Below are positions 1 to 64,000 of a DNA stretch of 64,000 nt, piece by piece. A model generated the notes under the pieces. It did no database searches. It was not told the origin of the DNA and saw only the letters and a program-made list of their open reading frames with translations. A program made the position numbers and the translations under genes. The DNA is from Cyclobacterium sp. (GTDB lineage: Bacteria; Bacteroidota; Bacteroidia; Cytophagales; Cyclobacteriaceae). The stretch's first letter is position 1. Every line of letters starts with the position of its first letter. Where the stretch lies: contig NZ_JABURL010000027.1 in assembly GCF_014762705.1 (NCBI RefSeq), forward strand, positions 1 to 64,000, read 5' to 3'.

Positions 1-301
1 CCCCCCTCTAAGCCTGCCGATGAGGTCATTAAAACTGTTTCTTAAAAGTTATACCCTCGAAAGAAAACTGGAAATAAGACCACCTATAATAAAAAAGCGG
101 TTAGGGATAGGGCGAAAAAAAACCGATCCTGTGCCGATTTTCTTTTCGGGAGGGTGCTGCAGTTTGTTGGAGACAATTTATTCCTGATTCAAGCAATGAC
201 AGGAAATCAAGTAAAACTGAAGCCATTGACGTATTTTCCCAGGCAATCAGTCTGCAATATTCGTCCGCCCTGCCGTAGAATGCCTATTGGCTATTTCAAG
301 T
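1..301. other. Gap at the window edge, no gene seen
   Basis: No open frame here has convincing coding character. A short plus-strand frame at 154-351 has no recognisable protein features and runs into the antisense of the next gene. No RNA gene or strong hairpin was recognised. The stretch lies downstream of the minus-strand lipoprotein gene and may hold its terminator, but none is clear. Confidence 0.5.
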
Positions 302-1894
302 TCAATTCATCGAACAATTTCCCCCAGCTATTTGAGCGGGCAAAGGGTTGAATCCATTTTCACCTATCACTACACCAAGGTCGGGCTTCTTTTCCAATAA
401 AGGCTTTACGCCGCAAAGATCTGTCAGCTCTGGATTATTTGTTACCTTAAGGGCTGTGGCTGCAGTGCCGGAAATGCTCTCCAACGATTCCAGTCCATCG
501 AGACTTTTCAATAACTCATTACCACTGATTTCCATCATATTTTTAATTGTCTTGATGCCAGATAATCCGTTGATATCCCTTAGCTTGTCATTAAAGGAAA
601 TATTCACCACTTCTATTTCTTCAGTAAAAAATAGTCCCTCCAGGCTCTCAATTTGGTCCAAACGGACTATCCCAAGCCCGCCCTTTATCCTTAGGTCTTC
701 AGAAAAAAGACCTTTTAAATCTTTCAGGGGAATGCTGTTTAAAGAAAGAGTATTAATTTCGAGCGGCACAGGATTAAAGCTTCCCGCTAAACTTGTTAAT
801 TTATCAAGACGGAAGAGTTGAAGAGACCCAATATGTGACAGAGAGCTTGCTCCCTGAAAAGAGGTCAGTTCAGGTAATTTAGTGAGTTGCAGGAAATCCA
901 ATTGGGAAAGGGCTGACAGGCCTTCCAGGTTGACTATGCTGCTAAAGTCGTCGACTCTTAACAAACGACATTTTTCAAGATTTTCCAACCCCTTAAGGTT
1001 TCGTACTTTGGCAACATCGTTCATGTATAGCAATTCAACCTCTTTGAGCCCTCTCAACCCCTCCAGAGATTGGACATCATGCAAATATTTAAAGGAAATA
1101 ACCCCCACCTGTGTGACATTGTGCAAGCCCTCCAGTGATACTAAGGTGTTCCCATTTCCCGGAAGGTACTCTGCTCCCCAAATATACAAAGTGCCTTCAA
1201 TGGCCCTCAGAGAACTTAACGGTGTCAAATCGAGAGGCCGATCGAAAATGCTAATTCTTAAATCACCATTTATTTCCGTGTAGCAGAGGCTTGCAAATTC
1301 ATTGATTTCGTCCTGACTAGTAAATGAAACGTTTCCTTCAAAAACCCCTCCATCGCAATCCGGACCCTCCTTAAAAGCAAGCTCAATTCCGGTTAACCCA
1401 AAATCCTCAGGTATCCATCCCAAAGTATTCAATACCTTTATGTCTTCGATGCGTTGCGTACCTTCGGAAATGGTAAAGTAAAAAGGCAATGTATTGGAAA
1501 AGTCCTTTTCAAGTGTTGAACCCTTAAGAGGAGTAGCATAAAGGACTAAACCCTCATTATCCTTGATCAATAATTCTGATAAATAATATTCTCCAGGGAA
1601 AAGTTCGATGCCTTCGACCTCCAAAGCCGTACCATTATCAACTGGCTTATCAACAGCCTTTTCAAACTTAATATCCTCTTGCTGCTCACTGCCTATAGTA
1701 AGAGAAATGGTTGAGATATTTTCAATTCTTGTATTGGTTAGCCTGCTATTTGCAGCATCAAATTCCAATAAGTCAATTGAAAAGGTAACTTTAGTGCTAA
1801 CCGGGACTGGGGGGGATGTCTCTTCACTGCAAGAAAAAAACAGAACAGCACCTAACAACAATAAATGAAAGAATCTTTTAAAATAGGAATACAT
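302..1894 (-). CDS. Leucine-rich-repeat (receptor L-domain-like) lipoprotein
   Basis: Predicted exported lipoprotein of unknown function. The first 22 residues form a signal peptide ending in the lipobox LFFSC, so Cys22 would carry the lipid anchor. Residues about 30-165 look like a beta-rich N-terminal domain. From about 185 to 515 there are roughly eleven repeats of 22-25 residues with an LxSLEGLxxLxxV pattern (for example VQSLEGLRGLKEV and LKSLDGLESLESI). They resemble receptor L-domain or BspA-type repeats, which usually bind proteins or glycans. The ATG lies about 23 bases downstream of the inferred start of transcription from the promoter at 1924-1953. There is no operon partner. The repeat assignment is secure; the ligand and whether it faces the outside are unknown. 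Confidence 0.85.
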   Translation of the reverse strand: MYSYFKRFFHLLLLGAVLFFSCSEETSPPVPVSTKVTFSIDLLEFDAANSRLTNTRIENISTISLTIGSEQQEDIKFEKAVDKPVDNGTALEVEGIELFPGEYYLSELLIKDNEGLVLYATPLKGSTLEKDFSNTLPFYFTISEGTQRIEDIKVLNTLGWIPEDFGLTGIELAFKEGPDCDGGVFEGNVSFTSQDEINEFASLCYTEINGDLRISIFDRPLDLTPLSSLRAIEGTLYIWGAEYLPGNGNTLVSLEGLHNVTQVGVISFKYLHDVQSLEGLRGLKEVELLYMNDVAKVRNLKGLENLEKCRLLRVDDFSSIVNLEGLSALSQLDFLQLTKLPELTSFQGASSLSHIGSLQLFRLDKLTSLAGSFNPVPLEINTLSLNSIPLKDLKGLFSEDLRIKGGLGIVRLDQIESLEGLFFTEEIEVVNISFNDKLRDINGLSGIKTIKNMMEISGNELLKSLDGLESLESISGTAATALKVTNNPELTDLCGVKPLLEKKPDLGVVIGENGFNPLPAQIAGGNCSMN

Positions 1895-1923
1895 AAAAAT
1901 TTATTAAAAGTTAAAAATCCCGA

Positions 1924-1953
1924 CAAATTTAAATAAAAAAATAATTGTCTCAA
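1924..1953 (-). promoter_or_regulatory. Bacteroidota-type promoter of the LRR lipoprotein gene
   Basis: Read on the minus strand: a TTG -33 element (plus positions 1951-1953), a 19-base spacer, then TAAATTTG (plus 1924-1931), matching the phylum consensus TAnnTTTG at -7. It lies about 30 bases upstream of the lipoprotein start codon. Confidence 0.6.
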
Positions 1954-2038
1954 CTATAAAAGATGGAGTTTTTTTTGGGTAAATCTCATCCTTATATTTT
2001 CACTTTATACCCTGATGAGTTCGAATTTAGATCGTCAA

Positions 2039-2316
2039 TAAATACCAATTGAATCGTCATTGCGAACCCTTTGTCATGGATATAGGAGCTGGGAAAGGGT
2101 GTGGCGGTCTCGTTTGGCCAGAGATTCCCACGGCTTTCACCGCAATAAACTCTCTCTAAGCTTACCAATTACGTTTTTTTTAAATACCTGTAAATCATCG
2201 TGTTGAAATCACAGTGTCGTCATCCTGATTTCTGCGTTTTTTAAAAAGTAAATTTTCGCTATGACAGCAATGCCCTGCCACGGTATATTAAGTAACATAT
2301 AACGAATTGGTATTTA
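2039..2316. repeat. MITE-like element bounded by 12-base inverted repeats
   Basis: TAAATACCAATT at 2039-2050 is matched by its exact reverse complement AATTGGTATTTA at 2305-2316. Just inside the left end is the string GTCATTGCGAACC, reminiscent of short interspersed repeats common in this phylum. No transposase is encoded, so at most it is a non-autonomous element. No clear target-site duplication was identified. Confidence 0.4.
2216..2265 (+). repeat. Dispersed repeat, copy 1
   Basis: Contains CATCCTGATTTCTGCG followed by an A/T-rich stretch and ATTTTCGCTATGAC. It is clearly related to the stretch at 2549-2600, with scattered substitutions and length changes in the A/T run. It lies inside the inverted-repeat element at 2039-2316. 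Confidence 0.4.
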
Positions 2317-2342
2317 AGATGTAATCGAAAAAATCTCCCTTA

Positions 2343-2359
2343 CCCCCTTAAAAAGGGGG
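2343..2359. repeat. Short C5/G5 hairpin
   Basis: CCCCCTT (2343-2349) pairs with AAGGGGG (2353-2359) around a 3-base loop, within the sequence ATCTCCCTTACCCCC. A second, partial copy of its left half (AAATCTCCCT) occurs at about 2459-2468. It looks like a REP-type extragenic palindrome, not a terminator, because no clean T run follows. Confidence 0.4.
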
Positions 2360-2393
2360 ATTTTGGTTGCGATCGATTTGGAAATCTGGGCTT

Positions 2394-2426
2394 AACTTTT
2401 CCAAAGTTTAGAACTTTGGAAAAGTT
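2394..2426. repeat. Perfect 15-base inverted repeat
   Basis: AACTTTTCCAAAGTT (2394-2408) and AACTTTGGAAAAGTT (2412-2426) are exact reverse complements with a 3-base spacer. It sits alone, more than 400 bases from either flanking gene. An extragenic repeat unit is more likely than an operator. Confidence 0.5.
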
Positions 2427-2548
2427 TGGAGTTACAGGTGATTTTCAGTTTTCGTAAAAAATCTCCCTCCCCCCTTGGAACCTTAGATTTGCCTATTTAC
2501 CGATGACGTGTTTATTAATCCGCTGAAAATCAACATGATAAAAACCAA

Positions 2549-2600
2549 CACCATCATCCCGATTTCTGCGTTTAAAAAAGTTAATTCTCGGAATGAAGGC
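2549..2600 (+). repeat. Dispersed repeat, copy 2
   Basis: Contains CATCCCGATTTCTGCG followed by a run of A and ATTCTCGGAATGAAGG, aligning with copy 1 at 2216-2265 in the same orientation. Two related copies about 330 bases apart show that this gap was built from duplicated extragenic units. Confidence 0.4.
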
Positions 2601-2842
2601 TTTTTAACGAAATTCAGTCGAACTCTGGTTTATAAAAGAGATGAAGTTTAAATGTACTCAATAATACCCTGACTTAAATTTGAGCCTTTGCAGAAGGATA
2701 ATGAACTTCATCCACTTTACTTTCCTATTGTTGGTTGGTTCATAGGGATAAGCCAGAACTGGCTTCACCCAAAATTCAAGCCAAACTGGGCACTTTAAAG
2801 CCCATAGGATTGTAGGATTGCTTAGATGAAGTATATACGATT

Positions 2843-4144
2843 TCAATTCGTTTTTTGTATATCGAATTTAAAATTAAACTGGACCATTTTACCCTGAAGA
2901 TCGGCAATTTCCAATCTTGGTATGGATTCTACTACCCTTCTGCCCTCTGCCAAAAGGCTTGGATGGCTATAGGATTTTGTCTTTTTGAGTTCCTCAGCAC
3001 CATTATCTGCATATCCAATAATGACTATTTCATCAAATTCCAAATAATCCTCTTCGGGCCTAACATCCAGGACTTCACTGATGTGGCCATGAGGATTGAC
3101 CCTGGCATAAATACGTGCGGTTCCGGTAAGAACGGCTTTCCGTGCCTCCGTTGGATATTTTAAGTTCTCTGTAAAAAACCTAATTATCTCGCTGTTGGAA
3201 TGGATAGGGTCCGATGGTCTTTCCTGCATTAGCTCAATTGATGGGTCAAGATCCGACCCGCTTTCGCTGATCCTTACCGTTTTTTTCGCCGAAAGGGATA
3301 CCAGCAAAAGGGCAAATACGGGCACAATGGCCAACCTTGTCAGGCTGGAATACCGGTTTTTATTTTTTGTATTCATCATGATGATTCGTTTTTGAAGGTT
3401 ACTTGAGTTAATTGCGGTAAATAGCTGAGAATTGATCCGATTCAGGGCCATGGACAGCATGGTAAACTGGTATTCCTGTTTATCTGATTCTCTGATCACC
3501 CTGTCATCTGCCCGGAATTCCAGGTTATTTCTGATGGCCTGGGCATGAAATCTGGCAATGGGGTTGAACCACTGTAGGATCAAAAGCAATTCGGCCAGGA
3601 CTATATCGAAGCAATGCCGTTCCCGGGAATGAACAGCCTCATGGTTCAAAATCATTTCCAAAGACGGGTGATGGAGTAAATTTTTTCCTATTATAATATT
3701 GTCCATAAAAGTAAAAGCCAGGTCTTTTTCCTGCGCTATCCAAACTTTCCTGCCAGAGACCATTTTTTCTGTACAGCTTTTTCTTATTCTGGCAGCCTTA
3801 ACAAAACCAAAAATCAACTTAGCCATACAAAATGCCAGCCCACAGAGGTACAAAAAAAATAATAAGCCTGTAATTTCCATTCCGCTGACATATGAAGCTA
3901 CATTTGTCTCCGCAGGCAAAAACCCTGTACTACCATTCCCTGAAAAATAAGTGGTTGTGCCAGAGAAATAAGAGGTGGATTGAAAGGTGATCAGGGGAAT
4001 GATAAAACCAACTAAAAATGACCCGGCCAAATAAATGCGGTTAAAAACGAATTGCTTGATCCTTTTTAACAAAAAATGATAGGTGCAAAAGAAAACAACC
4101 GTGGATATTGATACTTTAAGCAGGTAGTAAAGGATGGCTTCCAT
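2843..4144 (-). CDS. BlaR1-like M56 membrane metallopeptidase with TonB-like C-terminal domain
   Basis: Predicted membrane zinc peptidase that senses a signal and inactivates the repressor encoded just upstream. Transmembrane segments are visible at about 7-27, 37-55, 90-113 and 271-285. The M56 motif HEAVH is at residues 168-172, with Glu209 in LEFRADD as the likely third zinc ligand. After the last membrane segment there is no penicillin-binding sensor as in staphylococcal BlaR1. Instead residues about 315-365 (FFTENLKYPTEARK) resemble a TonB C-terminal domain, as in many homologues of this phylum. The gene follows the BlaI-like gene by 3 bases and is surely co-transcribed with it. The signal is unknown; a beta-lactam role should not be assumed. 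Confidence 0.85.
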   Translation of the reverse strand: MEAILYYLLKVSISTVVFFCTYHFLLKRIKQFVFNRIYLAGSFLVGFIIPLITFQSTSYFSGTTTYFSGNGSTGFLPAETNVASYVSGMEITGLLFFLYLCGLAFCMAKLIFGFVKAARIRKSCTEKMVSGRKVWIAQEKDLAFTFMDNIIIGKNLLHHPSLEMILNHEAVHSRERHCFDIVLAELLLILQWFNPIARFHAQAIRNNLEFRADDRVIRESDKQEYQFTMLSMALNRINSQLFTAINSSNLQKRIIMMNTKNKNRYSSLTRLAIVPVFALLLVSLSAKKTVRISESGSDLDPSIELMQERPSDPIHSNSEIIRFFTENLKYPTEARKAVLTGTARIYARVNPHGHISEVLDVRPEEDYLEFDEIVIIGYADNGAEELKKTKSYSHPSLLAEGRRVVESIPRLEIADLQGKMVQFNFKFDIQKTN

Positions 4145-4147
4145 GGG

Positions 4148-4504
4148 TCATTTTGATTTAATGAGTTTGATAATCGCTTCAATTTCCTCCTTATCTAGTT
4201 TCTCCTCTTCCATGAAAGATGCCACTGCTTTGGAAAAAGAATTGTCGAAATAATCGCTGATAATTTCTTTCATGTATCGCTTCCTGTAGGCTTCTTTTGA
4301 GAGCAGGGGGAAGTATTCGTAGGTGTTGCCATATTGTTTAAACCCCACAATTCCTTTTTCCTGTAAAATCCTTACCAAAGAAGAAATGGTATTGTATGGT
4401 GGTTTTGGGTCAGGAATTTCTGCCAAAATGTCCTTTACAAAGGCTTTCTTCAATTTCCAGAGGATTTTCATGACCTCTTCTTCCTTCTTTGTGAGTTTAT
4501 CCAT
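4148..4504 (-). CDS. BlaI/MecI/CopY-family transcriptional repressor
   Basis: Winged-helix repressor of 118 residues, the usual family length. The N-terminal two thirds carry the signature LTKKEEEVMKILW and the recognition-helix region PPYNTISSLVRILQEKG. The C-terminal third is the helical dimerisation part where the partner peptidase normally cleaves. The start chosen is the ATG at 4504; a longer reading to 4534 would begin inside the promoter. It is the first gene of a two-gene operon with the M56 peptidase (3-base gap) and probably represses itself through the palindrome at 4543-4574. Confidence 0.9.
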   Translation of the reverse strand: MDKLTKKEEEVMKILWKLKKAFVKDILAEIPDPKPPYNTISSLVRILQEKGIVGFKQYGNTYEYFPLLSKEAYRKRYMKEIISDYFDNSFSKAVASFMEEEKLDKEEIEAIIKLIKSK

Positions 4505-4531
4505 TTGCGGTACTTTTTTAAACTGATAAAA

Positions 4532-4574
4532 CAAATATACTCCTGATTAACCAATTTTACAATTGGTTAATCAG
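4532..4574 (-). promoter_or_regulatory. Promoter overlapped by a perfect palindromic operator
   Basis: On the minus strand, TTG (plus 4560-4562), a 20-base spacer and TATATTTG (plus 4532-4539) form a full phylum-type promoter. CTGATTAACCAATT (4543-4556) and AATTGGTTAATCAG (4561-4574) are exact 14-base reverse complements separated by 4 bases. They cover the -33 element and most of the spacer. Size and placement fit the operator of a dimeric BlaI-type repressor blocking RNA polymerase; binding itself is inferred. Confidence 0.75.
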
Positions 4575-5002
4575 TTATTTCACTAATTATTTATTCTTAA
4601 TCCAAAGCCCAGATGCCTTACTTCGTAAAAACCTATTCACAAAGGCGCTGGTTGGTTTACTACCATATTTCTTTAGGACGAGGTAGTTTACCGTTCTATT
4701 TCTGATTTCCATTCAGAAAATCCTTAAGTAAAATAACCTGGTTGGGAAAGTTAAGTGACTGACTGCCATGGATAATGCGACTACATCAGCATACAGAAAT
4801 TGGTCCTGGGCAAAAGCAAAATCAAAAAATTCCCTTATCTTTTAGATGTCCAATTAATGATTGTTTATCGATATGGTTTACAAAAATCATTAAATGGAAT
4901 TTATAAGGAGTATGGTTTTGGAAACATCTCGATCCAATTTAAGGCGCCTCCTTTTACCGAAAAAAGCCATTTGAACGGAACATAATTTAACCTATAATCC
5001 CT
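4575..5002. other. Intergenic region, no gene seen
   Basis: About 430 bases between the repressor operator and a response regulator. A 61-codon plus-strand frame (4800-4985) has no recognisable features. No strong hairpin or promoter match was found. Confidence 0.5.
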
Positions 5003-5431
5003 ATGAGACCTGCCCACATCCTATTGGTGGAAGACAATGAAGGGGACATCCTGCTAACCCTGGAGGCCTTCGAAGAAAGTAAAATCAAAACTGAAGTAAG
5101 CGTGGCAAGAAACGGACAGGAGGCCCTGGACTTTCTGTATCAAAACGAAAATTACAGCCAGGCAAAAAAGCCAGACCTGATATTGCTGGATATCAATATG
5201 CCCATCCTCAATGGGCATGAGGTGTTAGAACACATCAAATCGGACCCTAAACTCAAAAAGATCCCTGTAATCATGCTCACCACCTCAGCGCACGAAAAAG
5301 ACATTAATCTGGCTTATGAATACCACACCAACAGTTATGTGAAAAAACCACTAAATATGGCTGATTTTTTAGAAGCCATTTTAAAAATCGAAGAATTTTG
5401 GCTACAATTATCCACACTTGCCAATGAATAA
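5003..5431 (+). CDS. Single-domain response regulator (Rcp1-like receiver)
   Basis: CheY-like receiver of 142 residues with no output domain. The acidic pocket is in VEDNEGD (Glu10, Asp11), the phospho-acceptor is Asp63 in LLDINMP, the conserved Thr is at 93/94 and the Lys-Pro pair at 115-116. The longer loop after the second helix (NENYSQAKKPD) and the LVEDNEGD start are typical of Rcp1-type regulators, which often partner phytochrome-like or other hybrid histidine kinases. No kinase gene is adjacent; downstream DNA contains only short frames. It probably passes phosphate to or from a kinase encoded elsewhere. Confidence 0.88.
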   Translation: MRPAHILLVEDNEGDILLTLEAFEESKIKTEVSVARNGQEALDFLYQNENYSQAKKPDLILLDINMPILNGHEVLEHIKSDPKLKKIPVIMLTTSAHEKDINLAYEYHTNSYVKKPLNMADFLEAILKIEEFWLQLSTLANE

Positions 5432-5869
5432 AAATAGTATTCAGACAGTATTACAAAGTAATCCGGGCAAAAACCTTCAGATTTTGCCTGTATCCAAAAT
5501 ACCTTTATCCGATCTGGAAAAACCAGCTCAAAGGGTATTTATTCAGCTCAGTTTACCTGTCAGGCCCTTAAGGTTCGGATAAGTCTAAACCCGGATAATC
5601 AGTTGTTTTTTTTAGCGACCCCAGCATTACAAAAAGCTTCACATGGCTATTTTTATGCCTGGAAGCTACTTTAAATCCTCCCTTCATTCAAGCCTTGACA
5701 AGACATTTGCGAAAGCCAGGTTAAAAAAAACGGTAACCAGCTTCGAAGGTAATTTAATGCTGAACTTTGGTCTTTCAGGCAAAATCCCCCATCACTAAAA
5801 CAAATTTTACAACCGCGATAAGGGTAAACATCCATTTAGCTGTCTTTAATCAAAAGACAAATTAATGGT
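5432..5869. other. Gap with two short frames, possibly gene remnants
   Basis: A 52-codon frame starts at 5425 overlapping the regulator stop (ATGA) and ends at 5583. A 51-codon frame runs 5643-5798. Both use codons like the neighbouring genes, but neither is recognisable. They may be decayed pieces of a kinase gene once coupled to the response regulator, or chance frames. Confidence 0.3.
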
Positions 5870-8215
5870 ATGAATACATTTTCTAAAATTTTTGCTTTGG
5901 CCTGCTTTTTAGTGGCTAATCCACTTGATGCTCAGACATTAACCCAAACAGTAAGAGGCAGAGTGGTTGATCTGGTCAGTAAAACCCCTTTGCCTGGTGC
6001 TACTGTCGTGCTGCTCAATACTAATCCGCTGATGGGAACCACTACTGATTTGGACGGAGAATTTAAAATTCAACAGGTGCCGGTTGGTACCCACATTTTG
6101 AGGGTAAGTTTTGTAGGGTATGAAGAAATTATCCTTCCAAACGTCATTGTAAATTCCGGAAAAGAGCTGGTTTTAAACATTCCGATTGAGGAAGACTTTA
6201 AACAAATGCAAGAAGTCCTGGTGATCGCCACTGAAAAAGACCGGACCGTCAACGATATGGTTGGGGTAAGCGGAAGGACTTTTTCAGTAGAAGAAACCAG
6301 GAAATTTGCTGCTGCCGTCAACGATCCGGGCCGGATGGCAACTTCCTTTTCGGGGGTGGTTGGCACAGATGATGGCAACAATAACATTTCTATCCGCGGC
6401 AATAGCCCGAATGGGTTGCTTTGGAGAATGGAAGGAATTGATATTCCCAACCCTAACCACTTTGTCAATCCGGGCTCCTCAGGTGGCGGGATTTCAATCT
6501 TAAGTTCTCAGTTGCTCACCAATTCTGATTTTCTCACGGGTGCATTTCCTGCAGAGTATGGGAACGCGATATCCGGGGTTTTTGACCTCAGTTTGAGGAA
6601 AGGAAATAACGAAAAGCGTGAATTTACTTTCCAGGCGGGTTTTCTAGGGACGAATATCGCCGCTGAAGGTCCGATTGGCAATAACTATAAAGGCTCCTAT
6701 TTGATCAATTACCGCTATTCAACACTTTCATTTTTGTCTGAAATGGGTGTTCCTCTAGGAGACTTCGTGACCAATTTTCAGGATTTATCCTTCAATTTTC
6801 ACCTCCCGGCAGGTGAAAAAAGCAGCTTCACCCTCTTTGGATTTGGAGGTTTGAGCGATCAAAACAACCATGCTTCGGAGGACTCCCTGGATTGGACTGG
6901 AGAAAACGACCGCTACAGTTCAACCTACTTTTCACATACCGGAGCAGTAGGCATTAAACATACCTACATGATCAACAAATCGAATTTTCTCCAAACCACC
7001 GTATTGGCTTCAGGAAATACTATAGGCGATGAGGTAAACCGGCTCAACGATCAGTATCATAATCAGGACTGGACGTATGAAAAATTCAGCAACTCTAAAG
7101 TCACCTACAGCAGTGTATGGAATGCCAAACTTTCCTCCCGATCCAATTTAAGGAGCGGTATATATGTCAACCATTTATTCTACAATCTGCATGAGAACGG
7201 CTATAACAAAGACTTGGATCAAATTGAAATTGCCATTGACTCTGAAGGAAGCACGCAAAGTGTTCAGGCTTTCTCCCAACTTAATTTCAAGGCCACAAAG
7301 AAATTGACTTTAAATGTAGGAATGCATTACCTGCAACTCCTTTTGAATCATTCGAATTCCATTGAGCCGAGACTAAGTGCAACTTATGCATTGGATGAAA
7401 TGCAGCGATTAAATCTTGGATATGGATTGCATAGCCAGGTTCAACCTTTGGGGTCTTATTTTGCCGAATTGGAGGAAAACGGGCAGATCATCAAACCCAA
7501 TGAAAACCTTGGTTTGAGCAAATCCCATCATTTCGTGCTGGGTTATGACCGACAGCTAAGTCCCTATCTCCGATTTAAGGTCGAGGGCTATTACCAGTAC
7601 CTGTCCGATATTCCAATCAAGCCTGGTATCAATGAGACTTATGCGATTATCAACCAACAATGGTCTTTTGTGACAGATCCATTGGTCAACGAAGGATTTG
7701 GGAGAAATTATGGTGCAGAGTTTACCCTTGAGCAGTTTACCCACAAAAACCTCTATTTTTTATTGTCGACTTCGCTTTACAATTCACTTTACAAAACCCA
7801 GGAAAATAAGTGGAGAAATACACGGTACAATGGAAATGCAAACCTTACCCTGACTGCAGGTAAAGCATTTAATTGGAAGAAAAACCGGATTTTAGGAGTG
7901 AACATTAAAAGCATCTATGGCGGAGGATTACGGACCACTCCTATTAACCTGGAAAAATCAATAGCCCGGAGAGAAACGGTTTTTGAGGAGGGAAAAGCTT
8001 TCGAAGAGCAAAATCCAGCCTATTTCAGAACAGACCTTCGGGTTAGTCTCAAATGGAACCGCCCTAAATCAACCAGCACCCTGGCCCTTGATGTTCAAAA
8101 TGTCACCAACCGAAAAAACATATTCGGAACCTATTTTGAGCCCATGGATGGAACCATCAAAACAGCGTATCAGGCACCTTTAATTCCCTTGATCAGTTAC
8201 CGGGTAGAGTTTTAA
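5870..8215 (+). CDS. TonB-dependent outer-membrane receptor with CarboxypepD_reg domain
   Basis: Outer-membrane active transporter of 781 residues. A signal peptide ends near residue 21 (PLDAQ). Residues about 27-110 form the carboxypeptidase-regulatory-like domain (VRGRVVDLVSKTPLPGATVV ... DGEFKI ... VSFVGYEE) common in this phylum. A plug domain follows at about 125-240 (ISIRGNSPNGLLWRMEGIDI), then a 22-stranded barrel to the aromatic C terminus SYRVEF. No SusD-like lipoprotein follows, so it is not a typical SusCD glycan pair. Its size and plug suggest a siderophore, metal or small-ligand receptor, but the substrate cannot be read from sequence. It appears monocistronic. Confidence 0.88.
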   Translation: MNTFSKIFALACFLVANPLDAQTLTQTVRGRVVDLVSKTPLPGATVVLLNTNPLMGTTTDLDGEFKIQQVPVGTHILRVSFVGYEEIILPNVIVNSGKELVLNIPIEEDFKQMQEVLVIATEKDRTVNDMVGVSGRTFSVEETRKFAAAVNDPGRMATSFSGVVGTDDGNNNISIRGNSPNGLLWRMEGIDIPNPNHFVNPGSSGGGISILSSQLLTNSDFLTGAFPAEYGNAISGVFDLSLRKGNNEKREFTFQAGFLGTNIAAEGPIGNNYKGSYLINYRYSTLSFLSEMGVPLGDFVTNFQDLSFNFHLPAGEKSSFTLFGFGGLSDQNNHASEDSLDWTGENDRYSSTYFSHTGAVGIKHTYMINKSNFLQTTVLASGNTIGDEVNRLNDQYHNQDWTYEKFSNSKVTYSSVWNAKLSSRSNLRSGIYVNHLFYNLHENGYNKDLDQIEIAIDSEGSTQSVQAFSQLNFKATKKLTLNVGMHYLQLLLNHSNSIEPRLSATYALDEMQRLNLGYGLHSQVQPLGSYFAELEENGQIIKPNENLGLSKSHHFVLGYDRQLSPYLRFKVEGYYQYLSDIPIKPGINETYAIINQQWSFVTDPLVNEGFGRNYGAEFTLEQFTHKNLYFLLSTSLYNSLYKTQENKWRNTRYNGNANLTLTAGKAFNWKKNRILGVNIKSIYGGGLRTTPINLEKSIARRETVFEEGKAFEEQNPAYFRTDLRVSLKWNRPKSTSTLALDVQNVTNRKNIFGTYFEPMDGTIKTAYQAPLIPLISYRVEF

Positions 8216-8443
8216 ATAATAAAAAGAGGTCAGTCGATAGGACTACACTTCATAACCGGAACCGGAAGACTTCAGCAGTAAGGGAATATGTAGTATTTGA
8301 AACGGAATAATATATGAATGGCTAAAAAACAGCAGGCATTGTGTTGAAACTGCCTGAAACAATATTCCTGTATTTATTACCCGTCAGGTAACATAAGATT
8401 CTCCGTATTTGGAGGCCCCCATCAATAATTTTTTATCCAACTC

Positions 8444-8474
8444 TTGCAGGATTGTTGGATTTGATTTAACTTTG
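8444..8474 (+). promoter_or_regulatory. Bacteroidota-type promoter
   Basis: TTG (8444-8446), a 20-base spacer and TAACTTTG (8467-8474) match the phylum consensus exactly. It lies 19 bases upstream of the start codon of the membrane protein gene at 8494 and should drive that gene and the overlapping winged-helix gene. Confidence 0.65.
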
Positions 8475-8493
8475 AAATAAAAAGTACTTTTAA

Positions 8494-9114
8494 ATGAAAA
8501 ATAATTTGGATCATATACGCGATATAGCCGAGATCCGCTCCATGATGGAACGTTCCTCCAAATTCATGTCGCTTTCCGGTTGGGCAGGCATATTGGCAGG
8601 AACTTATGCGCTGATCGGAGCCTTAGTCGCGGCTAAAGTCTTTCATTTTAATCCGGTAACGATAAGCGATGCTACAGTAAATTCCGGCAGCGCGCAGCTG
8701 GTCCAATTGATTATTCTGGCACTTGTCGTACTGCTTATGGCATCCGGAACTGCCATATTTTTTTCTTACAGGAGAGCGATACAAAGAGGCGAGAAGGCAT
8801 GGAATGCTACGGCCAGACGCTTATTGACCAATATGGCTGTTCCCCTGCTCAGCGGAGCAGTAATACTTATATTTCTGCTAACCAATGGTCTTCTTGGCTT
8901 ACTCGCACCTTTCACCCTGATATTTTATGGTTTGGCTTTGTACAATGCCGGTACCTTTACTTACAAAGAAGTGAAGATTTTGGGCCTTGTTCAGTTAGGC
9001 CTGGGACTGATCAGCATCTGGCTTATAAGCTATGCGATCATCCTTTGGGCAATGGGATTTGGCCTGGCACACATCATTTACGGGATTTATATGCACAACA
9101 AGTACGAAAGGTGA
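8494..9114 (+). CDS. Polytopic membrane protein paired with a winged-helix regulator
   Basis: Protein of 206 residues with a short polar N terminus (HIRDIAEIRSMMERS) followed by five or six hydrophobic helices at about 28-48, 68-92, 113-134, 137-156, 163-184 and 186-200. No catalytic motif is visible. The next gene overlaps its stop by 4 bases, so the two products are probably made in balance. Such pairs, a small membrane protein upstream of a roughly 100-residue winged-helix protein, recur in this phylum and suggest a membrane partner that is regulated by, or regulates, the DNA-binding protein. The function is unknown. Confidence 0.75.
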   Translation: MKNNLDHIRDIAEIRSMMERSSKFMSLSGWAGILAGTYALIGALVAAKVFHFNPVTISDATVNSGSAQLVQLIILALVVLLMASGTAIFFSYRRAIQRGEKAWNATARRLLTNMAVPLLSGAVILIFLLTNGLLGLLAPFTLIFYGLALYNAGTFTYKEVKILGLVQLGLGLISIWLISYAIILWAMGFGLAHIIYGIYMHNKYER

Positions 9115-9413
9115 AAATATCAATAGATGGTTTACATAAAGCGTTTGAAAGCCGAATACGGCTCGGTATCATGTCCTCTCTGGCCGTAAATGATCAGGTA
9201 GATTTCAATTCCCTGAAGGAATTTCTTGAGCTTACTGACGGTAACCTGGCAAGCCATCTGAAAGCGCTTGAAAAGGAAAAGTTTATTGGTATAAAAAAAT
9301 CCTTTGTAGGCCGAAAACCCAATACAAAATATTTTATGACCAATGCAGGCAAAATCGCCTTTGACGGACATTTGGAAGCATTGGAAAATCTGATAAAAGG
9401 AATTTCCGAATAA
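9111..9413 (+). CDS. Winged-helix transcriptional regulator, GTG start
   Basis: DNA-binding protein of 100 residues, PF13601-like (ArsR/MarR-like fold). The core SSLAVNDQVDFNSLKEFLEL is followed by the recognition segment DGNLASHLKALEKEKFI and a wing with KSFVGRKPNTKYFMT. The start is inferred as GTG at 9111, overlapping the upstream stop in GTGA. Longer readings in this frame extend through the membrane protein gene and make no sense as protein. Its targets are unknown; the palindrome at 9504-9520, 90 bases downstream, is one candidate site. Confidence 0.82.
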   Translation: MKISIDGLHKAFESRIRLGIMSSLAVNDQVDFNSLKEFLELTDGNLASHLKALEKEKFIGIKKSFVGRKPNTKYFMTNAGKIAFDGHLEALENLIKGISE

Positions 9414-9503
9414 TTAAACCCGCTTCAAACCGGTATAAGGTAAAAACAAAAAAATTTCAATGACAACCAGAAACAAAATTGAATGATTAAACTGCGTATA
9501 ATT

Positions 9504-9520
9504 ACTTTGAATTACAAAGT
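9504..9520. promoter_or_regulatory. 17-base palindrome, possible operator
   Basis: ACTTTG (9504-9509) and CAAAGT (9515-9520) are exact reverse complements around AATTA. The size suits a dimeric winged-helix repressor, and the nearest regulator gene ends at 9413. The preceding TTACTTTG differs at one base from the -7 consensus, so the palindrome may also overlap a promoter. Confidence 0.35.
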
Positions 9521-9645
9521 TCTTTTAAATCACACCTCCTGCTTGAATGTGTTCTTCAGTATAAAAAAGCACTTCAAATAACGGATGAAACCGGGCATAA
9601 AGCAAGCAACATACGGTGGGATGATCAGGCATCCGGGATTCTTCC

Positions 9646-9675
9646 AAAAAAAAAATCCCCGAAATCGGTTCGGGG
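9646..9675 (-). terminator. Intrinsic terminator facing left, without an associated gene
   Basis: CCCCGAA (9657-9663) pairs with TTCGGGG (9669-9675) around a 5-base loop. On the minus strand the hairpin is followed by A/T and then ten T (plus A run 9646-9655), the classical intrinsic form. On the plus strand no T run follows. The only DNA that could feed it is antisense to the gene at 9746. Confidence 0.6.
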
Positions 9676-9745
9676 CAGGCAGGTTCAGGCTATCCCGGCC
9701 TATGGTGCAGGCAAGTAGTGGCAAATAAAAAACTATTATAAAAAC

Positions 9746-10999
9746 ATGAATCATATGAAAAAGGCAATCATCGAAAAGCGCAATGATCCCAGGGAGCTCG
9801 AAAAACTGTATCGGTCCAATAAAACCGCATTTAAAGAGGCATTCATTTCCGTTTACCCGCAAATCAAGGAAAGTCCCTTAGCGGAATATTGGAATGAACG
9901 ATTAAATTACTCCACTGAGGGATTTGAATGGGGCACAAGTAAGGACCTGTTTTTCCTGTTCATTCTCTGGGCAATAGCTGGCCTTATCGCCAAATTACCC
10001 GCTTTACTTCAAATTGAAGAAGATTATTTCTATGCCAGAAATATCGGTTTTATTATTTTCCCGGCATTGACAGCCTATTTTATCCGAAAAAACCAACTGC
10101 CCACAGGTAAAATTTTACCCCTTGCCTTGGGCATCATCCTGGGTCTGGTTTTTATCAATCTATTTCCCGATTTGCCGGATAGCGACACCCTGCTCCTATC
10201 CAGTATCCATATGCTTCTTTTCCTTTGGGTGATTTTGGGTTGGGCATTCAAAGGCAGGAGGGCAAGTAATCCCGGAAAATGGCTTGAATACCTAAAGTAT
10301 AATGGCGACACGATCATCATGACTGCGCTGATCCTGATGACGGGGGGACTTTTAACAGCACTTACCATCGGTCTTTTTACCACCATCGGTATCCAAATTG
10401 AGACTTTTTATTTTAATTATATTGGTATTTTCGGACTCTGTGCAGCACCCATTGCCGGCACTTACCTGACCCAAACCAACCCTCAACTCGTGGGAAAGGT
10501 GTCTCCTGTGATCGCCAAAATTTTCTCCCCATTGGTATTGGTAATGTTGCTGATATATTTGCTAACCATGATTTATTCAGGAAAAGACCCCTACAATGAC
10601 AGGGAGTTCCTATTGATTTTCAATGGCCTTTTAATCGGTGTAATGGCCATCATCTTTTTTTCGGTCTCCGAAATTGCTGCCAGCACAAAACACAAAAGGG
10701 AAATCTGGGTACTCTTGATATTATCCCTACTTACCTTAATTGTCAATGGCATCGCACTTTCCGCCATCCTATTCCGGATTTCTGAGTGGGGCATTACCCC
10801 AAACAGGGCAGCTGTCCTGGGCGGCAATGTGTTGATTTTAATCCACCTGCTGATGGTTACTTTCCACCTTTACCGGGTCATTGCCAGACAGGGACAAATA
10901 ACACAAGTAGGGAAAGCGATTGGCATTTACATTCCGGTATATTTTATCTGGAGCATAATCGTCACCTTTCTTTTCCCCTGGTTATTTGGGTTTGGCTGA
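9746..10999 (+). CDS. Polytopic membrane protein, DUF4153-like
   Basis: Protein of 417 residues with a hydrophilic N-terminal segment (about 1-70) followed by around eleven transmembrane helices, for example LFFLFILWAIAGLIAKL and VSPVIAKIFSPLVLVML. The arrangement resembles the DUF4153 family of uncharacterised inner-membrane proteins. No active-site motif is seen. Two in-frame ATG codons (9746 and 9755) are possible starts. It stands alone between a 330-base and a 680-base gap. Membrane protein is certain; the family call is moderate and the function unknown. Confidence 0.7.
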   Translation: MNHMKKAIIEKRNDPRELEKLYRSNKTAFKEAFISVYPQIKESPLAEYWNERLNYSTEGFEWGTSKDLFFLFILWAIAGLIAKLPALLQIEEDYFYARNIGFIIFPALTAYFIRKNQLPTGKILPLALGIILGLVFINLFPDLPDSDTLLLSSIHMLLFLWVILGWAFKGRRASNPGKWLEYLKYNGDTIIMTALILMTGGLLTALTIGLFTTIGIQIETFYFNYIGIFGLCAAPIAGTYLTQTNPQLVGKVSPVIAKIFSPLVLVMLLIYLLTMIYSGKDPYNDREFLLIFNGLLIGVMAIIFFSVSEIAASTKHKREIWVLLILSLLTLIVNGIALSAILFRISEWGITPNRAAVLGGNVLILIHLLMVTFHLYRVIARQGQITQVGKAIGIYIPVYFIWSIIVTFLFPWLFGFG

Positions 11000-11240
11000 T
11001 AAAAACTGTGTTTAAAGAGATAGTTGATATAAAAGGGAAAAATTTGTATTTTGATTTACGTATTCTTCCCCAACTATGCCAGGAGAAATAAACCTACAAT
11101 CACCTCAAATAGAAACCAATATCAATTATTCAAAAGAAATTATTATATATTAAAAAATTAACCTGCCTGAGATTAATCATTTGTTAATCAAGCCATGTAA
11201 ATACGGTTTTTGCACCCGTACCTCCTGCCTTTTTGGGTAA

Positions 11241-11462
11241 ATGGCTTTTGGGGCCTGTGAAACGAAGAAGGAACTTCCCTTTGAAATAGAACGCAAGTTA
11301 TTCCTTGAACTGGTACAAACCTTTGCAGGTATTGAAGGTAGCCGCATTTAGCAGGTCCCCATACAGGAGGTCAGCGATCTGGTACTGACCATCGAAGAAG
11401 AGAATGGGTCAGCATCAGACTATTCCCTTAAGACCATTCCAGTACTTTGCTTTGAAGGTTAA
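11241..11462 (+). pseudogene. Possible remnant of a small lipoprotein gene
   Basis: A frame beginning MAFGACETKKELPF runs to a TAG at 11349-11351 and continues in the same frame (QVPIQEVSDLVLTIEEENG) to TAA at 11460-11462. A stop (TAA) lies immediately before the ATG, so any signal peptide has been lost or frame-shifted. The GAC-ETKKE stretch looks like the residues just after a lipoprotein signal peptide. Codon choice resembles the neighbours. The parent family is not recognised; it could also be a chance open stretch. Confidence 0.3.
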
Positions 11463-11622
11463 CTCATTGTATGAGGAATTAACACTTCCTCAGGAAAATT
11501 TTGGAAAAGCTTTGTAAGCAGGATTTTTGCAATGCCGCCCCTTTTACGGAACAGCTATTCAATTCCAATAGCGGTCACCTTTTGAAGCAAACATTTATAA
11601 GGGTGACAAAGGCTGTAAATTG

Positions 11623-11650
11623 AAAAAAATAATCCTATTTTAAAATAGGA
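11623..11650 (-). terminator. Terminator of the SpoIIAA-like gene
   Basis: On the minus strand TCCTATT and AATAGGA (plus 11633-11650) form a 7-base stem with a TTAA loop, followed by TTATTTTTTT. It lies 28 bases past the stop of the gene at 11679-12083. Confidence 0.5.
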
Positions 11651-11678
11651 CCTAACCTACCCTAGCCAAATGGGAACA

Positions 11679-12083
11679 TCAATTTCCCAAAACTTTTCTG
11701 TTTTTGGAAGGCTCCTCCATCTCAACTTGATCAGATAACCAGGACAGGGCCTTTAATTTTTCTGATGGGGCATAATACCTGACCTCCCTGAAGCCAAATT
11801 TTGTCACAATATCCATCCTGGGTATTTCCCAATCGCCATTTCCTACCAGGGCTATTCTACTGAAATTACAGAAATGGCTGGTATCGAATTTCATTTCCTC
11901 CCAAAATGATTGAAAAGCTTCCAGATCAAATTCCTCCATCTCCATGTAAAAAAAAGCCTCCCCATTAGAAGTTATTTTGTGGTTTAGCAAGGGCAAGAGC
12001 TTTGAATAATCTTCATGGGTGATGTTTTCCATTATTTTGACGGCGATAATTTTTCCCTCAGTTGGACCTAATATTGTTAACAT
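11679..12083 (-). CDS. SpoIIAA/STAS-like domain protein
   Basis: Cytoplasmic protein of 134 residues resembling the SpoIIAA-like family (PF11964). It begins with a beta strand (GKIIAVKIMENITHEDYSKL) and contains the typical stretch FFYMEMEEFDLEAFQSFWEE followed by RIALVGNGDWE. Members are stand-alone STAS-fold proteins of unknown role, sometimes suggested to bind lipids or nucleotides. There is no anti-sigma factor or kinase nearby, so a partner-switching role cannot be inferred. It is transcribed alone and ends at the hairpin at 11623-11650. Confidence 0.75.
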   Translation of the reverse strand: MLTILGPTEGKIIAVKIMENITHEDYSKLLPLLNHKITSNGEAFFYMEMEEFDLEAFQSFWEEMKFDTSHFCNFSRIALVGNGDWEIPRMDIVTKFGFREVRYYAPSEKLKALSWLSDQVEMEEPSKNRKVLGN

Positions 12084-12220
12084 GGTTTGGGTTTTCTGTA
12101 TTTGATTTTATGATTGATGTAAATATCCTTTGGTTTATTTACCCTCCACTTATATGACAAAAAAAGTGAAGCACATTTATTAAAGGTTAAACTCGTAATA
12201 AAGCCGGGAAGGCCGAAAAA

Positions 12221-12625
12221 TCAGGAAAGATAACTTCTCCAGGAATGGTGAAGCACAAAAAGCAAAACGTGGCTCCGATTGAAATATTTAATCTCCAATT
12301 GATTTAAGAAAAGCCAATGGAGATTATTTCCACTCTTCCCCAGGGACTGAAACAGATCAAATCCATGAGAATCCTCCCATTTTTTTTCATCGGTAATTTC
12401 TCTTGAATCTTCTTCCCCCATGGGCAATGGATCGTTACCATAGGGGCCAGGGAAAAGAAAGGGACTGTCACCTATCTGACTGACTTTGGTCAGGGCCCTA
12501 TTATGCTCTCCCAGGGAAATACCTTGCCTGGATGAGCCTGCATACAAGACAACCAACAATCCCAAAAGTATACCGATGGAATATTTAGGAAGCCTTGTAA
12601 TTTGTTTAATTGTACGGTTAATCAA
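12221..12625 (-). CDS. Small single-span membrane protein, uncharacterised
   Basis: Protein of 134 residues with one transmembrane or signal-anchor helix at about 16-31 (SIGILLGLLVVLYAG), a proline- and acid-rich middle (about 55-85) and a C terminus ending LLFVLHHSWRSYLS. The only upstream start in frame is TTG at 12625, since a TAA lies two codons before it. No family was recognised. The gap to the SpoIIAA-like gene (137 bases) leaves room for separate transcription. The hydrophobic start followed by a compositionally normal domain supports a real gene, but it remains a prediction. Confidence 0.5.
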   Translation of the reverse strand: MINRTIKQITRLPKYSIGILLGLLVVLYAGSSRQGISLGEHNRALTKVSQIGDSPFLFPGPYGNDPLPMGEEDSREITDEKKWEDSHGFDLFQSLGKSGNNLHWLFLNQLEIKYFNRSHVLLFVLHHSWRSYLS

Positions 12626-12936
12626 TCCTTACAGGGAAAATAATTATTTGAATCCTGTAAATGTATCATTTTTCCTTGTGCTTGCCAACAAATATGGTTG
12701 TTTAGGGATGAAATCCGATGGGAATAGTTAAAATAATAAATTTATAATATCATTACCGAATAATCTTTAAACACCCATTGCAATTAACCAGCGGGCTGTC
12801 AAGGTTTGCGCTACATTTCAGATCTGAGCTCCATAAATAAAAAAAGAGCACCATTCACATGATGCTCCTTTGCATGGTAGTACATAAATATTCCCGACAA
12901 AACAATACGCATCATTTTGTCAATAAATCTTAAAGA
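12626..12936. other. Intergenic region, only the sodC terminator recognised
   Basis: A/T-rich gap of about 310 bases. It contains the minus-strand terminator at 12839-12867 and presumably the promoter of the small membrane protein gene; no clear consensus promoter was seen. Confidence 0.5.
12839..12867 (-). terminator. Terminator of sodC
   Basis: GAGCACCAT (12846-12854) pairs with ATGATGCTC (12859-12867) with one mismatch. Read on the minus strand, the stem is followed by a run of T (plus A-rich 12839-12845). It lies about 70 bases past the sodC stop. Confidence 0.6.
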
Positions 12937-13536
12937 TCAAGATCCAGCCTGGATCACTCCACAAGCTACTCTTGAACCAGCTGCGCCAGAAGGTTGAGAG
13001 GTGAAGTCATCCGCATCAGCGTGAATGATCACTGCTTTGTTGAGGATATCACTGCTTCCGCCATCCCCAATAGTCCAGCCTTCAACTTCCATTTCGACAG
13101 CACCTACACCATCTTCTCCAACGACCATATTGTCAATATCACCACTATGGTATTCATCTTCTCCACGCTTTCCGTGAGGGTCATCAGTTGGATTCCAGTG
13201 TCCACCTGCCGAGGTGGCATCTGCAGCACTGCAATCTCCATTTTCATGAAGGTGAAGGGCATGCTCTCCTTCTGAAAGATTTTCTACCTGGATTACCAGG
13301 CGAACCTTACCATTCTCCAATTCAGTAAAGGTTGCTGACCCGCTGACATTGCTTCCACTAGCTCCGGAAATCACAGCCACTGCAGACTGAAGCTCCATAG
13401 ATTCAGTATTGTTTTCACTGTCCATAATTTCCACTTCTTCAATCGTCTCTTCGTTGGAATTGGTACTTCCAGATCCACAAGCGAAGGAAATTGATGCAAT
13501 TCCTACAAGTAATATGTAATTCAGATGTTTTAACAT
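12937..13536 (-). CDS. Cu-Zn superoxide dismutase, lipoprotein form
   Basis: Converts superoxide to peroxide and oxygen outside the cytoplasm. The signal peptide ends in the lipobox SFAC with Cys20, followed by an acidic linker (about 24-50). The dismutase domain covers about 51-197. Copper and zinc ligands are visible: His95 and His97 (HLHENGDC), His113 (GGHWNP), His121 (PHG), His130 and Asp133 (YHSGDIDN) and His172 (IIHADADDF). Cys102 and Cys192 would form the structural disulfide, and Arg189 in GSRVACGVI is the guiding arginine. All key residues are present. It is transcribed alone with its own terminator. Confidence 0.95.
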   Translation of the reverse strand: MLKHLNYILLVGIASISFACGSGSTNSNEETIEEVEIMDSENNTESMELQSAVAVISGASGSNVSGSATFTELENGKVRLVIQVENLSEGEHALHLHENGDCSAADATSAGGHWNPTDDPHGKRGEDEYHSGDIDNMVVGEDGVGAVEMEVEGWTIGDGGSSDILNKAVIIHADADDFTSQPSGAAGSRVACGVIQAGS

Positions 13537-13893
13537 AATTAAAGCATTTAATTTTGTTGATACGCTAATCCCCGAAAAAAATGTGCCAAGTCTTAATTAG
13601 ACTCTATATTCTTTAAAAAAACAGCAAAAAATCTTGACAATTGGATCAGGTTGAAGCACCCTTGCCAGGATCAATCGTTTTATTTTGACAAATTATTCCA
13701 CCCGACCAGTTTTCAACCTCGCCATATTTGCTGGTATCAGCCTGTTTTTTGAAACATTTTGTCAATTTGAAATAATTGGCATTTATTAATTGGACGAGGT
13801 TAAAAATACAGAAAAGAAAAACCGATTTTCTTTATTATCCAATTTTATCCCATATTTTTGATAGTACCATTCACAGTCAACTGTTACATTATC
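13537..13893. other. Divergent intergenic region between sodC and a ureidoglycolate-lyase-like gene
   Basis: About 350 bases serving both divergent genes. A -7 element TATTTTTG is present at 13853-13860 for the plus-strand gene. No consensus promoter was found for sodC. Nothing else was recognised. Confidence 0.45.
13853..13860 (+). promoter_or_regulatory. -7 promoter element
   Basis: TATTTTTG matches TAnnTTTG; only a weak TTTC lies 22 bases upstream as -33. Transcription would start near 13867, which excludes the ATG at 13858 and supports the ATG at 13894 as start of the following gene. Confidence 0.4.
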
Positions 13894-14541
13894 ATGCTAT
13901 TAGATTATCAGCACCCCAAAATACCTGCAGGAATAAAACATGTTGAGGTTCCTGTAATTCAAGCAACAGAAAAATCCCTGCAGGGATATGGAAAACTTGT
14001 CAGGAAAGAGGAATATTTAAACTATCCCATTGAGATTGTCCGCTGGCCTGCTTCTGGTACCCGGGTGGTAGACGAAGACACAGGAGATGAGGCAGGAACA
14101 GTATCAGGTGACTTTGATTTTTACTGGGAAGGAGATTTTTTCAAAGGGAAAAACCATGCTGTAAATTCCGAGTACCTCTTTGGATGGAGCAAGGCACCTG
14201 AAAAAGCAAGTGCCTCAGGCACAGAAGAACCTGAACGGGTGATGCTTTGGCACGCCAACTATCATCCGGATGGTGGTCAGCTGTTTTTTCCTTTGGAAGG
14301 AAAAACCTTCATTTCACCACTCGCTTTGCCAGGGGATTCGGTTACTCCAGGGGATTTCAAAGCCTTTCGGGTTGAGAATGGATTGGGCTTATACATCCAT
14401 CCAAATGTATGGCATGAAGCCATAATACCTCTAGAGAAAAAGGCCAGGTTTTATGATGAACAGGGTGCTGTTCATGCCAGGGTCAGCGTCCATTTCCCCA
14501 ACGAATTTGGGGTCCTACTCAGTATTCCTTTGAAACGGTAA
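13894..14541 (+). CDS. Ureidoglycolate-lyase-like cupin protein
   Basis: Cytoplasmic protein of 215 residues resembling the ureidoglycolate lyase (AllA) family, a small beta-barrel enzyme that splits ureidoglycolate in allantoin breakdown. Suggestive stretches are EIVRWPASGTRVVDEDTG near the N terminus and LGLYIHPNVWHEAIIPLE, which corresponds to the family's conserved metal or substrate-binding histidine segment. No other allantoin genes are nearby, so the physiological substrate is uncertain. ATG 13894 is preferred over 13858 because of the promoter position. Fold assignment moderate, exact activity weak. Confidence 0.6.
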   Translation: MLLDYQHPKIPAGIKHVEVPVIQATEKSLQGYGKLVRKEEYLNYPIEIVRWPASGTRVVDEDTGDEAGTVSGDFDFYWEGDFFKGKNHAVNSEYLFGWSKAPEKASASGTEEPERVMLWHANYHPDGGQLFFPLEGKTFISPLALPGDSVTPGDFKAFRVENGLGLYIHPNVWHEAIIPLEKKARFYDEQGAVHARVSVHFPNEFGVLLSIPLKR

Positions 14542-14575
14542 ATCCGGGGTTGTCATAAGCCAATCTTTATGAGAC

Positions 14576-16696
14576 ATGTATCTGCTGTATTTCTTTCTGG
14601 TCTTTTTGGGCAAAATCACATTTTCAAATCTTCGTGAAGTCCCTGCCATACCAACCCCTAACTCCAATACCATACAGGAAAATTTTAACCGGAGCTGCAC
14701 GAAAGGCCTCCCGCCGGGTTGGGCCGTATACGGGCTGACAGGCAACCAAACCTGGACCTGTACCACTTATGGTCATAAAGCCATTCAAACGGATAATGGA
14801 ATTTCATATGCCTTACAAATCAACGGCTACGCTGGAAAAGCAGAAGAAAATGAAAGTTGGCTGATCAGCCCGGTTTACGACTTAAGCCATTTCCAGTTTC
14901 CATTACTTTCTTTTTATAGCAGGGTAGCATTTGACGGGCCTCGTCCCCAACTTTTTATTTCCACAGATTATGAGGAGGGGGACCCCAATGCTGGCACCTG
15001 GACAGCCCTGGGCGACCGCTTTGCGAGAGGGGATCACTGGACGCATTCCGGAAAAATCAATCTGGCCAGTTATAAGTCAAAGATGATTAGACTTGCCCTC
15101 GTGTATTTCTCTTCTCCGGAAAAAGGAGCCGCCCGTTGGACTATAGACGACTGGACCATCACCAATGCAGACCAACCTCCGGCCCCCTTTCTCAATACCA
15201 ACCTGGAAAACACTGCCTACATGCATTTTGAGACGGTGCAAGCAGGTCAATCCGGCACTGACCTTAAAAGTTTTGAGTTTTTGTTATCAGACCCTACAGG
15301 AGAATTGACCATTCGGGTAAATGAGGGTTTTGGCATTTCCAAAACGCAAAACGGATTTTCCCAGCAACTTTCCTATACCGCCGAGGAAGCGGTCCGGAAC
15401 AATACTTTATGGATTCGGTTCGAACCCCAAACGGAAGGAGCCTTTCATGGACCGGTCTCCTTCTCATTCGCAGATAGTATCCAACAGGTCTCATTCCTTT
15501 CCGGATCTACCATAAATCAGGAAGAAACATTGGATATTGTTACCTGGAACATCGCCTGGTTTGGCTCGGACCTCCCCTACCAGGGGCCGGAGGATCCCGG
15601 GAGGCAATTGGAAAATGTCAGCCAATTAATCAGGGCCATGGATGCTGACATTTATGCCCTGCAAGAAATAACCAATCTGGATCAATTCCAAAAACTGGTA
15701 GCTTCACTGGAAGGCTATGAAGCCGAGATTTCCCCCGCCGCTTCCTATGGAGCATCGGATTTTGACGCAGCGCAAAAACTGGCTTTTCTCTATAAAACGT
15801 CCACCGTAATCCCTATTACCTCCAGGGTTCTGCTTCAAGGTGTTACTTCCGAAGACATCGGGCACTACCCTGCTGAACCAAATCGCTTTTGGGCCAGTGG
15901 CAGACTTCCATTTCTAATGGAAGCAGAAACCCGGGTGGGTGGGATCCAGCAAACCTTGTCCCTGGTCAATCTCCATGCCCGATCCAATGGAGGTGGGGAA
16001 AGTGCTGCTAATCCAAGGTATGCCATGAGGAAATTTGACGCAACAGTATTAAAGGATTCCCTGGATCAGTATTACGGAACCGAAGCCCTCCTTATCCTTG
16101 GAGATTTGAATGATGACCTCGATAAAACAATAGCCGATACCAATGCCTTCACCGTATCCGGCTCCGAAACTTCATTTATCCGTTTTATGCTTGACAAGGA
16201 AAATTATTTCCCGGCTACCCTGGTTCTGACACAGGCGGGTTTAAGGTCTTACATTTTATCGGACAATATCATTGACCACATCATCCTCAGCAATGAATTG
16301 GCTGAAAGTTATCTTTCCCAGTCTGCAAGAATAGTAGTGCCGGAGGATGGCATAGCAAACTTCCTGAACAATACCTCAGACCACCTGCCGGTAAAAATAC
16401 GGCTAGACCTGAAAAAGAACCTGGCGAACAACCTGATTTTGGGACTTCCGGAAGAAATAAATACCAGCGGCATCAGCATATATCCCAATCCGGTAAATCA
16501 AACGCTATTTGTCCGGCTTAAAGAACAAAAGCACCAGGTAAGTTTAATCAATCCAATGGGAAAAATCATCCAAACCCGGTCCGGCCAGGACGGAATGATT
16601 ACTTTTGATGTTTCCATGCTCCCAAGAGGGCTTTACCTTTTACATATCACAAGAGAAGAGTCCAGGAACATCTATAAAAAAATAATAGTCAGGTAA
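14576..16696 (+). CDS. Secreted endonuclease/exonuclease/phosphatase-family protein with type IX sorting tail
   Basis: Exported multidomain protein of 706 residues. An N-terminal hydrophobic segment (about 1-16) acts as signal. Residues about 30-200 resemble the choice-of-anchor J / cleaved-adhesin jelly roll (LPPGWAVYGLTGNQTWTC ... WLISPVYDL). Residues about 325-620 carry the metal-dependent nuclease core: VTWNIAWFG, ALQEIT, LVNLHARSN, LILGDLNDDL and TSDHLPVKI. The last 65 residues (SIYPNPVNQTLFV ... LPRGLYLLHI ... KKIIVR) are a type IX secretion sorting domain, so the nuclease is probably released or anchored on the cell surface. All catalytic motifs look intact. A role in extracellular DNA or phosphate scavenging is inferred. 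Confidence 0.85.
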   Translation: MYLLYFFLVFLGKITFSNLREVPAIPTPNSNTIQENFNRSCTKGLPPGWAVYGLTGNQTWTCTTYGHKAIQTDNGISYALQINGYAGKAEENESWLISPVYDLSHFQFPLLSFYSRVAFDGPRPQLFISTDYEEGDPNAGTWTALGDRFARGDHWTHSGKINLASYKSKMIRLALVYFSSPEKGAARWTIDDWTITNADQPPAPFLNTNLENTAYMHFETVQAGQSGTDLKSFEFLLSDPTGELTIRVNEGFGISKTQNGFSQQLSYTAEEAVRNNTLWIRFEPQTEGAFHGPVSFSFADSIQQVSFLSGSTINQEETLDIVTWNIAWFGSDLPYQGPEDPGRQLENVSQLIRAMDADIYALQEITNLDQFQKLVASLEGYEAEISPAASYGASDFDAAQKLAFLYKTSTVIPITSRVLLQGVTSEDIGHYPAEPNRFWASGRLPFLMEAETRVGGIQQTLSLVNLHARSNGGGESAANPRYAMRKFDATVLKDSLDQYYGTEALLILGDLNDDLDKTIADTNAFTVSGSETSFIRFMLDKENYFPATLVLTQAGLRSYILSDNIIDHIILSNELAESYLSQSARIVVPEDGIANFLNNTSDHLPVKIRLDLKKNLANNLILGLPEEINTSGISIYPNPVNQTLFVRLKEQKHQVSLINPMGKIIQTRSGQDGMITFDVSMLPRGLYLLHITREESRNIYKKIIVR

Positions 16697-16732
16697 GCAA
16701 AACTCAGGAAATTGATCCGCTGTCCTGTAAAA

Positions 16733-16769
16733 AGACCGGCCACTCATGCTTCTCACAAATGGCCGGTCT
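16733..16769. terminator. Hairpin between convergent genes
   Basis: AGACCGGCCA (16733-16742) and TGGCCGGTCT (16760-16769) form a perfect 10-base stem with a 17-base loop. It lies between the stops of the nuclease gene (plus) and the small membrane gene (minus) and can serve both. T runs are weak on both sides. Confidence 0.5.
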
Positions 16770-16793
16770 GAACCAACAAATAAAACAAAAAAA

Positions 16794-17006
16794 TCAGGAC
16801 AAAGCTTTTGCCCTTTCTACATGAAAAGATTTCCAAAGAAAATATCCGAATCCCAACTGAGGGACTACCAATAACAACATCTGGGGAAATACCGCTCCGG
16901 AACCCAAAGCCAGGCTCACATTCAATAGCTGCGAAACGGTGAGAATCACCAACACAGAGACCAAAGCAAACAAATTGGCCAAAATTAATTTTGATTGATT
17001 TTTCAT
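16794..17006 (-). CDS. Small two-span membrane protein
   Basis: Protein of 70 residues with two hydrophobic helices at about 8-31 and 38-58 (FPQMLLLVVPQLGFGYFLW) and a basic C-terminal tail. No family was recognised. The ATG start and composition are reasonable, and the gene ends at a shared hairpin. It may be a genuine small membrane protein; nothing in context hints at a function. Confidence 0.5.
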   Translation of the reverse strand: MKNQSKLILANLFALVSVLVILTVSQLLNVSLALGSGAVFPQMLLLVVPQLGFGYFLWKSFHVERAKALS

Positions 17007-17427
17007 AACATATAAAAGTTAAAAATTTAACAATTCAACAGGTTTTTTATCCTAACAACACCTATCTGAAGGCTAAGTTGAGGCAAAAATAACATTTTTC
17101 CAAACCTCTAATAATCATGAAAATCAGCAGTTTATAGCAATTTTGATTACAAAAAATGATAAATGTAAATCGTTTTACGTAAACTGTATTTGGACTCAAA
17201 AAAATTCTGAAAAAAATTTAAAAAATTTTTGCCTGCCTTTTATTCAGGTCAATGAAAAGATGATATTTCAAAATAAAATAGTTAAATCTCTTGGTAAACC
17301 TACAACAATTAAATTAGCCATCATTTCTGTAATTTACGTATGTTTAGAATTTAATTTTGTATATTTACTTTACTGTTCATGAAAAAATATATAAATGGGA
17401 TAGTATAAAATTTTCGACTGATTAAAA
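17007..17427. other. A/T-rich intergenic region
   Basis: About 420 bases of very A/T-rich DNA between divergent genes. A 79-codon frame at 17143-17382 is rich in Lys, Asn, Ile and Phe, as expected from composition alone, and is not called. The region probably holds the promoters of both flanking genes; only near-consensus elements such as TATATTTA are seen. Confidence 0.5.
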
Positions 17428-19032
17428 ATGGGTTTTGTCATAAAAATAATGTTGTTGACATGCCTGGTATTGGGTGAAGCGCTAGAAAGTTTTGCCCAGA
17501 ACCAGGGGCACTTACTTGATCTCAGAACTTGCGGAAAATCCTGTTCCTCCAGTAATTATACTGTGGAATCGGTCTACCTCAGTGATGTAGATGGAAAACC
17601 CATAACCAGTGATTTGCTGACTTGTACCCCGGGAGTTGAGCAAACCACTTATATTTCCTTTGTTTATAAAACAAGTTCAGGTAGTGAAGTCAGCAATGGG
17701 CGCTTATTTGCTGACCTATCGGTGGGCGATAGTACCATGTTTCTAAATTATTATTTTGGCAATATTCCCCCTGCCAAAACCATAGCGGACACCCTGACCC
17801 TATCTGCATTCCCCTTAAATTGGGTCTGTGGAGAAGAAGTAATTTTAAGCAATTCACTCCTGGCATGGACAACAAGTGGATCAGCTGATCTTTCATCAAG
17901 TTATATTTGTAACGACTACCCTACCGCCCAATGTCAGTTTACTTCGGATATAGTGGTGAATGCGCCGCTGGCTGTGCAGTTTGAATACGCCTACGATTGT
18001 CCGGAAAATGGGACGAGTACGGTATACTTCACAAGTACCACCAATGGCGGAAGGGTAGCCTACAACTATAGCTGGAGCTTTACCAATGCCACGATCAGTA
18101 GTTCCACCCTCGCTGACCCCACCGTTGAATATAACGAATCCGGCACAGCGGAGCTTACGGTCACGGATGCCAATGGCACCCAAAATTCCTATAATGTATC
18201 TGTAGAAGTACCTCAGGAAATCGATTTGACAGGTACGGTCACAGACCATACCGATGATGAAAACCCCGATGGGACCATCAGCCTGGATATCAACAGTACG
18301 GGAGATTATACCTTTTCCTGGACTGGACCGGGTGGTTTTACCAGTGATCAGCAGAACATCAGTGAACTTATTGCAGGTGACTATTTCCTCACGGTTACGG
18401 ATAGTTTTGGCTGTTTCACGGAGTGGACCTTTGAAGTGCTGTATTTTGGTGCCTTGCCCATCACCTGGGGAAAGATGCGCGTTTCATTAAGTCCTGATCA
18501 GTCTGAAGCCATCCTGGATTGGTCCACTTATAAAGAAACAGCCTCAAGTCATTTTGAAATTCAAAAATCCCTAGGGAACATCAATAATTTTGAGCCCATT
18601 GCTGAAGTCAATAGCGTTGGAAACAGCCAAAATATTAGCTATTATACTTTTAAGGACAAGTTGCGGCAAGCTAAGGCGCAAAGGCTATACTACCGGATCC
18701 GGCAATTTAACCTGGACGGAAGCAGTGAATACAGTGAGACTGTTTCTGCAATTGTTTCTGAAAGGACTCAAAAGGCAGCTGATTGGATAATCTATCCCAA
18801 CCCCTACAAAGACAAGGCACTCTGGTTACACTATTTGGGCCCGGTTATTCCGGATTCAAAAAAGCTAAAAATCAGGTTGATTTCTGCCACCGTGACTACT
18901 ACAACGGAAATTGAATGGGACAATAACACCATAGACCTGAAGGAGAAAATGAAAAATTTACCAAAAGGCTTGGTGATTTTGGAAATCCACTATGAAAACA
19001 TGATCCAACGGTTGAAGTTAATCATTAGATGA
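17428..19032 (+). CDS. Secreted PKD/SprB-repeat protein with type IX sorting tail
   Basis: Exported protein of 534 residues with a signal peptide ending near residue 24 (SFAQN). The N-terminal third is Cys-containing and beta-rich. Residues about 185-265 resemble a PKD domain (YNYSWSFTNAT ... LTVTDANG). Residues about 270-345 resemble a SprB-type repeat (DGTISLDINSTGDYTFSWTG ... GDYFLTVTDSFGC). Residues about 348-450 match the fibronectin-like region common before sorting tails (LDWSTYKETASSHFEIQKS). The C terminus, WIIYPNPYKDKALWLHYL to LKLIIR, is a type IX sorting domain. Probably a surface or secreted adhesin-like protein; the ligand is unknown. Confidence 0.82.
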   Translation: MGFVIKIMLLTCLVLGEALESFAQNQGHLLDLRTCGKSCSSSNYTVESVYLSDVDGKPITSDLLTCTPGVEQTTYISFVYKTSSGSEVSNGRLFADLSVGDSTMFLNYYFGNIPPAKTIADTLTLSAFPLNWVCGEEVILSNSLLAWTTSGSADLSSSYICNDYPTAQCQFTSDIVVNAPLAVQFEYAYDCPENGTSTVYFTSTTNGGRVAYNYSWSFTNATISSSTLADPTVEYNESGTAELTVTDANGTQNSYNVSVEVPQEIDLTGTVTDHTDDENPDGTISLDINSTGDYTFSWTGPGGFTSDQQNISELIAGDYFLTVTDSFGCFTEWTFEVLYFGALPITWGKMRVSLSPDQSEAILDWSTYKETASSHFEIQKSLGNINNFEPIAEVNSVGNSQNISYYTFKDKLRQAKAQRLYYRIRQFNLDGSSEYSETVSAIVSERTQKAADWIIYPNPYKDKALWLHYLGPVIPDSKKLKIRLISATVTTTTEIEWDNNTIDLKEKMKNLPKGLVILEIHYENMIQRLKLIIR

Positions 19033-19165
19033 ATTTTGAGGTAATTTGGCTGAATCGGGTTAACAAATGGGGATTTACTGTTTAAGCTTCACTATTGGCA
19101 GCGTATCAAATCGCAGAAGGGATCCCTTTTTTCGGCCTACCGGTTTCTTTCCCAATTTTTGCTGT

Positions 19166-19173
19166 TATTTTTG
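19166..19173 (+). promoter_or_regulatory. -7 promoter element upstream of the M16 peptidase operon
   Basis: TATTTTTG matches the phylum -7 consensus, but the -33 position carries only GTTT. Transcription would begin near 19180, which supports ATG 19192 over 19159 as the start of the peptidase gene. Confidence 0.4.
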
Positions 19174-19191
19174 TGTTTTGAAAAGCAAGGC

Positions 19192-20424
19192 ATGCCATAT
19201 CAGATCAAGGAATTAGCAAACGGAATCAGAATTGTTCATCAGGAAGTCAACAGTACCAGGTTGGTACACTGCGGGTTTGTACTGGATATAGGCAGCAGGG
19301 ATGAAACCCATGAGCAGCAGGGATTGGCCCATTTCTGGGAACATATGGCCTTTAAAGGCACAAAAAAGAGAAAAGCCTTTCACATCATCAACCGCCTGGA
19401 CTCAGTCGGAGGCGAGTTAAATGCGTATACCACTAAAGAAAAAATCTGTTTTTACGCCACCGTACTTCAACAGCATTGGGACAAAGCCGCCGACCTGCTT
19501 TGCGACATTACCTTTCACAGTACCTTCCCACCAAAACAAATAGACAAAGAAAGACAGGTTATACTGGAGGAAATGGCCATGTACAGGGATTCGCCTGAAG
19601 ATTCCCTGCAAGATGAATTTGACGCATTATTGTTCCCGGATCATTCCCTGGGGTACAATATTCTGGGAACGGAAGAAAGCGTCGGAAATTTTGGTCAGGA
19701 GGATTTTAAAGCCTTTGTGGAAAAGCACATGGCTACTTCCAGGATCGTATGCTCTGTAGTAGGAAACATCAGCTTCAAAAAAGTCCTGAATAGACTGGAG
19801 CCTTTGCTGGAAAACATCCCGGCAAAGCAAAGTTTTACAGAAAGAAAATCCACCAACGGCTACCAGCCAAAAACCAATATCCTTTATAAAGAAATTACCC
19901 AGGTGCACTGCGCCCTGGGCAAACCTGCGCCATCCTTAACTGATGAAAGACGCATTAAATTATTTTTGCTAAACAATATCCTGGGCGGGCCGAGCATGAA
20001 TTCGAGGTTGAATATGGCCCTGAGGGAAAAACATGGCCTGGCCTATAGTATTGAATCCATTTACCAGCCCTTTACCGATACGGGATTTATTGGAATATAT
20101 TACGGAACAGAAGAAAAAACTGCCGCAAAGGCCAGGAGAATCGTACTCAGGGAAATCAAGAAAATCCGGGAAAAAAAATTGGGCACCATGCAGCTGCACA
20201 TGGGAAAGGAACAAACCATAGGCCAAATGGCCATGGCTGAGGAAAACTATTCCGGTTTGATGCTGGTATATGGCAAAAGCCTGCTGGATAAGGGCGGAAT
20301 CGAATCTTTGGAAGATATTTTTTCTAAAATTCGTTCCTGTACGGCAGAAGACTTGCTAGAACTTGCCAACGAGGTGTATGATGATGAAAAATTCAGTTTT
20401 CTCACTTATTTACCCAAAGCATGA
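19192..20424 (+). CDS. M16-family zinc peptidase
   Basis: Single-length (410 residues) pitrilysin/processing-peptidase relative. The inverted zinc motif HFWEH is at residues 47-51, with the distal glutamate at about 126/127 in VILEEMAMYRDSPED. The N-terminal M16 domain covers about 12-160 and the inactive partner-like domain about 165-345 (CALGKPAPSLTDE ... NILGGPSMNSRLNMALRE). No signal peptide is seen, so it probably acts in the cytoplasm, perhaps as a dimer, on small peptides. The next gene overlaps its stop by 4 bases (ATGA), forming an operon with the O-methyltransferase and LysM transglycosylase. Confidence 0.92.
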   Translation: MPYQIKELANGIRIVHQEVNSTRLVHCGFVLDIGSRDETHEQQGLAHFWEHMAFKGTKKRKAFHIINRLDSVGGELNAYTTKEKICFYATVLQQHWDKAADLLCDITFHSTFPPKQIDKERQVILEEMAMYRDSPEDSLQDEFDALLFPDHSLGYNILGTEESVGNFGQEDFKAFVEKHMATSRIVCSVVGNISFKKVLNRLEPLLENIPAKQSFTERKSTNGYQPKTNILYKEITQVHCALGKPAPSLTDERRIKLFLLNNILGGPSMNSRLNMALREKHGLAYSIESIYQPFTDTGFIGIYYGTEEKTAAKARRIVLREIKKIREKKLGTMQLHMGKEQTIGQMAMAEENYSGLMLVYGKSLLDKGGIESLEDIFSKIRSCTAEDLLELANEVYDDEKFSFLTYLPKA

Positions 20425-21062
20425 TGATCAATGAAGATTTATTTACATACTGCTTGCAACATAGCGCTCAGGAAGATGATTTGCTCGGACATATCAGTCG
20501 GCAAACACACCTGAAAGTACTAAAACCCCGCATGCTTTCAGGCCCACTGCAGGGTAAACTGCTTGAAATGCTGGTAAAGTTGAGCGGCGCAAAACGGGTT
20601 TTGGAGATAGGAACTTTTACCGGTTATGCTACCATTTGCATGGGCCGGGGGCTTGGGAAAGAAGGTAAAATTGTCACCATGGATATCAATGAAGAACTGG
20701 AAACCATGGTCAGGGATTTTTTTTCCAGATCAGGTATGGCTTCTAAAATAGATTACCGTATTGGCAATGCCCTGGAATTGATACCAGAAATGGACCAGGC
20801 CTTTGATTTTGTTTTTATTGATGCAGATAAAAGAAATTATGTCAATTATTACGATCTTGTCGTTCAGGATATGGAGCCTGGCGGATTGATTTTGGCGGAC
20901 AACATCCTTTGGTCGGGAAAAGTTTTGGCTCAAAATCGTAAAAAACTGGACAGAGATACGGCTGCTATTCTGGCTTTTAACAAGCGGGTTCAGGAAGATC
21001 CAAGGGTGGAAAATGTCGTTTTGCCTATCAGAGATGGTATCATGTTGGCAAGAAAGCTATAA
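20421..21062 (+). CDS. SAM-dependent O-methyltransferase (catechol type)
   Basis: Class I methyltransferase of 213 residues, Methyltransf_3 / caffeoyl-CoA type. The SAM-binding motif VLEIGTFTGYATI is at about residues 60-72, the acidic ribose-binding segment VTMDINEE at about 84-91, and the metal-binding stretch FVFIDADKRNY at about 131-141 with LADNILWSG after it. It probably methylates a hydroxyl on a small aromatic or catechol-like compound with Mg. The start overlaps the peptidase stop by 4 bases, and the transglycosylase gene begins 6 bases after its stop. The substrate cannot be deduced. Confidence 0.9.
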   Translation: MMINEDLFTYCLQHSAQEDDLLGHISRQTHLKVLKPRMLSGPLQGKLLEMLVKLSGAKRVLEIGTFTGYATICMGRGLGKEGKIVTMDINEELETMVRDFFSRSGMASKIDYRIGNALELIPEMDQAFDFVFIDADKRNYVNYYDLVVQDMEPGGLILADNILWSGKVLAQNRKKLDRDTAAILAFNKRVQEDPRVENVVLPIRDGIMLARKL

Positions 21063-21068
21063 GCAAAA

Positions 21069-22649
21069 ATGATGAGGATATTCATTAGTTGTTTAATCAT
21101 TTTATTTTTTGACTGGTCTGCTTTGCAAGGTCAGGTTGTACCTCAGGTGCCCAAAACCATTTATTTTGCAGGCATGACTTTGCGGCTCAATGCTGCTGCC
21201 CAAAAGGAAATACAGGAAGATGTAGATGCCCAGTACAGGAGCCCTTCCCATTTCCAGGTAAAATTGGACAGGATCAATCTATTTCTTCCAGTAGTAGAAC
21301 GGGTATTGCAGGAAGAAGGAGTCCCCGAAGATTTTAAATATCTGGTCATTCAGGAAAGCAGCCTGATTTCAGATGCCGTTTCCACATCAAATGCCGTGGG
21401 TTTCTGGCAATTTAAAAAAGCGACAGCCGAAGAAGTAATGCTGCGGGTAGACCAGGAGATTGATGAAAGAAAAAGCATAGTAGCCTCTAGCAGAGGTGCC
21501 GCCGCCTACCTCAAAAAGCACCAAAGCTACCTCGACAACTGGGCCATTACCCTGGTTTCCTACCAAATGGGCCTGGGGGGTGCCAGAAGCTACTATAATG
21601 ACAAGTACCGGGGACAGCAAACAATGGACATTGACAGGTCCACCTACTGGTACCTGAAAAAATTCCTGGCGCATAAAATAGCCTACGAAAAACAACTGAA
21701 CCAAATGGTAAGTGACGGAGGGTACTTACACGAATACCCCGTAAGAGGCCCTACTGACCTGAAGGCGATAGCAAAAACCCTTGGGGTAAGTGAAAGCCAT
21801 CTAAAAGAGTATAACAAATGGACAACAAAGGGAAAGATACCCGGAGACCGGACCTATGTTGTCAATTACGTTCTCAACGGTATCGTACCTGAAAGACCTG
21901 TTTTAGCCAGTAATCCGCCCATAGCTACGGATGAAGGGCTTTCTCCCATGAAAAAAAATGCCCGAGGATACCCTCAGGTAACAGGAAACATCAATAAGGC
22001 CGGCGAAGCTGGTCAGATTCGGATAAATGGGATCAAGGGAATATTGGCCTCAGGCAGCAACCTCAGCCAATTGGCACAACAAGCTGGCATTAGCGAAAGG
22101 AAGTTGAGGCGGTCAAATGACCTCAAACCTGCTGACCCGGTACAGAGCGGGAAATATTACTACACCAAAAGAAAAAAAAGCAAGGCTGAGGTAGCCGAAC
22201 ATGTGGTACAACCCGGCGAAACGCTTTGGGGCATTGCTCAACTTTATGGCATCCGACTGCATTCCCTGATGGCCAAAAACCGCATTTATAAAGACAAGCA
22301 ACTGCTTCCTGGCATGGTATTGCGCCTTAGAAAATACTATAAAAGAAATGAAACTATTTCACGGGTAAAACTGGTTCCCGCCAGGCCCCAACAACAAGTC
22401 GCAAAATCCAGGATTGAAAAACAGGAGGTCATTGTCCCTGACAAACCTGCCAACAAGAACATCGTCGTACCCGAAAGGGGAGAGCCGGAAAAAGAGATAA
22501 GCCCGGTGTTTCATCAGGTTTTACCCGGTGATACCCTCTATGCCATTTCTAAAAAATATGATGTAACGGTCGATGAACTAAAAGACTGGAATAAAATTGG
22601 TCCTGACAACCTACTTTCGGTAGGACAAAAACTGGAAATCAGAAAATAA
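21069..22649 (+). CDS. MltD-like lytic transglycosylase with LysM repeats
   Basis: Periplasmic peptidoglycan-cleaving enzyme of 526 residues. A signal peptide ends at about residue 22. The SLT domain covers about 80-195, with the catalytic glutamate in VIQESSL and the conserved SNAVGFWQF and SYQMGLGG. LysM-type modules follow at about 220-255 (less typical), 375-425 (HVVQPGETLWGIAQLYGI) and 478-525 (HQVLPGDTLYAISKKYDV). It forms an operon with the peptidase and methyltransferase upstream. It would help remodel the cell wall; the link to the two upstream enzymes is not obvious. Confidence 0.92.
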   Translation: MMRIFISCLIILFFDWSALQGQVVPQVPKTIYFAGMTLRLNAAAQKEIQEDVDAQYRSPSHFQVKLDRINLFLPVVERVLQEEGVPEDFKYLVIQESSLISDAVSTSNAVGFWQFKKATAEEVMLRVDQEIDERKSIVASSRGAAAYLKKHQSYLDNWAITLVSYQMGLGGARSYYNDKYRGQQTMDIDRSTYWYLKKFLAHKIAYEKQLNQMVSDGGYLHEYPVRGPTDLKAIAKTLGVSESHLKEYNKWTTKGKIPGDRTYVVNYVLNGIVPERPVLASNPPIATDEGLSPMKKNARGYPQVTGNINKAGEAGQIRINGIKGILASGSNLSQLAQQAGISERKLRRSNDLKPADPVQSGKYYYTKRKKSKAEVAEHVVQPGETLWGIAQLYGIRLHSLMAKNRIYKDKQLLPGMVLRLRKYYKRNETISRVKLVPARPQQQVAKSRIEKQEVIVPDKPANKNIVVPERGEPEKEISPVFHQVLPGDTLYAISKKYDVTVDELKDWNKIGPDNLLSVGQKLEIRK

Positions 22650-22665
22650 ATAAAGGAATTGACTG

Positions 22666-22673
22666 TATATTTG
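22666..22673 (+). promoter_or_regulatory. -7 promoter element of the DUF3078 gene
   Basis: TATATTTG matches TAnnTTTG and lies 20 bases before the ATG at 22694. No TTG is found at the right distance upstream. It indicates transcription separate from the transglycosylase operon. Confidence 0.4.
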
Positions 22674-22693
22674 CCCCATAGCTAAAGACAAAC

Positions 22694-23677
22694 ATGCCCG
22701 GTAGGATTATTTTATTTTTGATTTTGTTATTGATTACAAGAGCCGGCTTCTCCCAGGATATTTCCAAAGCAGATACGGTCATCATTGGAGGGGATACATT
22801 GGTCATGCAGGGTGATTCCTTGATTTTCACCACTGAAGCACCTCCTGTTTACTGGAAAAATGGGGGAAATTTTAATTTAAGCCTGCAACAGGTAAGTTTA
22901 AGCAATTGGGCAGCTGGGGGAGCAAGTTCTTTTGCCTTGAATACCGGTGTTCAGCTTTTTGCCAATTACAAAAAAGAAAATATCATTTGGGATACCAAAT
23001 TATCGGTCAATTACGGCATAAACCGACAAACAGGAAGGGCCTATCCTACCCGGAAATCAAATGACAATTTCAATTTTTCGAGTAAATACGGACGACAATT
23101 GAGTGAAAAGGTTTACCTATCCACCCAAATTGATGCCCGGACCCAACTGCTTGAAGGATACCGGTACTTCCGGCCCTCAGGTGCGGAAAGAGAAAGCCGA
23201 AACAGAATCTCAGACTTTTTGAGTCCTGGATATGTACAATCCTCCACTGGTTTGAATTACCAGACGACATTTGAAAACGATGGTAAATTCTCCACCATTC
23301 TTTCTCCTTTTACCGGCAGGTTTACCATTGTAATGGATGATTCTCTAAGCAGGGCAGGTGCATTTGGTGTTGTTCCCGGAGAAAAAGTCAGGCCAGAGGC
23401 CGGTGTTTCCATGGGCACCACGGCGGATTTTCAGTTGATGGAAAACATTCGCTGGAAAACAGATCTCAACCTCTTTTCCAACTATGAAAAACTTGGAAAC
23501 ATGGTTGTCAATTTCAATTCGGTCATCAGCCTCAAGGTAAATAAATACATTTCTACCAGGATTGAAACCATCCTCATCTACGACGAAAGTGTCTTTATAG
23601 AACAGGATGATGGCAGCTCTTCCCGGGCCATTCAGCTACAAAATCTCATTAACTTCGGAATTGGCCTGGATTTCTAA
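22694..23677 (+). CDS. DUF3078 outer-membrane protein
   Basis: Exported protein of 327 residues with a signal peptide ending near residue 20 (GFSQD). The stretch YWKNGGNFNLSLQQVSLSNW followed by AAGGASSFALN is the hallmark of DUF3078, a family confined largely to this phylum. Alternating hydrophobic residues through the rest suggest an outer-membrane beta-barrel. The role is unknown. Its stop overlaps the end of the convergent dnaX gene by 4 bases. Confidence 0.85.
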   Translation: MPGRIILFLILLLITRAGFSQDISKADTVIIGGDTLVMQGDSLIFTTEAPPVYWKNGGNFNLSLQQVSLSNWAAGGASSFALNTGVQLFANYKKENIIWDTKLSVNYGINRQTGRAYPTRKSNDNFNFSSKYGRQLSEKVYLSTQIDARTQLLEGYRYFRPSGAERESRNRISDFLSPGYVQSSTGLNYQTTFENDGKFSTILSPFTGRFTIVMDDSLSRAGAFGVVPGEKVRPEAGVSMGTTADFQLMENIRWKTDLNLFSNYEKLGNMVVNFNSVISLKVNKYISTRIETILIYDESVFIEQDDGSSSRAIQLQNLINFGIGLDF

Positions 23678-25412
23678 AAATCAGTTTCCAGGCCAAAACG
23701 ATTCTTAAGTTCTTTTAAGGCTGGCGATTTTTTCAAAAGGAAACTCAATTTCTCACTGGAGGTATACAGGTTTTTTGAAGGATCAATAGCCTCTTCTTTC
23801 ACTTCAAAACTAACTTCCAGTTCCGGGTGTTGCAATTTTCTGCGCAGGATTCCAGTGAGTTCAGGCCTGAGTTTGGAAAAAAGATCTTCCTGAATCCCTT
23901 TGCTCAGAAAAAACACTACATGGTATCCCCTGACTTCAAAGGGCTGCTTCAATAGGGCCATCTCCATGTTTTTATGATCTTCACTAAAAGCATGCTTTAC
24001 CTCTTCCAACATTTGTTGTACTGCCTGCTCAGTGAGTTCTTGTATAGGCTGAACCGAAGTTTCGGCTGATACCGATTGTTTTCCCTTTTCTTTTTCAACC
24101 TGCCCCGTCAATGGGCGCTCCTTTATTTGATTCCTGACGGCGGACAAACTGGAGGGAATTGCAATGGTCTTTTTTACAACCGATCCTTCGTTGACCTGAC
24201 CACTTAAGCTTGAAGGTTTAGGCTGCTGTTTGGTTTCATCTCTATCACCCTTACCTTCAGCTGCTATACTTTTTTTTTTGAATCTGCATCAGAAACAGCC
24301 GCAAGATTGATCGCATGAGGAAGTTTGGCCAGTTTCATCAAAACCAATTCTACATGTAACCGCTGGTTTTTACTGCTCTTATAAGCCATATCTGCCTGAT
24401 TACAAATGTTCAGGGCCGACAAAAGAAAAGAAAGCGGCGCTTTAGCTGCCTGAGCAGTATAGCGGCTTTTTACAGTCTCCGAAACCTCAAGCAATTGTAC
24501 GGTATCCGGGTCTTTGCAAACCATCAATTCCCGAAAATGCTCACTCAGGCCTACCAAAAAATTATGACCATCGAATCCCTTCTTCAAAATTTCATCAAAA
24601 ATCAACAGGGCTTTGGAAATGCTTTCTTCCAGCAATGCATCTGTCACCTTAAAGTAATAATCATAATCCAGAACATGAAGGTTATTGATAGTTTCCTGAT
24701 AGGTCACTTTATTACCTGCAGAAAAAGTGACAATAAGATCAAAAATCGACAAAGCATCCCTCAGAGCTCCATCGGCTTTGGACGCTATCAGCCTTAAGGC
24801 TTCATCTTCATAGTCGATACCCTCTTCTTTTGCAATATAAGCCAGGTGTTGGCTGATATCCTGCACCTGAATTCTGTTAAAATCAAAAATCTGACATCTG
24901 GAAAGAATCGTAGGAAGTATTTTGTGTTTTTCAGTGGTAGCCAATATAAAAATAGCATGTTTGGGTGGCTCCTCCAGGGTCTTCAAAAAAGCATTAAACG
25001 CCGCTGGGCTGAGCATGTGCACCTCATCAATGATGTATACTTTGTACTTGCCCTTTTGAGGCACATACCGGACCTGCTCTACCAAATTTCGGATTTCGTC
25101 CACGGAATTGTTGGACGCAGCATCAAGTTCATGAACATTAAAGGAACTATTGGCATTAAACGCCTCACAAGAACTGCAAGTATTACAGGCCTCCCCACTG
25201 TCCTGCCTGGATTCGCAGTTAATGGTTTTGGCCAGTATCCTGGCACAGGTAGTCTTTCCCACTCCTCTTGGGCCACAAAACAAAAAAGCCTGAGCAAGGT
25301 GGTTGTTTTTAATGGCATTTTTTAAGGTGGTGGTAATATGACTTTGTCCCACTACGCTTTTAAAATCGGAGGGCCTGTACTTTCTGGCAGAAACAACAAA
25401 ATTTTCCATCAC
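23674..25412 (-). CDS. DNA polymerase III subunit tau (dnaX), long form requiring a -1 frameshift
   Basis: Clamp-loader ATPase that loads the sliding clamp. The N-terminal 380 residues are in one frame: Walker A GPRGVGKTT (47-55), four zinc cysteines (66, 76, 79, 82), Walker B VYIIDE (125-130) and sensor segment ATTEKHKILPTILSRCQ. The zero frame ends at TAG 24264-24266, directly after ten A (plus 24270-24279). A -1 shift, or one extra A, continues through KKKSIAAEGKGDRDETKQQ into the C-terminal region (VRNQIKERPLTG ... NRFGLETDF), giving about 579 residues, a normal length for the full protein. No stop interrupts the shifted frame between the A run and 23674. Programmed slippage, a natural frameshift mutation and a homopolymer sequencing error are all possible; the first is favoured. 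Confidence 0.85.
24207..24279 (-). promoter_or_regulatory. Candidate dnaX slippage site: A10 run plus downstream stem
   Basis: Minus strand: TCA, ten A in all, GTA, TAG. The run (plus 24270-24279) allows tandem slippage of A-AAA-AAA. Seven bases after it, AGCTGAAGGT (plus 24253-24262) can pair with ACCTTCAAGCT (plus 24207-24217) as a 10-pair stem with one bulged A and a 35-base loop. Such a stem just downstream of the slip site stimulates frameshifting in E. coli dnaX. No Shine-Dalgarno-like stimulator is seen upstream. A run of ten A would also support transcriptional slippage, as in Thermus. Confidence 0.55.
24264..25412 (-). CDS. DNA polymerase III subunit gamma-like short form of dnaX
   Basis: The unshifted reading of dnaX gives 382 residues ending SDADSKKKV. 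It contains the AAA+ ATPase domain, the zinc module and the helical clamp-loader collar, but lacks the C-terminal extension, exactly what defines gamma as opposed to tau in bacteria that make both. In E. coli and Thermus the two products arise at A-rich slippery sites of the same gene. That precedent and the position of the stop three codons after the run start support a short product here. Confidence 0.6.
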   Translation of the reverse strand: MMENFVVSARKYRPSDFKSVVGQSHITTTLKNAIKNNHLAQAFLFCGPRGVGKTTCARILAKTINCESRQDSGEACNTCSSCEAFNANSSFNVHELDAASNNSVDEIRNLVEQVRYVPQKGKYKVYIIDEVHMLSPAAFNAFLKTLEEPPKHAIFILATTEKHKILPTILSRCQIFDFNRIQVQDISQHLAYIAKEEGIDYEDEALRLIASKADGALRDALSIFDLIVTFSAGNKVTYQETINNLHVLDYDYYFKVTDALLEESISKALLIFDEILKKGFDGHNFLVGLSEHFRELMVCKDPDTVQLLEVSETVKSRYTAQAAKAPLSFLLSALNICNQADMAYKSSKNQRLHVELVLMKLAKLPHAINLAAVSDADSKKKV

Positions 25413-25558
25413 CGCAATTTATAAAATTAATTGAACTTAAATCTGCTCCTCTCTCCTTTTTACCTCTCACAAAAGGTTAAAACGCTGAAAGTTTGACTTT
25501 TAAAATCAAAGTGGATTCTGATTATAAATCCATTGACCTTAGTGTAAAAAAGAATGAC

Positions 25559-26419
25559 TCATCCGAATTCTGGTCCGGCAATCAGGTAATATTTTTCTGG
25601 CATGCCGGCGGAAGAATTGGTATGTAAATACATCCTTATCAATTCTCTTTGGATTCTAAAACCTTCCTGTTCCAACCAAGCATTCATCTCTGGTCTATTT
25701 GCAGCCATATCCAACACCAATTCCCTTCCCCCCCACTGAATCATGGCCTGTTGCAGAAGTGCCCTGGCTACGGCCTCGTTTTCTGCTATCAGTGGCCCAA
25801 GCTGTAAGTAGTTACTGCCTTTTCTGCTCAATAAAAAGCCTTTGACAATCCCTTGCTCCCTGAATAAATATGCTCCCCCGGGAAATGAGGTCCATATATG
25901 TCTGAGTACTACTTCCCTATCTGCTCCAAAAACAGCAGCATCAAAGGGAAGGATTTCATTAAAACCGGAAGAATCAAGCTTGTAAACCGACGGGGAAAGG
26001 TCACTATTTGTCAAAGCACCACCTGTCTTTCTGATCCACCTGAAAAGTGAATATTCTTTTTTGAATCCCAATTTTTCATACACTGCCTGACCTGCAGGGG
26101 TTGCATCTAATTTGATGGTTTGGCAGAAGTTCAGTCTGTGAATCACCTCCCGCATCAATCTTTTACTGATCCCTTTCCTTCTGAATTGTCGATGGACGAG
26201 CATCATCCCTATCCATGCCAGTTTGTTTTCAAAAGCAAAAGCCGACACAGTCCCCACTGTTTTTTCTTCCAACCTCGCCACAAGACAAAGATCAGGATGG
26301 TGGGTAAGGAACAGCTCCCAGTCTGTTTGGGTTTGGTTCCAGCCCTCTGCCGTTTTTAAATCCATTACAGCCGGCAGGTCTTCTTGCTGCATGGTCCTTA
26401 AGTATATTTCCGAATCCAT
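25559..26419 (-). CDS. GNAT acetyltransferase with two domains
   Basis: Protein of 286 residues. The N-terminal GNAT domain (about 5-130) has the acetyl-CoA loop segment MLVHRQFRRKGISKRLM (consensus R/QxxGxG/A) and the terminal ATPAGQAVYEKLGF. The C-terminal half (about 145-280) resembles a second, diverged GNAT domain, as in the YitH/Acetyltransf_18 type (GAYLFREQGIVKGFLLSR ... PEMNAWLEQEGF). It probably transfers acetyl groups to an amine on a small molecule; the substrate is unknown. It is transcribed alone, upstream of and in the same direction as dnaX with a 146-base gap. Confidence 0.85.
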   Translation of the reverse strand: MDSEIYLRTMQQEDLPAVMDLKTAEGWNQTQTDWELFLTHHPDLCLVARLEEKTVGTVSAFAFENKLAWIGMMLVHRQFRRKGISKRLMREVIHRLNFCQTIKLDATPAGQAVYEKLGFKKEYSLFRWIRKTGGALTNSDLSPSVYKLDSSGFNEILPFDAAVFGADREVVLRHIWTSFPGGAYLFREQGIVKGFLLSRKGSNYLQLGPLIAENEAVARALLQQAMIQWGGRELVLDMAANRPEMNAWLEQEGFRIQRELIRMYLHTNSSAGMPEKYYLIAGPEFG

Positions 26420-26558
26420 AGCCTTGGGTATTCCTCCAAAGATGTAATATTTACCAGTAAACAGGAAATTTTTAACGGCAGTTGTTAATTTTTTTATATT
26501 TTAGAAATTGAATTTTGATTCCTAATTGATAGGCGACAATAAAAACCCAATAACGAAT

Positions 26559-28046
26559 ATGGTGAGCAACCTGATAAAACTGGAAATATTAAAAAGGATA
26601 AGAAGTACTTCCTTTGCCAGAAGCCTTGCCATTGGGATTTTTGTTTTTTTTATCGGTATTTTCCTTTTGGGTTATCTGTTGCTCCTGGGCCTGGTACTTA
26701 ACAAGCTCATCAGGGAAGTACTCGGAAAAGATGATGCTGTGGTCTTTATCAACAGTTGCCTGTTGTATTTTTTCTTGTTAGAACTCATTTACCGGTATTT
26801 TATACAGCAATTGCCCGTCATCAGCCTGGGCAGTTTTCTGCATCTACCCCTGTCCAAATCCAAAATCATTCATTTCCTCCTTGGTAGCAGCTTCATTTCT
26901 CCCCTAAACATTATTTCTTTATTGGTTTTCGGACCTTTTGCACTTATGGAGATCAAACCCATTTATGGTGGATTGCCAGCGGGAATTTGGCTGGCAGCCG
27001 TAATTCTTACCAGTTGGTCCATACATTGGTTTATTCTTTGGTTCAAACAGCGATTTGAGGACAGCCTGATAGGCACATTGGCCGTTTTCACTACCCTACT
27101 GATCAGCCTTGGGGCCAATTATTTTGGTTTCTATGACCTGGGAGCCTTTTTTGAGCCTGTATTTACTTTTGCCCTGGAAAGTCCCGTACCGATTTTCTTG
27201 CTGCTCACCCTATTGATTTTGAGCTACTTTCTTTGTTTCGCCTTTTATCGCCAAAATGCCTATCTGGAAGAACTTAGTGAAAAAGAACACCTGCAGTTTG
27301 CCAATAAAAACCTGGGCTTTCTGTCAAAATTCGGGCTTGCGGGAGAAATGGCCAATTTGGAATGGAAACTGATCATCAGACATAAAAAAAGCCGGACATA
27401 CTTGATGTTATGCCTGGTCTTCCTGTTATACGGGCTTATTTTTTATAACAATCCTGCCTTCCAGTCAACATCCGGCTTTAATCATCAATTTATTTTTGTG
27501 GGGACCTTTATCACCGGTATTTTCATGTTACAGTATGGACAGCTTTTTTTGAGTTGGAACTCCCCGGCATTTGATTTCTATGTTCACCAAAAAAATGGTT
27601 TGAAGGCACTGGTCAGGGGAAAATACCTTTTGTTTACAGGGATTTCCTTTTTGTGTTTCATCCTGTCCATACCTTATGTGTATTTTGGTTGGAATGTTTT
27701 ACTGATCCACCTGGCCACCTTTTTGTTCAATATAGGTATCACCATTCACCTGGTCATTTACCTGGCTTTATGGAAACCCAAACCCATGGACCTGAATAAA
27801 GGTTCTATGTTCAATTATGAAGGCATGGGTTTGTCACAATTTTTGATGTTCATACCACTGATTGCCGCACCATATGCGGTATTTCTACCTTTTGCCTACC
27901 TGTTTGGTGATTATGCAGGCTTGTTGGCCATGAGCATTACAGGAGCTTTTGGATTACTGGTATTTCGAAAGGTTTCGACTTCCATGGCAGAAAAAGTCAT
28001 TCAAAACAAATATGAAATTTCCTCCGCCTTTCGACAGGAATTATGA
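26559..28046 (+). CDS. DUF5687 ABC transporter permease
   Basis: Membrane protein of 495 residues with about ten to twelve transmembrane helices. It starts LIKLEILKRIRSTSF, the cytoplasmic amphipathic start typical of DUF5687, a phylum-specific family of ABC export permeases. A central cytoplasmic segment (about 230-285, EELSEKEHLQFANK) separates two helix bundles. The ATG at 26559 is preferred to the TTG at 26526. The ATPase gene overlaps its stop by 4 bases, so the two form one exporter. The substrate is unknown. Confidence 0.85.
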   Translation: MVSNLIKLEILKRIRSTSFARSLAIGIFVFFIGIFLLGYLLLLGLVLNKLIREVLGKDDAVVFINSCLLYFFLLELIYRYFIQQLPVISLGSFLHLPLSKSKIIHFLLGSSFISPLNIISLLVFGPFALMEIKPIYGGLPAGIWLAAVILTSWSIHWFILWFKQRFEDSLIGTLAVFTTLLISLGANYFGFYDLGAFFEPVFTFALESPVPIFLLLTLLILSYFLCFAFYRQNAYLEELSEKEHLQFANKNLGFLSKFGLAGEMANLEWKLIIRHKKSRTYLMLCLVFLLYGLIFYNNPAFQSTSGFNHQFIFVGTFITGIFMLQYGQLFLSWNSPAFDFYVHQKNGLKALVRGKYLLFTGISFLCFILSIPYVYFGWNVLLIHLATFLFNIGITIHLVIYLALWKPKPMDLNKGSMFNYEGMGLSQFLMFIPLIAAPYAVFLPFAYLFGDYAGLLAMSITGAFGLLVFRKVSTSMAEKVIQNKYEISSAFRQEL

Positions 28047-28741
28047 TAAAAATAAATGGATTGAAGAAAATTTATGGGGAGGCCACGGTGCTTAATATTC
28101 CTGAACTGATTATCCCCAAAAGCCAGTGTTTTGGCCTGGTAGGGAATAATGGTGCCGGAAAAACTACGCTATTCCGGATCATGCTGGATTTGGTTCGGGC
28201 TACCGAAGGTGTAGTAATGGTAGATGAAGAAGATGTAAGCAAAGGTGAACAGTGGAAAACTAAAGTAGGTGCTTACCTTGACGAAAACATGTTGCTTTCC
28301 TACCTCAGTCCTGAGGAATATTTTAATGCCCTACGGAAAATCTATCACCTTTCAGATCAGGATCTGAACCTGCATATGGAAAAATTCACCGATTTCTTCA
28401 ATGGAGAAATCCTTGGGAGTAAAAAATACATCCGGGACCTTTCCAAAGGGAACATCAAGAAAGTGGGCATTGCGGCAGCCATGCTAGGAAATCCCGAAGC
28501 TGTCCTTTTGGATGAGCCATTCGAAAACCTGGATCCCAGTTCACAAATCCGGCTTAAAAAACTTATCCTGAAAGAAAAAGCAGACCATCAGGTCACCTTT
28601 CTGATCTCCAGCCATGATCTCAACCATGTCATAGAAATCTGTGACCGGATAGTTTTATTGGAAAAAGGGCAAATGATCAAAGACCTTGATGAAAAGAATA
28701 AAATGACGGAGGAATTAAACAGCTATTTCAATGTAGGCTAA
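28043..28741 (+). CDS. ABC transporter ATP-binding protein
   Basis: ATPase of 232 residues that powers the DUF5687 permease. Walker A is GNNGAGKTT (about residues 34-42), the signature motif is the variant LSKGNIKK, and Walker B with catalytic Glu is AVLLDEPFENLDP, followed by the switch histidine in LISSHDLNHV. The signature replaces the usual SGGQ by SKGN, as in other exporter subfamilies of the ABC-2 kind. The start overlaps the permease stop (ATGA). Confidence 0.93.
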   Translation: MIKINGLKKIYGEATVLNIPELIIPKSQCFGLVGNNGAGKTTLFRIMLDLVRATEGVVMVDEEDVSKGEQWKTKVGAYLDENMLLSYLSPEEYFNALRKIYHLSDQDLNLHMEKFTDFFNGEILGSKKYIRDLSKGNIKKVGIAAAMLGNPEAVLLDEPFENLDPSSQIRLKKLILKEKADHQVTFLISSHDLNHVIEICDRIVLLEKGQMIKDLDEKNKMTEELNSYFNVG

Positions 28742-28816
28742 AACATCCACGGGAAACCGAAAGTTTATGGATTGATTGAATCCTCCACATGCTAATTTGC
28801 TTAAAAATTTAATGAT

Positions 28817-30046
28817 ATGAGAAAGCCTTCCAACAGAAGAAATTTTATCAAGAAAACATCTTTGGGTTCATTGGGCGCGCTGCTTGGTGCAAAAATTGTT
28901 TATGCCCTTCCCGAAGGATATCTTCCCCTGGCTTTAAACCAGGAAAATGATCCGGGCAAACTTTTTGGAAAACATGAGGAAATGGTGGTCCTGAATGACC
29001 AACCTTGGAATGTAGAGGCTCAGGCCCATTTACTCGATGATCCCGTTACCCCGGCAGATAAAATGTTTATCCGGAACAATGGAATAATCCCGGAAGATAT
29101 AAACGTCAATTCATGGACATTAACCATTAAAGGCGAATCTTCCGGTCAGGAAAAAACCTATTCCCTTCAAGAATTGAAAACAAAATTTAACCCACACAGC
29201 TACCAATTGGTTTTGGAATGTGGTGGAAATGGGAGAAGCGAATTCTATCCTCCGGCCGAAGGTAATCAATGGACAGTTGGGGCGGTTTCCTGCGCCAGGT
29301 GGACAGGGGTCAGGTTAAGAGATGTACTTCGGGATGTGGGCATCAAAGACAATGCTGTCTATGTCGGATATTATGGCGCGGATACCCACCTCAGCAGGGA
29401 CCCCAATAAAAACCCGATTTCAAGAGGGATCCCCATAAACAAAGCCATGGAAGACCAGACACTGCTGGCATATGCCATGAATGATCAGGATATCCCCATT
29501 GCCCATGGCCATCCCCTGCGCCTGATAGCATCCGGATTCCCAGCCTCCGTTTCCGGGAAGTGGATCCATACCCTGGCAGTAAGAGATAGGGTGCATGATG
29601 GAGAAAAAATGGCACCACCCTCCTATTCAGTTCCTTGCGAACCCGTACAGCCGGGGACTAATGTCGCCAATGAAGACATGTGTATCATTGAAAAAATGCC
29701 GGTAAAATCCCTGATCACCTATCCAAAATCCGGAGCCATTATCGGGGAAAACCAAAAGTTGACTATTCGTGGGCATGCCTGGACCGGTGCTGGAAATATC
29801 AGCGAAATGGAATATTCTATTGATTTCGGAGCTACCTGGAAGCCCTGCAAACTGAAAGCTGCTGTCAATCCCTACGCCTGGCAACGGTTTGAAGCAGCAA
29901 TCACCTTTCCCCAAAAGGGATACTATGAAGTCTGGGCAAAAGCTACCGATAGCGAGGGAATAAGCCAACCCATGCTTACCCCTGGCTGGAATCCCAAAGG
30001 CTACCTTAATAATGCCTGCCACAGGATAGCCATAAAAGTATCTTAA
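28817..30046 (+). CDS. Sulfite dehydrogenase-like molybdopterin oxidoreductase (SorA type)
   Basis: Periplasmic molybdenum enzyme of 409 residues, sulfite oxidase family. The N terminus carries a Tat signal (NRRNFIKKTSLGSLGALL) indicating export with bound cofactor. Cys135 in LECGGNGR is the expected molybdenum ligand. The Mo-binding domain covers about 75-290 and the Ig-like dimerisation domain about 305-405 (PKSGAIIGENQKLTIRGHAW). It would oxidise sulfite to sulfate and pass electrons to the haem protein encoded 4 bases downstream. The pairing with a c-type cytochrome is the SorAB layout. Other family substrates are possible. Confidence 0.9.
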   Translation: MRKPSNRRNFIKKTSLGSLGALLGAKIVYALPEGYLPLALNQENDPGKLFGKHEEMVVLNDQPWNVEAQAHLLDDPVTPADKMFIRNNGIIPEDINVNSWTLTIKGESSGQEKTYSLQELKTKFNPHSYQLVLECGGNGRSEFYPPAEGNQWTVGAVSCARWTGVRLRDVLRDVGIKDNAVYVGYYGADTHLSRDPNKNPISRGIPINKAMEDQTLLAYAMNDQDIPIAHGHPLRLIASGFPASVSGKWIHTLAVRDRVHDGEKMAPPSYSVPCEPVQPGTNVANEDMCIIEKMPVKSLITYPKSGAIIGENQKLTIRGHAWTGAGNISEMEYSIDFGATWKPCKLKAAVNPYAWQRFEAAITFPQKGYYEVWAKATDSEGISQPMLTPGWNPKGYLNNACHRIAIKVS

Positions 30047-30050
30047 AAAC

Positions 30051-30506
30051 ATGCAACATCTACCTAATAATTTAAGATTATTGATTGGCGCAGGCCTTTT
30101 GGTGCTGATTCTGATTGGTTTTGGCATTTATTTTCAGTCTTTGCCCGATGTGCCTCCCGCCGATGGAGAAATAAAAAATGCAGATAAGCCCCTTGCCGTA
30201 GAAGGGATTGAATCTGACATTCAAAACGGCATACATGAACCAACAGGATTAATTGCCAGTGAAGGTTTGGAACTGGTCATTGCCCACTGTACTGCCTGTC
30301 ATTCCGCCAAACTGGTCACGCAAAACCGTGCAGACCGGGAAGGATGGGAACAAATGATTCGGTGGATGCAGGAAACCCAAAACCTTTGGGAGTTGGGAGA
30401 ACAGGAAGAGGCCATACTGGATTACCTGTCAGCAAATTATGCTCCGGTAAAAACGGGTAGACGACCACCTCTTACCAATATAGAATGGTACGAGTTAAAA
30501 GACTGA
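30051..30506 (+). CDS. Membrane-anchored monohaem cytochrome c (SorB-like)
   Basis: Protein of 151 residues with one N-terminal membrane helix (about 8-27) that anchors a periplasmic haem domain. The haem-binding motif CTACH is at 80-84, and Met106 or Met110 (EGWEQMIRWM) is the likely second iron ligand. It starts 4 bases after the molybdenum enzyme gene and should be its electron acceptor. Its stop lies 2 bases from the end of the convergent YidR-like gene. Confidence 0.88.
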   Translation: MQHLPNNLRLLIGAGLLVLILIGFGIYFQSLPDVPPADGEIKNADKPLAVEGIESDIQNGIHEPTGLIASEGLELVIAHCTACHSAKLVTQNRADREGWEQMIRWMQETQNLWELGEQEEAILDYLSANYAPVKTGRRPPLTNIEWYELKD

Positions 30507-30507
30507 T

Positions 30508-31893
30508 TTAGGGCCTTTCGGCCAAAAATACCTGAATAAACCCTTCAATCTTTTTGTTAAAAGCCAATCTGTTTCCATTGCGTGAATAAGCCAGGGCAAA
30601 AGGGGCAGAAACAAACCCAGGACTGATCCTAATCGGAAGTCCAGGACTTCCCTGGCCATCCAATCGATTGAGGTAAATTGCATTGTCACAAACATAGGCA
30701 AATTCCCTGATTTCAGGATGCCAGCTCACCATGCTTTGTACATGGCTATCATGAAAACTTACCTGGATAGAATCCCCACCCAGACTGGGTACCAAAAACA
30801 CCTGAACGATTCCCCTGTCGTCTTTGGCCAGGTAACTCACATAAGTCCCGTCCATAGATGAACTTACCCAGTGTCTGGGTTCCGGGGAGACACCAGGATA
30901 TTTCCTGTTTTCGGTAAATGTCAACCTTCTCCATCTGGCATCCTTCGGAGGCATTGGCATGGTAGTCAGGGTCCCTTCCAGCGGTCCGTAAATACCGGCT
31001 TTATGAATATCCTCTGGTACATCCGCTATAAAAACCTCTGTCAATTTCTTTCCATCCCCATTTAGCAAATCTCCTAAAAAAGCCCTTGAAAGCTGCCAGC
31101 TTCCATCTTCTCGCTGATATCCTTTTTTACCAACCCACCAATCGCTATATGCACGGCTGATTTCGTCGCTACCGGGTTTAGGCGCAGCCATCACTTTGAC
31201 CAATACGACGGAAAACCAACTTCCCTGAATATTTTCCACAGACTGATCCATATCCACCTCTATCACTGGAGCCCGCTTTTTGGACACCCCTACTGTTCTT
31301 AAGTCATGTACCTTGCCGGTTTTTTCCTCCAAAGCTACCATCAAGGCATCGTTATAGGTAAAGCCCAACCAGTCTCCATCACCGCTCCACTGATGGCGGT
31401 GCGTTCCTCCTCTAAGCGCTCCCGGTGTAAAAGGAGCTGAAACATCCCGGCTATCCATCCAATAAGATCGATTTCCAGCGGATTCATCAACGATCATCCC
31501 CAGACGCCTGTGTCCAGCGTAAGGAGTATCCTCATCCGAAAGGGGCAAGCCATGAATGAAAACCACCTGGTTATGGTAAGGATGGTAGCTTACCGCCCCT
31601 ACTCCGGGGCCATAGGGATTCGGGGATGCTACCTGGTAAATGATTTGGGATTCTCCGTTTTCCACATGTACCTTTTCAATCCTGTCATTCAGGGCTATTC
31701 CTGCAGGATCCGGCCGGGTATCGTAAACAATCCACTGATCGTCGGGAGAAAAATTTTGGTTATGGTCCAGTTCATGATTTTGAGGTTTAAATGTCAATTG
31801 CCGGATATTCCAAAAATCCTGGGAGTAAGCAGGCTGTATCAGGAGTATCATAAAGTAAGTAAACGCACAAATTTTGAGGAAAGAATGGAGCAT
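30508..31893 (-). CDS. YidR-like DUF3748 protein, exported beta-propeller
   Basis: Protein of 461 residues with an N-terminal signal peptide (MLHSFLKICAF ... AYSQD). The sequence contains WD/TolB-like propeller strands (NFSPDDQWIVYDTR, WSGDGDWLGFTYND, YSRNGNRLAFNK) and matches DUF3748 (YidR). ATG 31893 is preferred over 31950 because it places the signal peptide at the N terminus. No enzymatic motif is recognised. It stands opposite the SorAB pair, but no functional link is evident. Confidence 0.75.
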   Translation of the reverse strand: MLHSFLKICAFTYFMILLIQPAYSQDFWNIRQLTFKPQNHELDHNQNFSPDDQWIVYDTRPDPAGIALNDRIEKVHVENGESQIIYQVASPNPYGPGVGAVSYHPYHNQVVFIHGLPLSDEDTPYAGHRRLGMIVDESAGNRSYWMDSRDVSAPFTPGALRGGTHRHQWSGDGDWLGFTYNDALMVALEEKTGKVHDLRTVGVSKKRAPVIEVDMDQSVENIQGSWFSVVLVKVMAAPKPGSDEISRAYSDWWVGKKGYQREDGSWQLSRAFLGDLLNGDGKKLTEVFIADVPEDIHKAGIYGPLEGTLTTMPMPPKDARWRRLTFTENRKYPGVSPEPRHWVSSSMDGTYVSYLAKDDRGIVQVFLVPSLGGDSIQVSFHDSHVQSMVSWHPEIREFAYVCDNAIYLNRLDGQGSPGLPIRISPGFVSAPFALAYSRNGNRLAFNKKIEGFIQVFLAERP

Positions 31894-32031
31894 TGAGCAA
31901 GTTTTATCTGTATTTGTTAAATATACTTCCCAATAGCTCATTTTTACCATTTTTCATCAGCCTAATTGCAATCGGTTTTATAAATCCGATTTTTTTCTGA
32001 ATATTACCAGTCTTACAATAAATCCGGAAAA

Positions 32032-34179
32032 ATGAAATATAACATTTACTGCTTGATTTTTTTTATTGGTTTCTATTCTGTCTCCCAGGCCCAGGAAATC
32101 CAATGGGAGTCCATCGCCCCGGGAATCTGGAAAGGCACAACAGGGATTCCTGAAAGCTATGACCTTTTGTCGGCTGCGGATCCCACTACCAAAATGGCTG
32201 CCATAGAAAAATTGGGCGCGGCACCGTTCCCTCTGGATAAAAAAGAGGTTACGGCCAGGCAAAAAGATGGTAAAACCTATTTGAGATTTCCCTTAAAGAG
32301 GGAGGAACAGCTTTTTGGATTCGGTTTGAACTTCAAAACGGTCCACCAAAGGGGACGTATATTAAGACTCCATGTAGATCATTACGGAGGAGTCGATAAC
32401 GGCCGAACCCATGCTCCTGTTCCATTTTATGTTTCTGATCTGGGATATGGAATTTTCATCAACTCCGCCAGGTACCTTGATATTTATGCAGGATCTGCCT
32501 CCCGGCTGGACAGCAAAGATCCCGCAATTGCAAGGGATCGCAATACAGATCCGGAATGGACCGCCAGTCCTTATTCAGATGGGGTGGAAATCCTTGTTCC
32601 TGCCGGGGGTGTCGAGTTTTACTTGTTTGCAGGCCCTTCTCCCTTAGCAGCTGTACAAAGGTTTAACTTATTCAATGGTGGAGGCCCCTTACCTCCACGC
32701 TGGGGTCTGGGATTCACGCAACGCGTTCACCGGCTTTATGACCAGGATGATGTCATCTCGGAAGTAGATGAGTTTGAAAAGAGAGGTTTCCCCCTGGATT
32801 TTATAGGTTTGGAACCCGGATGGCTGAGTAAATCCTACCCGAATACCTTTGACTGGGATGCTGGAAGGTTCCCGGATCCGGCAGCATTGGCAGCGACCTT
32901 AAGAAAGAAAGGCGTAGGCTTAAATCTTTGGATCAACCCTTATGTTTCACCGGAAGCAGATTTTTATGAGGAGCTAAAACCCTATTATGGAAGCCATACG
33001 GTCTGGGCAGGAGCTGTGCCTGATCTGAGCATGGAAAAGGCACGAAACATTTACTGGGGCAAATTTAAAAAAGACCATATTGGTGTTGGAGTGGGTGGAT
33101 ACAAGATCGATGAGGTAGATGGATATGACCGCTGGCTTTGGCCGGATGTAGCTACCTTTCCTTCTGGTCTGGCAGCTGAGCAGCTGCGCCAGACTTATGG
33201 ATTATTGGTTCAGCAACAGAGCGCCAAACTTTTTCGGGAACAGGATCGCAGAACCTACGGATTGGTGAGGGCCTCGAATGGAGGTGGAGTTTCTTTTCCC
33301 TATGTGTTGTACAATGATTATTACAACCACAAGGATTTCATTACAGCCCTCATTAACAGTGGCTATGCGGGGGTATTATGGACCCCCGAAGCAAGGGCCT
33401 CCGATACTGCTGAGGAATGGTTGAGAAGATTTCAAACGGTGGTCTTTTCTCCCATGGCCATGATCAATGCCTGGGCAAGCGGCACCAAGCCCTGGACCTA
33501 CCCTGAGGTGGAAGAAGAAGTAAAAGCCATGGCATTATTGCGCATGCAGATGATGCCTTACTGGTATAGCAGCTTTGCCGAATATCATTTTGAAGGCATG
33601 CCTCCATTCCGGGGTATGAACCTGGAACCCGGGTTTGAGGAGAAAATTCTGGTGCAGCGCAGCAATGCAATGGACCTGGAATCCAACCCTTATGAAGAAG
33701 CGCTGAAGAAAGAGATCAAAGACCAATACATGGCGGGACCCTCGCTTTTGGTAGCCCCTTTTTTTGCTGGCGAAACCTCACGGGAAGTAATACTGCCAAA
33801 AGGGAATTGGTATGATTTCTATGATGGAAGCTACGCCGGTAATGGGGAAATCATTTCCATAACTGCCCGACTGGACCAGATTCCTGTTTTTGTCAAAGAG
33901 GGAGGAATTATTCCCATGATGGAGCCTAGATTACATGCGCCTGCTAAAGGGGAATCTTTTGACCTGGAAATAAGGCATTATGGAGTAACTCCCTCCATTT
34001 ATTTCCTTTACGATGATGATGGGGAGTCCTTCGCCTATGAAAAGGGTGATTTTTCATGGAGGGAAATAAAAGTTGAAAAGGATGGAAGAGGAAAATGGAA
34101 AGGGAGTGTTTCTAAAGCAGCAAAGGGAAAGCCTGATCATATTGGTGCCGTCAGCTGGAAATTTATGACCAATCAATAA
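32032..34179 (+). CDS. Glycoside hydrolase family 31 (alpha-glycosidase)
   Basis: Exported enzyme of 715 residues with a signal peptide ending at about residue 21 (SQAQE). An N-terminal beta-sandwich (about 60-215) precedes the TIM barrel (about 220-560). The predicted nucleophile is Asp360 in GGYKIDEVDGYD, the GH31 position for alpha-retaining enzymes; GVLWTPEAR and GLEPGW are other barrel-end segments. C-terminal beta domains follow. Family members cleave alpha-glucosides, alpha-xylosides or alpha-galactosides, and the exact specificity cannot be read here. No SusCD-like transport genes accompany it, so it is not part of an obvious polysaccharide locus. Confidence 0.88.
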   Translation: MKYNIYCLIFFIGFYSVSQAQEIQWESIAPGIWKGTTGIPESYDLLSAADPTTKMAAIEKLGAAPFPLDKKEVTARQKDGKTYLRFPLKREEQLFGFGLNFKTVHQRGRILRLHVDHYGGVDNGRTHAPVPFYVSDLGYGIFINSARYLDIYAGSASRLDSKDPAIARDRNTDPEWTASPYSDGVEILVPAGGVEFYLFAGPSPLAAVQRFNLFNGGGPLPPRWGLGFTQRVHRLYDQDDVISEVDEFEKRGFPLDFIGLEPGWLSKSYPNTFDWDAGRFPDPAALAATLRKKGVGLNLWINPYVSPEADFYEELKPYYGSHTVWAGAVPDLSMEKARNIYWGKFKKDHIGVGVGGYKIDEVDGYDRWLWPDVATFPSGLAAEQLRQTYGLLVQQQSAKLFREQDRRTYGLVRASNGGGVSFPYVLYNDYYNHKDFITALINSGYAGVLWTPEARASDTAEEWLRRFQTVVFSPMAMINAWASGTKPWTYPEVEEEVKAMALLRMQMMPYWYSSFAEYHFEGMPPFRGMNLEPGFEEKILVQRSNAMDLESNPYEEALKKEIKDQYMAGPSLLVAPFFAGETSREVILPKGNWYDFYDGSYAGNGEIISITARLDQIPVFVKEGGIIPMMEPRLHAPAKGESFDLEIRHYGVTPSIYFLYDDDGESFAYEKGDFSWREIKVEKDGRGKWKGSVSKAAKGKPDHIGAVSWKFMTNQ

Positions 34180-34332
34180 TTTGCATGAAAGGTATTTTTA
34201 TTGGCGTCCTCACGGGGAAAAACATTGATTTAAAATAACTATATTTAAAGGAATATGTTATCCAATTAGATGTTTGGAGGAAATATTCAATATGTTACTT
34301 CATTCTTTTAATCATCCATACCTAGATATAAA

Positions 34333-34770
34333 ATGAAAAGCACGACACATTTCAAAAAAACAAACTTATTTCTTATACTTTTTATCTTAGGGGGATTTAC
34401 ATCCTGCTCCACTAAAATCACCTTTCCGGTTTCAGCAGTGGTACCTGCTGCTGAACCTGCTGCCAAAATCGGAAAAAATAAGGAGGGGGTTTATGAAGTG
34501 GAGTTGAATGTTAATAATCTGGCCTTACCCGAGAGGCTATCTCCTCCTAAAAAGCATTATCTGGTTTGGATAGATACGGATCAGGGCATCAAAAAGCTGG
34601 GAGAAATGTCCAATAATAGTGGCATGTTCAGGAATAGGGGAAAAGCTGCTTTTGAGGCAACCACCCAATACCGGCCCACAATAATCCTGGTAACAGCTGA
34701 AAACGATTTGGAAATAAATTTTCCCGGGAGTCATGTGGTATTGAAAAGCCGTCCTTTTGAAGTGAAATAA
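34333..34770 (+). CDS. Small lipoprotein, uncharacterised
   Basis: Protein of 145 residues with a signal peptide ending in FTSC, so Cys25 is the lipid attachment site. The mature part is a single small beta-rich domain with the segment HYLVWIDTDQGIKKLGEM, which resembles the anti-sigma-K factor C-terminal fold seen in other small exported proteins of this phylum. It is preceded by a 150-base gap and followed by the typA promoter, so it is monocistronic. Function unknown. Confidence 0.7.
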   Translation: MKSTTHFKKTNLFLILFILGGFTSCSTKITFPVSAVVPAAEPAAKIGKNKEGVYEVELNVNNLALPERLSPPKKHYLVWIDTDQGIKKLGEMSNNSGMFRNRGKAAFEATTQYRPTIILVTAENDLEINFPGSHVVLKSRPFEVK

Positions 34771-34849
34771 AAAACGATTGAAGGGTAAAATGATTATTAT
34801 GAATTCATTATCAATCTTATTTATAAATTAATTTTCAAAATATTATTCG

Positions 34850-34857
34850 TACTTTTG
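34850..34857 (+). promoter_or_regulatory. -7 promoter element of typA
   Basis: TACTTTTG followed by C matches the phylum -7 consensus and lies 19 bases upstream of the typA ATG. A good -33 element is not visible at the expected distance. Confidence 0.45.
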
Positions 34858-34876
34858 CACCTTAATTCAATTACAC

Positions 34877-36685
34877 ATGCAGAGTATCCGTAATATTGCG
34901 ATTATCGCACACGTTGACCATGGGAAAACTACCCTGGTGGACAAAATCATTCACGCCTCAAAAATTTTCAGAGAGAACCAACAATTTGAGGACCTGATCC
35001 TGGACAACAACGACCTGGAAAGGGAAAGGGGCATTACCATTCTTTCCAAAAATGTTTCTGTCAGGTATCAGGATATCAAAATTAATATCATAGACACACC
35101 TGGTCACGCTGATTTTGGTGGTGAAGTGGAACGGGTTTTGAAAATGGCAGATGGGGTTATATTATTGGTGGATGCCTTTGAAGGTCCCATGCCACAAACC
35201 CGTTTTGTTCTGGGAAAAGCGCTGGAATTGGGTCTCACCCCTATTGTAGTCGTCAATAAAGTAGACAAAGAAAACTGCAGGCCTGATGAAGTGCAGGAAG
35301 CAGTCTTTGAATTGATGTTTAACCTGGATGCTACCGAGGAGCAGTTGGAATTCCATACCCTTTATGGTTCTGCCAAAAATAACTGGATGGGGCCTGACTG
35401 GAAAAACCCAACAGATTCCATTATCCCTCTGCTGGATGCTATTGTAAAATACATTCCAGAACCGAAGATTGAAGAAGGAAGCACCCAAATGCAAATCACC
35501 TCTCTGGATTATTCTAACTTTGTGGGCAGGATAGCTATCGGAAGAGTAAAGAGAGGACAGATCATAGAAGGCCAGCAATATTCCCTTTGCAAGGCAGATG
35601 GAAGCACCAAAAGAATAAAAGTCAAAGAAGTTCATGTTTTTGAAGGCCTCGGTAAAAACAGAGTTTCTGAGGTGCAACCCGGAGATATTTGTGCCATTAC
35701 CGGCATTGAGGGCTTTGATATCGGAGATACGGTAGCCGACCTGGAAAAGCCCGAACCCTTACCCAGGATCACTATCGACGAGCCTACCATGAACATGCTT
35801 TTCACCATCAACAATTCTCCGTTTTTCGGGAAAGAAGGTAAGTTCGTTACCTCCAGGCACCTGAGGGACAGACTGATGAAGGAAACAGAAAAGAACCTTG
35901 CCTTGCGGGTTGAACCCACTGACAGTGAAGATAAATTTCTGGTCTATGGCAGAGGCATTCTTCACTTGTCCGTGCTGATTGAAACCATGCGCAGAGAAGG
36001 ATACGAAATCCAGGTGGGACAGCCTCAGGTTCTTTACAAAACCGTCAATGGGGAGAAACATGAACCCATTGAAACTTTGGTTGTAGATGTTCCCGATACG
36101 GCTGCAGGTAAGGTTATCGAATTGGCTACCCAAAGAAAAGGTGAGCTGTTGGTCATGGAGCCAAAAGGAGATTTACAGCATCTGGAATTCAAAATCCCGT
36201 CCAGAGGATTAATTGGATTAAGAAATAATGTACTGACTGCCACCCAGGGTGAAGCCATCATGAATCACCGGTTCTCAGCCTATGAACCATTCAAAGGAGT
36301 CATTCCCGGAAGAGTCAATGGATCTTTGATTTCTATGGAAGGTGGTGCATGTACGGCTTATGCCATTGACAAATTACAGGACAGGGGCTTTTTCTTTGTA
36401 GATCCGGGAGAGGAGTTGTATGCCGGCCAGGTAATTGGAGAGCATTCCCGTGACAATGACATCGTAGTGAATGTACAAAAAGGAAAACAGCTCACCAATA
36501 TGCGGGCTTCCGGCTCAGATACAAATACTAAAATTGCGCCAGCCAGAAAATTTTCCCTGGAAGAGGCTATGGAATACATTCAGAAAGATGAATATCTGGA
36601 AGTTACTCCAAAAAGTATCCGGATGCGGAAAATACACCTGAACGAGAACGAGAGAAACAAAGCTGCAAAAATGCAGGATGCATAA
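34877..36685 (+). CDS. Translational GTPase TypA/BipA
   Basis: Ribosome-binding GTPase of 602 residues related to EF-G, needed for ribosome assembly and growth under stress or cold. G1 is AHVDHGKTT, G2 RGITI, G3 DTPGHADFGG, G4 NKVDK and G5 GSAKN. The EF-G-like domains follow, and the specific C-terminal domain contains IPSRGLIGLRNN and the conserved FFVDPGEELYAGQVIG. Length and all motifs are normal. It has its own promoter and a strong terminator. Confidence 0.97.
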   Translation: MQSIRNIAIIAHVDHGKTTLVDKIIHASKIFRENQQFEDLILDNNDLERERGITILSKNVSVRYQDIKINIIDTPGHADFGGEVERVLKMADGVILLVDAFEGPMPQTRFVLGKALELGLTPIVVVNKVDKENCRPDEVQEAVFELMFNLDATEEQLEFHTLYGSAKNNWMGPDWKNPTDSIIPLLDAIVKYIPEPKIEEGSTQMQITSLDYSNFVGRIAIGRVKRGQIIEGQQYSLCKADGSTKRIKVKEVHVFEGLGKNRVSEVQPGDICAITGIEGFDIGDTVADLEKPEPLPRITIDEPTMNMLFTINNSPFFGKEGKFVTSRHLRDRLMKETEKNLALRVEPTDSEDKFLVYGRGILHLSVLIETMRREGYEIQVGQPQVLYKTVNGEKHEPIETLVVDVPDTAAGKVIELATQRKGELLVMEPKGDLQHLEFKIPSRGLIGLRNNVLTATQGEAIMNHRFSAYEPFKGVIPGRVNGSLISMEGGACTAYAIDKLQDRGFFFVDPGEELYAGQVIGEHSRDNDIVVNVQKGKQLTNMRASGSDTNTKIAPARKFSLEEAMEYIQKDEYLEVTPKSIRMRKIHLNENERNKAAKMQDA

Positions 36686-36691
36686 ACTTTC

Positions 36692-36725
36692 AAAAAGGAT
36701 GGGATTAATTTTCCATCCTTTTTTT
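36692..36725 (+). terminator. Intrinsic terminator of typA
   Basis: AAAAAGGATGG (36692-36702) pairs with CCATCCTTTTT (36713-36723) around a 10-base loop and ends in a run of T. It lies 6 bases after the typA stop. Confidence 0.8.
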
Positions 36726-36756
36726 ATTTCTTGCTGAACGATTGACCATATTTCCT

Positions 36757-36764
36757 TAAATTTG
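36757..36764 (+). promoter_or_regulatory. -7 promoter element of pfkA
   Basis: TAAATTTG matches the phylum -7 consensus. A TTG lies 23 bases upstream, longer than ideal. Transcription would start near 36771, upstream of the pfkA ATG at 36846. Confidence 0.4.
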
Positions 36765-36845
36765 GGCTTTGATATGAATTATTGATCCCGATTGGAAACC
36801 TTGCCATATTTCCAACTTCGGGTCCCCTACCATATAAATCCAATC

Positions 36846-37820
36846 ATGAAGAAAATTGCAGTATTTACATCAGGAGGAGATTCACCCGGAATGAATGCCT
36901 GTATCAGGGCGGTAGTCAGAACAGGTATATACCACGAGATTGATGTTTATGGCATCATGTATGGTTACGACGGAATGATAAATGGAAGCATCAGGAAAAT
37001 GCAATCCCATTCGGTAAGTAATATCCTACAAAGAGGTGGGACCATACTAAAATCTGCAAGAAGTGAGAATTTCCGAACCAAAGAGGGCCGGAAAAAAGCC
37101 TATGAGGAACTCACCAAACATGGGATAGAAGGGTTGGTGGCTATAGGAGGTGATGGCACTTTCACCGGAGCAAAAATATTCTTTGAGGAATACGGCATAC
37201 CTACTGTGGGATGCCCCGGAACCATAGACAATGATATTTTTGGCACCGACTATACCATAGGTTTTGATACTGCAGTTAATACGGCATTGGAAGCCATCGA
37301 TAAAATCAGGGATACAGCGGCAGCACATGACCGGATCTTTTTCATAGAAGTAATGGGAAGGGATAGTGGATATATTGCCATAGAATGTGGTATAGGTGGG
37401 GGAGCTGAACTGGTCATGGTACCGGAGACAACCACCACCATAGAGGATGTGGTAAAGTCACTCAAAGGACTTAGAAAATCCAAAACTTCAAGTATAGTGG
37501 TGGTAGCGGAAGGTGATGAAGAGGGCGGTGCAGCGCAGATTATGGATAGGGTTAAATCCCAGTTTAAAGGGGATGATAAAGAATTTAAAGTCACTACTCT
37601 GGGCCATATCCAAAGAGGTGGTAGCCCTACGGCCAAAGACAGAATTTTAGGCAGCAGAAGTGGCATGGCGGCAGTGGAGGGATTGCTAAAAGGCGAATCA
37701 AATTGTATGGCAGGAATTATTAACGATCAGGTCGTTTATTCTTCCTTCGAGGAATGTATCAATAAAAGCAAACCCCTGAAAGAAGAATACCTCAGGCTTC
37801 AGGAACTGTTAAGTATCTGA
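36846..37820 (+). CDS. 6-phosphofructokinase
   Basis: Glycolytic enzyme of 324 residues that phosphorylates fructose 6-phosphate with ATP. The ATP-binding FTSGGDSPGMN is at residues 6-16, GGDGTFTGA and the catalytic GTIDNDIFGTD follow, and the substrate segment MGRDSGYIA is present. ATP use is supported by the glycine following GGD in GGDGT. ATG 36846 is chosen because the product then begins MKKIAVFTSGG like other family members; 36792 would add 18 unconserved residues. The small LemA-like gene starts 1 base after its stop. Confidence 0.96.
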   Translation: MKKIAVFTSGGDSPGMNACIRAVVRTGIYHEIDVYGIMYGYDGMINGSIRKMQSHSVSNILQRGGTILKSARSENFRTKEGRKKAYEELTKHGIEGLVAIGGDGTFTGAKIFFEEYGIPTVGCPGTIDNDIFGTDYTIGFDTAVNTALEAIDKIRDTAAAHDRIFFIEVMGRDSGYIAIECGIGGGAELVMVPETTTTIEDVVKSLKGLRKSKTSSIVVVAEGDEEGGAAQIMDRVKSQFKGDDKEFKVTTLGHIQRGGSPTAKDRILGSRSGMAAVEGLLKGESNCMAGIINDQVVYSSFEECINKSKPLKEEYLRLQELLSI

Positions 37821-37821
37821 A

Positions 37822-38196
37822 ATGGGATTCATACCAATTTTTATTTCCCTGGGGGGTTTTGTGTTCCTGTTTGTAATTCTGGTGCATTACAACCTGTTAC
37901 AAAAAAGAAAAAACATGCAAACAGCCTTGCAGCAAATCTCAGGGCTTATGGGTGATTTAGGCATGGGTAAGACAGATGAACACCAGAATTCTTTCCCTGT
38001 TATTGATCTTTCAAAGGCGGAACGACTGTTCAGGGAAATGCGGAATTCGCCACGGACTGCTAATGATCCTGAGCGTACCAACCTTCTTGAAGAAAAGATT
38101 CTTCAGGCAAAACGGATAAGGTATGAATACAATAAGCTGCTTAAAACCAAGCCTTATTCCTTTGTGGCTAAACTTCTGGGTCACCGGGACATTTGA
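37822..38196 (+). CDS. Small membrane-anchored LemA-like protein
   Basis: Protein of 124 residues with one N-terminal helix (about 4-24) followed by a charged helical domain. The stretch after the membrane helix (NLLQKRKNMQTALQQI) and the C-terminal AKRIRYEYNKLLKTKPYSFVA resemble the start and end of LemA proteins, but the central part is shortened from the usual 180-200 residues. It starts 1 base after pfkA and so is co-transcribed with it. Its last 16 bases overlap the end of the convergent miaA. Function unknown. Confidence 0.6.
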   Translation: MGFIPIFISLGGFVFLFVILVHYNLLQKRKNMQTALQQISGLMGDLGMGKTDEHQNSFPVIDLSKAERLFREMRNSPRTANDPERTNLLEEKILQAKRIRYEYNKLLKTKPYSFVAKLLGHRDI

Positions 38197-39095
38197 ACCA
38201 ATATCCAGGACAGGATGTCAGTAAATGATTGGGGGTGAAACCAAACATAGTCCGGATCCCTTCGCAGCCAGGTCAACTGCCGCTTGGCATATCTTCGGGA
38301 GTTTCTTTTCAGCAATCTGATAGCTTCTTCCCTATCATATTCTCTATCCAAATACCCAAATATTTCTTTATAGCCTACCGTCTGAAGTGCATTCAATTCC
38401 CGATGAGGATACAATTGAGCCGCTTCTTCAAAAAGGCCATTTCGGATCATTTCATCCATCCTTTGGTCTATCCTTGCATAAAGCTCTTTTCTGTCCCTGC
38501 TAAGTGCTATTTTTAAGGCCCTGAATGGTCTTGACTTTTTACTTTTTTTCCTAAATCGACTGAAAGGTTTACCGGTGCTCAGACATACCTCCAGGGCCCT
38601 GATCAGTCGCTGAGGGTTATTGAGATCCACCTGATGAAAATATTCCGGATCCAGGTCCAATAACCTATTTTGCAGCGCAGGCAAGCCGCCGTTCCGGTAT
38701 TTGAGATTTAGCTCTTCCCTGATCTGCTGGTCTGTTTCTGGCATCTCATCCAGCCCATCTACCACTGCATCGATATACAAACCTGAGCCACCAGTCATGA
38801 TGAGCAAATCCTGATCTATGAAGAGCTTTTCAATTAAATGAAGCGCATCTTTTTCAAAAGCTTTAACATCATAAGGATCGTGAATGGACTTGTTATCAAT
38901 AAAAAAATGGGGTACTTTTTTCAAATCCTCTGTACCCGGTTTTGCAGTACCTACATTCATTTCCCGAAAAAATTGTCTACTATCCGAGGAAATAATAGAA
39001 GTATTAAATTTTTTGGCTAAATTTATGCACAAATCAGTTTTGCCTACAGCAGTTGGACCGGCGACGACTAAAAGAATTTTGTTGATGGGAGTCAA
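38181..39095 (-). CDS. tRNA dimethylallyltransferase
   Basis: Adds a dimethylallyl group to A37 of tRNAs reading UNN codons, improving decoding. The protein has 304 residues. The P-loop is AGPTAVGKTDL near residue 12, followed by ISSDSRQFFREMNVGTAKP, the GGSGLYIDAV segment, NPQRLIRALEV and the C-terminal QTVGYKEIFGYLD and RYAKRQLTWLRRD motifs. The start codon is TTG at 39095; no ATG is available before the P-loop. It is divergent from the receiver-HPt gene with a 47-base gap. Confidence 0.96.
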   Translation of the reverse strand: MTPINKILLVVAGPTAVGKTDLCINLAKKFNTSIISSDSRQFFREMNVGTAKPGTEDLKKVPHFFIDNKSIHDPYDVKAFEKDALHLIEKLFIDQDLLIMTGGSGLYIDAVVDGLDEMPETDQQIREELNLKYRNGGLPALQNRLLDLDPEYFHQVDLNNPQRLIRALEVCLSTGKPFSRFRKKSKKSRPFRALKIALSRDRKELYARIDQRMDEMIRNGLFEEAAQLYPHRELNALQTVGYKEIFGYLDREYDREEAIRLLKRNSRRYAKRQLTWLRRDPDYVWFHPQSFTDILSWILVQMSR

Positions 39096-39142
39096 ATTTT
39101 GTGAAACCTAGAATAGAATCCCGAAGTTAAGGAATTTCAGCC

Positions 39143-39901
39143 ATGAAAAACAAAAAAGTCCTGATCGTAGATGACAATGCACTGAACCGCAGGGTTTTCG
39201 AAAATGTAATCGGACACAACTATTTTTTTGAATCTGCCTCTGATGGCATGGAGGCCATTGAGATGCTCAAAACAAAAAAGTATGACATTGTTTTGATGGA
39301 CATACAGATGCCCAGGCTGGATGGAATCTCCTGTCTCAAAATAATTAAAGAAGAAGAAATCACCAATATCCCCATCATTGCCATTTCCGCCTATTCCAAT
39401 CAGGGTGATCGGGAATATTTTTTATCTACCGGGTTTGATGATTTTATTGCCAAACCGGTGAAACCAAAAGACCTTTTGGAAACCATCCATTTCCATTTGC
39501 AACCAGGCCTTCAGAAAACCGATACTTCAGAAAATGATTCCAATGAAGAAGTCAATCTCAATGAATCTGTCATTCAACAGTTATTAAAATACCATAACCT
39601 GGATAACATAAAATCAGTCTATCATGACTTTTTAGAAGAAGCGGAAAGCCTGACTGAAGAAATAAAAAAATTGGCAGATTTGGAAAAATTTGAGGAAATT
39701 GGAGAAAAACTTCACATATTGAAGGGTAATTCAGGAACTTTGGGGGTAAATGTGATCCACAAAGTCACTTCCAATTTTGAAAAAAAAATCAAGCAATTGG
39801 AACATAACGAATTATACAAGGAAATTAGAAAGTTGGAAGAGGGATTAAAAACCTACCAAAAGCTTATTGAAAACGATAAAATATTTGCAAAATATGAGTG
39901 A
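39143..39901 (+). CDS. Receiver-HPt phosphotransfer protein
   Basis: Two-domain phosphorelay protein of 252 residues. The N-terminal receiver (about 3-120) has Asp10, Asp11 and phospho-acceptor Asp53 in LMDIQMP, with Lys104-Pro105. The C-terminal histidine phosphotransfer domain (about 140-245) carries His191 in LHILKGNSGTLG, close to the HPt consensus HxLKGxxxxLG. Phosphate could therefore move between the receiver and HPt of one polypeptide or to the receiver encoded next, whose start overlaps this stop by 8 bases. No histidine kinase is adjacent. Confidence 0.9.
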   Translation: MKNKKVLIVDDNALNRRVFENVIGHNYFFESASDGMEAIEMLKTKKYDIVLMDIQMPRLDGISCLKIIKEEEITNIPIIAISAYSNQGDREYFLSTGFDDFIAKPVKPKDLLETIHFHLQPGLQKTDTSENDSNEEVNLNESVIQQLLKYHNLDNIKSVYHDFLEEAESLTEEIKKLADLEKFEEIGEKLHILKGNSGTLGVNVIHKVTSNFEKKIKQLEHNELYKEIRKLEEGLKTYQKLIENDKIFAKYE

Positions 39902-40274
39902 ATCCAAAAAAGTACTGGTAGCGGAAGACAGCTCTGTGATCATCAATTTAACAAAAAACGTTCTGTTATTTGAAAACTTTCATATAACAGCTGTTAAAAA
40001 TGGGAAACAGGTACTGGATAAGTTGGAAAATGAGGACTTTGACCTGATACTGATGGATATCAATATGCCTGTGATGGATGGCATTGCCTGTACCAAAGCC
40101 ATCCGTAAACTTCCTGATGCAAAAAAATCAGGAATCCCGATCATTGCCATCACAGGGAATTATAAAAATTTCACCCTTGATGATTTCAAAAAAGCAGGTC
40201 TTGATGACTATGTTCAAAAGCCTTTGGATTATGATTTACTGCTTTCTACAGTAAAAAAGCATCTTTTCAAGTAA
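39894..40274 (+). CDS. Single-domain response regulator
   Basis: Receiver of 126 residues without output domain. The acidic residues are in VLVAEDSS, the acceptor Asp is in LILMDINMPVMDG, and the Lys-Pro pair in YVQKPLDYD. ATG 39894 is chosen because it gives a normal receiver N terminus (MSESKKVLVAED) and overlaps the upstream stop by 8 bases, implying translational coupling with the receiver-HPt protein. The two are likely partners in one relay. Output is probably by protein contact. Confidence 0.88.
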   Translation: MSESKKVLVAEDSSVIINLTKNVLLFENFHITAVKNGKQVLDKLENEDFDLILMDINMPVMDGIACTKAIRKLPDAKKSGIPIIAITGNYKNFTLDDFKKAGLDDYVQKPLDYDLLLSTVKKHLFK

Positions 40275-40278
40275 TAAA

Positions 40279-40557
40279 ATGCCCATCAAGTATACCAAAA
40301 ACTATTTGGACAAATTGGAAAATATTTTTGCTGCCTCTGAATATCACCTTAGGTATGAAAAAGGCAATTTTAAATCAGGTTATTGTATTCTAAAAGACAC
40401 TAAGATCGTTATCATCAATAAGTATTTCACCTTGGAGGGCAAAATAAATGCTTTGCTGGAAATCTTAAAAACGCTTGATTTTAACCCTCAGTCTTTTGAA
40501 AACCAGAAACAACAAGATTTTCTGATTGAACTTAAACAAACTGAATTGAAGCTTTGA
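40279..40557 (+). CDS. Conserved small protein of unknown function
   Basis: Cytoplasmic protein of 92 residues beginning MPIKYTKNYLDKLENIF and containing LRYEKGNFKSGYCIL and KIVIINKYFTLEGKI, a strand-rich pattern also seen in short uncharacterised proteins of this phylum. It sits 4 bases after the response regulator and its TGA overlaps the TTG start of the PhnP-like gene. Its place in a tight operon supports a real gene. No function can be assigned. Confidence 0.72.
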   Translation: MPIKYTKNYLDKLENIFAASEYHLRYEKGNFKSGYCILKDTKIVIINKYFTLEGKINALLEILKTLDFNPQSFENQKQQDFLIELKQTELKL

Positions 40558-41315
40558 ACATAACATTTTTAGGGACTGGAACTTCTCAAGGTGTGCCTGT
40601 CATTGGTTGCAATTGCGAGGTCTGCCGGTCTTTGGATTTCCGGGACAAACGATTGAGGACATCCCTTCACATTGAAGATCAGGGTACAAGTATCGTCATA
40701 GATACAGGTCCGGATTTCAGATTGCAAATGCTCCATAATTCCATAAACAGGCTTGATGCGGTGGTATACACTCATGAGCACAAAGACCATACTGCAGGTC
40801 TGGACGATATCAGGCCATTCAATTTCAAGCAGCAAACAGACATCCCCTTATTTGGCACTACTCAGGTACTGAATCAGATCAAATCAGAATTTGCTTATAT
40901 TTTTGCGAAAAACAAATATCCCGGGATACCCAGGGTGATGATGCATGAAGTCAACAACCTCCCCTTTGATGTGATGGGTATCACTTTCACCCCAATTCAG
41001 GTCATGCATCACAAATTACCGGTTTTCGGGTTTAGGATAGGTGACTTTACCTATATTACTGATGCCAATTACATCTCACCCGAGGAGATTGAAAAAGTCA
41101 AAGGGACAAAAATATTGGTTCTGAATGCTTTGCAAATTAAACCACATATTTCACACTTTACTTTGGAGGAGGCCCTTGCTTTCATAGAAGAAATCAATCC
41201 GGAAAGCGCCTACCTGACTCATATTAGCCATAAGTTGGGCCTGCATCAAAAGGTTCAAACCAACCTGCCTGAAAATGTAGCCCTGGCTTTTGACGGCTTA
41301 CAAATCAGCACCTGA
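40554..41315 (+). CDS. PhnP-like metallo-beta-lactamase-fold hydrolase, TTG start
   Basis: Hydrolase of 253 residues of the PhnP type (phosphodiesterase of cyclic phosphates in the founding member). It opens MNITFLGTGTSQGVPVIGC, with a structural zinc site CNCEVC (Cys19, Cys21, Cys24), and the metal motif is HEHKDH at 74-79. Further ligands are likely in DTGPDF, QVMHHKLPVFGFR and TDANY. The start is TTG 40554 overlapping the previous stop in TTGA. No phosphonate genes are nearby, so the substrate is probably another nucleotide- or sugar-type phosphodiester. Confidence 0.88.
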   Translation: MNITFLGTGTSQGVPVIGCNCEVCRSLDFRDKRLRTSLHIEDQGTSIVIDTGPDFRLQMLHNSINRLDAVVYTHEHKDHTAGLDDIRPFNFKQQTDIPLFGTTQVLNQIKSEFAYIFAKNKYPGIPRVMMHEVNNLPFDVMGITFTPIQVMHHKLPVFGFRIGDFTYITDANYISPEEIEKVKGTKILVLNALQIKPHISHFTLEEALAFIEEINPESAYLTHISHKLGLHQKVQTNLPENVALAFDGLQIST

Positions 41316-41316
41316 C

Positions 41317-42882
41317 ATGCACCTGAATTATCACTTTCTCCGCTTTCTTTGCCCTGCATTGGAAAAAAAAATTCTCGGCGCCCTTACTACAGCCTGCTTT
41401 TCACAGCATAAAGAAGAATTGATACTTGAATTTCAAACCAAAGAAAACCGATCTTTTCATATCAGGGCATTATTGCTCCCATCAAATACCAGCCTGAGCT
41501 TTCCTGAGGATTTTAAAAGAAGCAAAAAAAACAATGTTGACCTGTTTCCGGAGATCCTTCACCATACCCTTACCGGCATTCACTTACTGGTATTTGAAAG
41601 GGCCTTTTTTCTGGAGTTTGACAATGGCTTGATATTGTTGTTTAAAATGCATGGAAGCAGGTCCAATATCCTGCTATACCCCTCCAGGGTTGATCTTCCT
41701 GTACGGTTGTTCAGGAAGGATCTCAGAGAAGACATGACGATTCAACTTTCTGGATTGGAAAAACCACTGGACCTGAGCTGGGCCCGGTTCAAAGCGCTGG
41801 AGGGCAATGCCAGCCAGTTTTTGCCGACCTTGGGAAAACTACCCAGAGCCTGGTTGAAAAAGCAGGGATATATTGAAGCTGATCTGGAAACGAGATTCAA
41901 ATTGATACAGGAAGTAATGGACATGATGGAAAGCCCCCTGTTTTCCATTTATCAGGAGGAAGACAAATACTCACTGACCCTTCTTCCCTGCTCTAATGCG
42001 CTATTCTCTACCACTGATCCGCTGGAGGCCGCCAATAGTTATTACCAAAAAGCCGTAGTTCAACAAGCCTTTGACAACCAAAAACTAACCTTGTTGCGAT
42101 CTTTAGCCGAGCAAAGGAAAAAAACGGAGAATTACCTCCAGAAAACCAGGGATAAGCTAAAAATCATGGAAAGCGAGCCAGCCCTCAGTCAAACGGCAGA
42201 CATCATTATGGCAAACCTCCATCAAATACCCCCTGGGTCAGAGCAGGTGGATTTGTTTGATTTTTATTCCAATGAGGTTCGGGAAATTAAGTTAAAAAAA
42301 GGAACCAGCCCACAAAAACATGCCGAAAACCTCTACAGAAAAAGCAAAAACAAAAAAATTGAATTTGAACAATTAAGAAAAAATCTCGATGTAAAGGAAA
42401 AACAACTTGCTGAATTAAAACAGGAGGAGGAAGAATTGCTACAAGTGGAAGATTTCCGCACCCTAAAAGCAAAAACCAAAACAGGAACAATCCATGGTTC
42501 AAAACAGGAACAGGTACAATTGCCTTACAAAAAATTTGAAGTAGAGGGTTTCGAAGTATGGGTAGGAAAATCTGCCAGGTCCAATGATGAGTTGTTAAGG
42601 AGATATACCTGGAAAGAGGATATCTGGTTACATGCCAAAGATGTTGCAGGCTCTCATGTAATCATCAAACAACAATCGGGCATGGCTATTCCCAATCCCG
42701 TTCTGGAAAAAGCCGCCGCCCTGGCAGCCTATTATTCCAAAAATAAGACTACCTCCCTGGCTGCTGTGATATTCACCCCCTGCAAATTTGTCCGTAAAGT
42801 AAAGGGTTCCCCTGCGGGCGCAGTAATGGTAGACAGGGAAAAAGTAATAATGGTATCTCCGAAAGGGCCGGAAAACCTGTAA
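41317..42882 (+). CDS. NFACT-family protein, RqcH/Rqc2-like
   Basis: Protein of 521 residues of the NFACT (fibronectin-binding/RqcH) family. The N-terminal NFACT-N region covers about 1-200, a long coiled coil about 250-385 (RSLAEQRKKTENYLQKTRDK, KQLAELKQEEEELL), and the C-terminal NFACT-R domain about 415-515 (FEVWVGKSARSNDELLRRYT ... WLHAKDVAGSHVIIK). In Bacillus, RqcH binds stalled 50S subunits and recruits tRNA-Ala to add C-terminal alanine tails that mark nascent chains. The NFACT-N part looks diverged. It starts 1 base after the PhnP-like gene and ends at a strong hairpin. Confidence 0.85.
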   Translation: MHLNYHFLRFLCPALEKKILGALTTACFSQHKEELILEFQTKENRSFHIRALLLPSNTSLSFPEDFKRSKKNNVDLFPEILHHTLTGIHLLVFERAFFLEFDNGLILLFKMHGSRSNILLYPSRVDLPVRLFRKDLREDMTIQLSGLEKPLDLSWARFKALEGNASQFLPTLGKLPRAWLKKQGYIEADLETRFKLIQEVMDMMESPLFSIYQEEDKYSLTLLPCSNALFSTTDPLEAANSYYQKAVVQQAFDNQKLTLLRSLAEQRKKTENYLQKTRDKLKIMESEPALSQTADIIMANLHQIPPGSEQVDLFDFYSNEVREIKLKKGTSPQKHAENLYRKSKNKKIEFEQLRKNLDVKEKQLAELKQEEEELLQVEDFRTLKAKTKTGTIHGSKQEQVQLPYKKFEVEGFEVWVGKSARSNDELLRRYTWKEDIWLHAKDVAGSHVIIKQQSGMAIPNPVLEKAAALAAYYSKNKTTSLAAVIFTPCKFVRKVKGSPAGAVMVDREKVIMVSPKGPENL

Positions 42883-42889
42883 GAAAAAA

Positions 42890-42916
42890 AGGCAGCCTGA
42901 TTTCACCAGGCTGCCT
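42890..42916. terminator. Bidirectional intrinsic terminator
   Basis: AGGCAGCCTG (42890-42899) and CAGGCTGCCT (42907-42916) form a perfect 10-base stem with a 7-base loop. The plus side is followed by AAAAATTTATT. The minus side is followed by a long T run (complement of AAGAAAAAAA), so it is strongest for pyk but lies between both convergent genes. Confidence 0.8.
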
Positions 42917-42980
42917 AAAAATTTATTGGTCAACTAATCGAACCTTGCGGTTTCAAGACAATCACACCGTTGGGCAGCTA

Positions 42981-44411
42981 TCAATCGACCACATGTATTT
43001 TTAGCATATTTGTTTTTCCTTTGGCCTTTAAAGGCATGCTTGCGGTATTGATGATAATATCCCCTTCGGTCACATGGTTCTCCTCTTTCAGCTTATCCTG
43101 GATGTCCTGGAAAGTGGCGTCAGTAGAGACCCTGTTGTCGTAATAAAAGGCCCTGATGCCCCAAACCAAACTGAGTTGGGTCAAAAGTTTTTTGTTCCGG
43201 GTAAAAACAAATATAGCTGCTGAAGGCCTGTGGGAAGAAATCCTAAAGGCGGTAAATCCGGAAGTGGTGATCCCTACTATGGCCTTTGCTTTCACATTTC
43301 TTGACAGCCTGCTCGCCATCAATAACAGGTTATTGCTTAGAAAGCTCTCCGTGTCTTCAGGGATTTTGTACAGATTGTGGTAGATATCTGCATTTACTTC
43401 TATATGGTCAATGATCCTGCTCATGGCTTTCACAGCAGCAATGGGGAATTTTCCCGAGGCTGTTTCGGCCGATAACATCACGGCATCTGCTCCATCCAAT
43501 ACCGCACTGGCAACGTCATTTGTTTCTGCCCTGGTAGGTCTGGGGTTCACAATCATACTTTCCATCATCTGGGTTGCAATGATGACAGGCTTGCAGGCGA
43601 TTTTGCATTTTTCAACCATCCTTTTTTGCCACAGAGGCACGATTTCCATGGGTACTTCCACACCCAAATCTCCTCTTGCCACCATGATGGCATCAGTGGC
43701 CGCAATGATTTCATCAATATTGTCCAAGGCCTCAGGTTTTTCAATCTTGGCCACAATTTTACAATCCTTACCGGCATTGGCAATTCTTTCCCTTAAATCC
43801 AGGATATCATCGGCTGTGCGGACAAAAGAAAGGGCGATCCAATCTACTTCGTTCTCCAGCCCAAACTCCAAATCGATAAGGTCTTTTTCAGTCAATGAGG
43901 GAGCACTGATCTTTGTATTGGGAAGGTTGATCCCTTTACGGGATTTCAAAATGCCTCCATGCACCACTGTACAATCTACATTTTTACCATCCGTCTTTAA
44001 TACCACCAGCTCAAGATTTCCATCATCTATGAGTATGCGATCACCTTGCACCACATCATTTGGCAGATTCTGATAAACCGTACTTACCAGGGAGGCCGTG
44101 CCTACCACAGGATCGTTGGTAATGGTGATGGGATCTCCTTGCTTGATCAGCACACCATTATTTTCCACCTCCCCTACGCGTATCTTTGGTCCTTGAAGAT
44201 CCTGAAGGATACCTATATTAAATTCTAAATCTTTATTTACCTCCCGTATGGTCTTGACCACTTCTGCGTGGATCCCATGATCTCCATGGGAGAAATTTAA
44301 TCTGAAAATATCAGCTCCCGCCATTACCAATTCTGTAATGGTTTCTTTGGTGTTGCTGGCAGGACCAACGGTAGCTAATATTTTCGTTTTATTAAAAATA
44401 GGTATTCTCAT
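42981..44411 (-). CDS. Pyruvate kinase
   Basis: Last enzyme of glycolysis, making pyruvate and ATP from phosphoenolpyruvate. The protein has 476 residues. Present are IFRLNFSHGDHG, the metal- and substrate-binding KIEKPEALDNIDEII with catalytic Lys, VARGDLGVEVP, and KPVIIATQMMESM. The C-terminal domain (about 350-476) has the usual regulatory fold. The gene follows the IPExxxVDY gene by 13 bases and is its operon partner, transcribed from 44874-44902. Confidence 0.97.
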   Translation of the reverse strand: MRIPIFNKTKILATVGPASNTKETITELVMAGADIFRLNFSHGDHGIHAEVVKTIREVNKDLEFNIGILQDLQGPKIRVGEVENNGVLIKQGDPITITNDPVVGTASLVSTVYQNLPNDVVQGDRILIDDGNLELVVLKTDGKNVDCTVVHGGILKSRKGINLPNTKISAPSLTEKDLIDLEFGLENEVDWIALSFVRTADDILDLRERIANAGKDCKIVAKIEKPEALDNIDEIIAATDAIMVARGDLGVEVPMEIVPLWQKRMVEKCKIACKPVIIATQMMESMIVNPRPTRAETNDVASAVLDGADAVMLSAETASGKFPIAAVKAMSRIIDHIEVNADIYHNLYKIPEDTESFLSNNLLLMASRLSRNVKAKAIVGITTSGFTAFRISSHRPSAAIFVFTRNKKLLTQLSLVWGIRAFYYDNRVSTDATFQDIQDKLKEENHVTEGDIIINTASMPLKAKGKTNMLKIHVVD

Positions 44412-44424
44412 TTTTATGTATTAT

Positions 44425-44853
44425 TTAATATGTTAACAGGTTTTCTTTTGATTTTAACTTATTGATATCAATTTTTACGATGCCATGGATTCCATTAACC
44501 TTAGAAAGGCCTTCAATATACGTATTAAAATCCACTTCACAGGTTAAGTCCTGACTGAGTAAAAAGTAATCCATATTCCTGAGCTCAGGAACCAGAAATC
44601 TGGACTGCCCCCTTACCGGATATGACTTATTTCTGAGTAATTGTATGTACCCATGTTCTTTTTCTATAATAAATTGAGAAATAATTAAATCCGGCTGATG
44701 GAGAAATTCCATTTCATAATCTGCCGTTTTTTTTAAATTGATCCCGAGTGTATGGTTGATCAGCCAGGCCAGTTTATAGTCCTTTAGAGGGGCTACAAGG
44801 CCTAAAAGATCAAAATCAAATACCGTTTCGACATGAAGTTTGTTTTTCTTCAT
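44425..44853 (-). CDS. IPExxxVDY-family protein
   Basis: Protein of 142 residues from a phylum-specific family named after a C-terminal motif, here LVPELRNMDYFLL at about residues 89-101. Earlier conserved stretches are DFDLLGLVAPLKDYKLAWLI near residues 13-32 and the K-rich N terminus. No biochemical function is known. It is the first gene of an operon with pyk and lies back-to-back with acpP-fabF-rnc, an arrangement often kept in this phylum. Confidence 0.88.
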   Translation of the reverse strand: MKKNKLHVETVFDFDLLGLVAPLKDYKLAWLINHTLGINLKKTADYEMEFLHQPDLIISQFIIEKEHGYIQLLRNKSYPVRGQSRFLVPELRNMDYFLLSQDLTCEVDFNTYIEGLSKVNGIHGIVKIDINKLKSKENLLTY

Positions 44854-44873
44854 TTAGGAAGAATTTAAAAAAA

Positions 44874-44902
44874 CAAAGTTAAAAATTTTATTCCAACTTC
44901 AA
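44874..44902 (-). promoter_or_regulatory. Promoter of the IPExxxVDY-pyk operon
   Basis: Minus strand: TTG (plus 44900-44902), an 18-base spacer and TAACTTTG (plus 44874-44881), close to the full phylum consensus. It lies 20 bases upstream of the ATG at 44853. Confidence 0.6.
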
Positions 44903-44940
44903 TCTCTGGTGGAAAGTTCTTAATTTAGTTTGCCTTTTTT

Positions 44941-44972
44941 TTTGACATTCAGGTATTAAATAATTTTCTTTG
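44941..44972 (+). promoter_or_regulatory. Probable promoter of acpP-fabF-rnc
   Basis: TTTG (44941-44944), a 20-base spacer and TTTCTTTG (44965-44972), which differs from TAnnTTTG at one defined position. It lies 29 bases upstream of the acpP ATG. Confidence 0.5.
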
Positions 44973-45001
44973 CGGAGTGTTTAAACTAAACTGATCACAA
45001 A

Positions 45002-45238
45002 ATGTCTGAAATTGCACAAAAAGTAAAAGCCATTATCGTTGATAAGTTAGGCGTCGAAGAATCTGAAGTTACTCCCGAAGCGAGCTTCACCAATGACCTT
45101 GGTGCCGATTCTTTGGATACTGTAGAACTTATTATGGAATTCGAAAAAGAATTCAACATTTCCATTCCGGATGACCAGGCTGAACAGATCGGTACGGTTG
45201 GCCAGGCGGTTAGCTATTTGGAAGCTAACGTAAAATAA
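45002..45238 (+). CDS. Acyl carrier protein
   Basis: Carries growing acyl chains in fatty acid synthesis. The protein has 78 residues, the usual length, very acidic, with Ser37 in [11 protein letters not shown] as the site of 4-phosphopantetheine attachment. It is the first gene of the classical acpP-fabF-rnc cluster; fabF starts 19 bases after its stop. The synthase that attaches the prosthetic group is not in the window. Confidence 0.98.
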
Positions 45239-45257
45239 CCCATACTTAAAATCATTT

Positions 45258-46511
45258 ATGAATTTAAGAAGAGTTGTAGTAACAGGTTTAGGTGCCCTTA
45301 CACCAATTGGTAACACCGTTGACGAATTTTGGAACGGTTTGACAAATGGTGTAAGCGGTGCTGCACCTATTACCCGTTTTGACGCCTCAAAATTCAAAAC
45401 CCAATTTGCCTGTGAAGTTAAAAATCTTGATATATCGGATTTTTTAGACAGGAAGGAAGCAAGAAAAATTGATCCTTACACCCAGTATGCCATGGTTGCT
45501 GTGGAGGAGGCCATGAATGATTCAGGTTTAAACCTGGAGAAGATTGACCTAAGCAGGGCCGGGGTGATTTGGGGGTCTGGTATTGGTGGGCTTAAAACCT
45601 TTCAGGATGAAGTCACCGATTTTGTCAATGGAGAAGGTGTCCCTAGATTTAACCCATTCTTTATCCCTAAAATGATTGCGGATATAGCTGCAGGGTTTAT
45701 CTCCATTAAATATGGATTTCAGGGACCTAATTTTGCTACGGTTTCGGCTTGCGCATCGGCCACCAATGCATTAATAGATGCCTTTAACTATATCCGTTTG
45801 GGCAAGGCAAATGTATTTATCTCCGGAGGTTCCGAAGCGGCTGTAACAGAAGCAGGTGTAGGTGGTTTCAATGCCCTTAAAGCGCTTTCTCAAAGAAATG
45901 ACGATCCGGCAACAGCCTCCAGACCCTTTGATAAAGACAGGGATGGATTTGTACTGGGAGAAGGTGCAGGTGCGCTGATTCTGGAAGAGTATGAGCATGC
46001 CAAAGCCCGTGGAGCCAAGATCTATGCTGAATTGATTGGGGGAGGTATGACTGGCGATGCTTATCATATCACTGCACCACACCCTGAAGGCAGGGGTGCA
46101 GCCAATGTAATGAAATTTGCCCTTGAAGATGCCGGGATTTCAGCCGAAGCCATCGACTATATCAATGTACATGGAACCTCTACTCCACTGGGAGATTTGA
46201 GTGAAGTCAAAGCCATAAAAAAAATCTTTGGTGATCATGCCTATGAAATGAATATCAGTAGCACCAAATCCATGACTGGACATTTGCTAGGTGCTGCAGG
46301 TGCTGTTGAAGCCATCGCCTCGATTCTTGCCATGAAAAATAATCTTGTCCCTCCTACCATAAATCATTTTACGGATGATGAAGAAGTGGACCCAAAATTG
46401 AACCTCACTTTCAATAAAGCCCAGGAGCGGGAAGTGAATATAGCGCTAAGTAACACTTTTGGATTTGGCGGCCATAACTGTTCCATCATTTTCAAAAAAA
46501 CAAAGGAATAA
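45258..46511 (+). CDS. 3-oxoacyl-ACP synthase II (FabF)
   Basis: Condensing enzyme of 417 residues that extends acyl-ACP with malonyl-ACP. The active-site Cys165 is in VSACASATNA. The two histidines lie in NVHGTSTPLGD and KSMTGHLLGAAG, and the C-terminal glycine-rich NTFGFGGHN is intact. N-terminal RRVVVTGLGALTPIG is typical. It works with the acyl carrier protein encoded upstream. The rnc start codon (TTG) lies 2 bases after its stop. Confidence 0.98.
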   Translation: MNLRRVVVTGLGALTPIGNTVDEFWNGLTNGVSGAAPITRFDASKFKTQFACEVKNLDISDFLDRKEARKIDPYTQYAMVAVEEAMNDSGLNLEKIDLSRAGVIWGSGIGGLKTFQDEVTDFVNGEGVPRFNPFFIPKMIADIAAGFISIKYGFQGPNFATVSACASATNALIDAFNYIRLGKANVFISGGSEAAVTEAGVGGFNALKALSQRNDDPATASRPFDKDRDGFVLGEGAGALILEEYEHAKARGAKIYAELIGGGMTGDAYHITAPHPEGRGAANVMKFALEDAGISAEAIDYINVHGTSTPLGDLSEVKAIKKIFGDHAYEMNISSTKSMTGHLLGAAGAVEAIASILAMKNNLVPPTINHFTDDEEVDPKLNLTFNKAQEREVNIALSNTFGFGGHNCSIIFKKTKE

Positions 46512-46513
46512 AT

Positions 46514-47257
46514 TTGAAATTACTTCGGTTGCTCAGGGTTCAGGAGCTAACTTACAACAAGAAAGAAAAAAGGCTTGCTTCCGCTATCAAGAACATAGTG
46601 GGTAGCAAGCCTTTAAATTTATCCCTTTACAGGCTGGCTTTCCGGCACGTCTCGGTATCCAAAGAAATAAAATCCGGCGTAAAAATCAGCAATGAACGTC
46701 TGGAGTATCTTGGAGATGCGGTCCTGGGTACCGTTGTAGCAGAATATCTTTTTCAAAAATTCCCCTACAGGAACGAGGGCTTCCTCACAGAAACCCGTTC
46801 CCGAATTGTTAACAGAGAATCACTGAACCAGGTGGGCCAAAAAATCGGTTTACCCATCATTGTAGAATCTGAAATGGATGGCAAAGTACCTAATTCATTT
46901 AAATCCCTTTATGGCGATACCCTTGAAGCGCTGATTGGGGCCATTTACCTGGACAGAGGATACTATTTCTGTAAAAAATTCATAAACAAAAGACTCATCA
47001 ACCCTTTCTTTGATCTGGACAGCATCATCGCTACAACGATAAACTTTAAAAGTAAAATCATAGAATGGTCTCAAAAAGATAACAAGGAGATTGATTTTGA
47101 GTTAAAATCCGTAGATGGCAACCAAAGATTCAAGGAATTTACCGTAAGCTTGAATATAGAGGGCTCTTCTTTCTCGGAAGGAAAAGGGCCTACAAAGAAA
47201 AAAGCCGAACAGGAGGCTGCCAGAATAGCCTGCGAAAAATTACAAATTATCTTTTAA
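46514..47257 (+). CDS. Ribonuclease III, TTG start
   Basis: Double-strand RNA endonuclease of 247 residues that processes rRNA precursors. The catalytic signature is NERLEYLGDAVLGTVVAEYL, with the second acidic site in YGDTLEALIGAIYLDRG. The C-terminal double-stranded RNA-binding domain covers about 175-245 (GKGPTKKKAEQEAARIA). The start codon is TTG at 46514, since no ATG occurs before the conserved core and this codon is 2 bases after fabF. It is slightly longer than E. coli RNase III because of an N-terminal extension. Confidence 0.95.
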   Translation: MKLLRLLRVQELTYNKKEKRLASAIKNIVGSKPLNLSLYRLAFRHVSVSKEIKSGVKISNERLEYLGDAVLGTVVAEYLFQKFPYRNEGFLTETRSRIVNRESLNQVGQKIGLPIIVESEMDGKVPNSFKSLYGDTLEALIGAIYLDRGYYFCKKFINKRLINPFFDLDSIIATTINFKSKIIEWSQKDNKEIDFELKSVDGNQRFKEFTVSLNIEGSSFSEGKGPTKKKAEQEAARIACEKLQIIF

Positions 47258-47294
47258 AAAGGTCATTCATTATTTTGGGTGAAAATCTAAATTT

Positions 47295-49151
47295 ATGTCT
47301 TCTCTACATCTTGCAGGCGCAACAGTAAACCAAACACCCCTGGATTGGGAGGGAAACTTTCACCATATTCAGCAAGCCATTCAAAAAGCGAAGGACCAAA
47401 GCGTGGACTTGCTTTGCTTTCCCGAACTGAGCATTACAGGCTACGGAAGTGAAGATCTTTTTCTAAGTTACTGGTATCCCAAAAAAGCCCTTGCCTATCT
47501 CAAAAAAGCCCTTCCTTTCACCAAAGGAATTACCGTCTGCCTGGGTTTACCCTGCCGCATCAACCAAAAAGTTTACAATTGCATGGCTGTGCTTGAAAAT
47601 GGCAAAGTCCTTGGTTTTGTCCCCAAGCAATTTTTGGCCAGTGACGGGGTACATTATGAATGCCGTTGGTTTACTCCCTGGAAAGCCGGATTGATGTCAA
47701 GCATGGATTTTGACGGGGCCTCGGTTCCTTTTGGGGACATGATATTTGAAAAAAAAGGACTTCACTATGGTTTTGAAATATGTGAAGATGCCTGGAGAGG
47801 AGATGCCCGGCCCGGTTACCGGCTGAAAGATCGAAAAGTGAACCTTATACTTAACCCCAGCGCAAGCCATTTTGCTATGGGAAAAAGCCACCAAAGGGAA
47901 ATACTCGTTACAGAGAGTTCCGAAGCATTAGAGGCTGCTTATTTTTATGTCAACCTGCTGGGCAATGAAAGTGGAAGGATGATCTTTGATGGAGAAGTTC
48001 TTTTTGCTGATAAGGGAGAGCTCTTGTATAAGAACCCCTTGTTATCCTTTAAGGATTACCAACTCATTAGCTTCAAATACCCCATACCTAAAACACTAGA
48101 AACCCCTGAAAAAAGGGCAACCGAAAGCAAAAACGAAGAATTTACAGCTGCTGTTTCGCTGGCTTTGTTTGATTACCTGCGAAAAAGCAAGAGCAAAGGT
48201 TTTGTACTTTCCCTAAGTGGGGGTGCGGATTCTTCCACAATTGCCATTTTGGTTGCGGAAATGGTCAGAAGAGGCATTCTATGCCTGGGTACACCCCTTT
48301 TTCTGGAAAAAATTCACCGGTCTTCAGACATTGACCCCAAAAGCAGCGTCAAAGACATTACCGGAAAACTGCTTACCACTGCTTATCAGGGCACAAAAAA
48401 CTCCTCTGCCGATACATTTAATAGTGCAAAATCACTGGCCGAAAGCATTGGTGCTGTTTTTAACCAATGGTCTATTGATGAAGAGGTAGCCTCCTACACC
48501 AGAAAAATAGAAGCTGCCCTGGGTAGAAAGCTGGAATGGGAAAAGGATGACATAGCCTTGCAAAATATCCAGGCCAGAGCGCGATCCCCGATTATTTGGA
48601 TGCTGGCCAACATCAACAACAGCCTTTTATTAAGCACCTCTAACAGGAGTGAGGGGGACGTAGGTTATACCACCATGGACGGAGATACAAGTGGCAGTAT
48701 CTCCCCCATTGCGGCTGTTTCAAAGGATTTTATTTTGCAATGGCTGCGATGGGCGGAGAGCACATTGGGCTATGAGGGACTAAAGGAAGTCAATGCGCTA
48801 CAACCTACTGCTGAGTTGAGACCAAAGGAAAGAAAACAAACTGATGAGGAAGACCTGATGCCCTACCCGGTACTCACCGCCATTGAGCAACTGGCCATAA
48901 GAGACAAACGCTCCCCCATAGATATTTATCTGAACCTGAAAGAAGAACTTTCTCTTGAACCATCTATTTTAAAAAGTTACATTGCCAAATTCTTTCGGTT
49001 GTGGTCCAGAAACCAATGGAAGAGAGAAAGACTGGCTCCATCTTTTCATCTGGATGAGTTTAATGTGGACCCTAAAACCTGGTATCGATTTCCCATTTTA
49101 TCAGGAGGGTATCAGGAAGAATTAAAGGAAATGGAAAATACCGAAGAATAA
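47295..49151 (+). CDS. Glutamine-dependent NAD+ synthetase
   Basis: Converts deamido-NAD, ATP and glutamine to NAD. The protein has 618 residues. The N-terminal nitrilase-type glutaminase domain (about 1-270) has the triad Glu44 (FPELSITGYG), a lysine in the VPKQFL segment and Cys163 (FEICEDAW). The C-terminal synthetase domain (about 290-600) has the P-loop LSLSGGADSS and STSNRSEGDVGYTT. All catalytic residues are present. It may be transcribed with lgt, which starts 32 bases downstream. Confidence 0.96.
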   Translation: MSSLHLAGATVNQTPLDWEGNFHHIQQAIQKAKDQSVDLLCFPELSITGYGSEDLFLSYWYPKKALAYLKKALPFTKGITVCLGLPCRINQKVYNCMAVLENGKVLGFVPKQFLASDGVHYECRWFTPWKAGLMSSMDFDGASVPFGDMIFEKKGLHYGFEICEDAWRGDARPGYRLKDRKVNLILNPSASHFAMGKSHQREILVTESSEALEAAYFYVNLLGNESGRMIFDGEVLFADKGELLYKNPLLSFKDYQLISFKYPIPKTLETPEKRATESKNEEFTAAVSLALFDYLRKSKSKGFVLSLSGGADSSTIAILVAEMVRRGILCLGTPLFLEKIHRSSDIDPKSSVKDITGKLLTTAYQGTKNSSADTFNSAKSLAESIGAVFNQWSIDEEVASYTRKIEAALGRKLEWEKDDIALQNIQARARSPIIWMLANINNSLLLSTSNRSEGDVGYTTMDGDTSGSISPIAAVSKDFILQWLRWAESTLGYEGLKEVNALQPTAELRPKERKQTDEEDLMPYPVLTAIEQLAIRDKRSPIDIYLNLKEELSLEPSILKSYIAKFFRLWSRNQWKRERLAPSFHLDEFNVDPKTWYRFPILSGGYQEELKEMENTEE

Positions 49152-49183
49152 CTTTAGGCAATTAGCTAAAAAAAACAGAAGCA

Positions 49184-50290
49184 ATGATCAACAGTATTTT
49201 GTATTATGTAGTTTGGAGTCCAAATCCGGCGGTTTTTTCAGGGTTTGACAGGCTTCGTTGGTACAGCCTGCTTTTCGCCCTAGGATTTATCATTTCCCAG
49301 CAGATCATGATACACTTTTTCAAAAAAGAGGGGCAGGATGAAAACCTTGTTGACCGGTTGACCATCTACATGGTGCTGGCTACCATTATCGGTGCGCGTT
49401 TGGGGCATGTACTCTTTTATGAGCCTGCCAGATACCTGAGCAACCCCATTGACATACTGAAGGTATGGGAAGGGGGCCTTGCCAGTCATGGAGCGGCCAT
49501 TGGGATACTTTTTGCGCTCTGGCTATATGCGAAAAAGACCCCGGGCCAATCTTACCTTTGGGTGGTGGACCGGATAGTGATCGTAGTTGCGCTGACAGGG
49601 GCATTGATCAGGTTTGGTAACCTCATGAATTCAGAAATTGGCGGAAAAGCCACAGGCACGGATTCAGGATTTGTTTTTGCCAGAGATACGGAGGAAATCC
49701 TGCTTACCATGAACCTTCCCATTGAAGATATCACCGCTTATAAACCCAATGACCGGAAGGAAGAATTGACTGGATCCGGAAGGGTACCTGTTAACATAGA
49801 CATAAAGATCAACAAGGGGGGTTTTGATGAAAATAATCTGAGAAACGTTTTGGAAAGGGATATCAAGTATGCCCTGACCCGGTTTAGCAGTTCAAAAAAG
49901 TACATGGCAGAAGATCCTGAAGCACCTCTTGATTTGGAGATCCGGGACCAGGGCAGCCACTACCTCGCTGTGGTCAAAACTTTTGGGATAGCCAAACACC
50001 CTACCCAAATTTACGAATCCATTACCTACCTGCTGATATTTGCTTTCCTCTTTTTGGGATGGAAGAAGTATACCTCCACCATTCCCGAAGGTTTATACCT
50101 GGGAATATTCCTGATATCCGTATTTGGAATGCGGTTTGTTTGGGAGTTTTTCAAAGAAAATCAGGTAGAATTTGAGGACAACCTGGCATTCAATATGGGG
50201 CAGGCATTGAGTATTCCCCTGGTTCTTGCTGGAATCGGACTTGTATTTTATGCCCTGAAAAACGGAAGCAAAAAAAACATTGAGGAGTAA
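49184..50290 (+). CDS. Prolipoprotein diacylglyceryl transferase, with a large insertion
   Basis: Integral membrane enzyme that transfers diacylglycerol to the lipobox cysteine of prolipoproteins. The family usually has 260-300 residues; this one has 368. Conserved elements are FALGFIISQQ, the active GGLASHGAAIGI with its histidine, the Arg-Asn segment LIRFGNLMNSEIGG, and HPTQIYESI near the C terminus. About 110 residues (about 160-272, DTEEILLTMN to DQGSHYLAV) are inserted between the last two conserved blocks and look soluble and strand-rich, probably periplasmic. This insertion is known in members of the phylum. It would modify the lipoproteins seen in this window. Confidence 0.95.
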   Translation: MINSILYYVVWSPNPAVFSGFDRLRWYSLLFALGFIISQQIMIHFFKKEGQDENLVDRLTIYMVLATIIGARLGHVLFYEPARYLSNPIDILKVWEGGLASHGAAIGILFALWLYAKKTPGQSYLWVVDRIVIVVALTGALIRFGNLMNSEIGGKATGTDSGFVFARDTEEILLTMNLPIEDITAYKPNDRKEELTGSGRVPVNIDIKINKGGFDENNLRNVLERDIKYALTRFSSSKKYMAEDPEAPLDLEIRDQGSHYLAVVKTFGIAKHPTQIYESITYLLIFAFLFLGWKKYTSTIPEGLYLGIFLISVFGMRFVWEFFKENQVEFEDNLAFNMGQALSIPLVLAGIGLVFYALKNGSKKNIEE

Positions 50291-50291
50291 A

Positions 50292-50513
50292 TCAGGGGAC
50301 AGGATCGTGTCCCTGCCCTCCCCAGGGGTGGCACCTGCTTATTCTTTTCAATCCCAACCAGCCTCCTTTGAATACTCCATGTTTCAAAATAGCTTCCTTC
50401 ATGTATTGACTACAAGTAGGATGATACCTGCAAGACCTTGGAAATAAGGGTGATAAGAGATATTGATAGACCAATATGGGAAATATTGCAATTTTCTTGA
50501 CTATTTGCTTCAC
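50292..50513 (-). CDS. Membrane protein insertion efficiency factor YidD, GTG start
   Basis: Small membrane-associated protein of 73 residues that assists YidC-dependent insertion. The motif set is complete: [49 protein letters not shown]. The family is usually 70-85 residues, so the start is set at GTG 50513 ([11 protein letters not shown]); longer readings run into the divergent gene. Its 5' end overlaps the extreme start of the divergent Omp85-like frame if that begins at 50476. Confidence 0.88.
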
Positions 50514-52041
50514 TTTTATCGTATTTATAGGATATAAGAAAAAAAATAACATTAAAGTTCTGTATCCACCTATCAACTTTCGGGTCATTTTGACATTTAA
50601 GCCTTTAATATCTCTTTTCTTACTTTTGGTTTTAGGTTTTTTGGCAAGCCAGCAGGGGCATGCCGGGGATATTTCCACCATAGACACTATAAAGCAGTCG
50701 AGTCCTCCGGAAAGAGTGACGGTGAACAATATATTCGTGGTAGGAAATGAAAAAACCCGCCGAAGGATCATTTTAAGAGAAATGGATATTGAGGAAGGTG
50801 GGGTATATGATTGGAATGACTTCGTACAGCTATTGCTGGCTGATCAAAAAAAAATCTATAACCTGCAGCTCTTTACTACTGTAACACTCACCCCCCTTTT
50901 TCTGGAAGATGACCAGGTGGAATTACTGGTATCCTTAAAAGAAAGATGGTACATTCTGCCCAGCATTATTTTTAACCTTGCAGATAGAAATTTTTCGGAA
51001 TGGTGGATCAATCAAGGCAGGGACTTTTCCAGAGTCAATTATGGTATTAAGCTAGACCACAACAATGTAGGTGGCAGGAATGAAAAACTTCGGATCATCG
51101 GACAATTGGGCTTTACCCAGGCCATTGACCTGAATTACAGCATACCTTACTTTGACAAAAACCAGGTGCACGGATTGGCAGCCAAGTTTAACTATTATAC
51201 CAACAAAAATATACCCATCAGATCTGTAGACAACAAACAATTTTTTTATAAAAACCAGGAAGAAGATGTCCTCAGAAAAACCATCAATGCTTTTTTAACT
51301 TACAACTTCAGGGGTAGTTTTTACAATACCCATTTCCTGACGCTTGGTTTTCACAATACCCGGATTCATGAAGATGTGCTGGAGCAAAATCCTGACTACT
51401 TTACCCATGACAGCCAAAGGCTCAAGTATTTTCAGGCTACCTACCGGTACCGGCACGACCATAGGGATAATGTGGCCTATGCTACCCAGGGCACATTACT
51501 GGACCTGAGCCTGACACAATATGGCCTCTTTGCGGGAGACAATATCAGTGAAACCGAATTCTCTATCCTGGCCAGCAAATACACTCCCCTGGGTGGGAAA
51601 TTCTACTTTGCAACGGGAATTTCCGGATCAGCATTTTTCAGTTCCAGGCAACCATATACCCTGGTGAGGGGTATAGGTTATAAACCTGATTTTATCAGGG
51701 GCTATGAGGTAAATGTCATAGAAGGACAACAAACCTTCGTGCATAAAAACAGTCTTCGGTATGAATTACTCAATGTAGCTTTTGATATTTCTGATTTTAT
51801 GCCACTTGAAGAGTTTTCCATCATTCCCTTTCAACTCTACCTGAGCGCCAATTTTGACCAGGGTTTTGTCAGGGATGCCAACAGGCTGCCGGAAAATGCC
51901 CGGTTGACGAACCGGTACCTATCTGGTTTTGGCCTGGGTCTGGACCTTATCGGTATCTATGATGCCGTTTTCCGCTTTGAATATTCTTTCACCAATACGG
52001 GTCCCGGAAGTTTCTTTATCAATGTAAAAGCCCCGTTATAA
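50476..52041 (+). CDS. Omp85-family outer-membrane protein (single POTRA plus barrel)
   Basis: Outer-membrane beta-barrel protein related to BamA/TamA. A signal peptide [20 protein letters not shown] is followed by one POTRA-like domain ([20 protein letters not shown] ... LLVSLKERW) and a barrel of the surface-antigen type to the end ([16 protein letters not shown]). The start is uncertain: ATG 50476 lies inside the yidD antisense and puts 40 extra residues before the signal peptide, while TTG 50590 would start just before it and is favoured on biological grounds. It may help insert proteins or lipids at the outer membrane, and is far shorter than true BamA with five POTRA domains. Confidence 0.82.
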
Positions 52042-52120
52042 ATTTCTTAATTGTTTTTAATATACATTTTTTTGTATTATATTACTTTGTCAATTTATTT
52101 TTCCCTAAGCTTTTTTGACA

Positions 52121-52954
52121 ATGGAGAAATGGGTTTTGATAACAATACTTTTATTTACTGCCCAGATCAGGAATGGCGGGGCACAAAACAGTATGGATCA
52201 TTTTCCGAAAGGTGCGCAAAGCATGGGACTAGGAAATGCCAGCCTCACCCTAAACGACCCCTGGGCCGTTTTCAACAATATTGGGGCCCTGGGTACAGCA
52301 CCTGATCAGCTGATCGCATTTACAGGATATGACCATCGGTTGGGATTAAATGAATTGACCACTCTCGCAGCAGGTTTGATCATTCCTGCAAACAAACTGG
52401 GTAACATTGGAATCGGGCTTTCTACCTATGGTGCGGCGCTTTTTAACCAGCAGCAAATTGGCATAGGTATAGCCAATCAATTGGGACTGGCCAGCCTGGG
52501 AATCAAACTGAGCTATTTCCAAACCAATATTGAAGGTTTTGGCAGAAGTGCCCGGCCCGTTATTGAGTTTGGAGGTACAGCAGAACTCATACCAGGCTTA
52601 TTTTTTGGTGCCCATATGTACAACCTAACCCGATCATCGATAAGCAAGGACAGCAGGGACTACCTCCCTACCACCATGAAAGCAGGCATCTCCTACCGGC
52701 CTTCGGAAAACCTCATGGTCAATCTTGAAACAGAGAAGGAATTGCTTTCACAAGCACAGTTTAAAGCAGGATTAGCATATAATTTCGAGCAAAAATTTTG
52801 GGCAAGAACAGGCATCAATACCCAACCCAACAATTTGTTTTTTGGTATTGGGTTCAAGCCCCGGAAGTATCAAATTGACTATGCTATGAGCCGCAATTAC
52901 CTGTTGGGTTTTACGCATCATTTTTCCCTTAACTATAACCTCTCGGAACCTTGA
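52121..52954 (+). CDS. PorV/PorQ-like outer-membrane barrel protein
   Basis: Exported barrel protein of 277 residues with a signal peptide ending near AQN (residue about 23). The opening DHFPKGAQSMGLGNASLTLNDPWAVFNN is typical of the PorV/PorQ-like family, whose members include type IX secretion components. Repeated GxGxxxxG strands follow. ATG 52121 is used instead of the TTG at 52115. The next gene starts within its stop codon (TTGA), so the two are co-expressed. Whether it is a secretion component or an unrelated paralogue is not decided. Confidence 0.75.
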   Translation: MEKWVLITILLFTAQIRNGGAQNSMDHFPKGAQSMGLGNASLTLNDPWAVFNNIGALGTAPDQLIAFTGYDHRLGLNELTTLAAGLIIPANKLGNIGIGLSTYGAALFNQQQIGIGIANQLGLASLGIKLSYFQTNIEGFGRSARPVIEFGGTAELIPGLFFGAHMYNLTRSSISKDSRDYLPTTMKAGISYRPSENLMVNLETEKELLSQAQFKAGLAYNFEQKFWARTGINTQPNNLFFGIGFKPRKYQIDYAMSRNYLLGFTHHFSLNYNLSEP

Positions 52955-55053
52955 AAACGCTGATTTTTTCCGGCTTATTTTTACTATTGGGCATATATCG
53001 GCTTTCAGCTCAAAATGTTGCAACCGGAGAGTTGGATTTAGAAAGTTTTGTTGAGGAACGGTTCTCCTTTCAGGAGGAAGATATTGCCTATGAAGACCTG
53101 TATGAGAGCCTTTTACAGGTGCACTTAAACCCTCTTGACCTGCAAGAAGCCACTGCAGAACAGCTCCGCTCCCTGTATATCCTCAGCCCCATACAGGTAG
53201 CGTCCTTTCTGGACTACCGGAATACATTTGGTCCATTAATATCCATTTACGAGTTGCAGGCCATTCCGGGATGGACCCTGGAAACGATCGAAAATATCCT
53301 CCCCTTCATACAACATGACGTTTATTCAGGGAATCAAAAAATGCCCGGATTTAAACGCTTACAGGCAGCAGAAAATGCCTACCTCATTTTTAGAAACCGC
53401 CGGGTTTGGCAAACCCGAAAAGGATTCACACCTGCTGATACCCTGAGCAACGGTCAACTCAGCAGCCGCTACCTGGGTGGCCCTGATGACCTATATGTCA
53501 GGTTCAGGCTACAACAGCCGGGTGACTTCAGCATTGGGTTGACTGCCGATAAAGATGCCGGAGAACAGTTTGTCTGGGACCAAAAAACCAAAAGGTATGG
53601 TTTTGATTTTTTGTCCTTTCATTTTATGCTTTTTGACAAAGGGCCATGGAAAACCCTGGCTTTTGGAGACTATCAACTCCAATTTGGTCAAGGGCTGGTA
53701 TTTGGTTCTGGGTTTTCGGTGGGAAAGGGTGCAGAAACCATAGCCACAGTAAGAAGAAGCTCTCTGGGCTTGAGGCCCTATACTTCAGTTCTGGAATCCG
53801 GCTTTTTCAGAGGGGCTGCTGCTACTTACAAAACCGGAAATTTGGAATGGACCGGCCTGTTTTCCCTTGCTCCCAGGAGTGCAAATTTACAGGTAATCCA
53901 GGACAGCCTGGAAGCTTCTGAAAGTTATTTGTCTTCCCTGATCAGTTCGGGATTGCACCGCACCAAAAGTGAAATCGAGAATAAGGGACAAGCCAGGGAA
54001 CAAAATATCGGCATCAACCTGCAATACCGCAGTTCAGACAAGGGTATTCAAATAGGTGCCAATTTCCTTCATTCCAGATACAGCCAGGCCGTACTTCCCT
54101 TAAAAAGAATTTACAATCAATTTGAATTCAGGGGCAAAAGCAATTACACAGGCAGTATTTACTTTTCCTACAATTTTGCCAACCACTACTTTTTTGCAGA
54201 ATCGGCCATTTCAAAAAGCCGGGGAAAGGGCCATGTTTTCGGGATCATGAGCAGCTTAAATCGATTTTTGGACCTTTCTCTGGTTTGGAGAAAATTCGAT
54301 AGAAACTTTCACTCTTTTTATGGAAATGCTTTCTCTGAAGGCTCCCGACCCATAAACGAAGAAGGCTTGTATTTAGGACTCAATTTTAAACCCAACAGAA
54401 AAATAAATTGGTCTGCATATTACGATTATTTCTCCTTTCCCTGGTTACGTTTCCGCATGTATGCACCCTCTTCAGGAAATGAATGGCTAAGCCGCTTCAC
54501 CTACCGGCCGCATAAAAAACTGGTTTCCTTTATCCAATGGAGAGAGGAAACCAAAAGCAGAAACCTGGTTTCAGAGGAACAATCCAGCAACCAATACCAA
54601 CTGGCTACCGGAAAACGGAGAAATTTTGTTTGGAGCCTTTCCTACCAACCCAATCAGTGGTGGCAATTCAAAACAAGGGTTCAACAAAGTTCATTTCAAA
54701 TAAATGGACAGAAAACCAAGGGGTTTGCCATATTGCAGGACCTTTCGGCCAACCTGGGAAACTGGAAATTCAGTGGGAGACTCTCTCTTTTTGATACGGA
54801 TGACTTTGAAAACAGACAATTCCTTTACGAGAGGAACGTATTATGGGCATTTTCAATACCTAATTTATATGGTCAGGGATACCGGTATTACCTGCTGGGC
54901 CAATATAAATTAAATCAACGAATCACCTTCTGGTTGAGATGGGCCAAAACCATTTATACCAACAGGGAGAGCATTGGCACAGGACTGCAGGAGATACCGG
55001 GGAATGAAATAACAGAAACCACCTTTCAGGTGCGGTACCAGTTTAACCGGTAA
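52951..55053 (+). CDS. Helix-hairpin-helix domain protein with predicted outer-membrane barrel, TTG start
   Basis: Exported protein of 700 residues with a signal peptide ending near residue 20 (LSAQN). Residues about 58-120 form a ComEA-like double helix-hairpin-helix region (LNPLDLQEATAEQLRSLYIL ... YELQAIPGWTLETIENI). The remaining roughly 550 residues have alternating aromatic strands typical of a large beta-barrel (FGDYQLQFGQGLVFGSGFSV; C terminus TTFQVRYQFN). TTG 52951 overlaps the upstream TGA. HhH units usually bind DNA, so DNA contact at the outer membrane is possible, but unproven. It ends in a strong hairpin. Confidence 0.75.
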   Translation: MKTLIFSGLFLLLGIYRLSAQNVATGELDLESFVEERFSFQEEDIAYEDLYESLLQVHLNPLDLQEATAEQLRSLYILSPIQVASFLDYRNTFGPLISIYELQAIPGWTLETIENILPFIQHDVYSGNQKMPGFKRLQAAENAYLIFRNRRVWQTRKGFTPADTLSNGQLSSRYLGGPDDLYVRFRLQQPGDFSIGLTADKDAGEQFVWDQKTKRYGFDFLSFHFMLFDKGPWKTLAFGDYQLQFGQGLVFGSGFSVGKGAETIATVRRSSLGLRPYTSVLESGFFRGAAATYKTGNLEWTGLFSLAPRSANLQVIQDSLEASESYLSSLISSGLHRTKSEIENKGQAREQNIGINLQYRSSDKGIQIGANFLHSRYSQAVLPLKRIYNQFEFRGKSNYTGSIYFSYNFANHYFFAESAISKSRGKGHVFGIMSSLNRFLDLSLVWRKFDRNFHSFYGNAFSEGSRPINEEGLYLGLNFKPNRKINWSAYYDYFSFPWLRFRMYAPSSGNEWLSRFTYRPHKKLVSFIQWREETKSRNLVSEEQSSNQYQLATGKRRNFVWSLSYQPNQWWQFKTRVQQSSFQINGQKTKGFAILQDLSANLGNWKFSGRLSLFDTDDFENRQFLYERNVLWAFSIPNLYGQGYRYYLLGQYKLNQRITFWLRWAKTIYTNRESIGTGLQEIPGNEITETTFQVRYQFNR

Positions 55054-55080
55054 AAGCCACAAAAAAAGCTTTTACCGGTT
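55045..55080. terminator. Bidirectional hairpin terminator
   Basis: AACCGGTAAAAGC (55045-55057, including the upstream stop codon) pairs perfectly with GCTTTTACCGGTT (55068-55080) around an A-rich 10-base loop. It separates the HhH-barrel gene from the convergent mscL. T runs are lacking on either side. Confidence 0.65.
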
Positions 55081-55095
55081 ATTAAACCAGGGGTA

Positions 55096-55518
55096 TCATC
55101 CTTGCTTTTTCAATAAGTCCCTGATTTCTTCCAACAACACTTCGGTTTTATTAACCGTAGGAGGTGGAGGAGTAGGTGCCGCTTCTTCCTTTTTCTTCAG
55201 GTTATTGATGAGTTTAACGATCATAAACACAGCCAATGCGACAATTGAAAAATCAACAACAAACTGGATAAAATTACCATAATTTATGGTCACTGCTGCA
55301 ATATCTGTCCCTGCGGGATCCACGTATGCCTCTTTGAGGACTACCATCAGGTCGGTAAAATCCACACCACCGACCAATAACCCGATTGGGGGCATGATAA
55401 TGTCATTCACAAGGGAGGACACTACCTTTCCGAATGCCGCACCGATAATCACTGCAACGGCCAGGTCGACGACATTGCCTCTGACGGCAAAATCCTTGAA
55501 TTCTTTAATCAATCCCAT
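55096..55518 (-). CDS. Large-conductance mechanosensitive channel
   Basis: Inner-membrane tension-gated channel of 140 residues that releases solutes on osmotic downshock. The amphipathic N-terminal helix and first transmembrane helix read [20 protein letters not shown] and [20 protein letters not shown], and the second helix is [20 protein letters not shown] proline-rich stretch (APTPPPPT) and the C-terminal helical bundle follow. It is shared in the convergent terminator at 55045-55080. Confidence 0.97.
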
Positions 55519-55645
55519 ACTTTTGTTGGTTGAAGTAAATAAAGATTTAAGTAAAATGTAAGTTTAAAGCCTTTCAATATAGTTATAAATTGAAAACTTT
55601 TTCAAATAGCACTGAAAACAAAATTTAAAAATACAATTTAACAAG

Positions 55646-57739
55646 ATGGCAAATCAAAAAAATACAGTTCCCCCTATCGCAAAAATTAAGCCCACAAACC
55701 TTGAATTTCACCATCATACCCGAACAGACAATTATTTTTGGATGAAAGAGAGGGAAGACCCTGAAGTTATAGACTATCTCAATAAAGAAAACGAATTTAA
55801 AGAAAGATGCCTGGAACCTACCAAAACCTTGCAGAACAACCTTTTCAAAGAAATGAAAAACCGTATTAAGGAGGAGGATTCCAGCGTACCTTATTTTAAG
55901 AAAGGCTTTTTTTATTACCAAAGGTTTGAGAAAGGGAAAGAATATCCCATTCATTGCAGAAAAGAAGGTCAACTCTCAGCTGGGGAAAGTATTCTATTGG
56001 ATGTCAATAAACTGGCGAGGGGCAAAGCATACATGAATGTGAATGCCATGTCTGTTTCTCCAAATACTTACCTGCTTGCCTATGCAGCAGACGCTGTGGG
56101 GAGGAGGATTTATACCATCTATTTTAAAAACCTGACAACTGGTAAATTACTGGAAGACCAAATCAGTGAAGTTACCGGGAACGTGGTCTGGGCCAATGAC
56201 AACAACACATTGTTCTACAGCAAACAGGATTCACAAACCCTTCGGCCAAACCGGATTTTTAAACATATCCTTGGCAAAGACCAGGCGTCCGATGCACTAG
56301 TCTTCGAAGAGAAAGATGAAACATTTACGGTAAGCGTAAAAAAATCCAAATCCGGAAATTACCTTTTTATCAGTAGCAATAGTACTGTATCCACTGAATA
56401 CAGGTTCCTTTCAGCGGACAAGCCGGATGAAGACTGGAGGGTCATCCAGCCAAGGGAACGGGACCTGGAATACGAGGTGGATCACCACGAAGATTCCTTT
56501 ATCCTACTGACCAATGCCGATGGTGCAAAAAATTTTAAGTTGGTTAAAACTCCTGTGGAAGCACCTGGAAAATCAAATTGGGAGGATCTGGTTCCGGGAA
56601 GAGAGCATGTATTACTGGAAGAATTCGAAGTATTCCGGCACCATCTGGTGATCAGCAATCGTTTTAATGGTTTGAGCCGATTGGAAATAAGGTCATGGGA
56701 TGGTCAAAAAAATCATACCATCAGCATGCAGGACCCCACCTATTCGGTTTGGATCGGGAATAATCCCGAATACTATACCGACGTGCTTCGATATGGCTAT
56801 AACTCCCTTACTACCCCTTCATCCATCTACGATTATCACATGGACAGCCGGGAGAAGACCCTCATGAAACGTCAGGAAGTTGTAGGTGGGCACGATCCGG
56901 GAGATTATCAATCCGAACGAATTTGGGCTATGGCAGCGGATGGACAGGAAATACCAATTTCTTTGGTCTATAAAAAAGACAGGTTTACCAAAACAGGTGA
57001 AAATCCTTTGCTATTGTATGGATATGGTGCATATGGTTTCAGCACAGATCCCTATTTCAGTTCCAGCAGACTTAGTCTCCTGGACAGGGGAATAGTCTTT
57101 GCCATGGCTCATGTCAGGGGTGGACAGGAATTGGGTAGGCACTGGTATGAAGAGGGTAAAATGTTGCATAAAATCAACTCTTTCACGGATTTTATCACCT
57201 GTGGCGAACATTTGATCCAACAAAAATATGTACATCCCCAAAAGCTTTTTGCCATGGGAGGCAGCGCGGGAGGATTATTGGTTGGAGCGGTTATAAATAT
57301 GCGTCCAGATCTTTTTCATGGAGTAATAGCTGCTGTACCCTTTGTGGATGTTGTGACCACCATGCTGGATGAAAGTATCCCGCTCACCACAGGGGAATTT
57401 GATGAATGGGGGAATCCCAAAGATAAGATTTACTATGATTATATCCTTTCCTATTCGCCATACGACAATGTAAAGCCCCAGGCCTACCCGCATTTGCTGG
57501 TGACATCAGGATTTCATGATAGTCAGGTACAATATTGGGAGCCTTCAAAGTGGGTGGCCAAACTCAGGGCCTTACGAACCAATGACAACCTGTTGCTCTT
57601 ACACACCAATATGGAAGCAGGGCATGGGGGCGCCTCCGGACGGTTCAGGGCATTGAAAGAACTGGCCATGGAATATGCATTCATCCTGTGGTTATCAGAA
57701 GCGGAAAATCAGCCCGGAAATTCCACCGAAAATGGGTAA
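55646..57739 (+). CDS. Oligopeptidase B-like serine peptidase (S9A)
   Basis: Cytoplasmic prolyl-oligopeptidase-family enzyme of 697 residues cleaving short peptides, in this subgroup usually after Lys or Arg. The N-terminal propeller (about 75-410) gates the alpha/beta hydrolase domain. Catalytic Ser540 is in MGGSAGG, Asp is in the segment SGFHDSQVQYWEP and His in GHGGASG. The family motif EFDEWGNP is present. No signal peptide is seen. It lies 140 bases upstream of the Anbu operon and could remove peptides made there, but a separate transcript is likely. Confidence 0.92.
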   Translation: MANQKNTVPPIAKIKPTNLEFHHHTRTDNYFWMKEREDPEVIDYLNKENEFKERCLEPTKTLQNNLFKEMKNRIKEEDSSVPYFKKGFFYYQRFEKGKEYPIHCRKEGQLSAGESILLDVNKLARGKAYMNVNAMSVSPNTYLLAYAADAVGRRIYTIYFKNLTTGKLLEDQISEVTGNVVWANDNNTLFYSKQDSQTLRPNRIFKHILGKDQASDALVFEEKDETFTVSVKKSKSGNYLFISSNSTVSTEYRFLSADKPDEDWRVIQPRERDLEYEVDHHEDSFILLTNADGAKNFKLVKTPVEAPGKSNWEDLVPGREHVLLEEFEVFRHHLVISNRFNGLSRLEIRSWDGQKNHTISMQDPTYSVWIGNNPEYYTDVLRYGYNSLTTPSSIYDYHMDSREKTLMKRQEVVGGHDPGDYQSERIWAMAADGQEIPISLVYKKDRFTKTGENPLLLYGYGAYGFSTDPYFSSSRLSLLDRGIVFAMAHVRGGQELGRHWYEEGKMLHKINSFTDFITCGEHLIQQKYVHPQKLFAMGGSAGGLLVGAVINMRPDLFHGVIAAVPFVDVVTTMLDESIPLTTGEFDEWGNPKDKIYYDYILSYSPYDNVKPQAYPHLLVTSGFHDSQVQYWEPSKWVAKLRALRTNDNLLLLHTNMEAGHGGASGRFRALKELAMEYAFILWLSEAENQPGNSTENG

Positions 57740-57879
57740 AAATGGAAATATCCATTTAAAATTTGTCTTGAAAACACCATGAATTGGCCTAAAAAATTGT
57801 AGTTTTAAAAATATTTGATTAAATTTTTAAGCTATTATTTTAAAATCAACTACTGACAAATTCATTTTAAAAAACCAAG

Positions 57880-59307
57880 ATGAAGGTAATCCACAACGAC
57901 CAACAGGCCTTTTATGATGAAATGTATCATGAAAATCATTCACTTAGAGACCATTACAAAAGTTTTGGGGAACTCATTAAAACCAGTTCCGCAAAAAAAC
58001 TGAGTCACCTTCAGTATTCCGCAGACAAGGCCCAGATGGCCATGGGCATGACATTCAATGTCTATCATGACAAAGCCGGTCAGGAGAAGATTCTGCACCT
58101 GGACATCATCCCAAGGATTATTCCAGGCAATGAATGGCTGATTCTGGAAAATGGGCTTAAACAAAGGATTGAGGCTTTGAATTTATTCCTTCATGATATT
58201 TACAATGATCAAAAAATTTTTAAAGACAATATAATTCCAAAGGAATTAATCCTGGGAAGTAAAGATTTCCTGAAGCCCTGTATAGGACTCACCCCTCCTA
58301 AGGGAATATGGTGCCACATCACCGGTACAGACCTGGTAAGAGATAAAGATGGTGATTTTTATGTACTCGAGGATAACCTCAGGTGCCCATCAGGTGTGTC
58401 TTACATGCTGGAAAGCAGAGAGATTATCAAGCGGGCTTTTCCGGAGCTGTTTAATAAGCTTGGGGTGAGACCAGTCTCGGATTACAGTACCAAACTGCTG
58501 GACATGTTGCAATACCTCTCCGATAAGCCAAAACCGGTCATCGGTGTATTGACACCTGGAGTATACAATTCGGCTTATTTTGAACATTCTTATCTGGCAC
58601 AACAGATGGGTGCCGAATTGGTTTCGGGCCAGGATCTCCTTGTGGTGGACAAAAAAGTATACATGCAAACCACAAAAGGTCTTGAACAAATAGATGTATT
58701 GTACCGAAGAATTGATGATACCTTCCTGGATCCATTGGCTTTTAATCCGGATTCTATGCTTGGGGTACCTGGCCTTTTTGATGCCTATAAGGCTGGCAAT
58801 ATCGCCCTGGCCAATGCCCCGGGCACAGGCGTGGCAGATGACAAAGCTGTTTATGCCTATGTGCCCAGGATTATCAAATACTACCTGAATCAGGAACCCA
58901 TTTTAAAAAACGTTCCCACCTATCTCTGTAGGGAGGAAAAAGACAGGAAGTATGTTTTGGACAATATTGCCGACCTGGTGGTCAAAGAAACCAATGCGGC
59001 AGGAGGCTATGGCATGCTCATTGGTCCCAAGTCAGATGCAACAGAACATGAAAAATTCAGGAAACTGATCAAAGCCAACCCAAAAAACTATATTGCCCAA
59101 CCCACACTTTCCCTATCCACCGTACCTTCCATTATTGACAACAAGGCTATCGAAGGTAGGCATGTGGATTTAAGGCCCTACATACTTTATGGCAAAGATA
59201 TAGAAGTGATTCCAGGAGCACTTACCAGGGTAGCACTCAAAAAGGGCTCCCTTGTGGTCAACAGCTCTCAGGGTGGTGGCAGCAAAGATACCTGGGTATT
59301 GTATTAA
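57880..59307 (+). CDS. Circularly permuted ATP-grasp type 2 protein (amide ligase-like)
   Basis: Protein of 475 residues of the circularly permuted ATP-grasp type 2 family. Family logic predicts it activates a carboxylate with ATP and joins it to an amine. A metal- and phosphate-binding segment, VLEDNLRCPSGVSYMLE, lies at about 162-178 (Glu164, Asp165, Asn166), and a glycine-rich loop KETNAAGGYGMLIGP at about 369-383. It opens a four-gene set: the alpha-E gene starts 15 bases after its stop, then Anbu and the transglutaminase-like gene. Proposed peptide or tag synthesis is based on comparative genomics, not on activity data. Confidence 0.9.
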   Translation: MKVIHNDQQAFYDEMYHENHSLRDHYKSFGELIKTSSAKKLSHLQYSADKAQMAMGMTFNVYHDKAGQEKILHLDIIPRIIPGNEWLILENGLKQRIEALNLFLHDIYNDQKIFKDNIIPKELILGSKDFLKPCIGLTPPKGIWCHITGTDLVRDKDGDFYVLEDNLRCPSGVSYMLESREIIKRAFPELFNKLGVRPVSDYSTKLLDMLQYLSDKPKPVIGVLTPGVYNSAYFEHSYLAQQMGAELVSGQDLLVVDKKVYMQTTKGLEQIDVLYRRIDDTFLDPLAFNPDSMLGVPGLFDAYKAGNIALANAPGTGVADDKAVYAYVPRIIKYYLNQEPILKNVPTYLCREEKDRKYVLDNIADLVVKETNAAGGYGMLIGPKSDATEHEKFRKLIKANPKNYIAQPTLSLSTVPSIIDNKAIEGRHVDLRPYILYGKDIEVIPGALTRVALKKGSLVVNSSQGGGSKDTWVLY

Positions 59308-59322
59308 CCAAGAACAACCGAT

Positions 59323-60303
59323 ATGTTAAGTAGAGTAGCGAATTCGATTTATTGGCTGGGCAGGTACCTGGAAAGGGCCGAAAATTATGCCCGGTTTATT
59401 GATGTCAATTTTAACCTGATGCTGGATCTTCCCGGTGACCTGAAAGAACAATGGGAACCACTCGTCATGGCCACAGGAGACAAAGACCTTTTCCAGGCCA
59501 CAAACAAATCCTACGACATGCAGGAGGTCATCTATTTCCTCGCTTTTAGTGAGGAAAATCCCAATTCCCTGATCAGTTCTATTTCGAAAGCCAGGGAAAA
59601 TGCGCGGATGGTTCGGGAAAACCTCAGCAAGGAAACCTGGGAAAAGCTGAATGAAACCTATCATTTTGTAAAAAAGGCCTCAGAAAACAAAACCTGGAAA
59701 AAGGAAGACCCGAGAAGTTTCTTTGAAAGTGTAAAATCCCAGATCCTGCTGTTGTATGGACTTGCAGACAGCACGGTGGCCAGAACAGAGGGATGGTATT
59801 TCAGACAGCTTGGCCAGTACCTGGAAAGGGCTGACAAAACTTCCAGAATACTTGATGTTAAATACCACATCCTGCTCCCCTCTCCAAAGGAAGTAGGCTC
59901 ACCGCTTGACTTCCTTCATTGGATGGCCTTGTTAAAATCGGTTACGGCATTCAACACCTACAGGAGACTTTACGGTAACATCGACCCATCCGGGGTGGTG
60001 GAGTTCCTCGTACTGAACAAATACTTTCCAAGATCTGTGTTCTTTTGCCTTAAAGAAGCTGAACAGAGTCTTTTTAAAATATCAGGGTCAAATGGTGACG
60101 GTTATTCCAATAAAGCGGAAAAATCAATTGGTGAATTACGGTCCAAACTGGAGTTTGATGATGTCAATGACATCATTGCCACTGGGCTTCATGAATACCT
60201 GGAGCATCTTCAGGTTAAAATCAATCATATATCGAATCAGATAAACGACAATTATTTCCAAATAAAAGATAACTTTGTAAGCCAAACCATGGAGCAAGGA
60301 TGA
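59323..60303 (+). CDS. Alpha-E domain protein (DUF403)
   Basis: All-helical protein of 326 residues. It begins MLSRVANSIYWLGRYLERAE, the hallmark of the alpha-E domain, and repeats this pattern internally (WYFRQLGQYLERADKTSRIL). The biochemical role is unknown; it always accompanies the permuted ATP-grasp protein, so it probably holds its substrate or complex. It overlaps the Anbu start by 4 bases (ATGA) and lies 15 bases after the ATP-grasp gene, consistent with one operon. Confidence 0.92.
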   Translation: MLSRVANSIYWLGRYLERAENYARFIDVNFNLMLDLPGDLKEQWEPLVMATGDKDLFQATNKSYDMQEVIYFLAFSEENPNSLISSISKARENARMVRENLSKETWEKLNETYHFVKKASENKTWKKEDPRSFFESVKSQILLLYGLADSTVARTEGWYFRQLGQYLERADKTSRILDVKYHILLPSPKEVGSPLDFLHWMALLKSVTAFNTYRRLYGNIDPSGVVEFLVLNKYFPRSVFFCLKEAEQSLFKISGSNGDGYSNKAEKSIGELRSKLEFDDVNDIIATGLHEYLEHLQVKINHISNQINDNYFQIKDNFVSQTMEQG

Positions 60304-61040
60304 CATTTTGTATTGGAATAAAAACGAAGAACGGGATCGTTGGTTTATCGGACACCAGAATAACCTCAGGAAATGAGACGACCACCTCAAAAAAATTATA
60401 TACAGTAAACAGAAAAAAGCACGCTTTCTTTATCATGACTTCAGGACTTCGTTCAGTAAGGGACAAGGCCATCACCTATTTTGGCGAACTGATTGAAAAA
60501 GAAGATGCCTCTTATGATAAATTGTACAAAGCTGTCAATGGATTTGCCGATCAGGTGAAGCGGGTGGCGGAAGAGGACATGAATTCCCTGGAAAAATCGG
60601 GCTTTTCTTTTAATCTCTTCTCCATCATTGGTGGTCAACTGGAAGAAGACAAGGAACCCAAACTTTACCTCCTATATCCGCAGGGCAATTGGATAGAAAT
60701 CAGGCAGGGAACACCCTTTGTCATTATTGGCAATACGGGCTTTGGGAATCCTGTGCTCAGAAGATCATTGAAATATGATGCCCCGCTTTATTTTGCACTT
60801 AAAAGTGCTTTCCTTGCTTTCGATGCCACCAGGATCAGTTCCAATGATGTAGATTACCCCGTGGACACTGTGGTCATGGAGAACGATAGCTATAATATTA
60901 TTGAAAACAGATTCGAGCAACATGAATTAAACCATTTGTCTGAATTCTGGAACGATTCCTTAAAAGAAACCATTAACAACTTGCCGGCTGACATCCTGAA
61001 AAAAGCCTTTTCTCATGTAGAATTAGAAGAAAGTGAATAG
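60300..61040 (+). CDS. Anbu, proteasome-related peptidase
   Basis: Proteasome-fold Ntn hydrolase of 246 residues (ancestral beta subunit). The predicted nucleophile is Thr2, exposed by removal of Met1 (MTFCIGIK), with Asp18 in LSDTRITSG and Lys31/Lys32 filling the proteasome Asp17 and Lys33 positions. The fold continues with FFIMTSGLRSVRDKA and FNLFSIIGG. Anbu is not part of ordinary 20S proteasomes and no regulatory ATPase is nearby. It overlaps the alpha-E gene by 4 bases and precedes the transglutaminase gene by 61 bases. The substrate is unknown. Confidence 0.93.
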   Translation: MTFCIGIKTKNGIVGLSDTRITSGNETTTSKKLYTVNRKKHAFFIMTSGLRSVRDKAITYFGELIEKEDASYDKLYKAVNGFADQVKRVAEEDMNSLEKSGFSFNLFSIIGGQLEEDKEPKLYLLYPQGNWIEIRQGTPFVIIGNTGFGNPVLRRSLKYDAPLYFALKSAFLAFDATRISSNDVDYPVDTVVMENDSYNIIENRFEQHELNHLSEFWNDSLKETINNLPADILKKAFSHVELEESE

Positions 61041-61101
61041 GTGCCACAGCACTTGAGACCAATTGATGCGAGGTTTCCTTTTTAAAATTAAACGACAAAC
61101 C

Positions 61102-61959
61102 ATGCGTCTGAAAATCCAACACGAAACCATTTATGATTACCACAAGTCTGTAGGACTAAACCCCCACAGCATCTTTCTCAAACCCTTGACCAGAAACTAT
61201 CTGGAAATAAGCAATTACCGCTTACAGGTACAACCTGAACCTGAAGGATTGATTGAAAGATATGACATAGAAGGCAACCCCTATTTTCAGGCCTGGTTTA
61301 CGGGAGAAACCACCATGCTTGCCATAAAGGTATCTTTTGAGACAGTGCATATACCATTCAATCCTTTTCTGTTTTTGGTGGATCAATGGTTCATCAATAA
61401 ACTCGATTTGTCTGCAAACACCCCCTTTCAATACCTGCAGGAGGACCTGCCTATACTTCAGGCCTACCTGGGTCACAGCGACAATGCACTGCTCAGAAAG
61501 TACGGTATGGATAAATTGACTACCAGGGATCCCATACAATTTTTGACACAGTTAAATGCCGCCATTCATGCCGACTGGCGCCACATCATCAGAGAAGAGG
61601 AAAATCTCTGGCCAGCCACCAAAACCTTTGCTGCGGGAAGAGGCTCCTGCAGGGATCTGTCCTGGATGTTGATAGAAATCCTCAGACATTTGGGCCTGGC
61701 GGCAAGATTTGTAAGTGGCTATGCCTTTAATCCCGAACTGGATGAAGGCCACGAACTGCATGCATGGGTGGAAACTTTCCTTCCAGGTGCTGGCTGGGTA
61801 GGACTGGATCCGAGTCTGGGACTAATGACCGATGAACACTACATTCCTCTGGCCTGTAGTTTTCTTCCTCAAAAAACTTTGCCTGTACATGGCACTTATG
61901 GTGGCGAAAATCTGCAAGCAGCCACCTTATCGGCCACAGTCAAGATTGAGGCCTTCTAA
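61102..61959 (+). CDS. Transglutaminase-like cysteine peptidase of the Anbu operon
   Basis: Protein of 285 residues with a beta-rich N-terminal domain (about 1-90, MRLKIQHETIYDYHKSVGLN ... LKPLTRNYLEISNYRLQV) followed by the transglutaminase/papain-like core. The catalytic triad is Cys183 (GRGSCRDLSW), His220 (HAWVE) and Asp236 (GLDPSLG). ATG 61102 starts the conserved N terminus; 61063 would add 13 unconserved residues. In known Anbu operons such proteins are thought to cleave or transfer peptide bonds. No signal peptide is seen. Confidence 0.92.
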   Translation: MRLKIQHETIYDYHKSVGLNPHSIFLKPLTRNYLEISNYRLQVQPEPEGLIERYDIEGNPYFQAWFTGETTMLAIKVSFETVHIPFNPFLFLVDQWFINKLDLSANTPFQYLQEDLPILQAYLGHSDNALLRKYGMDKLTTRDPIQFLTQLNAAIHADWRHIIREEENLWPATKTFAAGRGSCRDLSWMLIEILRHLGLAARFVSGYAFNPELDEGHELHAWVETFLPGAGWVGLDPSLGLMTDEHYIPLACSFLPQKTLPVHGTYGGENLQAATLSATVKIEAF

Positions 61960-62054
61960 GCAAACACTGGGCGTTTTTAAAATACCCTGGTTTTTTTCCC
62001 TGGAAATCAAACCTTTTCTATTGGTTTGCGATTAATCAGAGTAACATAAAAACA

Positions 62055-63299
62055 ATGCGTAAAGTGGGGGGCTCCATATTCATTATTATTCTAATGGCTG
62101 TACTGTTTTTCCTGAACTGGTATGTATACCAGGCTGTGAAAACGGTATTGCCACACAGTATTCTGGCCACAGGTAAAATGATCTATTGGTTAGTTGCCAG
62201 TGGCGTCAGCCTTTGGATAGGTTTTACTTTTTTCACCATCATGCAGGAGGGTAAAATCTCCACCATGTCCCAAAAATCCCTAAACCTTTTTCTTACCATT
62301 TCCGTGACGCAGTTTACCGTTATTCTCTTTCTTTTTGGAGAAGACATATACCGTTCACTGAGTTCTTTGTTCGGTTATATGACATCCTCCGAACCTGGCA
62401 GCAGTGCAGTCCTCCCCTCCCGGAGGAAGTTTGTGAGTCAATTGGCTTTTTCTATAGCAGCCATTCCTTTCACAGGATTTGTCTATGGCATATTCAAAGG
62501 AAAATATGATTTTAGAACGATCCGGAAAACAGTCTTCTTTAAAGATCTACCGGAGGCATTCGATGGATTCACCATCACCCAATTGTCAGATATTCATGCC
62601 GGTAGTTTTACTGATTTTGATGCTGTAAAAAGAGGGGCTGACCTGGCCGCAGCTCAAAACTCAGATCTGTTTGTGTTCACAGGAGATCTGGTAAACCACA
62701 AAGCAGATGAAATTGATCCTATGATTGCATCTTTTGCCCAGATAAAGGCCCCTTTTGGGCAATTTTCCATTTTGGGCAATCATGATTATGGTGATTACAC
62801 TTCCTGGCCAAGCCCTAAAGCCAAACAAGAAAACTTTGATAGGCTTAAAGAAAAACACAAAAAGCTGGGCTATGACCTGCTGTTGGATGAAAGCAGAATT
62901 ATCGAAAAGCAAGGGCAAAGAATCAGGTTGTTGGGTGTAGAAAACTGGGGTGTTGGCTTTCATGCCAAAGGAGATCTGGAAAAATCCCTTGAAAATGTAG
63001 ACAAGGATGAATTCAAAATTTTACTTTCACATGACCCTTCCCATTGGGACGAGCAGGTTAAAAATCATTCCAAAAACATCCATTTGACTTTAAGTGGTCA
63101 TACCCACGGGATGCAGTTTGGTATAGAAACCCCTGTTATCCGCTGGTCTCCTGCCCAATACCGGTATCCTAACTGGGCTGGACTGGCCGAAGAGGCAGGC
63201 AAGTTCCTTTATGTCAACAGGGGCTTTGGCTTCCACGCCTTCTCCGGAAGAGTAGGTATCTGGCCGGAAATTACCGTCATTGAACTAAGAAAGGGTTAA
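62055..63299 (+). CDS. Membrane metallophosphoesterase (YkuE-like)
   Basis: Protein of 414 residues with N-terminal transmembrane helices (about 7-27, 37-60, 75-95 and probably 127-147) and a calcineurin-like phosphoesterase domain (about 165-412). Metal-binding motifs are QLSDIHAG, TGDLVNH, GNHDYGDY, LSHDP and SGHTHGMQFG, all intact. The active site probably faces the periplasm. Related enzymes hydrolyse lipid or cell-envelope phosphoesters. It starts 95 bases after the transglutaminase gene and may or may not belong to that operon. Confidence 0.9.
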   Translation: MRKVGGSIFIIILMAVLFFLNWYVYQAVKTVLPHSILATGKMIYWLVASGVSLWIGFTFFTIMQEGKISTMSQKSLNLFLTISVTQFTVILFLFGEDIYRSLSSLFGYMTSSEPGSSAVLPSRRKFVSQLAFSIAAIPFTGFVYGIFKGKYDFRTIRKTVFFKDLPEAFDGFTITQLSDIHAGSFTDFDAVKRGADLAAAQNSDLFVFTGDLVNHKADEIDPMIASFAQIKAPFGQFSILGNHDYGDYTSWPSPKAKQENFDRLKEKHKKLGYDLLLDESRIIEKQGQRIRLLGVENWGVGFHAKGDLEKSLENVDKDEFKILLSHDPSHWDEQVKNHSKNIHLTLSGHTHGMQFGIETPVIRWSPAQYRYPNWAGLAEEAGKFLYVNRGFGFHAFSGRVGIWPEITVIELRKG

Positions 63300-63389
63300 A
63301 GACCAATTATTGATTGGGTGTCTTGTCGACATTTACCTTGTTAACCTCATTCAAAATATTCGAAAGAGCTGTAATATGACTCAATCATC

Positions 63390-64000
63390 TCAGACAAGCA
63401 CTTTTTTCTTTACCCAGCCTCTAGCCAAAAACCAATAAGCTAAGGGAACAAAATACAACGCAGTAAAGGTACCAATGGTCAATCCTCCAATGACGGAAAA
63501 CACCAGTGGCCGCTGCAAATCTGCACCCAACCCTGCACTAAAAACCACAGGAAGTAAGGCCAGAATGGTAGTTACTGAGGTCATCACTATGGGTTTCAAC
63601 CTGATCTCTCCTGCCATATAAAGGGCTTTTTCCAGAGCTATATCAAGTCCTTCATTGTCTTCGGAATACCTGCTTCTCAACCTGTTGATGGTGTCGATTT
63701 TCAATATGGCATCGTTGACCATGATCCCCAGCATGACCACCAGTCCTATGGCAGACATCACATTCAGGGAAGTACCTGTGAGCCAAAGCACCAAAAAAGC
63801 CCCACCAATCCCCAGGGGAAGGGTAAGCATTACAATCAGTGGCTGCAGGAAATCTTCAAACTGGGCGGCAAGAATAAAATATAGCAATAGAATAGCTACC
63901 AGCAAAATACCCATCAATTGCCTGATGGTTTCTCTGTCCTGAAAGAACTGACCCGTAAAATCGATGGAAAGATTTTTGCCCAGGGCCCATTTTCTTACCT
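63390..64000 (-). CDS. RND efflux transporter, C-terminal part (runs off the window)
   Basis: The C-terminal end of a large inner-membrane pump of the resistance-nodulation-division family; the frame is open to base 64000 and the N-terminal part lies outside. Visible are transmembrane helices beginning GILLVAILLLYFILAAQFED and LTLPLGIGGAFLVLWLTG, and the characteristic GIMVNDAILKIDTINR, then TTILALLPVVFSAGLGADLQ and FSVIGGLTIGTFTALYFVPL. Such pumps export drugs, metals or lipophilic compounds in a proton-driven tripartite complex. The substrate is not readable here. Confidence 0.92.
   Translation of the reverse strand, partial: VRKWALGKNLSIDFTGQFFQDRETIRQLMGILLVAILLLYFILAAQFEDFLQPLIVMLTLPLGIGGAFLVLWLTGTSLNVMSAIGLVVMLGIMVNDAILKIDTINRLRSRYSEDNEGLDIALEKALYMAGEIRLKPIVMTSVTTILALLPVVFSAGLGADLQRPLVFSVIGGLTIGTFTALYFVPLAYWFLARGWVKKKVLV

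Follow-up and report, generated by a model that had tools for sequence, protein, structure and literature searches.

What would a proteasome-like hydrolase do beside an ATP-grasp ligase? The question is raised by positions 57880-61959 of the window, the whole 64,000-nucleotide stretch of Cyclobacterium sp. DNA analysed here, where open reading frame and Pfam searches placed four adjacent plus-strand genes encoding ATP-grasp, Alpha-E, Anbu and transglutaminase-fold (TG) proteins.

57880..59307, plus strand: ATP-grasp, circularly permuted ligase (CP_ATPgrasp_2), 475 aa; PF14403, E 7.7e-167
59323..60303, plus strand: Alpha-E, 326 aa; PF04168, E 3.4e-104
60300..61040, plus strand: Anbu, subtype Anbu-2, 246 aa; matches to solved Anbu sequences, subtype-2 motif
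61102..61959, plus strand: TG (Bact_transglu_N and Transglut_core), 285 aa from ATG 61102; PF08379, E 4.2e-16, and PF01841, E 6.6e-15

A sequence-only reading had described four genes in one direction, spaced by 15, -4 and 61 bases, and the coordinates agree. ATP-grasp and Alpha-E are separated by 15 bases (59308-59322), Alpha-E and Anbu overlap by 4 bases in an ATGA at 60300-60303, and 61 bases (61041-61101) precede TG if the latter starts at ATG 61102. The mechanical TG frame opens at TTG 61063; we placed the start at ATG 61102 because aligned homologues begin at its product. Terminator-like sites were absent from the intergenic gaps, and their number in the whole region (6 found, 5.3 expected from shuffles) represented neither an excess nor a deficit.

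Gene identities and relation to the published Anbu operon

The four identities given by the sequence-only reading were confirmed by Pfam and solved-sequence matches. ATP-grasp covers PF14403 in full (family positions 1-374 of 374), which places it in the circularly permuted type 2 family. The Anbu match to PF00227 was weak (E 3.9e-8), a doubt resolved by matches to five solved Anbu sequences at E 1.7e-29 to 3.4e-23 (5loy, E 1.7e-29; 5lox, E 6.8e-25); against 20S subunits the best E was only 0.13, compared with 1.7e-29 for the Anbu structures. The only two PF00227 matches in the window's genome are this Anbu and one HslV, with no 20S alpha/beta set among them, and the earlier claim of a system distinct from the 20S proteasome therefore stands. 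Anbu shares the proteasome fold and a Thr-Asp-Lys active site with HslV and the 20S proteasome, but published accounts of its assembly describe open, split rings and name no unfoldase partner. ATP-grasp, Alpha-E, Anbu and PF08379 TG each have a single match in the window's genome, so that no obvious paralogue would cover the loss of any one gene.

We are nearly certain that the locus represents the known Anbu operon, in the Anbu-2 form of Fuchs 2017; this gene set was treated earlier by Valas & Bourne 2008, Iyer 2009 (as cited in later papers), Fuchs 2017 (PMC5666114) and Piasecka 2017 (PMC6376114). The four gene families and the active-site residues are common to both, and the operon contains no AAA+ gene. 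The window differs in carrying Anbu-2 with TG last, whereas the usual Anbu-1 order, seen at 23 loci, has TG before Anbu. As the sequence-only reading had said, no product is yet established for this operon type, to which the present locus adds one more member. To the published picture our analysis contributes the nesting of Anbu, the duplication in Alpha-E, a Peptidase_Mx partner and the arginines of 43/43 Anbu-2 proteins.

Active-site residues of Anbu and TG

The catalytic and pocket residues map to the following codons.

60303..60305, plus strand: Anbu Thr2, mature Thr1, the nucleophile; 76/76 Anbu sequences
60351..60353, plus strand: Anbu Asp18, mature Asp17; 76/76
60393..60395, plus strand: Anbu Lys32, mature Lys31 (Lys32/33 of other Anbu proteins and proteasomes); 76/76
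60450..60461, plus strand: Anbu Arg51 through Arg54 (50 and 53 in the mature protein), S1 pocket region; pocket positions as described in PMC5666114
61648..61650, plus strand: TG Cys183; invariant in 15/15
61759..61761, plus strand: TG His220; invariant in 15/15
61807..61809, plus strand: TG Asp236; invariant in 15/15

The sequence-only reading had called Anbu Thr2 intact and the TG Cys-His-Asp triad complete, and had named loss of key residues in homologues as evidence that would speak against it. These residues were retained: Thr2, Asp18 and Lys32 in all 76 collected Anbu sequences longer than 200 aa, and the triad in the 15 aligned TG sequences and in 103 of 107 short TGs. Removal of the Met from Anbu would expose the nucleophilic Thr. 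The triad is clearly missing from three TGs, of which one lies beside Anbu and another within an Alpha-E/Anbu locus. The TG profile matches 3isr (E 3.4e-72) and also a peptide N-glycanase (E 0.0011). Judged by mean identity over 7 close loci, TG diverges far faster than ATP-grasp, Alpha-E and Anbu (49% versus 70-75%).

The window's Anbu carries the subtype-2 signature, Arg51 and Arg54. Arginine occupies both S1-region positions in 43/43 Anbu-2 and 0/33 Anbu-1 proteins, the latter having Leu and Ser/Thr in 33/33; the subtypes were split by Arg51 itself, with Arg54, Asp55 and Lys56 then present in all 43. Among the loci aligned here, that of Cytophaga hutchinsonii is presumably L044 (genome G076), whose run comprises ATP-grasp, Alpha-E and Anbu but contains no TG, whereas the window's run includes TG. 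The C. hutchinsonii protein (CHU_3460, PMC5666114) is likewise described as an Anbu-2 with a basic S1 pocket, and differs at position 29 (Ala there, Ser in the window). Those solved Anbu structures that are named in the cited papers are Anbu-1 or left without a subtype there.

Relatives of ATP-grasp and internal duplication of Alpha-E

The sole clear solved relative of ATP-grasp was 3n6x (E 1.9e-165), which is labelled a "putative" glutathionylspermidine synthetase/amidase; no other clear one was found with the family profile, and any likeness in substrate to the glutathionylspermidine enzyme is putative. Glutathionylspermidine synthetase/amidase itself pairs an amide-forming ATP-grasp with a cysteine amidase, a likeness to the window. 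RimK is also an ATP-grasp enzyme, from outside the circularly permuted family.

Alpha-E gave no match to solved sequences at E 10 when its profile was used. The AlphaFold2 model is all-helical (mean pLDDT 92.8, pTM 0.91). Profile-to-profile alignment of the two halves revealed an internal duplication (probability 99.6, E 5.5e-25, score 149.5; the top score among 30 column-shuffled control profiles was 20.6), with a Glu-Arg motif retained in each half. In the model, the seven helices of unit 2 follow the order found in unit 1.

59323..59760, plus strand: Alpha-E repeat unit 1, residues 1-146, with Glu17-Arg18; alignment of half profiles
59776..60237, plus strand: Alpha-E repeat unit 2, residues 152-305, with Glu168-Arg169; alignment of half profiles and model

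Distribution of Anbu relative to its partners

We surveyed 98 genomes of the window's order, 198 of its phylum and 150 Pseudomonadota; the sampled genomes are related, so that the counts overstate independence. Within the order, ATP-grasp and Alpha-E occurred in an identical set of 40/98 genomes. PF08379 TG was present in 39/98 (37 over the cut-off), all within those 40, and in the fortieth (G016) a TG lies beside Alpha-E. Anbu was found in 29/98, every one among the 40, so that 29/98 hold all four families; by genus, it occurred in 19/62, all inside the 29 genera with Alpha-E. The same nesting was seen more widely: the 16/198 phylum genomes with Anbu all fall among 77 with Alpha-E over the cut-off, and 52 of the 53/150 Pseudomonadota with Anbu fall among 83 with Alpha-E. 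Of the 93 genomes with Anbu in the three samples, 92 also have Alpha-E; Anbu is missing from many genomes with Alpha-E. In the one Anbu genome without an Alpha-E match (G410), 16 kb of sequence surrounding Anbu contained none of the other three families.

Since the core recurs in 40/98 genomes and all four families in 29/98, the set is not a chance assembly. The sequence-only reading had proposed a recurrent gene set, and the recurrence held, with the order ATP-grasp, Alpha-E, Anbu-2, TG at 14 loci (window counted). A single fixed four-gene unit did not: Anbu is optional (29/40), survives only as a remnant between intact partners at locus L021, and required a minimum of 11 gains or losses on a 58-row Alpha-E tree, at least 7 of them forced by well-supported branches. 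The four-family set also persists in some relatives where its genes are scattered; the single 7.0 Mb contig of G029 has ATP-grasp at 1.18 Mb, an Anbu-TG pair at 3.68 Mb and Alpha-E at 4.48 Mb. Natural fusions of ATP-grasp and Alpha-E also occur, L051, L075 and L104 being examples. In the genomes compared, Anbu looks like an optional addition to a constant core of ATP-grasp, Alpha-E and TG, and this nested distribution favours a tie of Anbu to the ligase set.

Peptidase_Mx, a putative zinc peptidase, is a second optional partner of the core, seen in other lineages. It was detected at six loci by clustering and seven by profile, separated from a core gene by 7 to 255 bases, and 20 of its 21 bearers among the 150 Pseudomonadota are Alpha-E genomes. 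It does not replace Anbu, which occurs in 15/20 of the 83 Pseudomonadota Alpha-E genomes with Peptidase_Mx and 37/63 of those without it (p 0.29).

Proposed function and alternatives

The idea of conjugation and cleavage goes back to Iyer 2009, who, according to later Anbu papers, put it forward as a hypothesis. Our tentative reading, to which we give a probability of roughly 0.45, is that an amide-linked product made by ATP-grasp and Alpha-E is acted on by TG and trimmed by Anbu-2. Together with the duplicated, helical Alpha-E, ATP-grasp would use ATP to activate a carboxylate and form an amide bond; the result would be a peptide-like molecule, or else a protein or small molecule extended by a peptide. 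TG, a cysteine enzyme, would transfer or cleave that product, and Anbu-2, in an accessory role as a threonine hydrolase, would shorten it or take it off, favouring cuts after acidic residues. Such add-and-trim logic would resemble that of RimK/RimB, an analogy only, in which a ligase is served by a dedicated protease. That precedent lengthens and shortens the glutamate tails of a ribosomal protein, and E. coli has RimK without RimB (PMC11957791); it differs in that RimB is an aspartic protease and the product is known, and the account in PMC11957791 names neither Alpha-E nor TG.

This add-and-trim reading is favoured by the gene families and their intact active sites, the joint presence of the three core genes in 40/98 genomes, the nested occurrence of Anbu, the L021 remnant, the set kept though scattered, the tie of Peptidase_Mx to Alpha-E genomes, and the Anbu-2 arginines taken with the basic S1 pocket and acidic preference argued for this subtype (Fuchs 2017, PMC5666114). 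An Anbu-operon ATP-grasp is also reported to release phosphate from ATP (PMC6376114). Against it stand the many core genomes without Anbu, where the product would go untrimmed, the exception G410, the TGs without a triad, and the finding by sequence of no ATP-grasp relative with a defined substrate. Published data on conjugation and cleavage are mixed. According to the account in PMC6376114, Glu or Gln did not stimulate the phosphate release, ligation was not distinguished from plain ATP hydrolysis, no standard peptide substrate was cleaved by the Anbu proteins assayed, and a pull-down yielded no specific partner or complex; Fuchs 2017 takes Anbu as a protein-degrading machine and considers a peptide-synthesis role less likely (PMC5666114).

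A lesser possibility is that no protein is tagged, and that ATP-grasp and Alpha-E make a free di- or oligopeptide-like metabolite, perhaps a nitrogen store, which TG and Anbu degrade to recover nitrogen. The pairing of a synthetase with a papain-like hydrolase in glutathionylspermidine synthetase/amidase is similar. Reports that Pseudomonas putida Anbu rises on nitrogen limitation (PMC5666114, PMC6376114), that predicted sigma-54 targets in Proteobacteria are enriched in COG3484 (PMC12316311) and that marine metagenomes place the operon's domains in a cluster with urea metabolism (PMC3597751) point the same way. However, our data name no metabolite, and fast TG divergence (49% versus 70-75%) fits a changing protein partner better than a fixed metabolite. 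We consider it unlikely that Anbu is a general HslV-like degrading machine sharing its operon with an unrelated ligase set by chance. Its active site is proteasome-like, and Pa-Anbu is described as binding epoxomicin and MG132 with Thr1 required (PMC5666114), but, even where genes are scattered, Anbu occurs without Alpha-E in just 1/93 genomes, HslV is already present in the window's genome, and the absence of a reported unfoldase speaks against it. Quite improbable is a scheme in which TG conjugates through glutamine side-chain crosslinks, ATP-grasp supplies the precursor and Anbu reverses the crosslink; the near-universal triad and the presence of TG with the core in all 40 genomes agree with it, whereas rapid TG change and the few loci with a triad-less TG do not, and the peptide N-glycanase match leaves the reaction direction open.

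A broader form of the add-and-trim reading, which we regard as rather doubtful, is that the core of ATP-grasp, Alpha-E and TG is an ancient system for amide modification, able to stand by itself. Alpha-E, a duplicated helical protein whose two Glu-Arg sites are invariant, would then belong to the ligase's active machinery, Anbu or Peptidase_Mx would plug in by lineage, and Anbu-2 would trim an acidic product. If true, Anbu-2 would be, to our knowledge, the first known proteasome-family eraser of a modification in bacteria, rather than a protein degrader.

Other neighbouring genes

Two genes flanking the window's operon, an S9 peptidase (55646-57739) and a metallophosphoesterase (62055-63299), were rejected as partners, each matching at E 1e-4 only in the window's own locus (L001) among the 69 loci L001-L069. 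Clusters of neighbouring genes in the collected loci could mostly be put down to synteny among close relatives; the largest, ABC-transporter-like by eye, comprised 18 loci at a median distance of 4 kb.

The operon and its active sites

Contig C76, on which the locus lies, belongs to a draft genome of 6.08 Mb in 125 contigs, and the locus is a further example of an already known operon type, the Anbu operon. The sequence-only reading had proposed a set of four genes on one strand, and this proved sound: four open reading frames lie on the + strand, a Pfam scan assigned a family to each, and Anbu matched solved Anbu sequences, five distinct ones at E 1.7e-29 to 3.4e-23, as against E 0.13 or worse for ordinary proteasome subunits.

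57880-59307, + strand: ATP-grasp ligase (open reading frame, Pfam family match)
59323-60303, + strand: Alpha-E (open reading frame, Pfam family match)
60300-61040, + strand: Anbu (open reading frame, Pfam family match and solved Anbu sequences)
61102-61959 (alternative start TTG 61063), + strand: transglutaminase-fold protein, TG (open reading frame, Pfam family match)

The flanking genes, among those scanned, are ordinary (RNase III, NAD synthase, Lgt, Omp85, BipA and MscL). Profile searches of the genome gave a single match each to ATP-grasp, Alpha-E, Anbu and PF08379, and one HslV.

To this operon type the analysis adds a nested distribution, an order rule, a link to Peptidase_Mx and a duplication within Alpha-E. 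No prior report of the nesting, the order rule or the duplication was found in the portions available of the open literature (PMC5666114, PMC6376114, PMC8665760, PMC12096838, PMC12316311, PMC8407117, PMC11957791 and PMC3597751), which leaves Iyer 2009 outside; that work and Valas & Bourne 2008 are known via citing papers. The Peptidase_Mx link is likewise unreported in those portions, though Peptidase_Mx was not a search subject.

The nucleophile Thr2 of Anbu and the Cys-His-Asp triad of TG, both described as intact from the sequence, were confirmed. Thr2, Asp18 and Lys32 are present in 76/76 collected Anbu sequences longer than 200 aa, and of 107 short TGs 103 keep the full triad, the exceptions being those of loci L073, L142, L147 and L084. 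The L147 gene sits in an Alpha-E/Anbu locus, and the L084 gene has a gap at the Asp column and no partner gene nearby. At L073:10022-10879 a TG with Asn at the catalytic Cys position adjoins an intact Anbu; as this is a metagenome assembly, an error is possible. The Anbu of genome G050 (L014:5186-5899) has a shorter C terminus, and its profile match extends beyond one TAA. Among seven close loci (21 pairs for each protein), TG has a mean identity of 49 per cent, compared with 72 for Anbu, 70 for Alpha-E and 75 for ATP-grasp; fast change with the triad kept would be expected if TG meets a varying partner.

The window's Anbu is of subtype Anbu-2, which carries Arg at window residues 51 and 54 in 43/43 sequences, whereas Anbu-1 has Leu at 51 and Ser or Thr at 54 in 33/33; since the split was made by residue 51 itself, independent support comes from residues 54-56 only. 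A basic S1 pocket in Anbu-2, suited to acidic residues, was argued earlier by Fuchs 2017 (PMC5666114), the available portions of which report no modification of C. hutchinsonii Anbu-2 by epoxomicin or MG132 and print the pocket as I20-A29-R46-R50-T53. In mature numbering (Met removed), residue 53 is Arg in 43/43 Anbu-2 sequences, while position 46 holds Thr in 40, Cys in 2 and Asn in 1. The Anbu-2 at L044:5125-5856 of genome G076, probably C. hutchinsonii, has Thr46 and Arg53. The letters R46 and T53 that PMC5666114 gives for this species may therefore be swapped.

Anbu is nested within Alpha-E genomes

A profile search found Alpha-E in 40 of 98 genomes of the window's order, and ATP-grasp in the identical 40. 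The PF08379 TG occurs in 39 (37 above the cut-off), all within these 40; in the fortieth, G016, a TG adjoins Alpha-E (locus L035). Anbu, searched with a dedicated profile, occurs in 29, again all within the 40. The 11 Alpha-E genomes without it are G016, G017, G018, G049, G064, G072, G078, G079, G087, G092 and G097, and a few of these misses may be assembly gaps, because G092 and G097 are 83 and 93 per cent complete and G017 is in 720 contigs. Nesting is also complete by genus: of 62 genera, 29 have Alpha-E and 19 have Anbu. Among 198 genomes of the phylum, Alpha-E is found in 77 above the cut-off (78 at E 0.001), and these include all 16 Anbu genomes; the 61 without Anbu are not independent, as 41 share the single family f35. 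In 150 Pseudomonadota, Alpha-E is found in 83 genomes and Anbu in 53 (G465 being counted on a 43-residue piece), nested in 52/53. With five Anbu genomes common to the order and phylum samples, merging yields 93 Anbu genomes, 92 of them with Alpha-E. Fisher tests of Anbu against Alpha-E gave 3.7e-16, 9.6e-8 and 3.4e-17, values that overstate the evidence because the genomes are related. Anbu is present in 22 of the 31 genomes of named loci, which were hand-picked from 80 found via Alpha-E. The sole Anbu genome lacking an Alpha-E match (1/93), G410, has an orphan Anbu-1-like gene at L170:6035-6775, with no ATP-grasp, Alpha-E or TG found within the 16 kb read around it.

On an Alpha-E tree of 58 rows, built by a quick method and with several long branches, Anbu presence requires 11 or more changes, of which well-supported branches force at least 7. 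Shuffled labels required a mean of 17, so Anbu is clustered but not fixed. A remnant survives at L021:5637-5859 (G097), where intact Alpha-E and TG flank a 222-base gap in which both Anbu ends are recognisable and the middle is missing (one piece of 32 aa with 50 per cent, the other of 27 aa with 44 per cent; best scores 32.0 and 30.0 bits versus at most 26.6 over 200 shuffles). Asn stands at the would-be Thr, a stop lies inside the second piece, and the tree sister, L157, has Anbu. The gene set survives scattering: on the one 7.0 Mb contig of G029, three sites far apart hold ATP-grasp, Anbu together with TG, and Alpha-E, and no other set member occurs within the 13 kb read around Alpha-E in G045, G059 and G073. 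In G084, an order genome of 1.6 Mb, a PF00227 match of 164.7 bits (G084:C45:3271-3804), well above HslV-level matches, may represent a genuine proteasome subunit or contig contamination.

The nesting indicates that Anbu needs the ligase set, which itself does not need Anbu; this favours an eraser or trimmer over a machine for general degradation. In the most likely working scheme, ATP-grasp with Alpha-E would form an amide-linked product on which TG would act and which Anbu-2 would trim or remove. A precedent known to work is RimK/RimB (PMC11957791), in which a ligase is paired with a protease devoted to trimming. Against this scheme stand three results in PMC6376114: standard peptides were not cut, a pull-down gave no complex, and Glu or Gln did not stimulate phosphate release. 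Links to nitrogen come from the literature.

Gene order and further partners

Where all four genes form a single run, 14 loci read ATP-grasp, Alpha-E, Anbu-2, TG, and 23 read ATP-grasp, Alpha-E, TG, Anbu-1. The exceptions have TG ahead of Anbu-2 (L026, L036, L042, L063, L065) or a large TG after Anbu-1 (L102, L105). In some loci Alpha-E is fused to ATP-grasp. A second system, consisting of a large TG, an ATP-grasp~Alpha-E fusion and a TG in that order (L051, L053-L056, L145, L148, L149), accompanies the unfused set in several genomes; profile searches of the window's genome returned no second ATP-grasp or Alpha-E match.

Seven loci carry a gene for a putative zinc peptidase (Peptidase_Mx plus zinc ribbon) at a distance of 7 to 255 bases from a core gene, with a Pfam check for 4/7.

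Peptidase_Mx genes
L041:8265-9440
L136:9134-10210
L143:5227-6498
L144:1965-3077
L145:9031-10104
L148:9130-10272
L149:9006-10064

It occurs in 21 of the 150 Pseudomonadota; 20 of these 21 belong to the 83 genomes with Alpha-E (Fisher 2.9e-5), the other being G402. Replacement or tracking of Anbu by Peptidase_Mx was rejected (Anbu in 15/20 with it versus 37/63 without, p 0.29). The core thus has two unrelated hydrolases, Anbu and Peptidase_Mx, as optional partners.

Internal duplication of Alpha-E

At window positions 59323-60237, Alpha-E is internally duplicated, and its two Glu-Arg motifs are near-invariant. Residues 1-146 and 152-305 align over almost their full length (probability 99.6, E 5.5e-25), scoring 149.5 versus 20.6 for the best among 30 column-shuffled controls. 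Glu17 and Arg18 are kept in 138/138 unfused proteins, as is Glu168, with Arg169 in 136; in 22 fused proteins the counts are 18, 21, 21 and 19 for Glu17, Arg18, Glu168 and Arg169. A sequence search detected no solved relative, and fold comparison gave nothing beyond common helical arrangements. The AlphaFold2 model (55 sequences; mean pLDDT 92.8, pTM 0.91) has seven helices repeated in identical order, and we read Alpha-E as a partner of the ligase with two-fold pseudo-symmetry.
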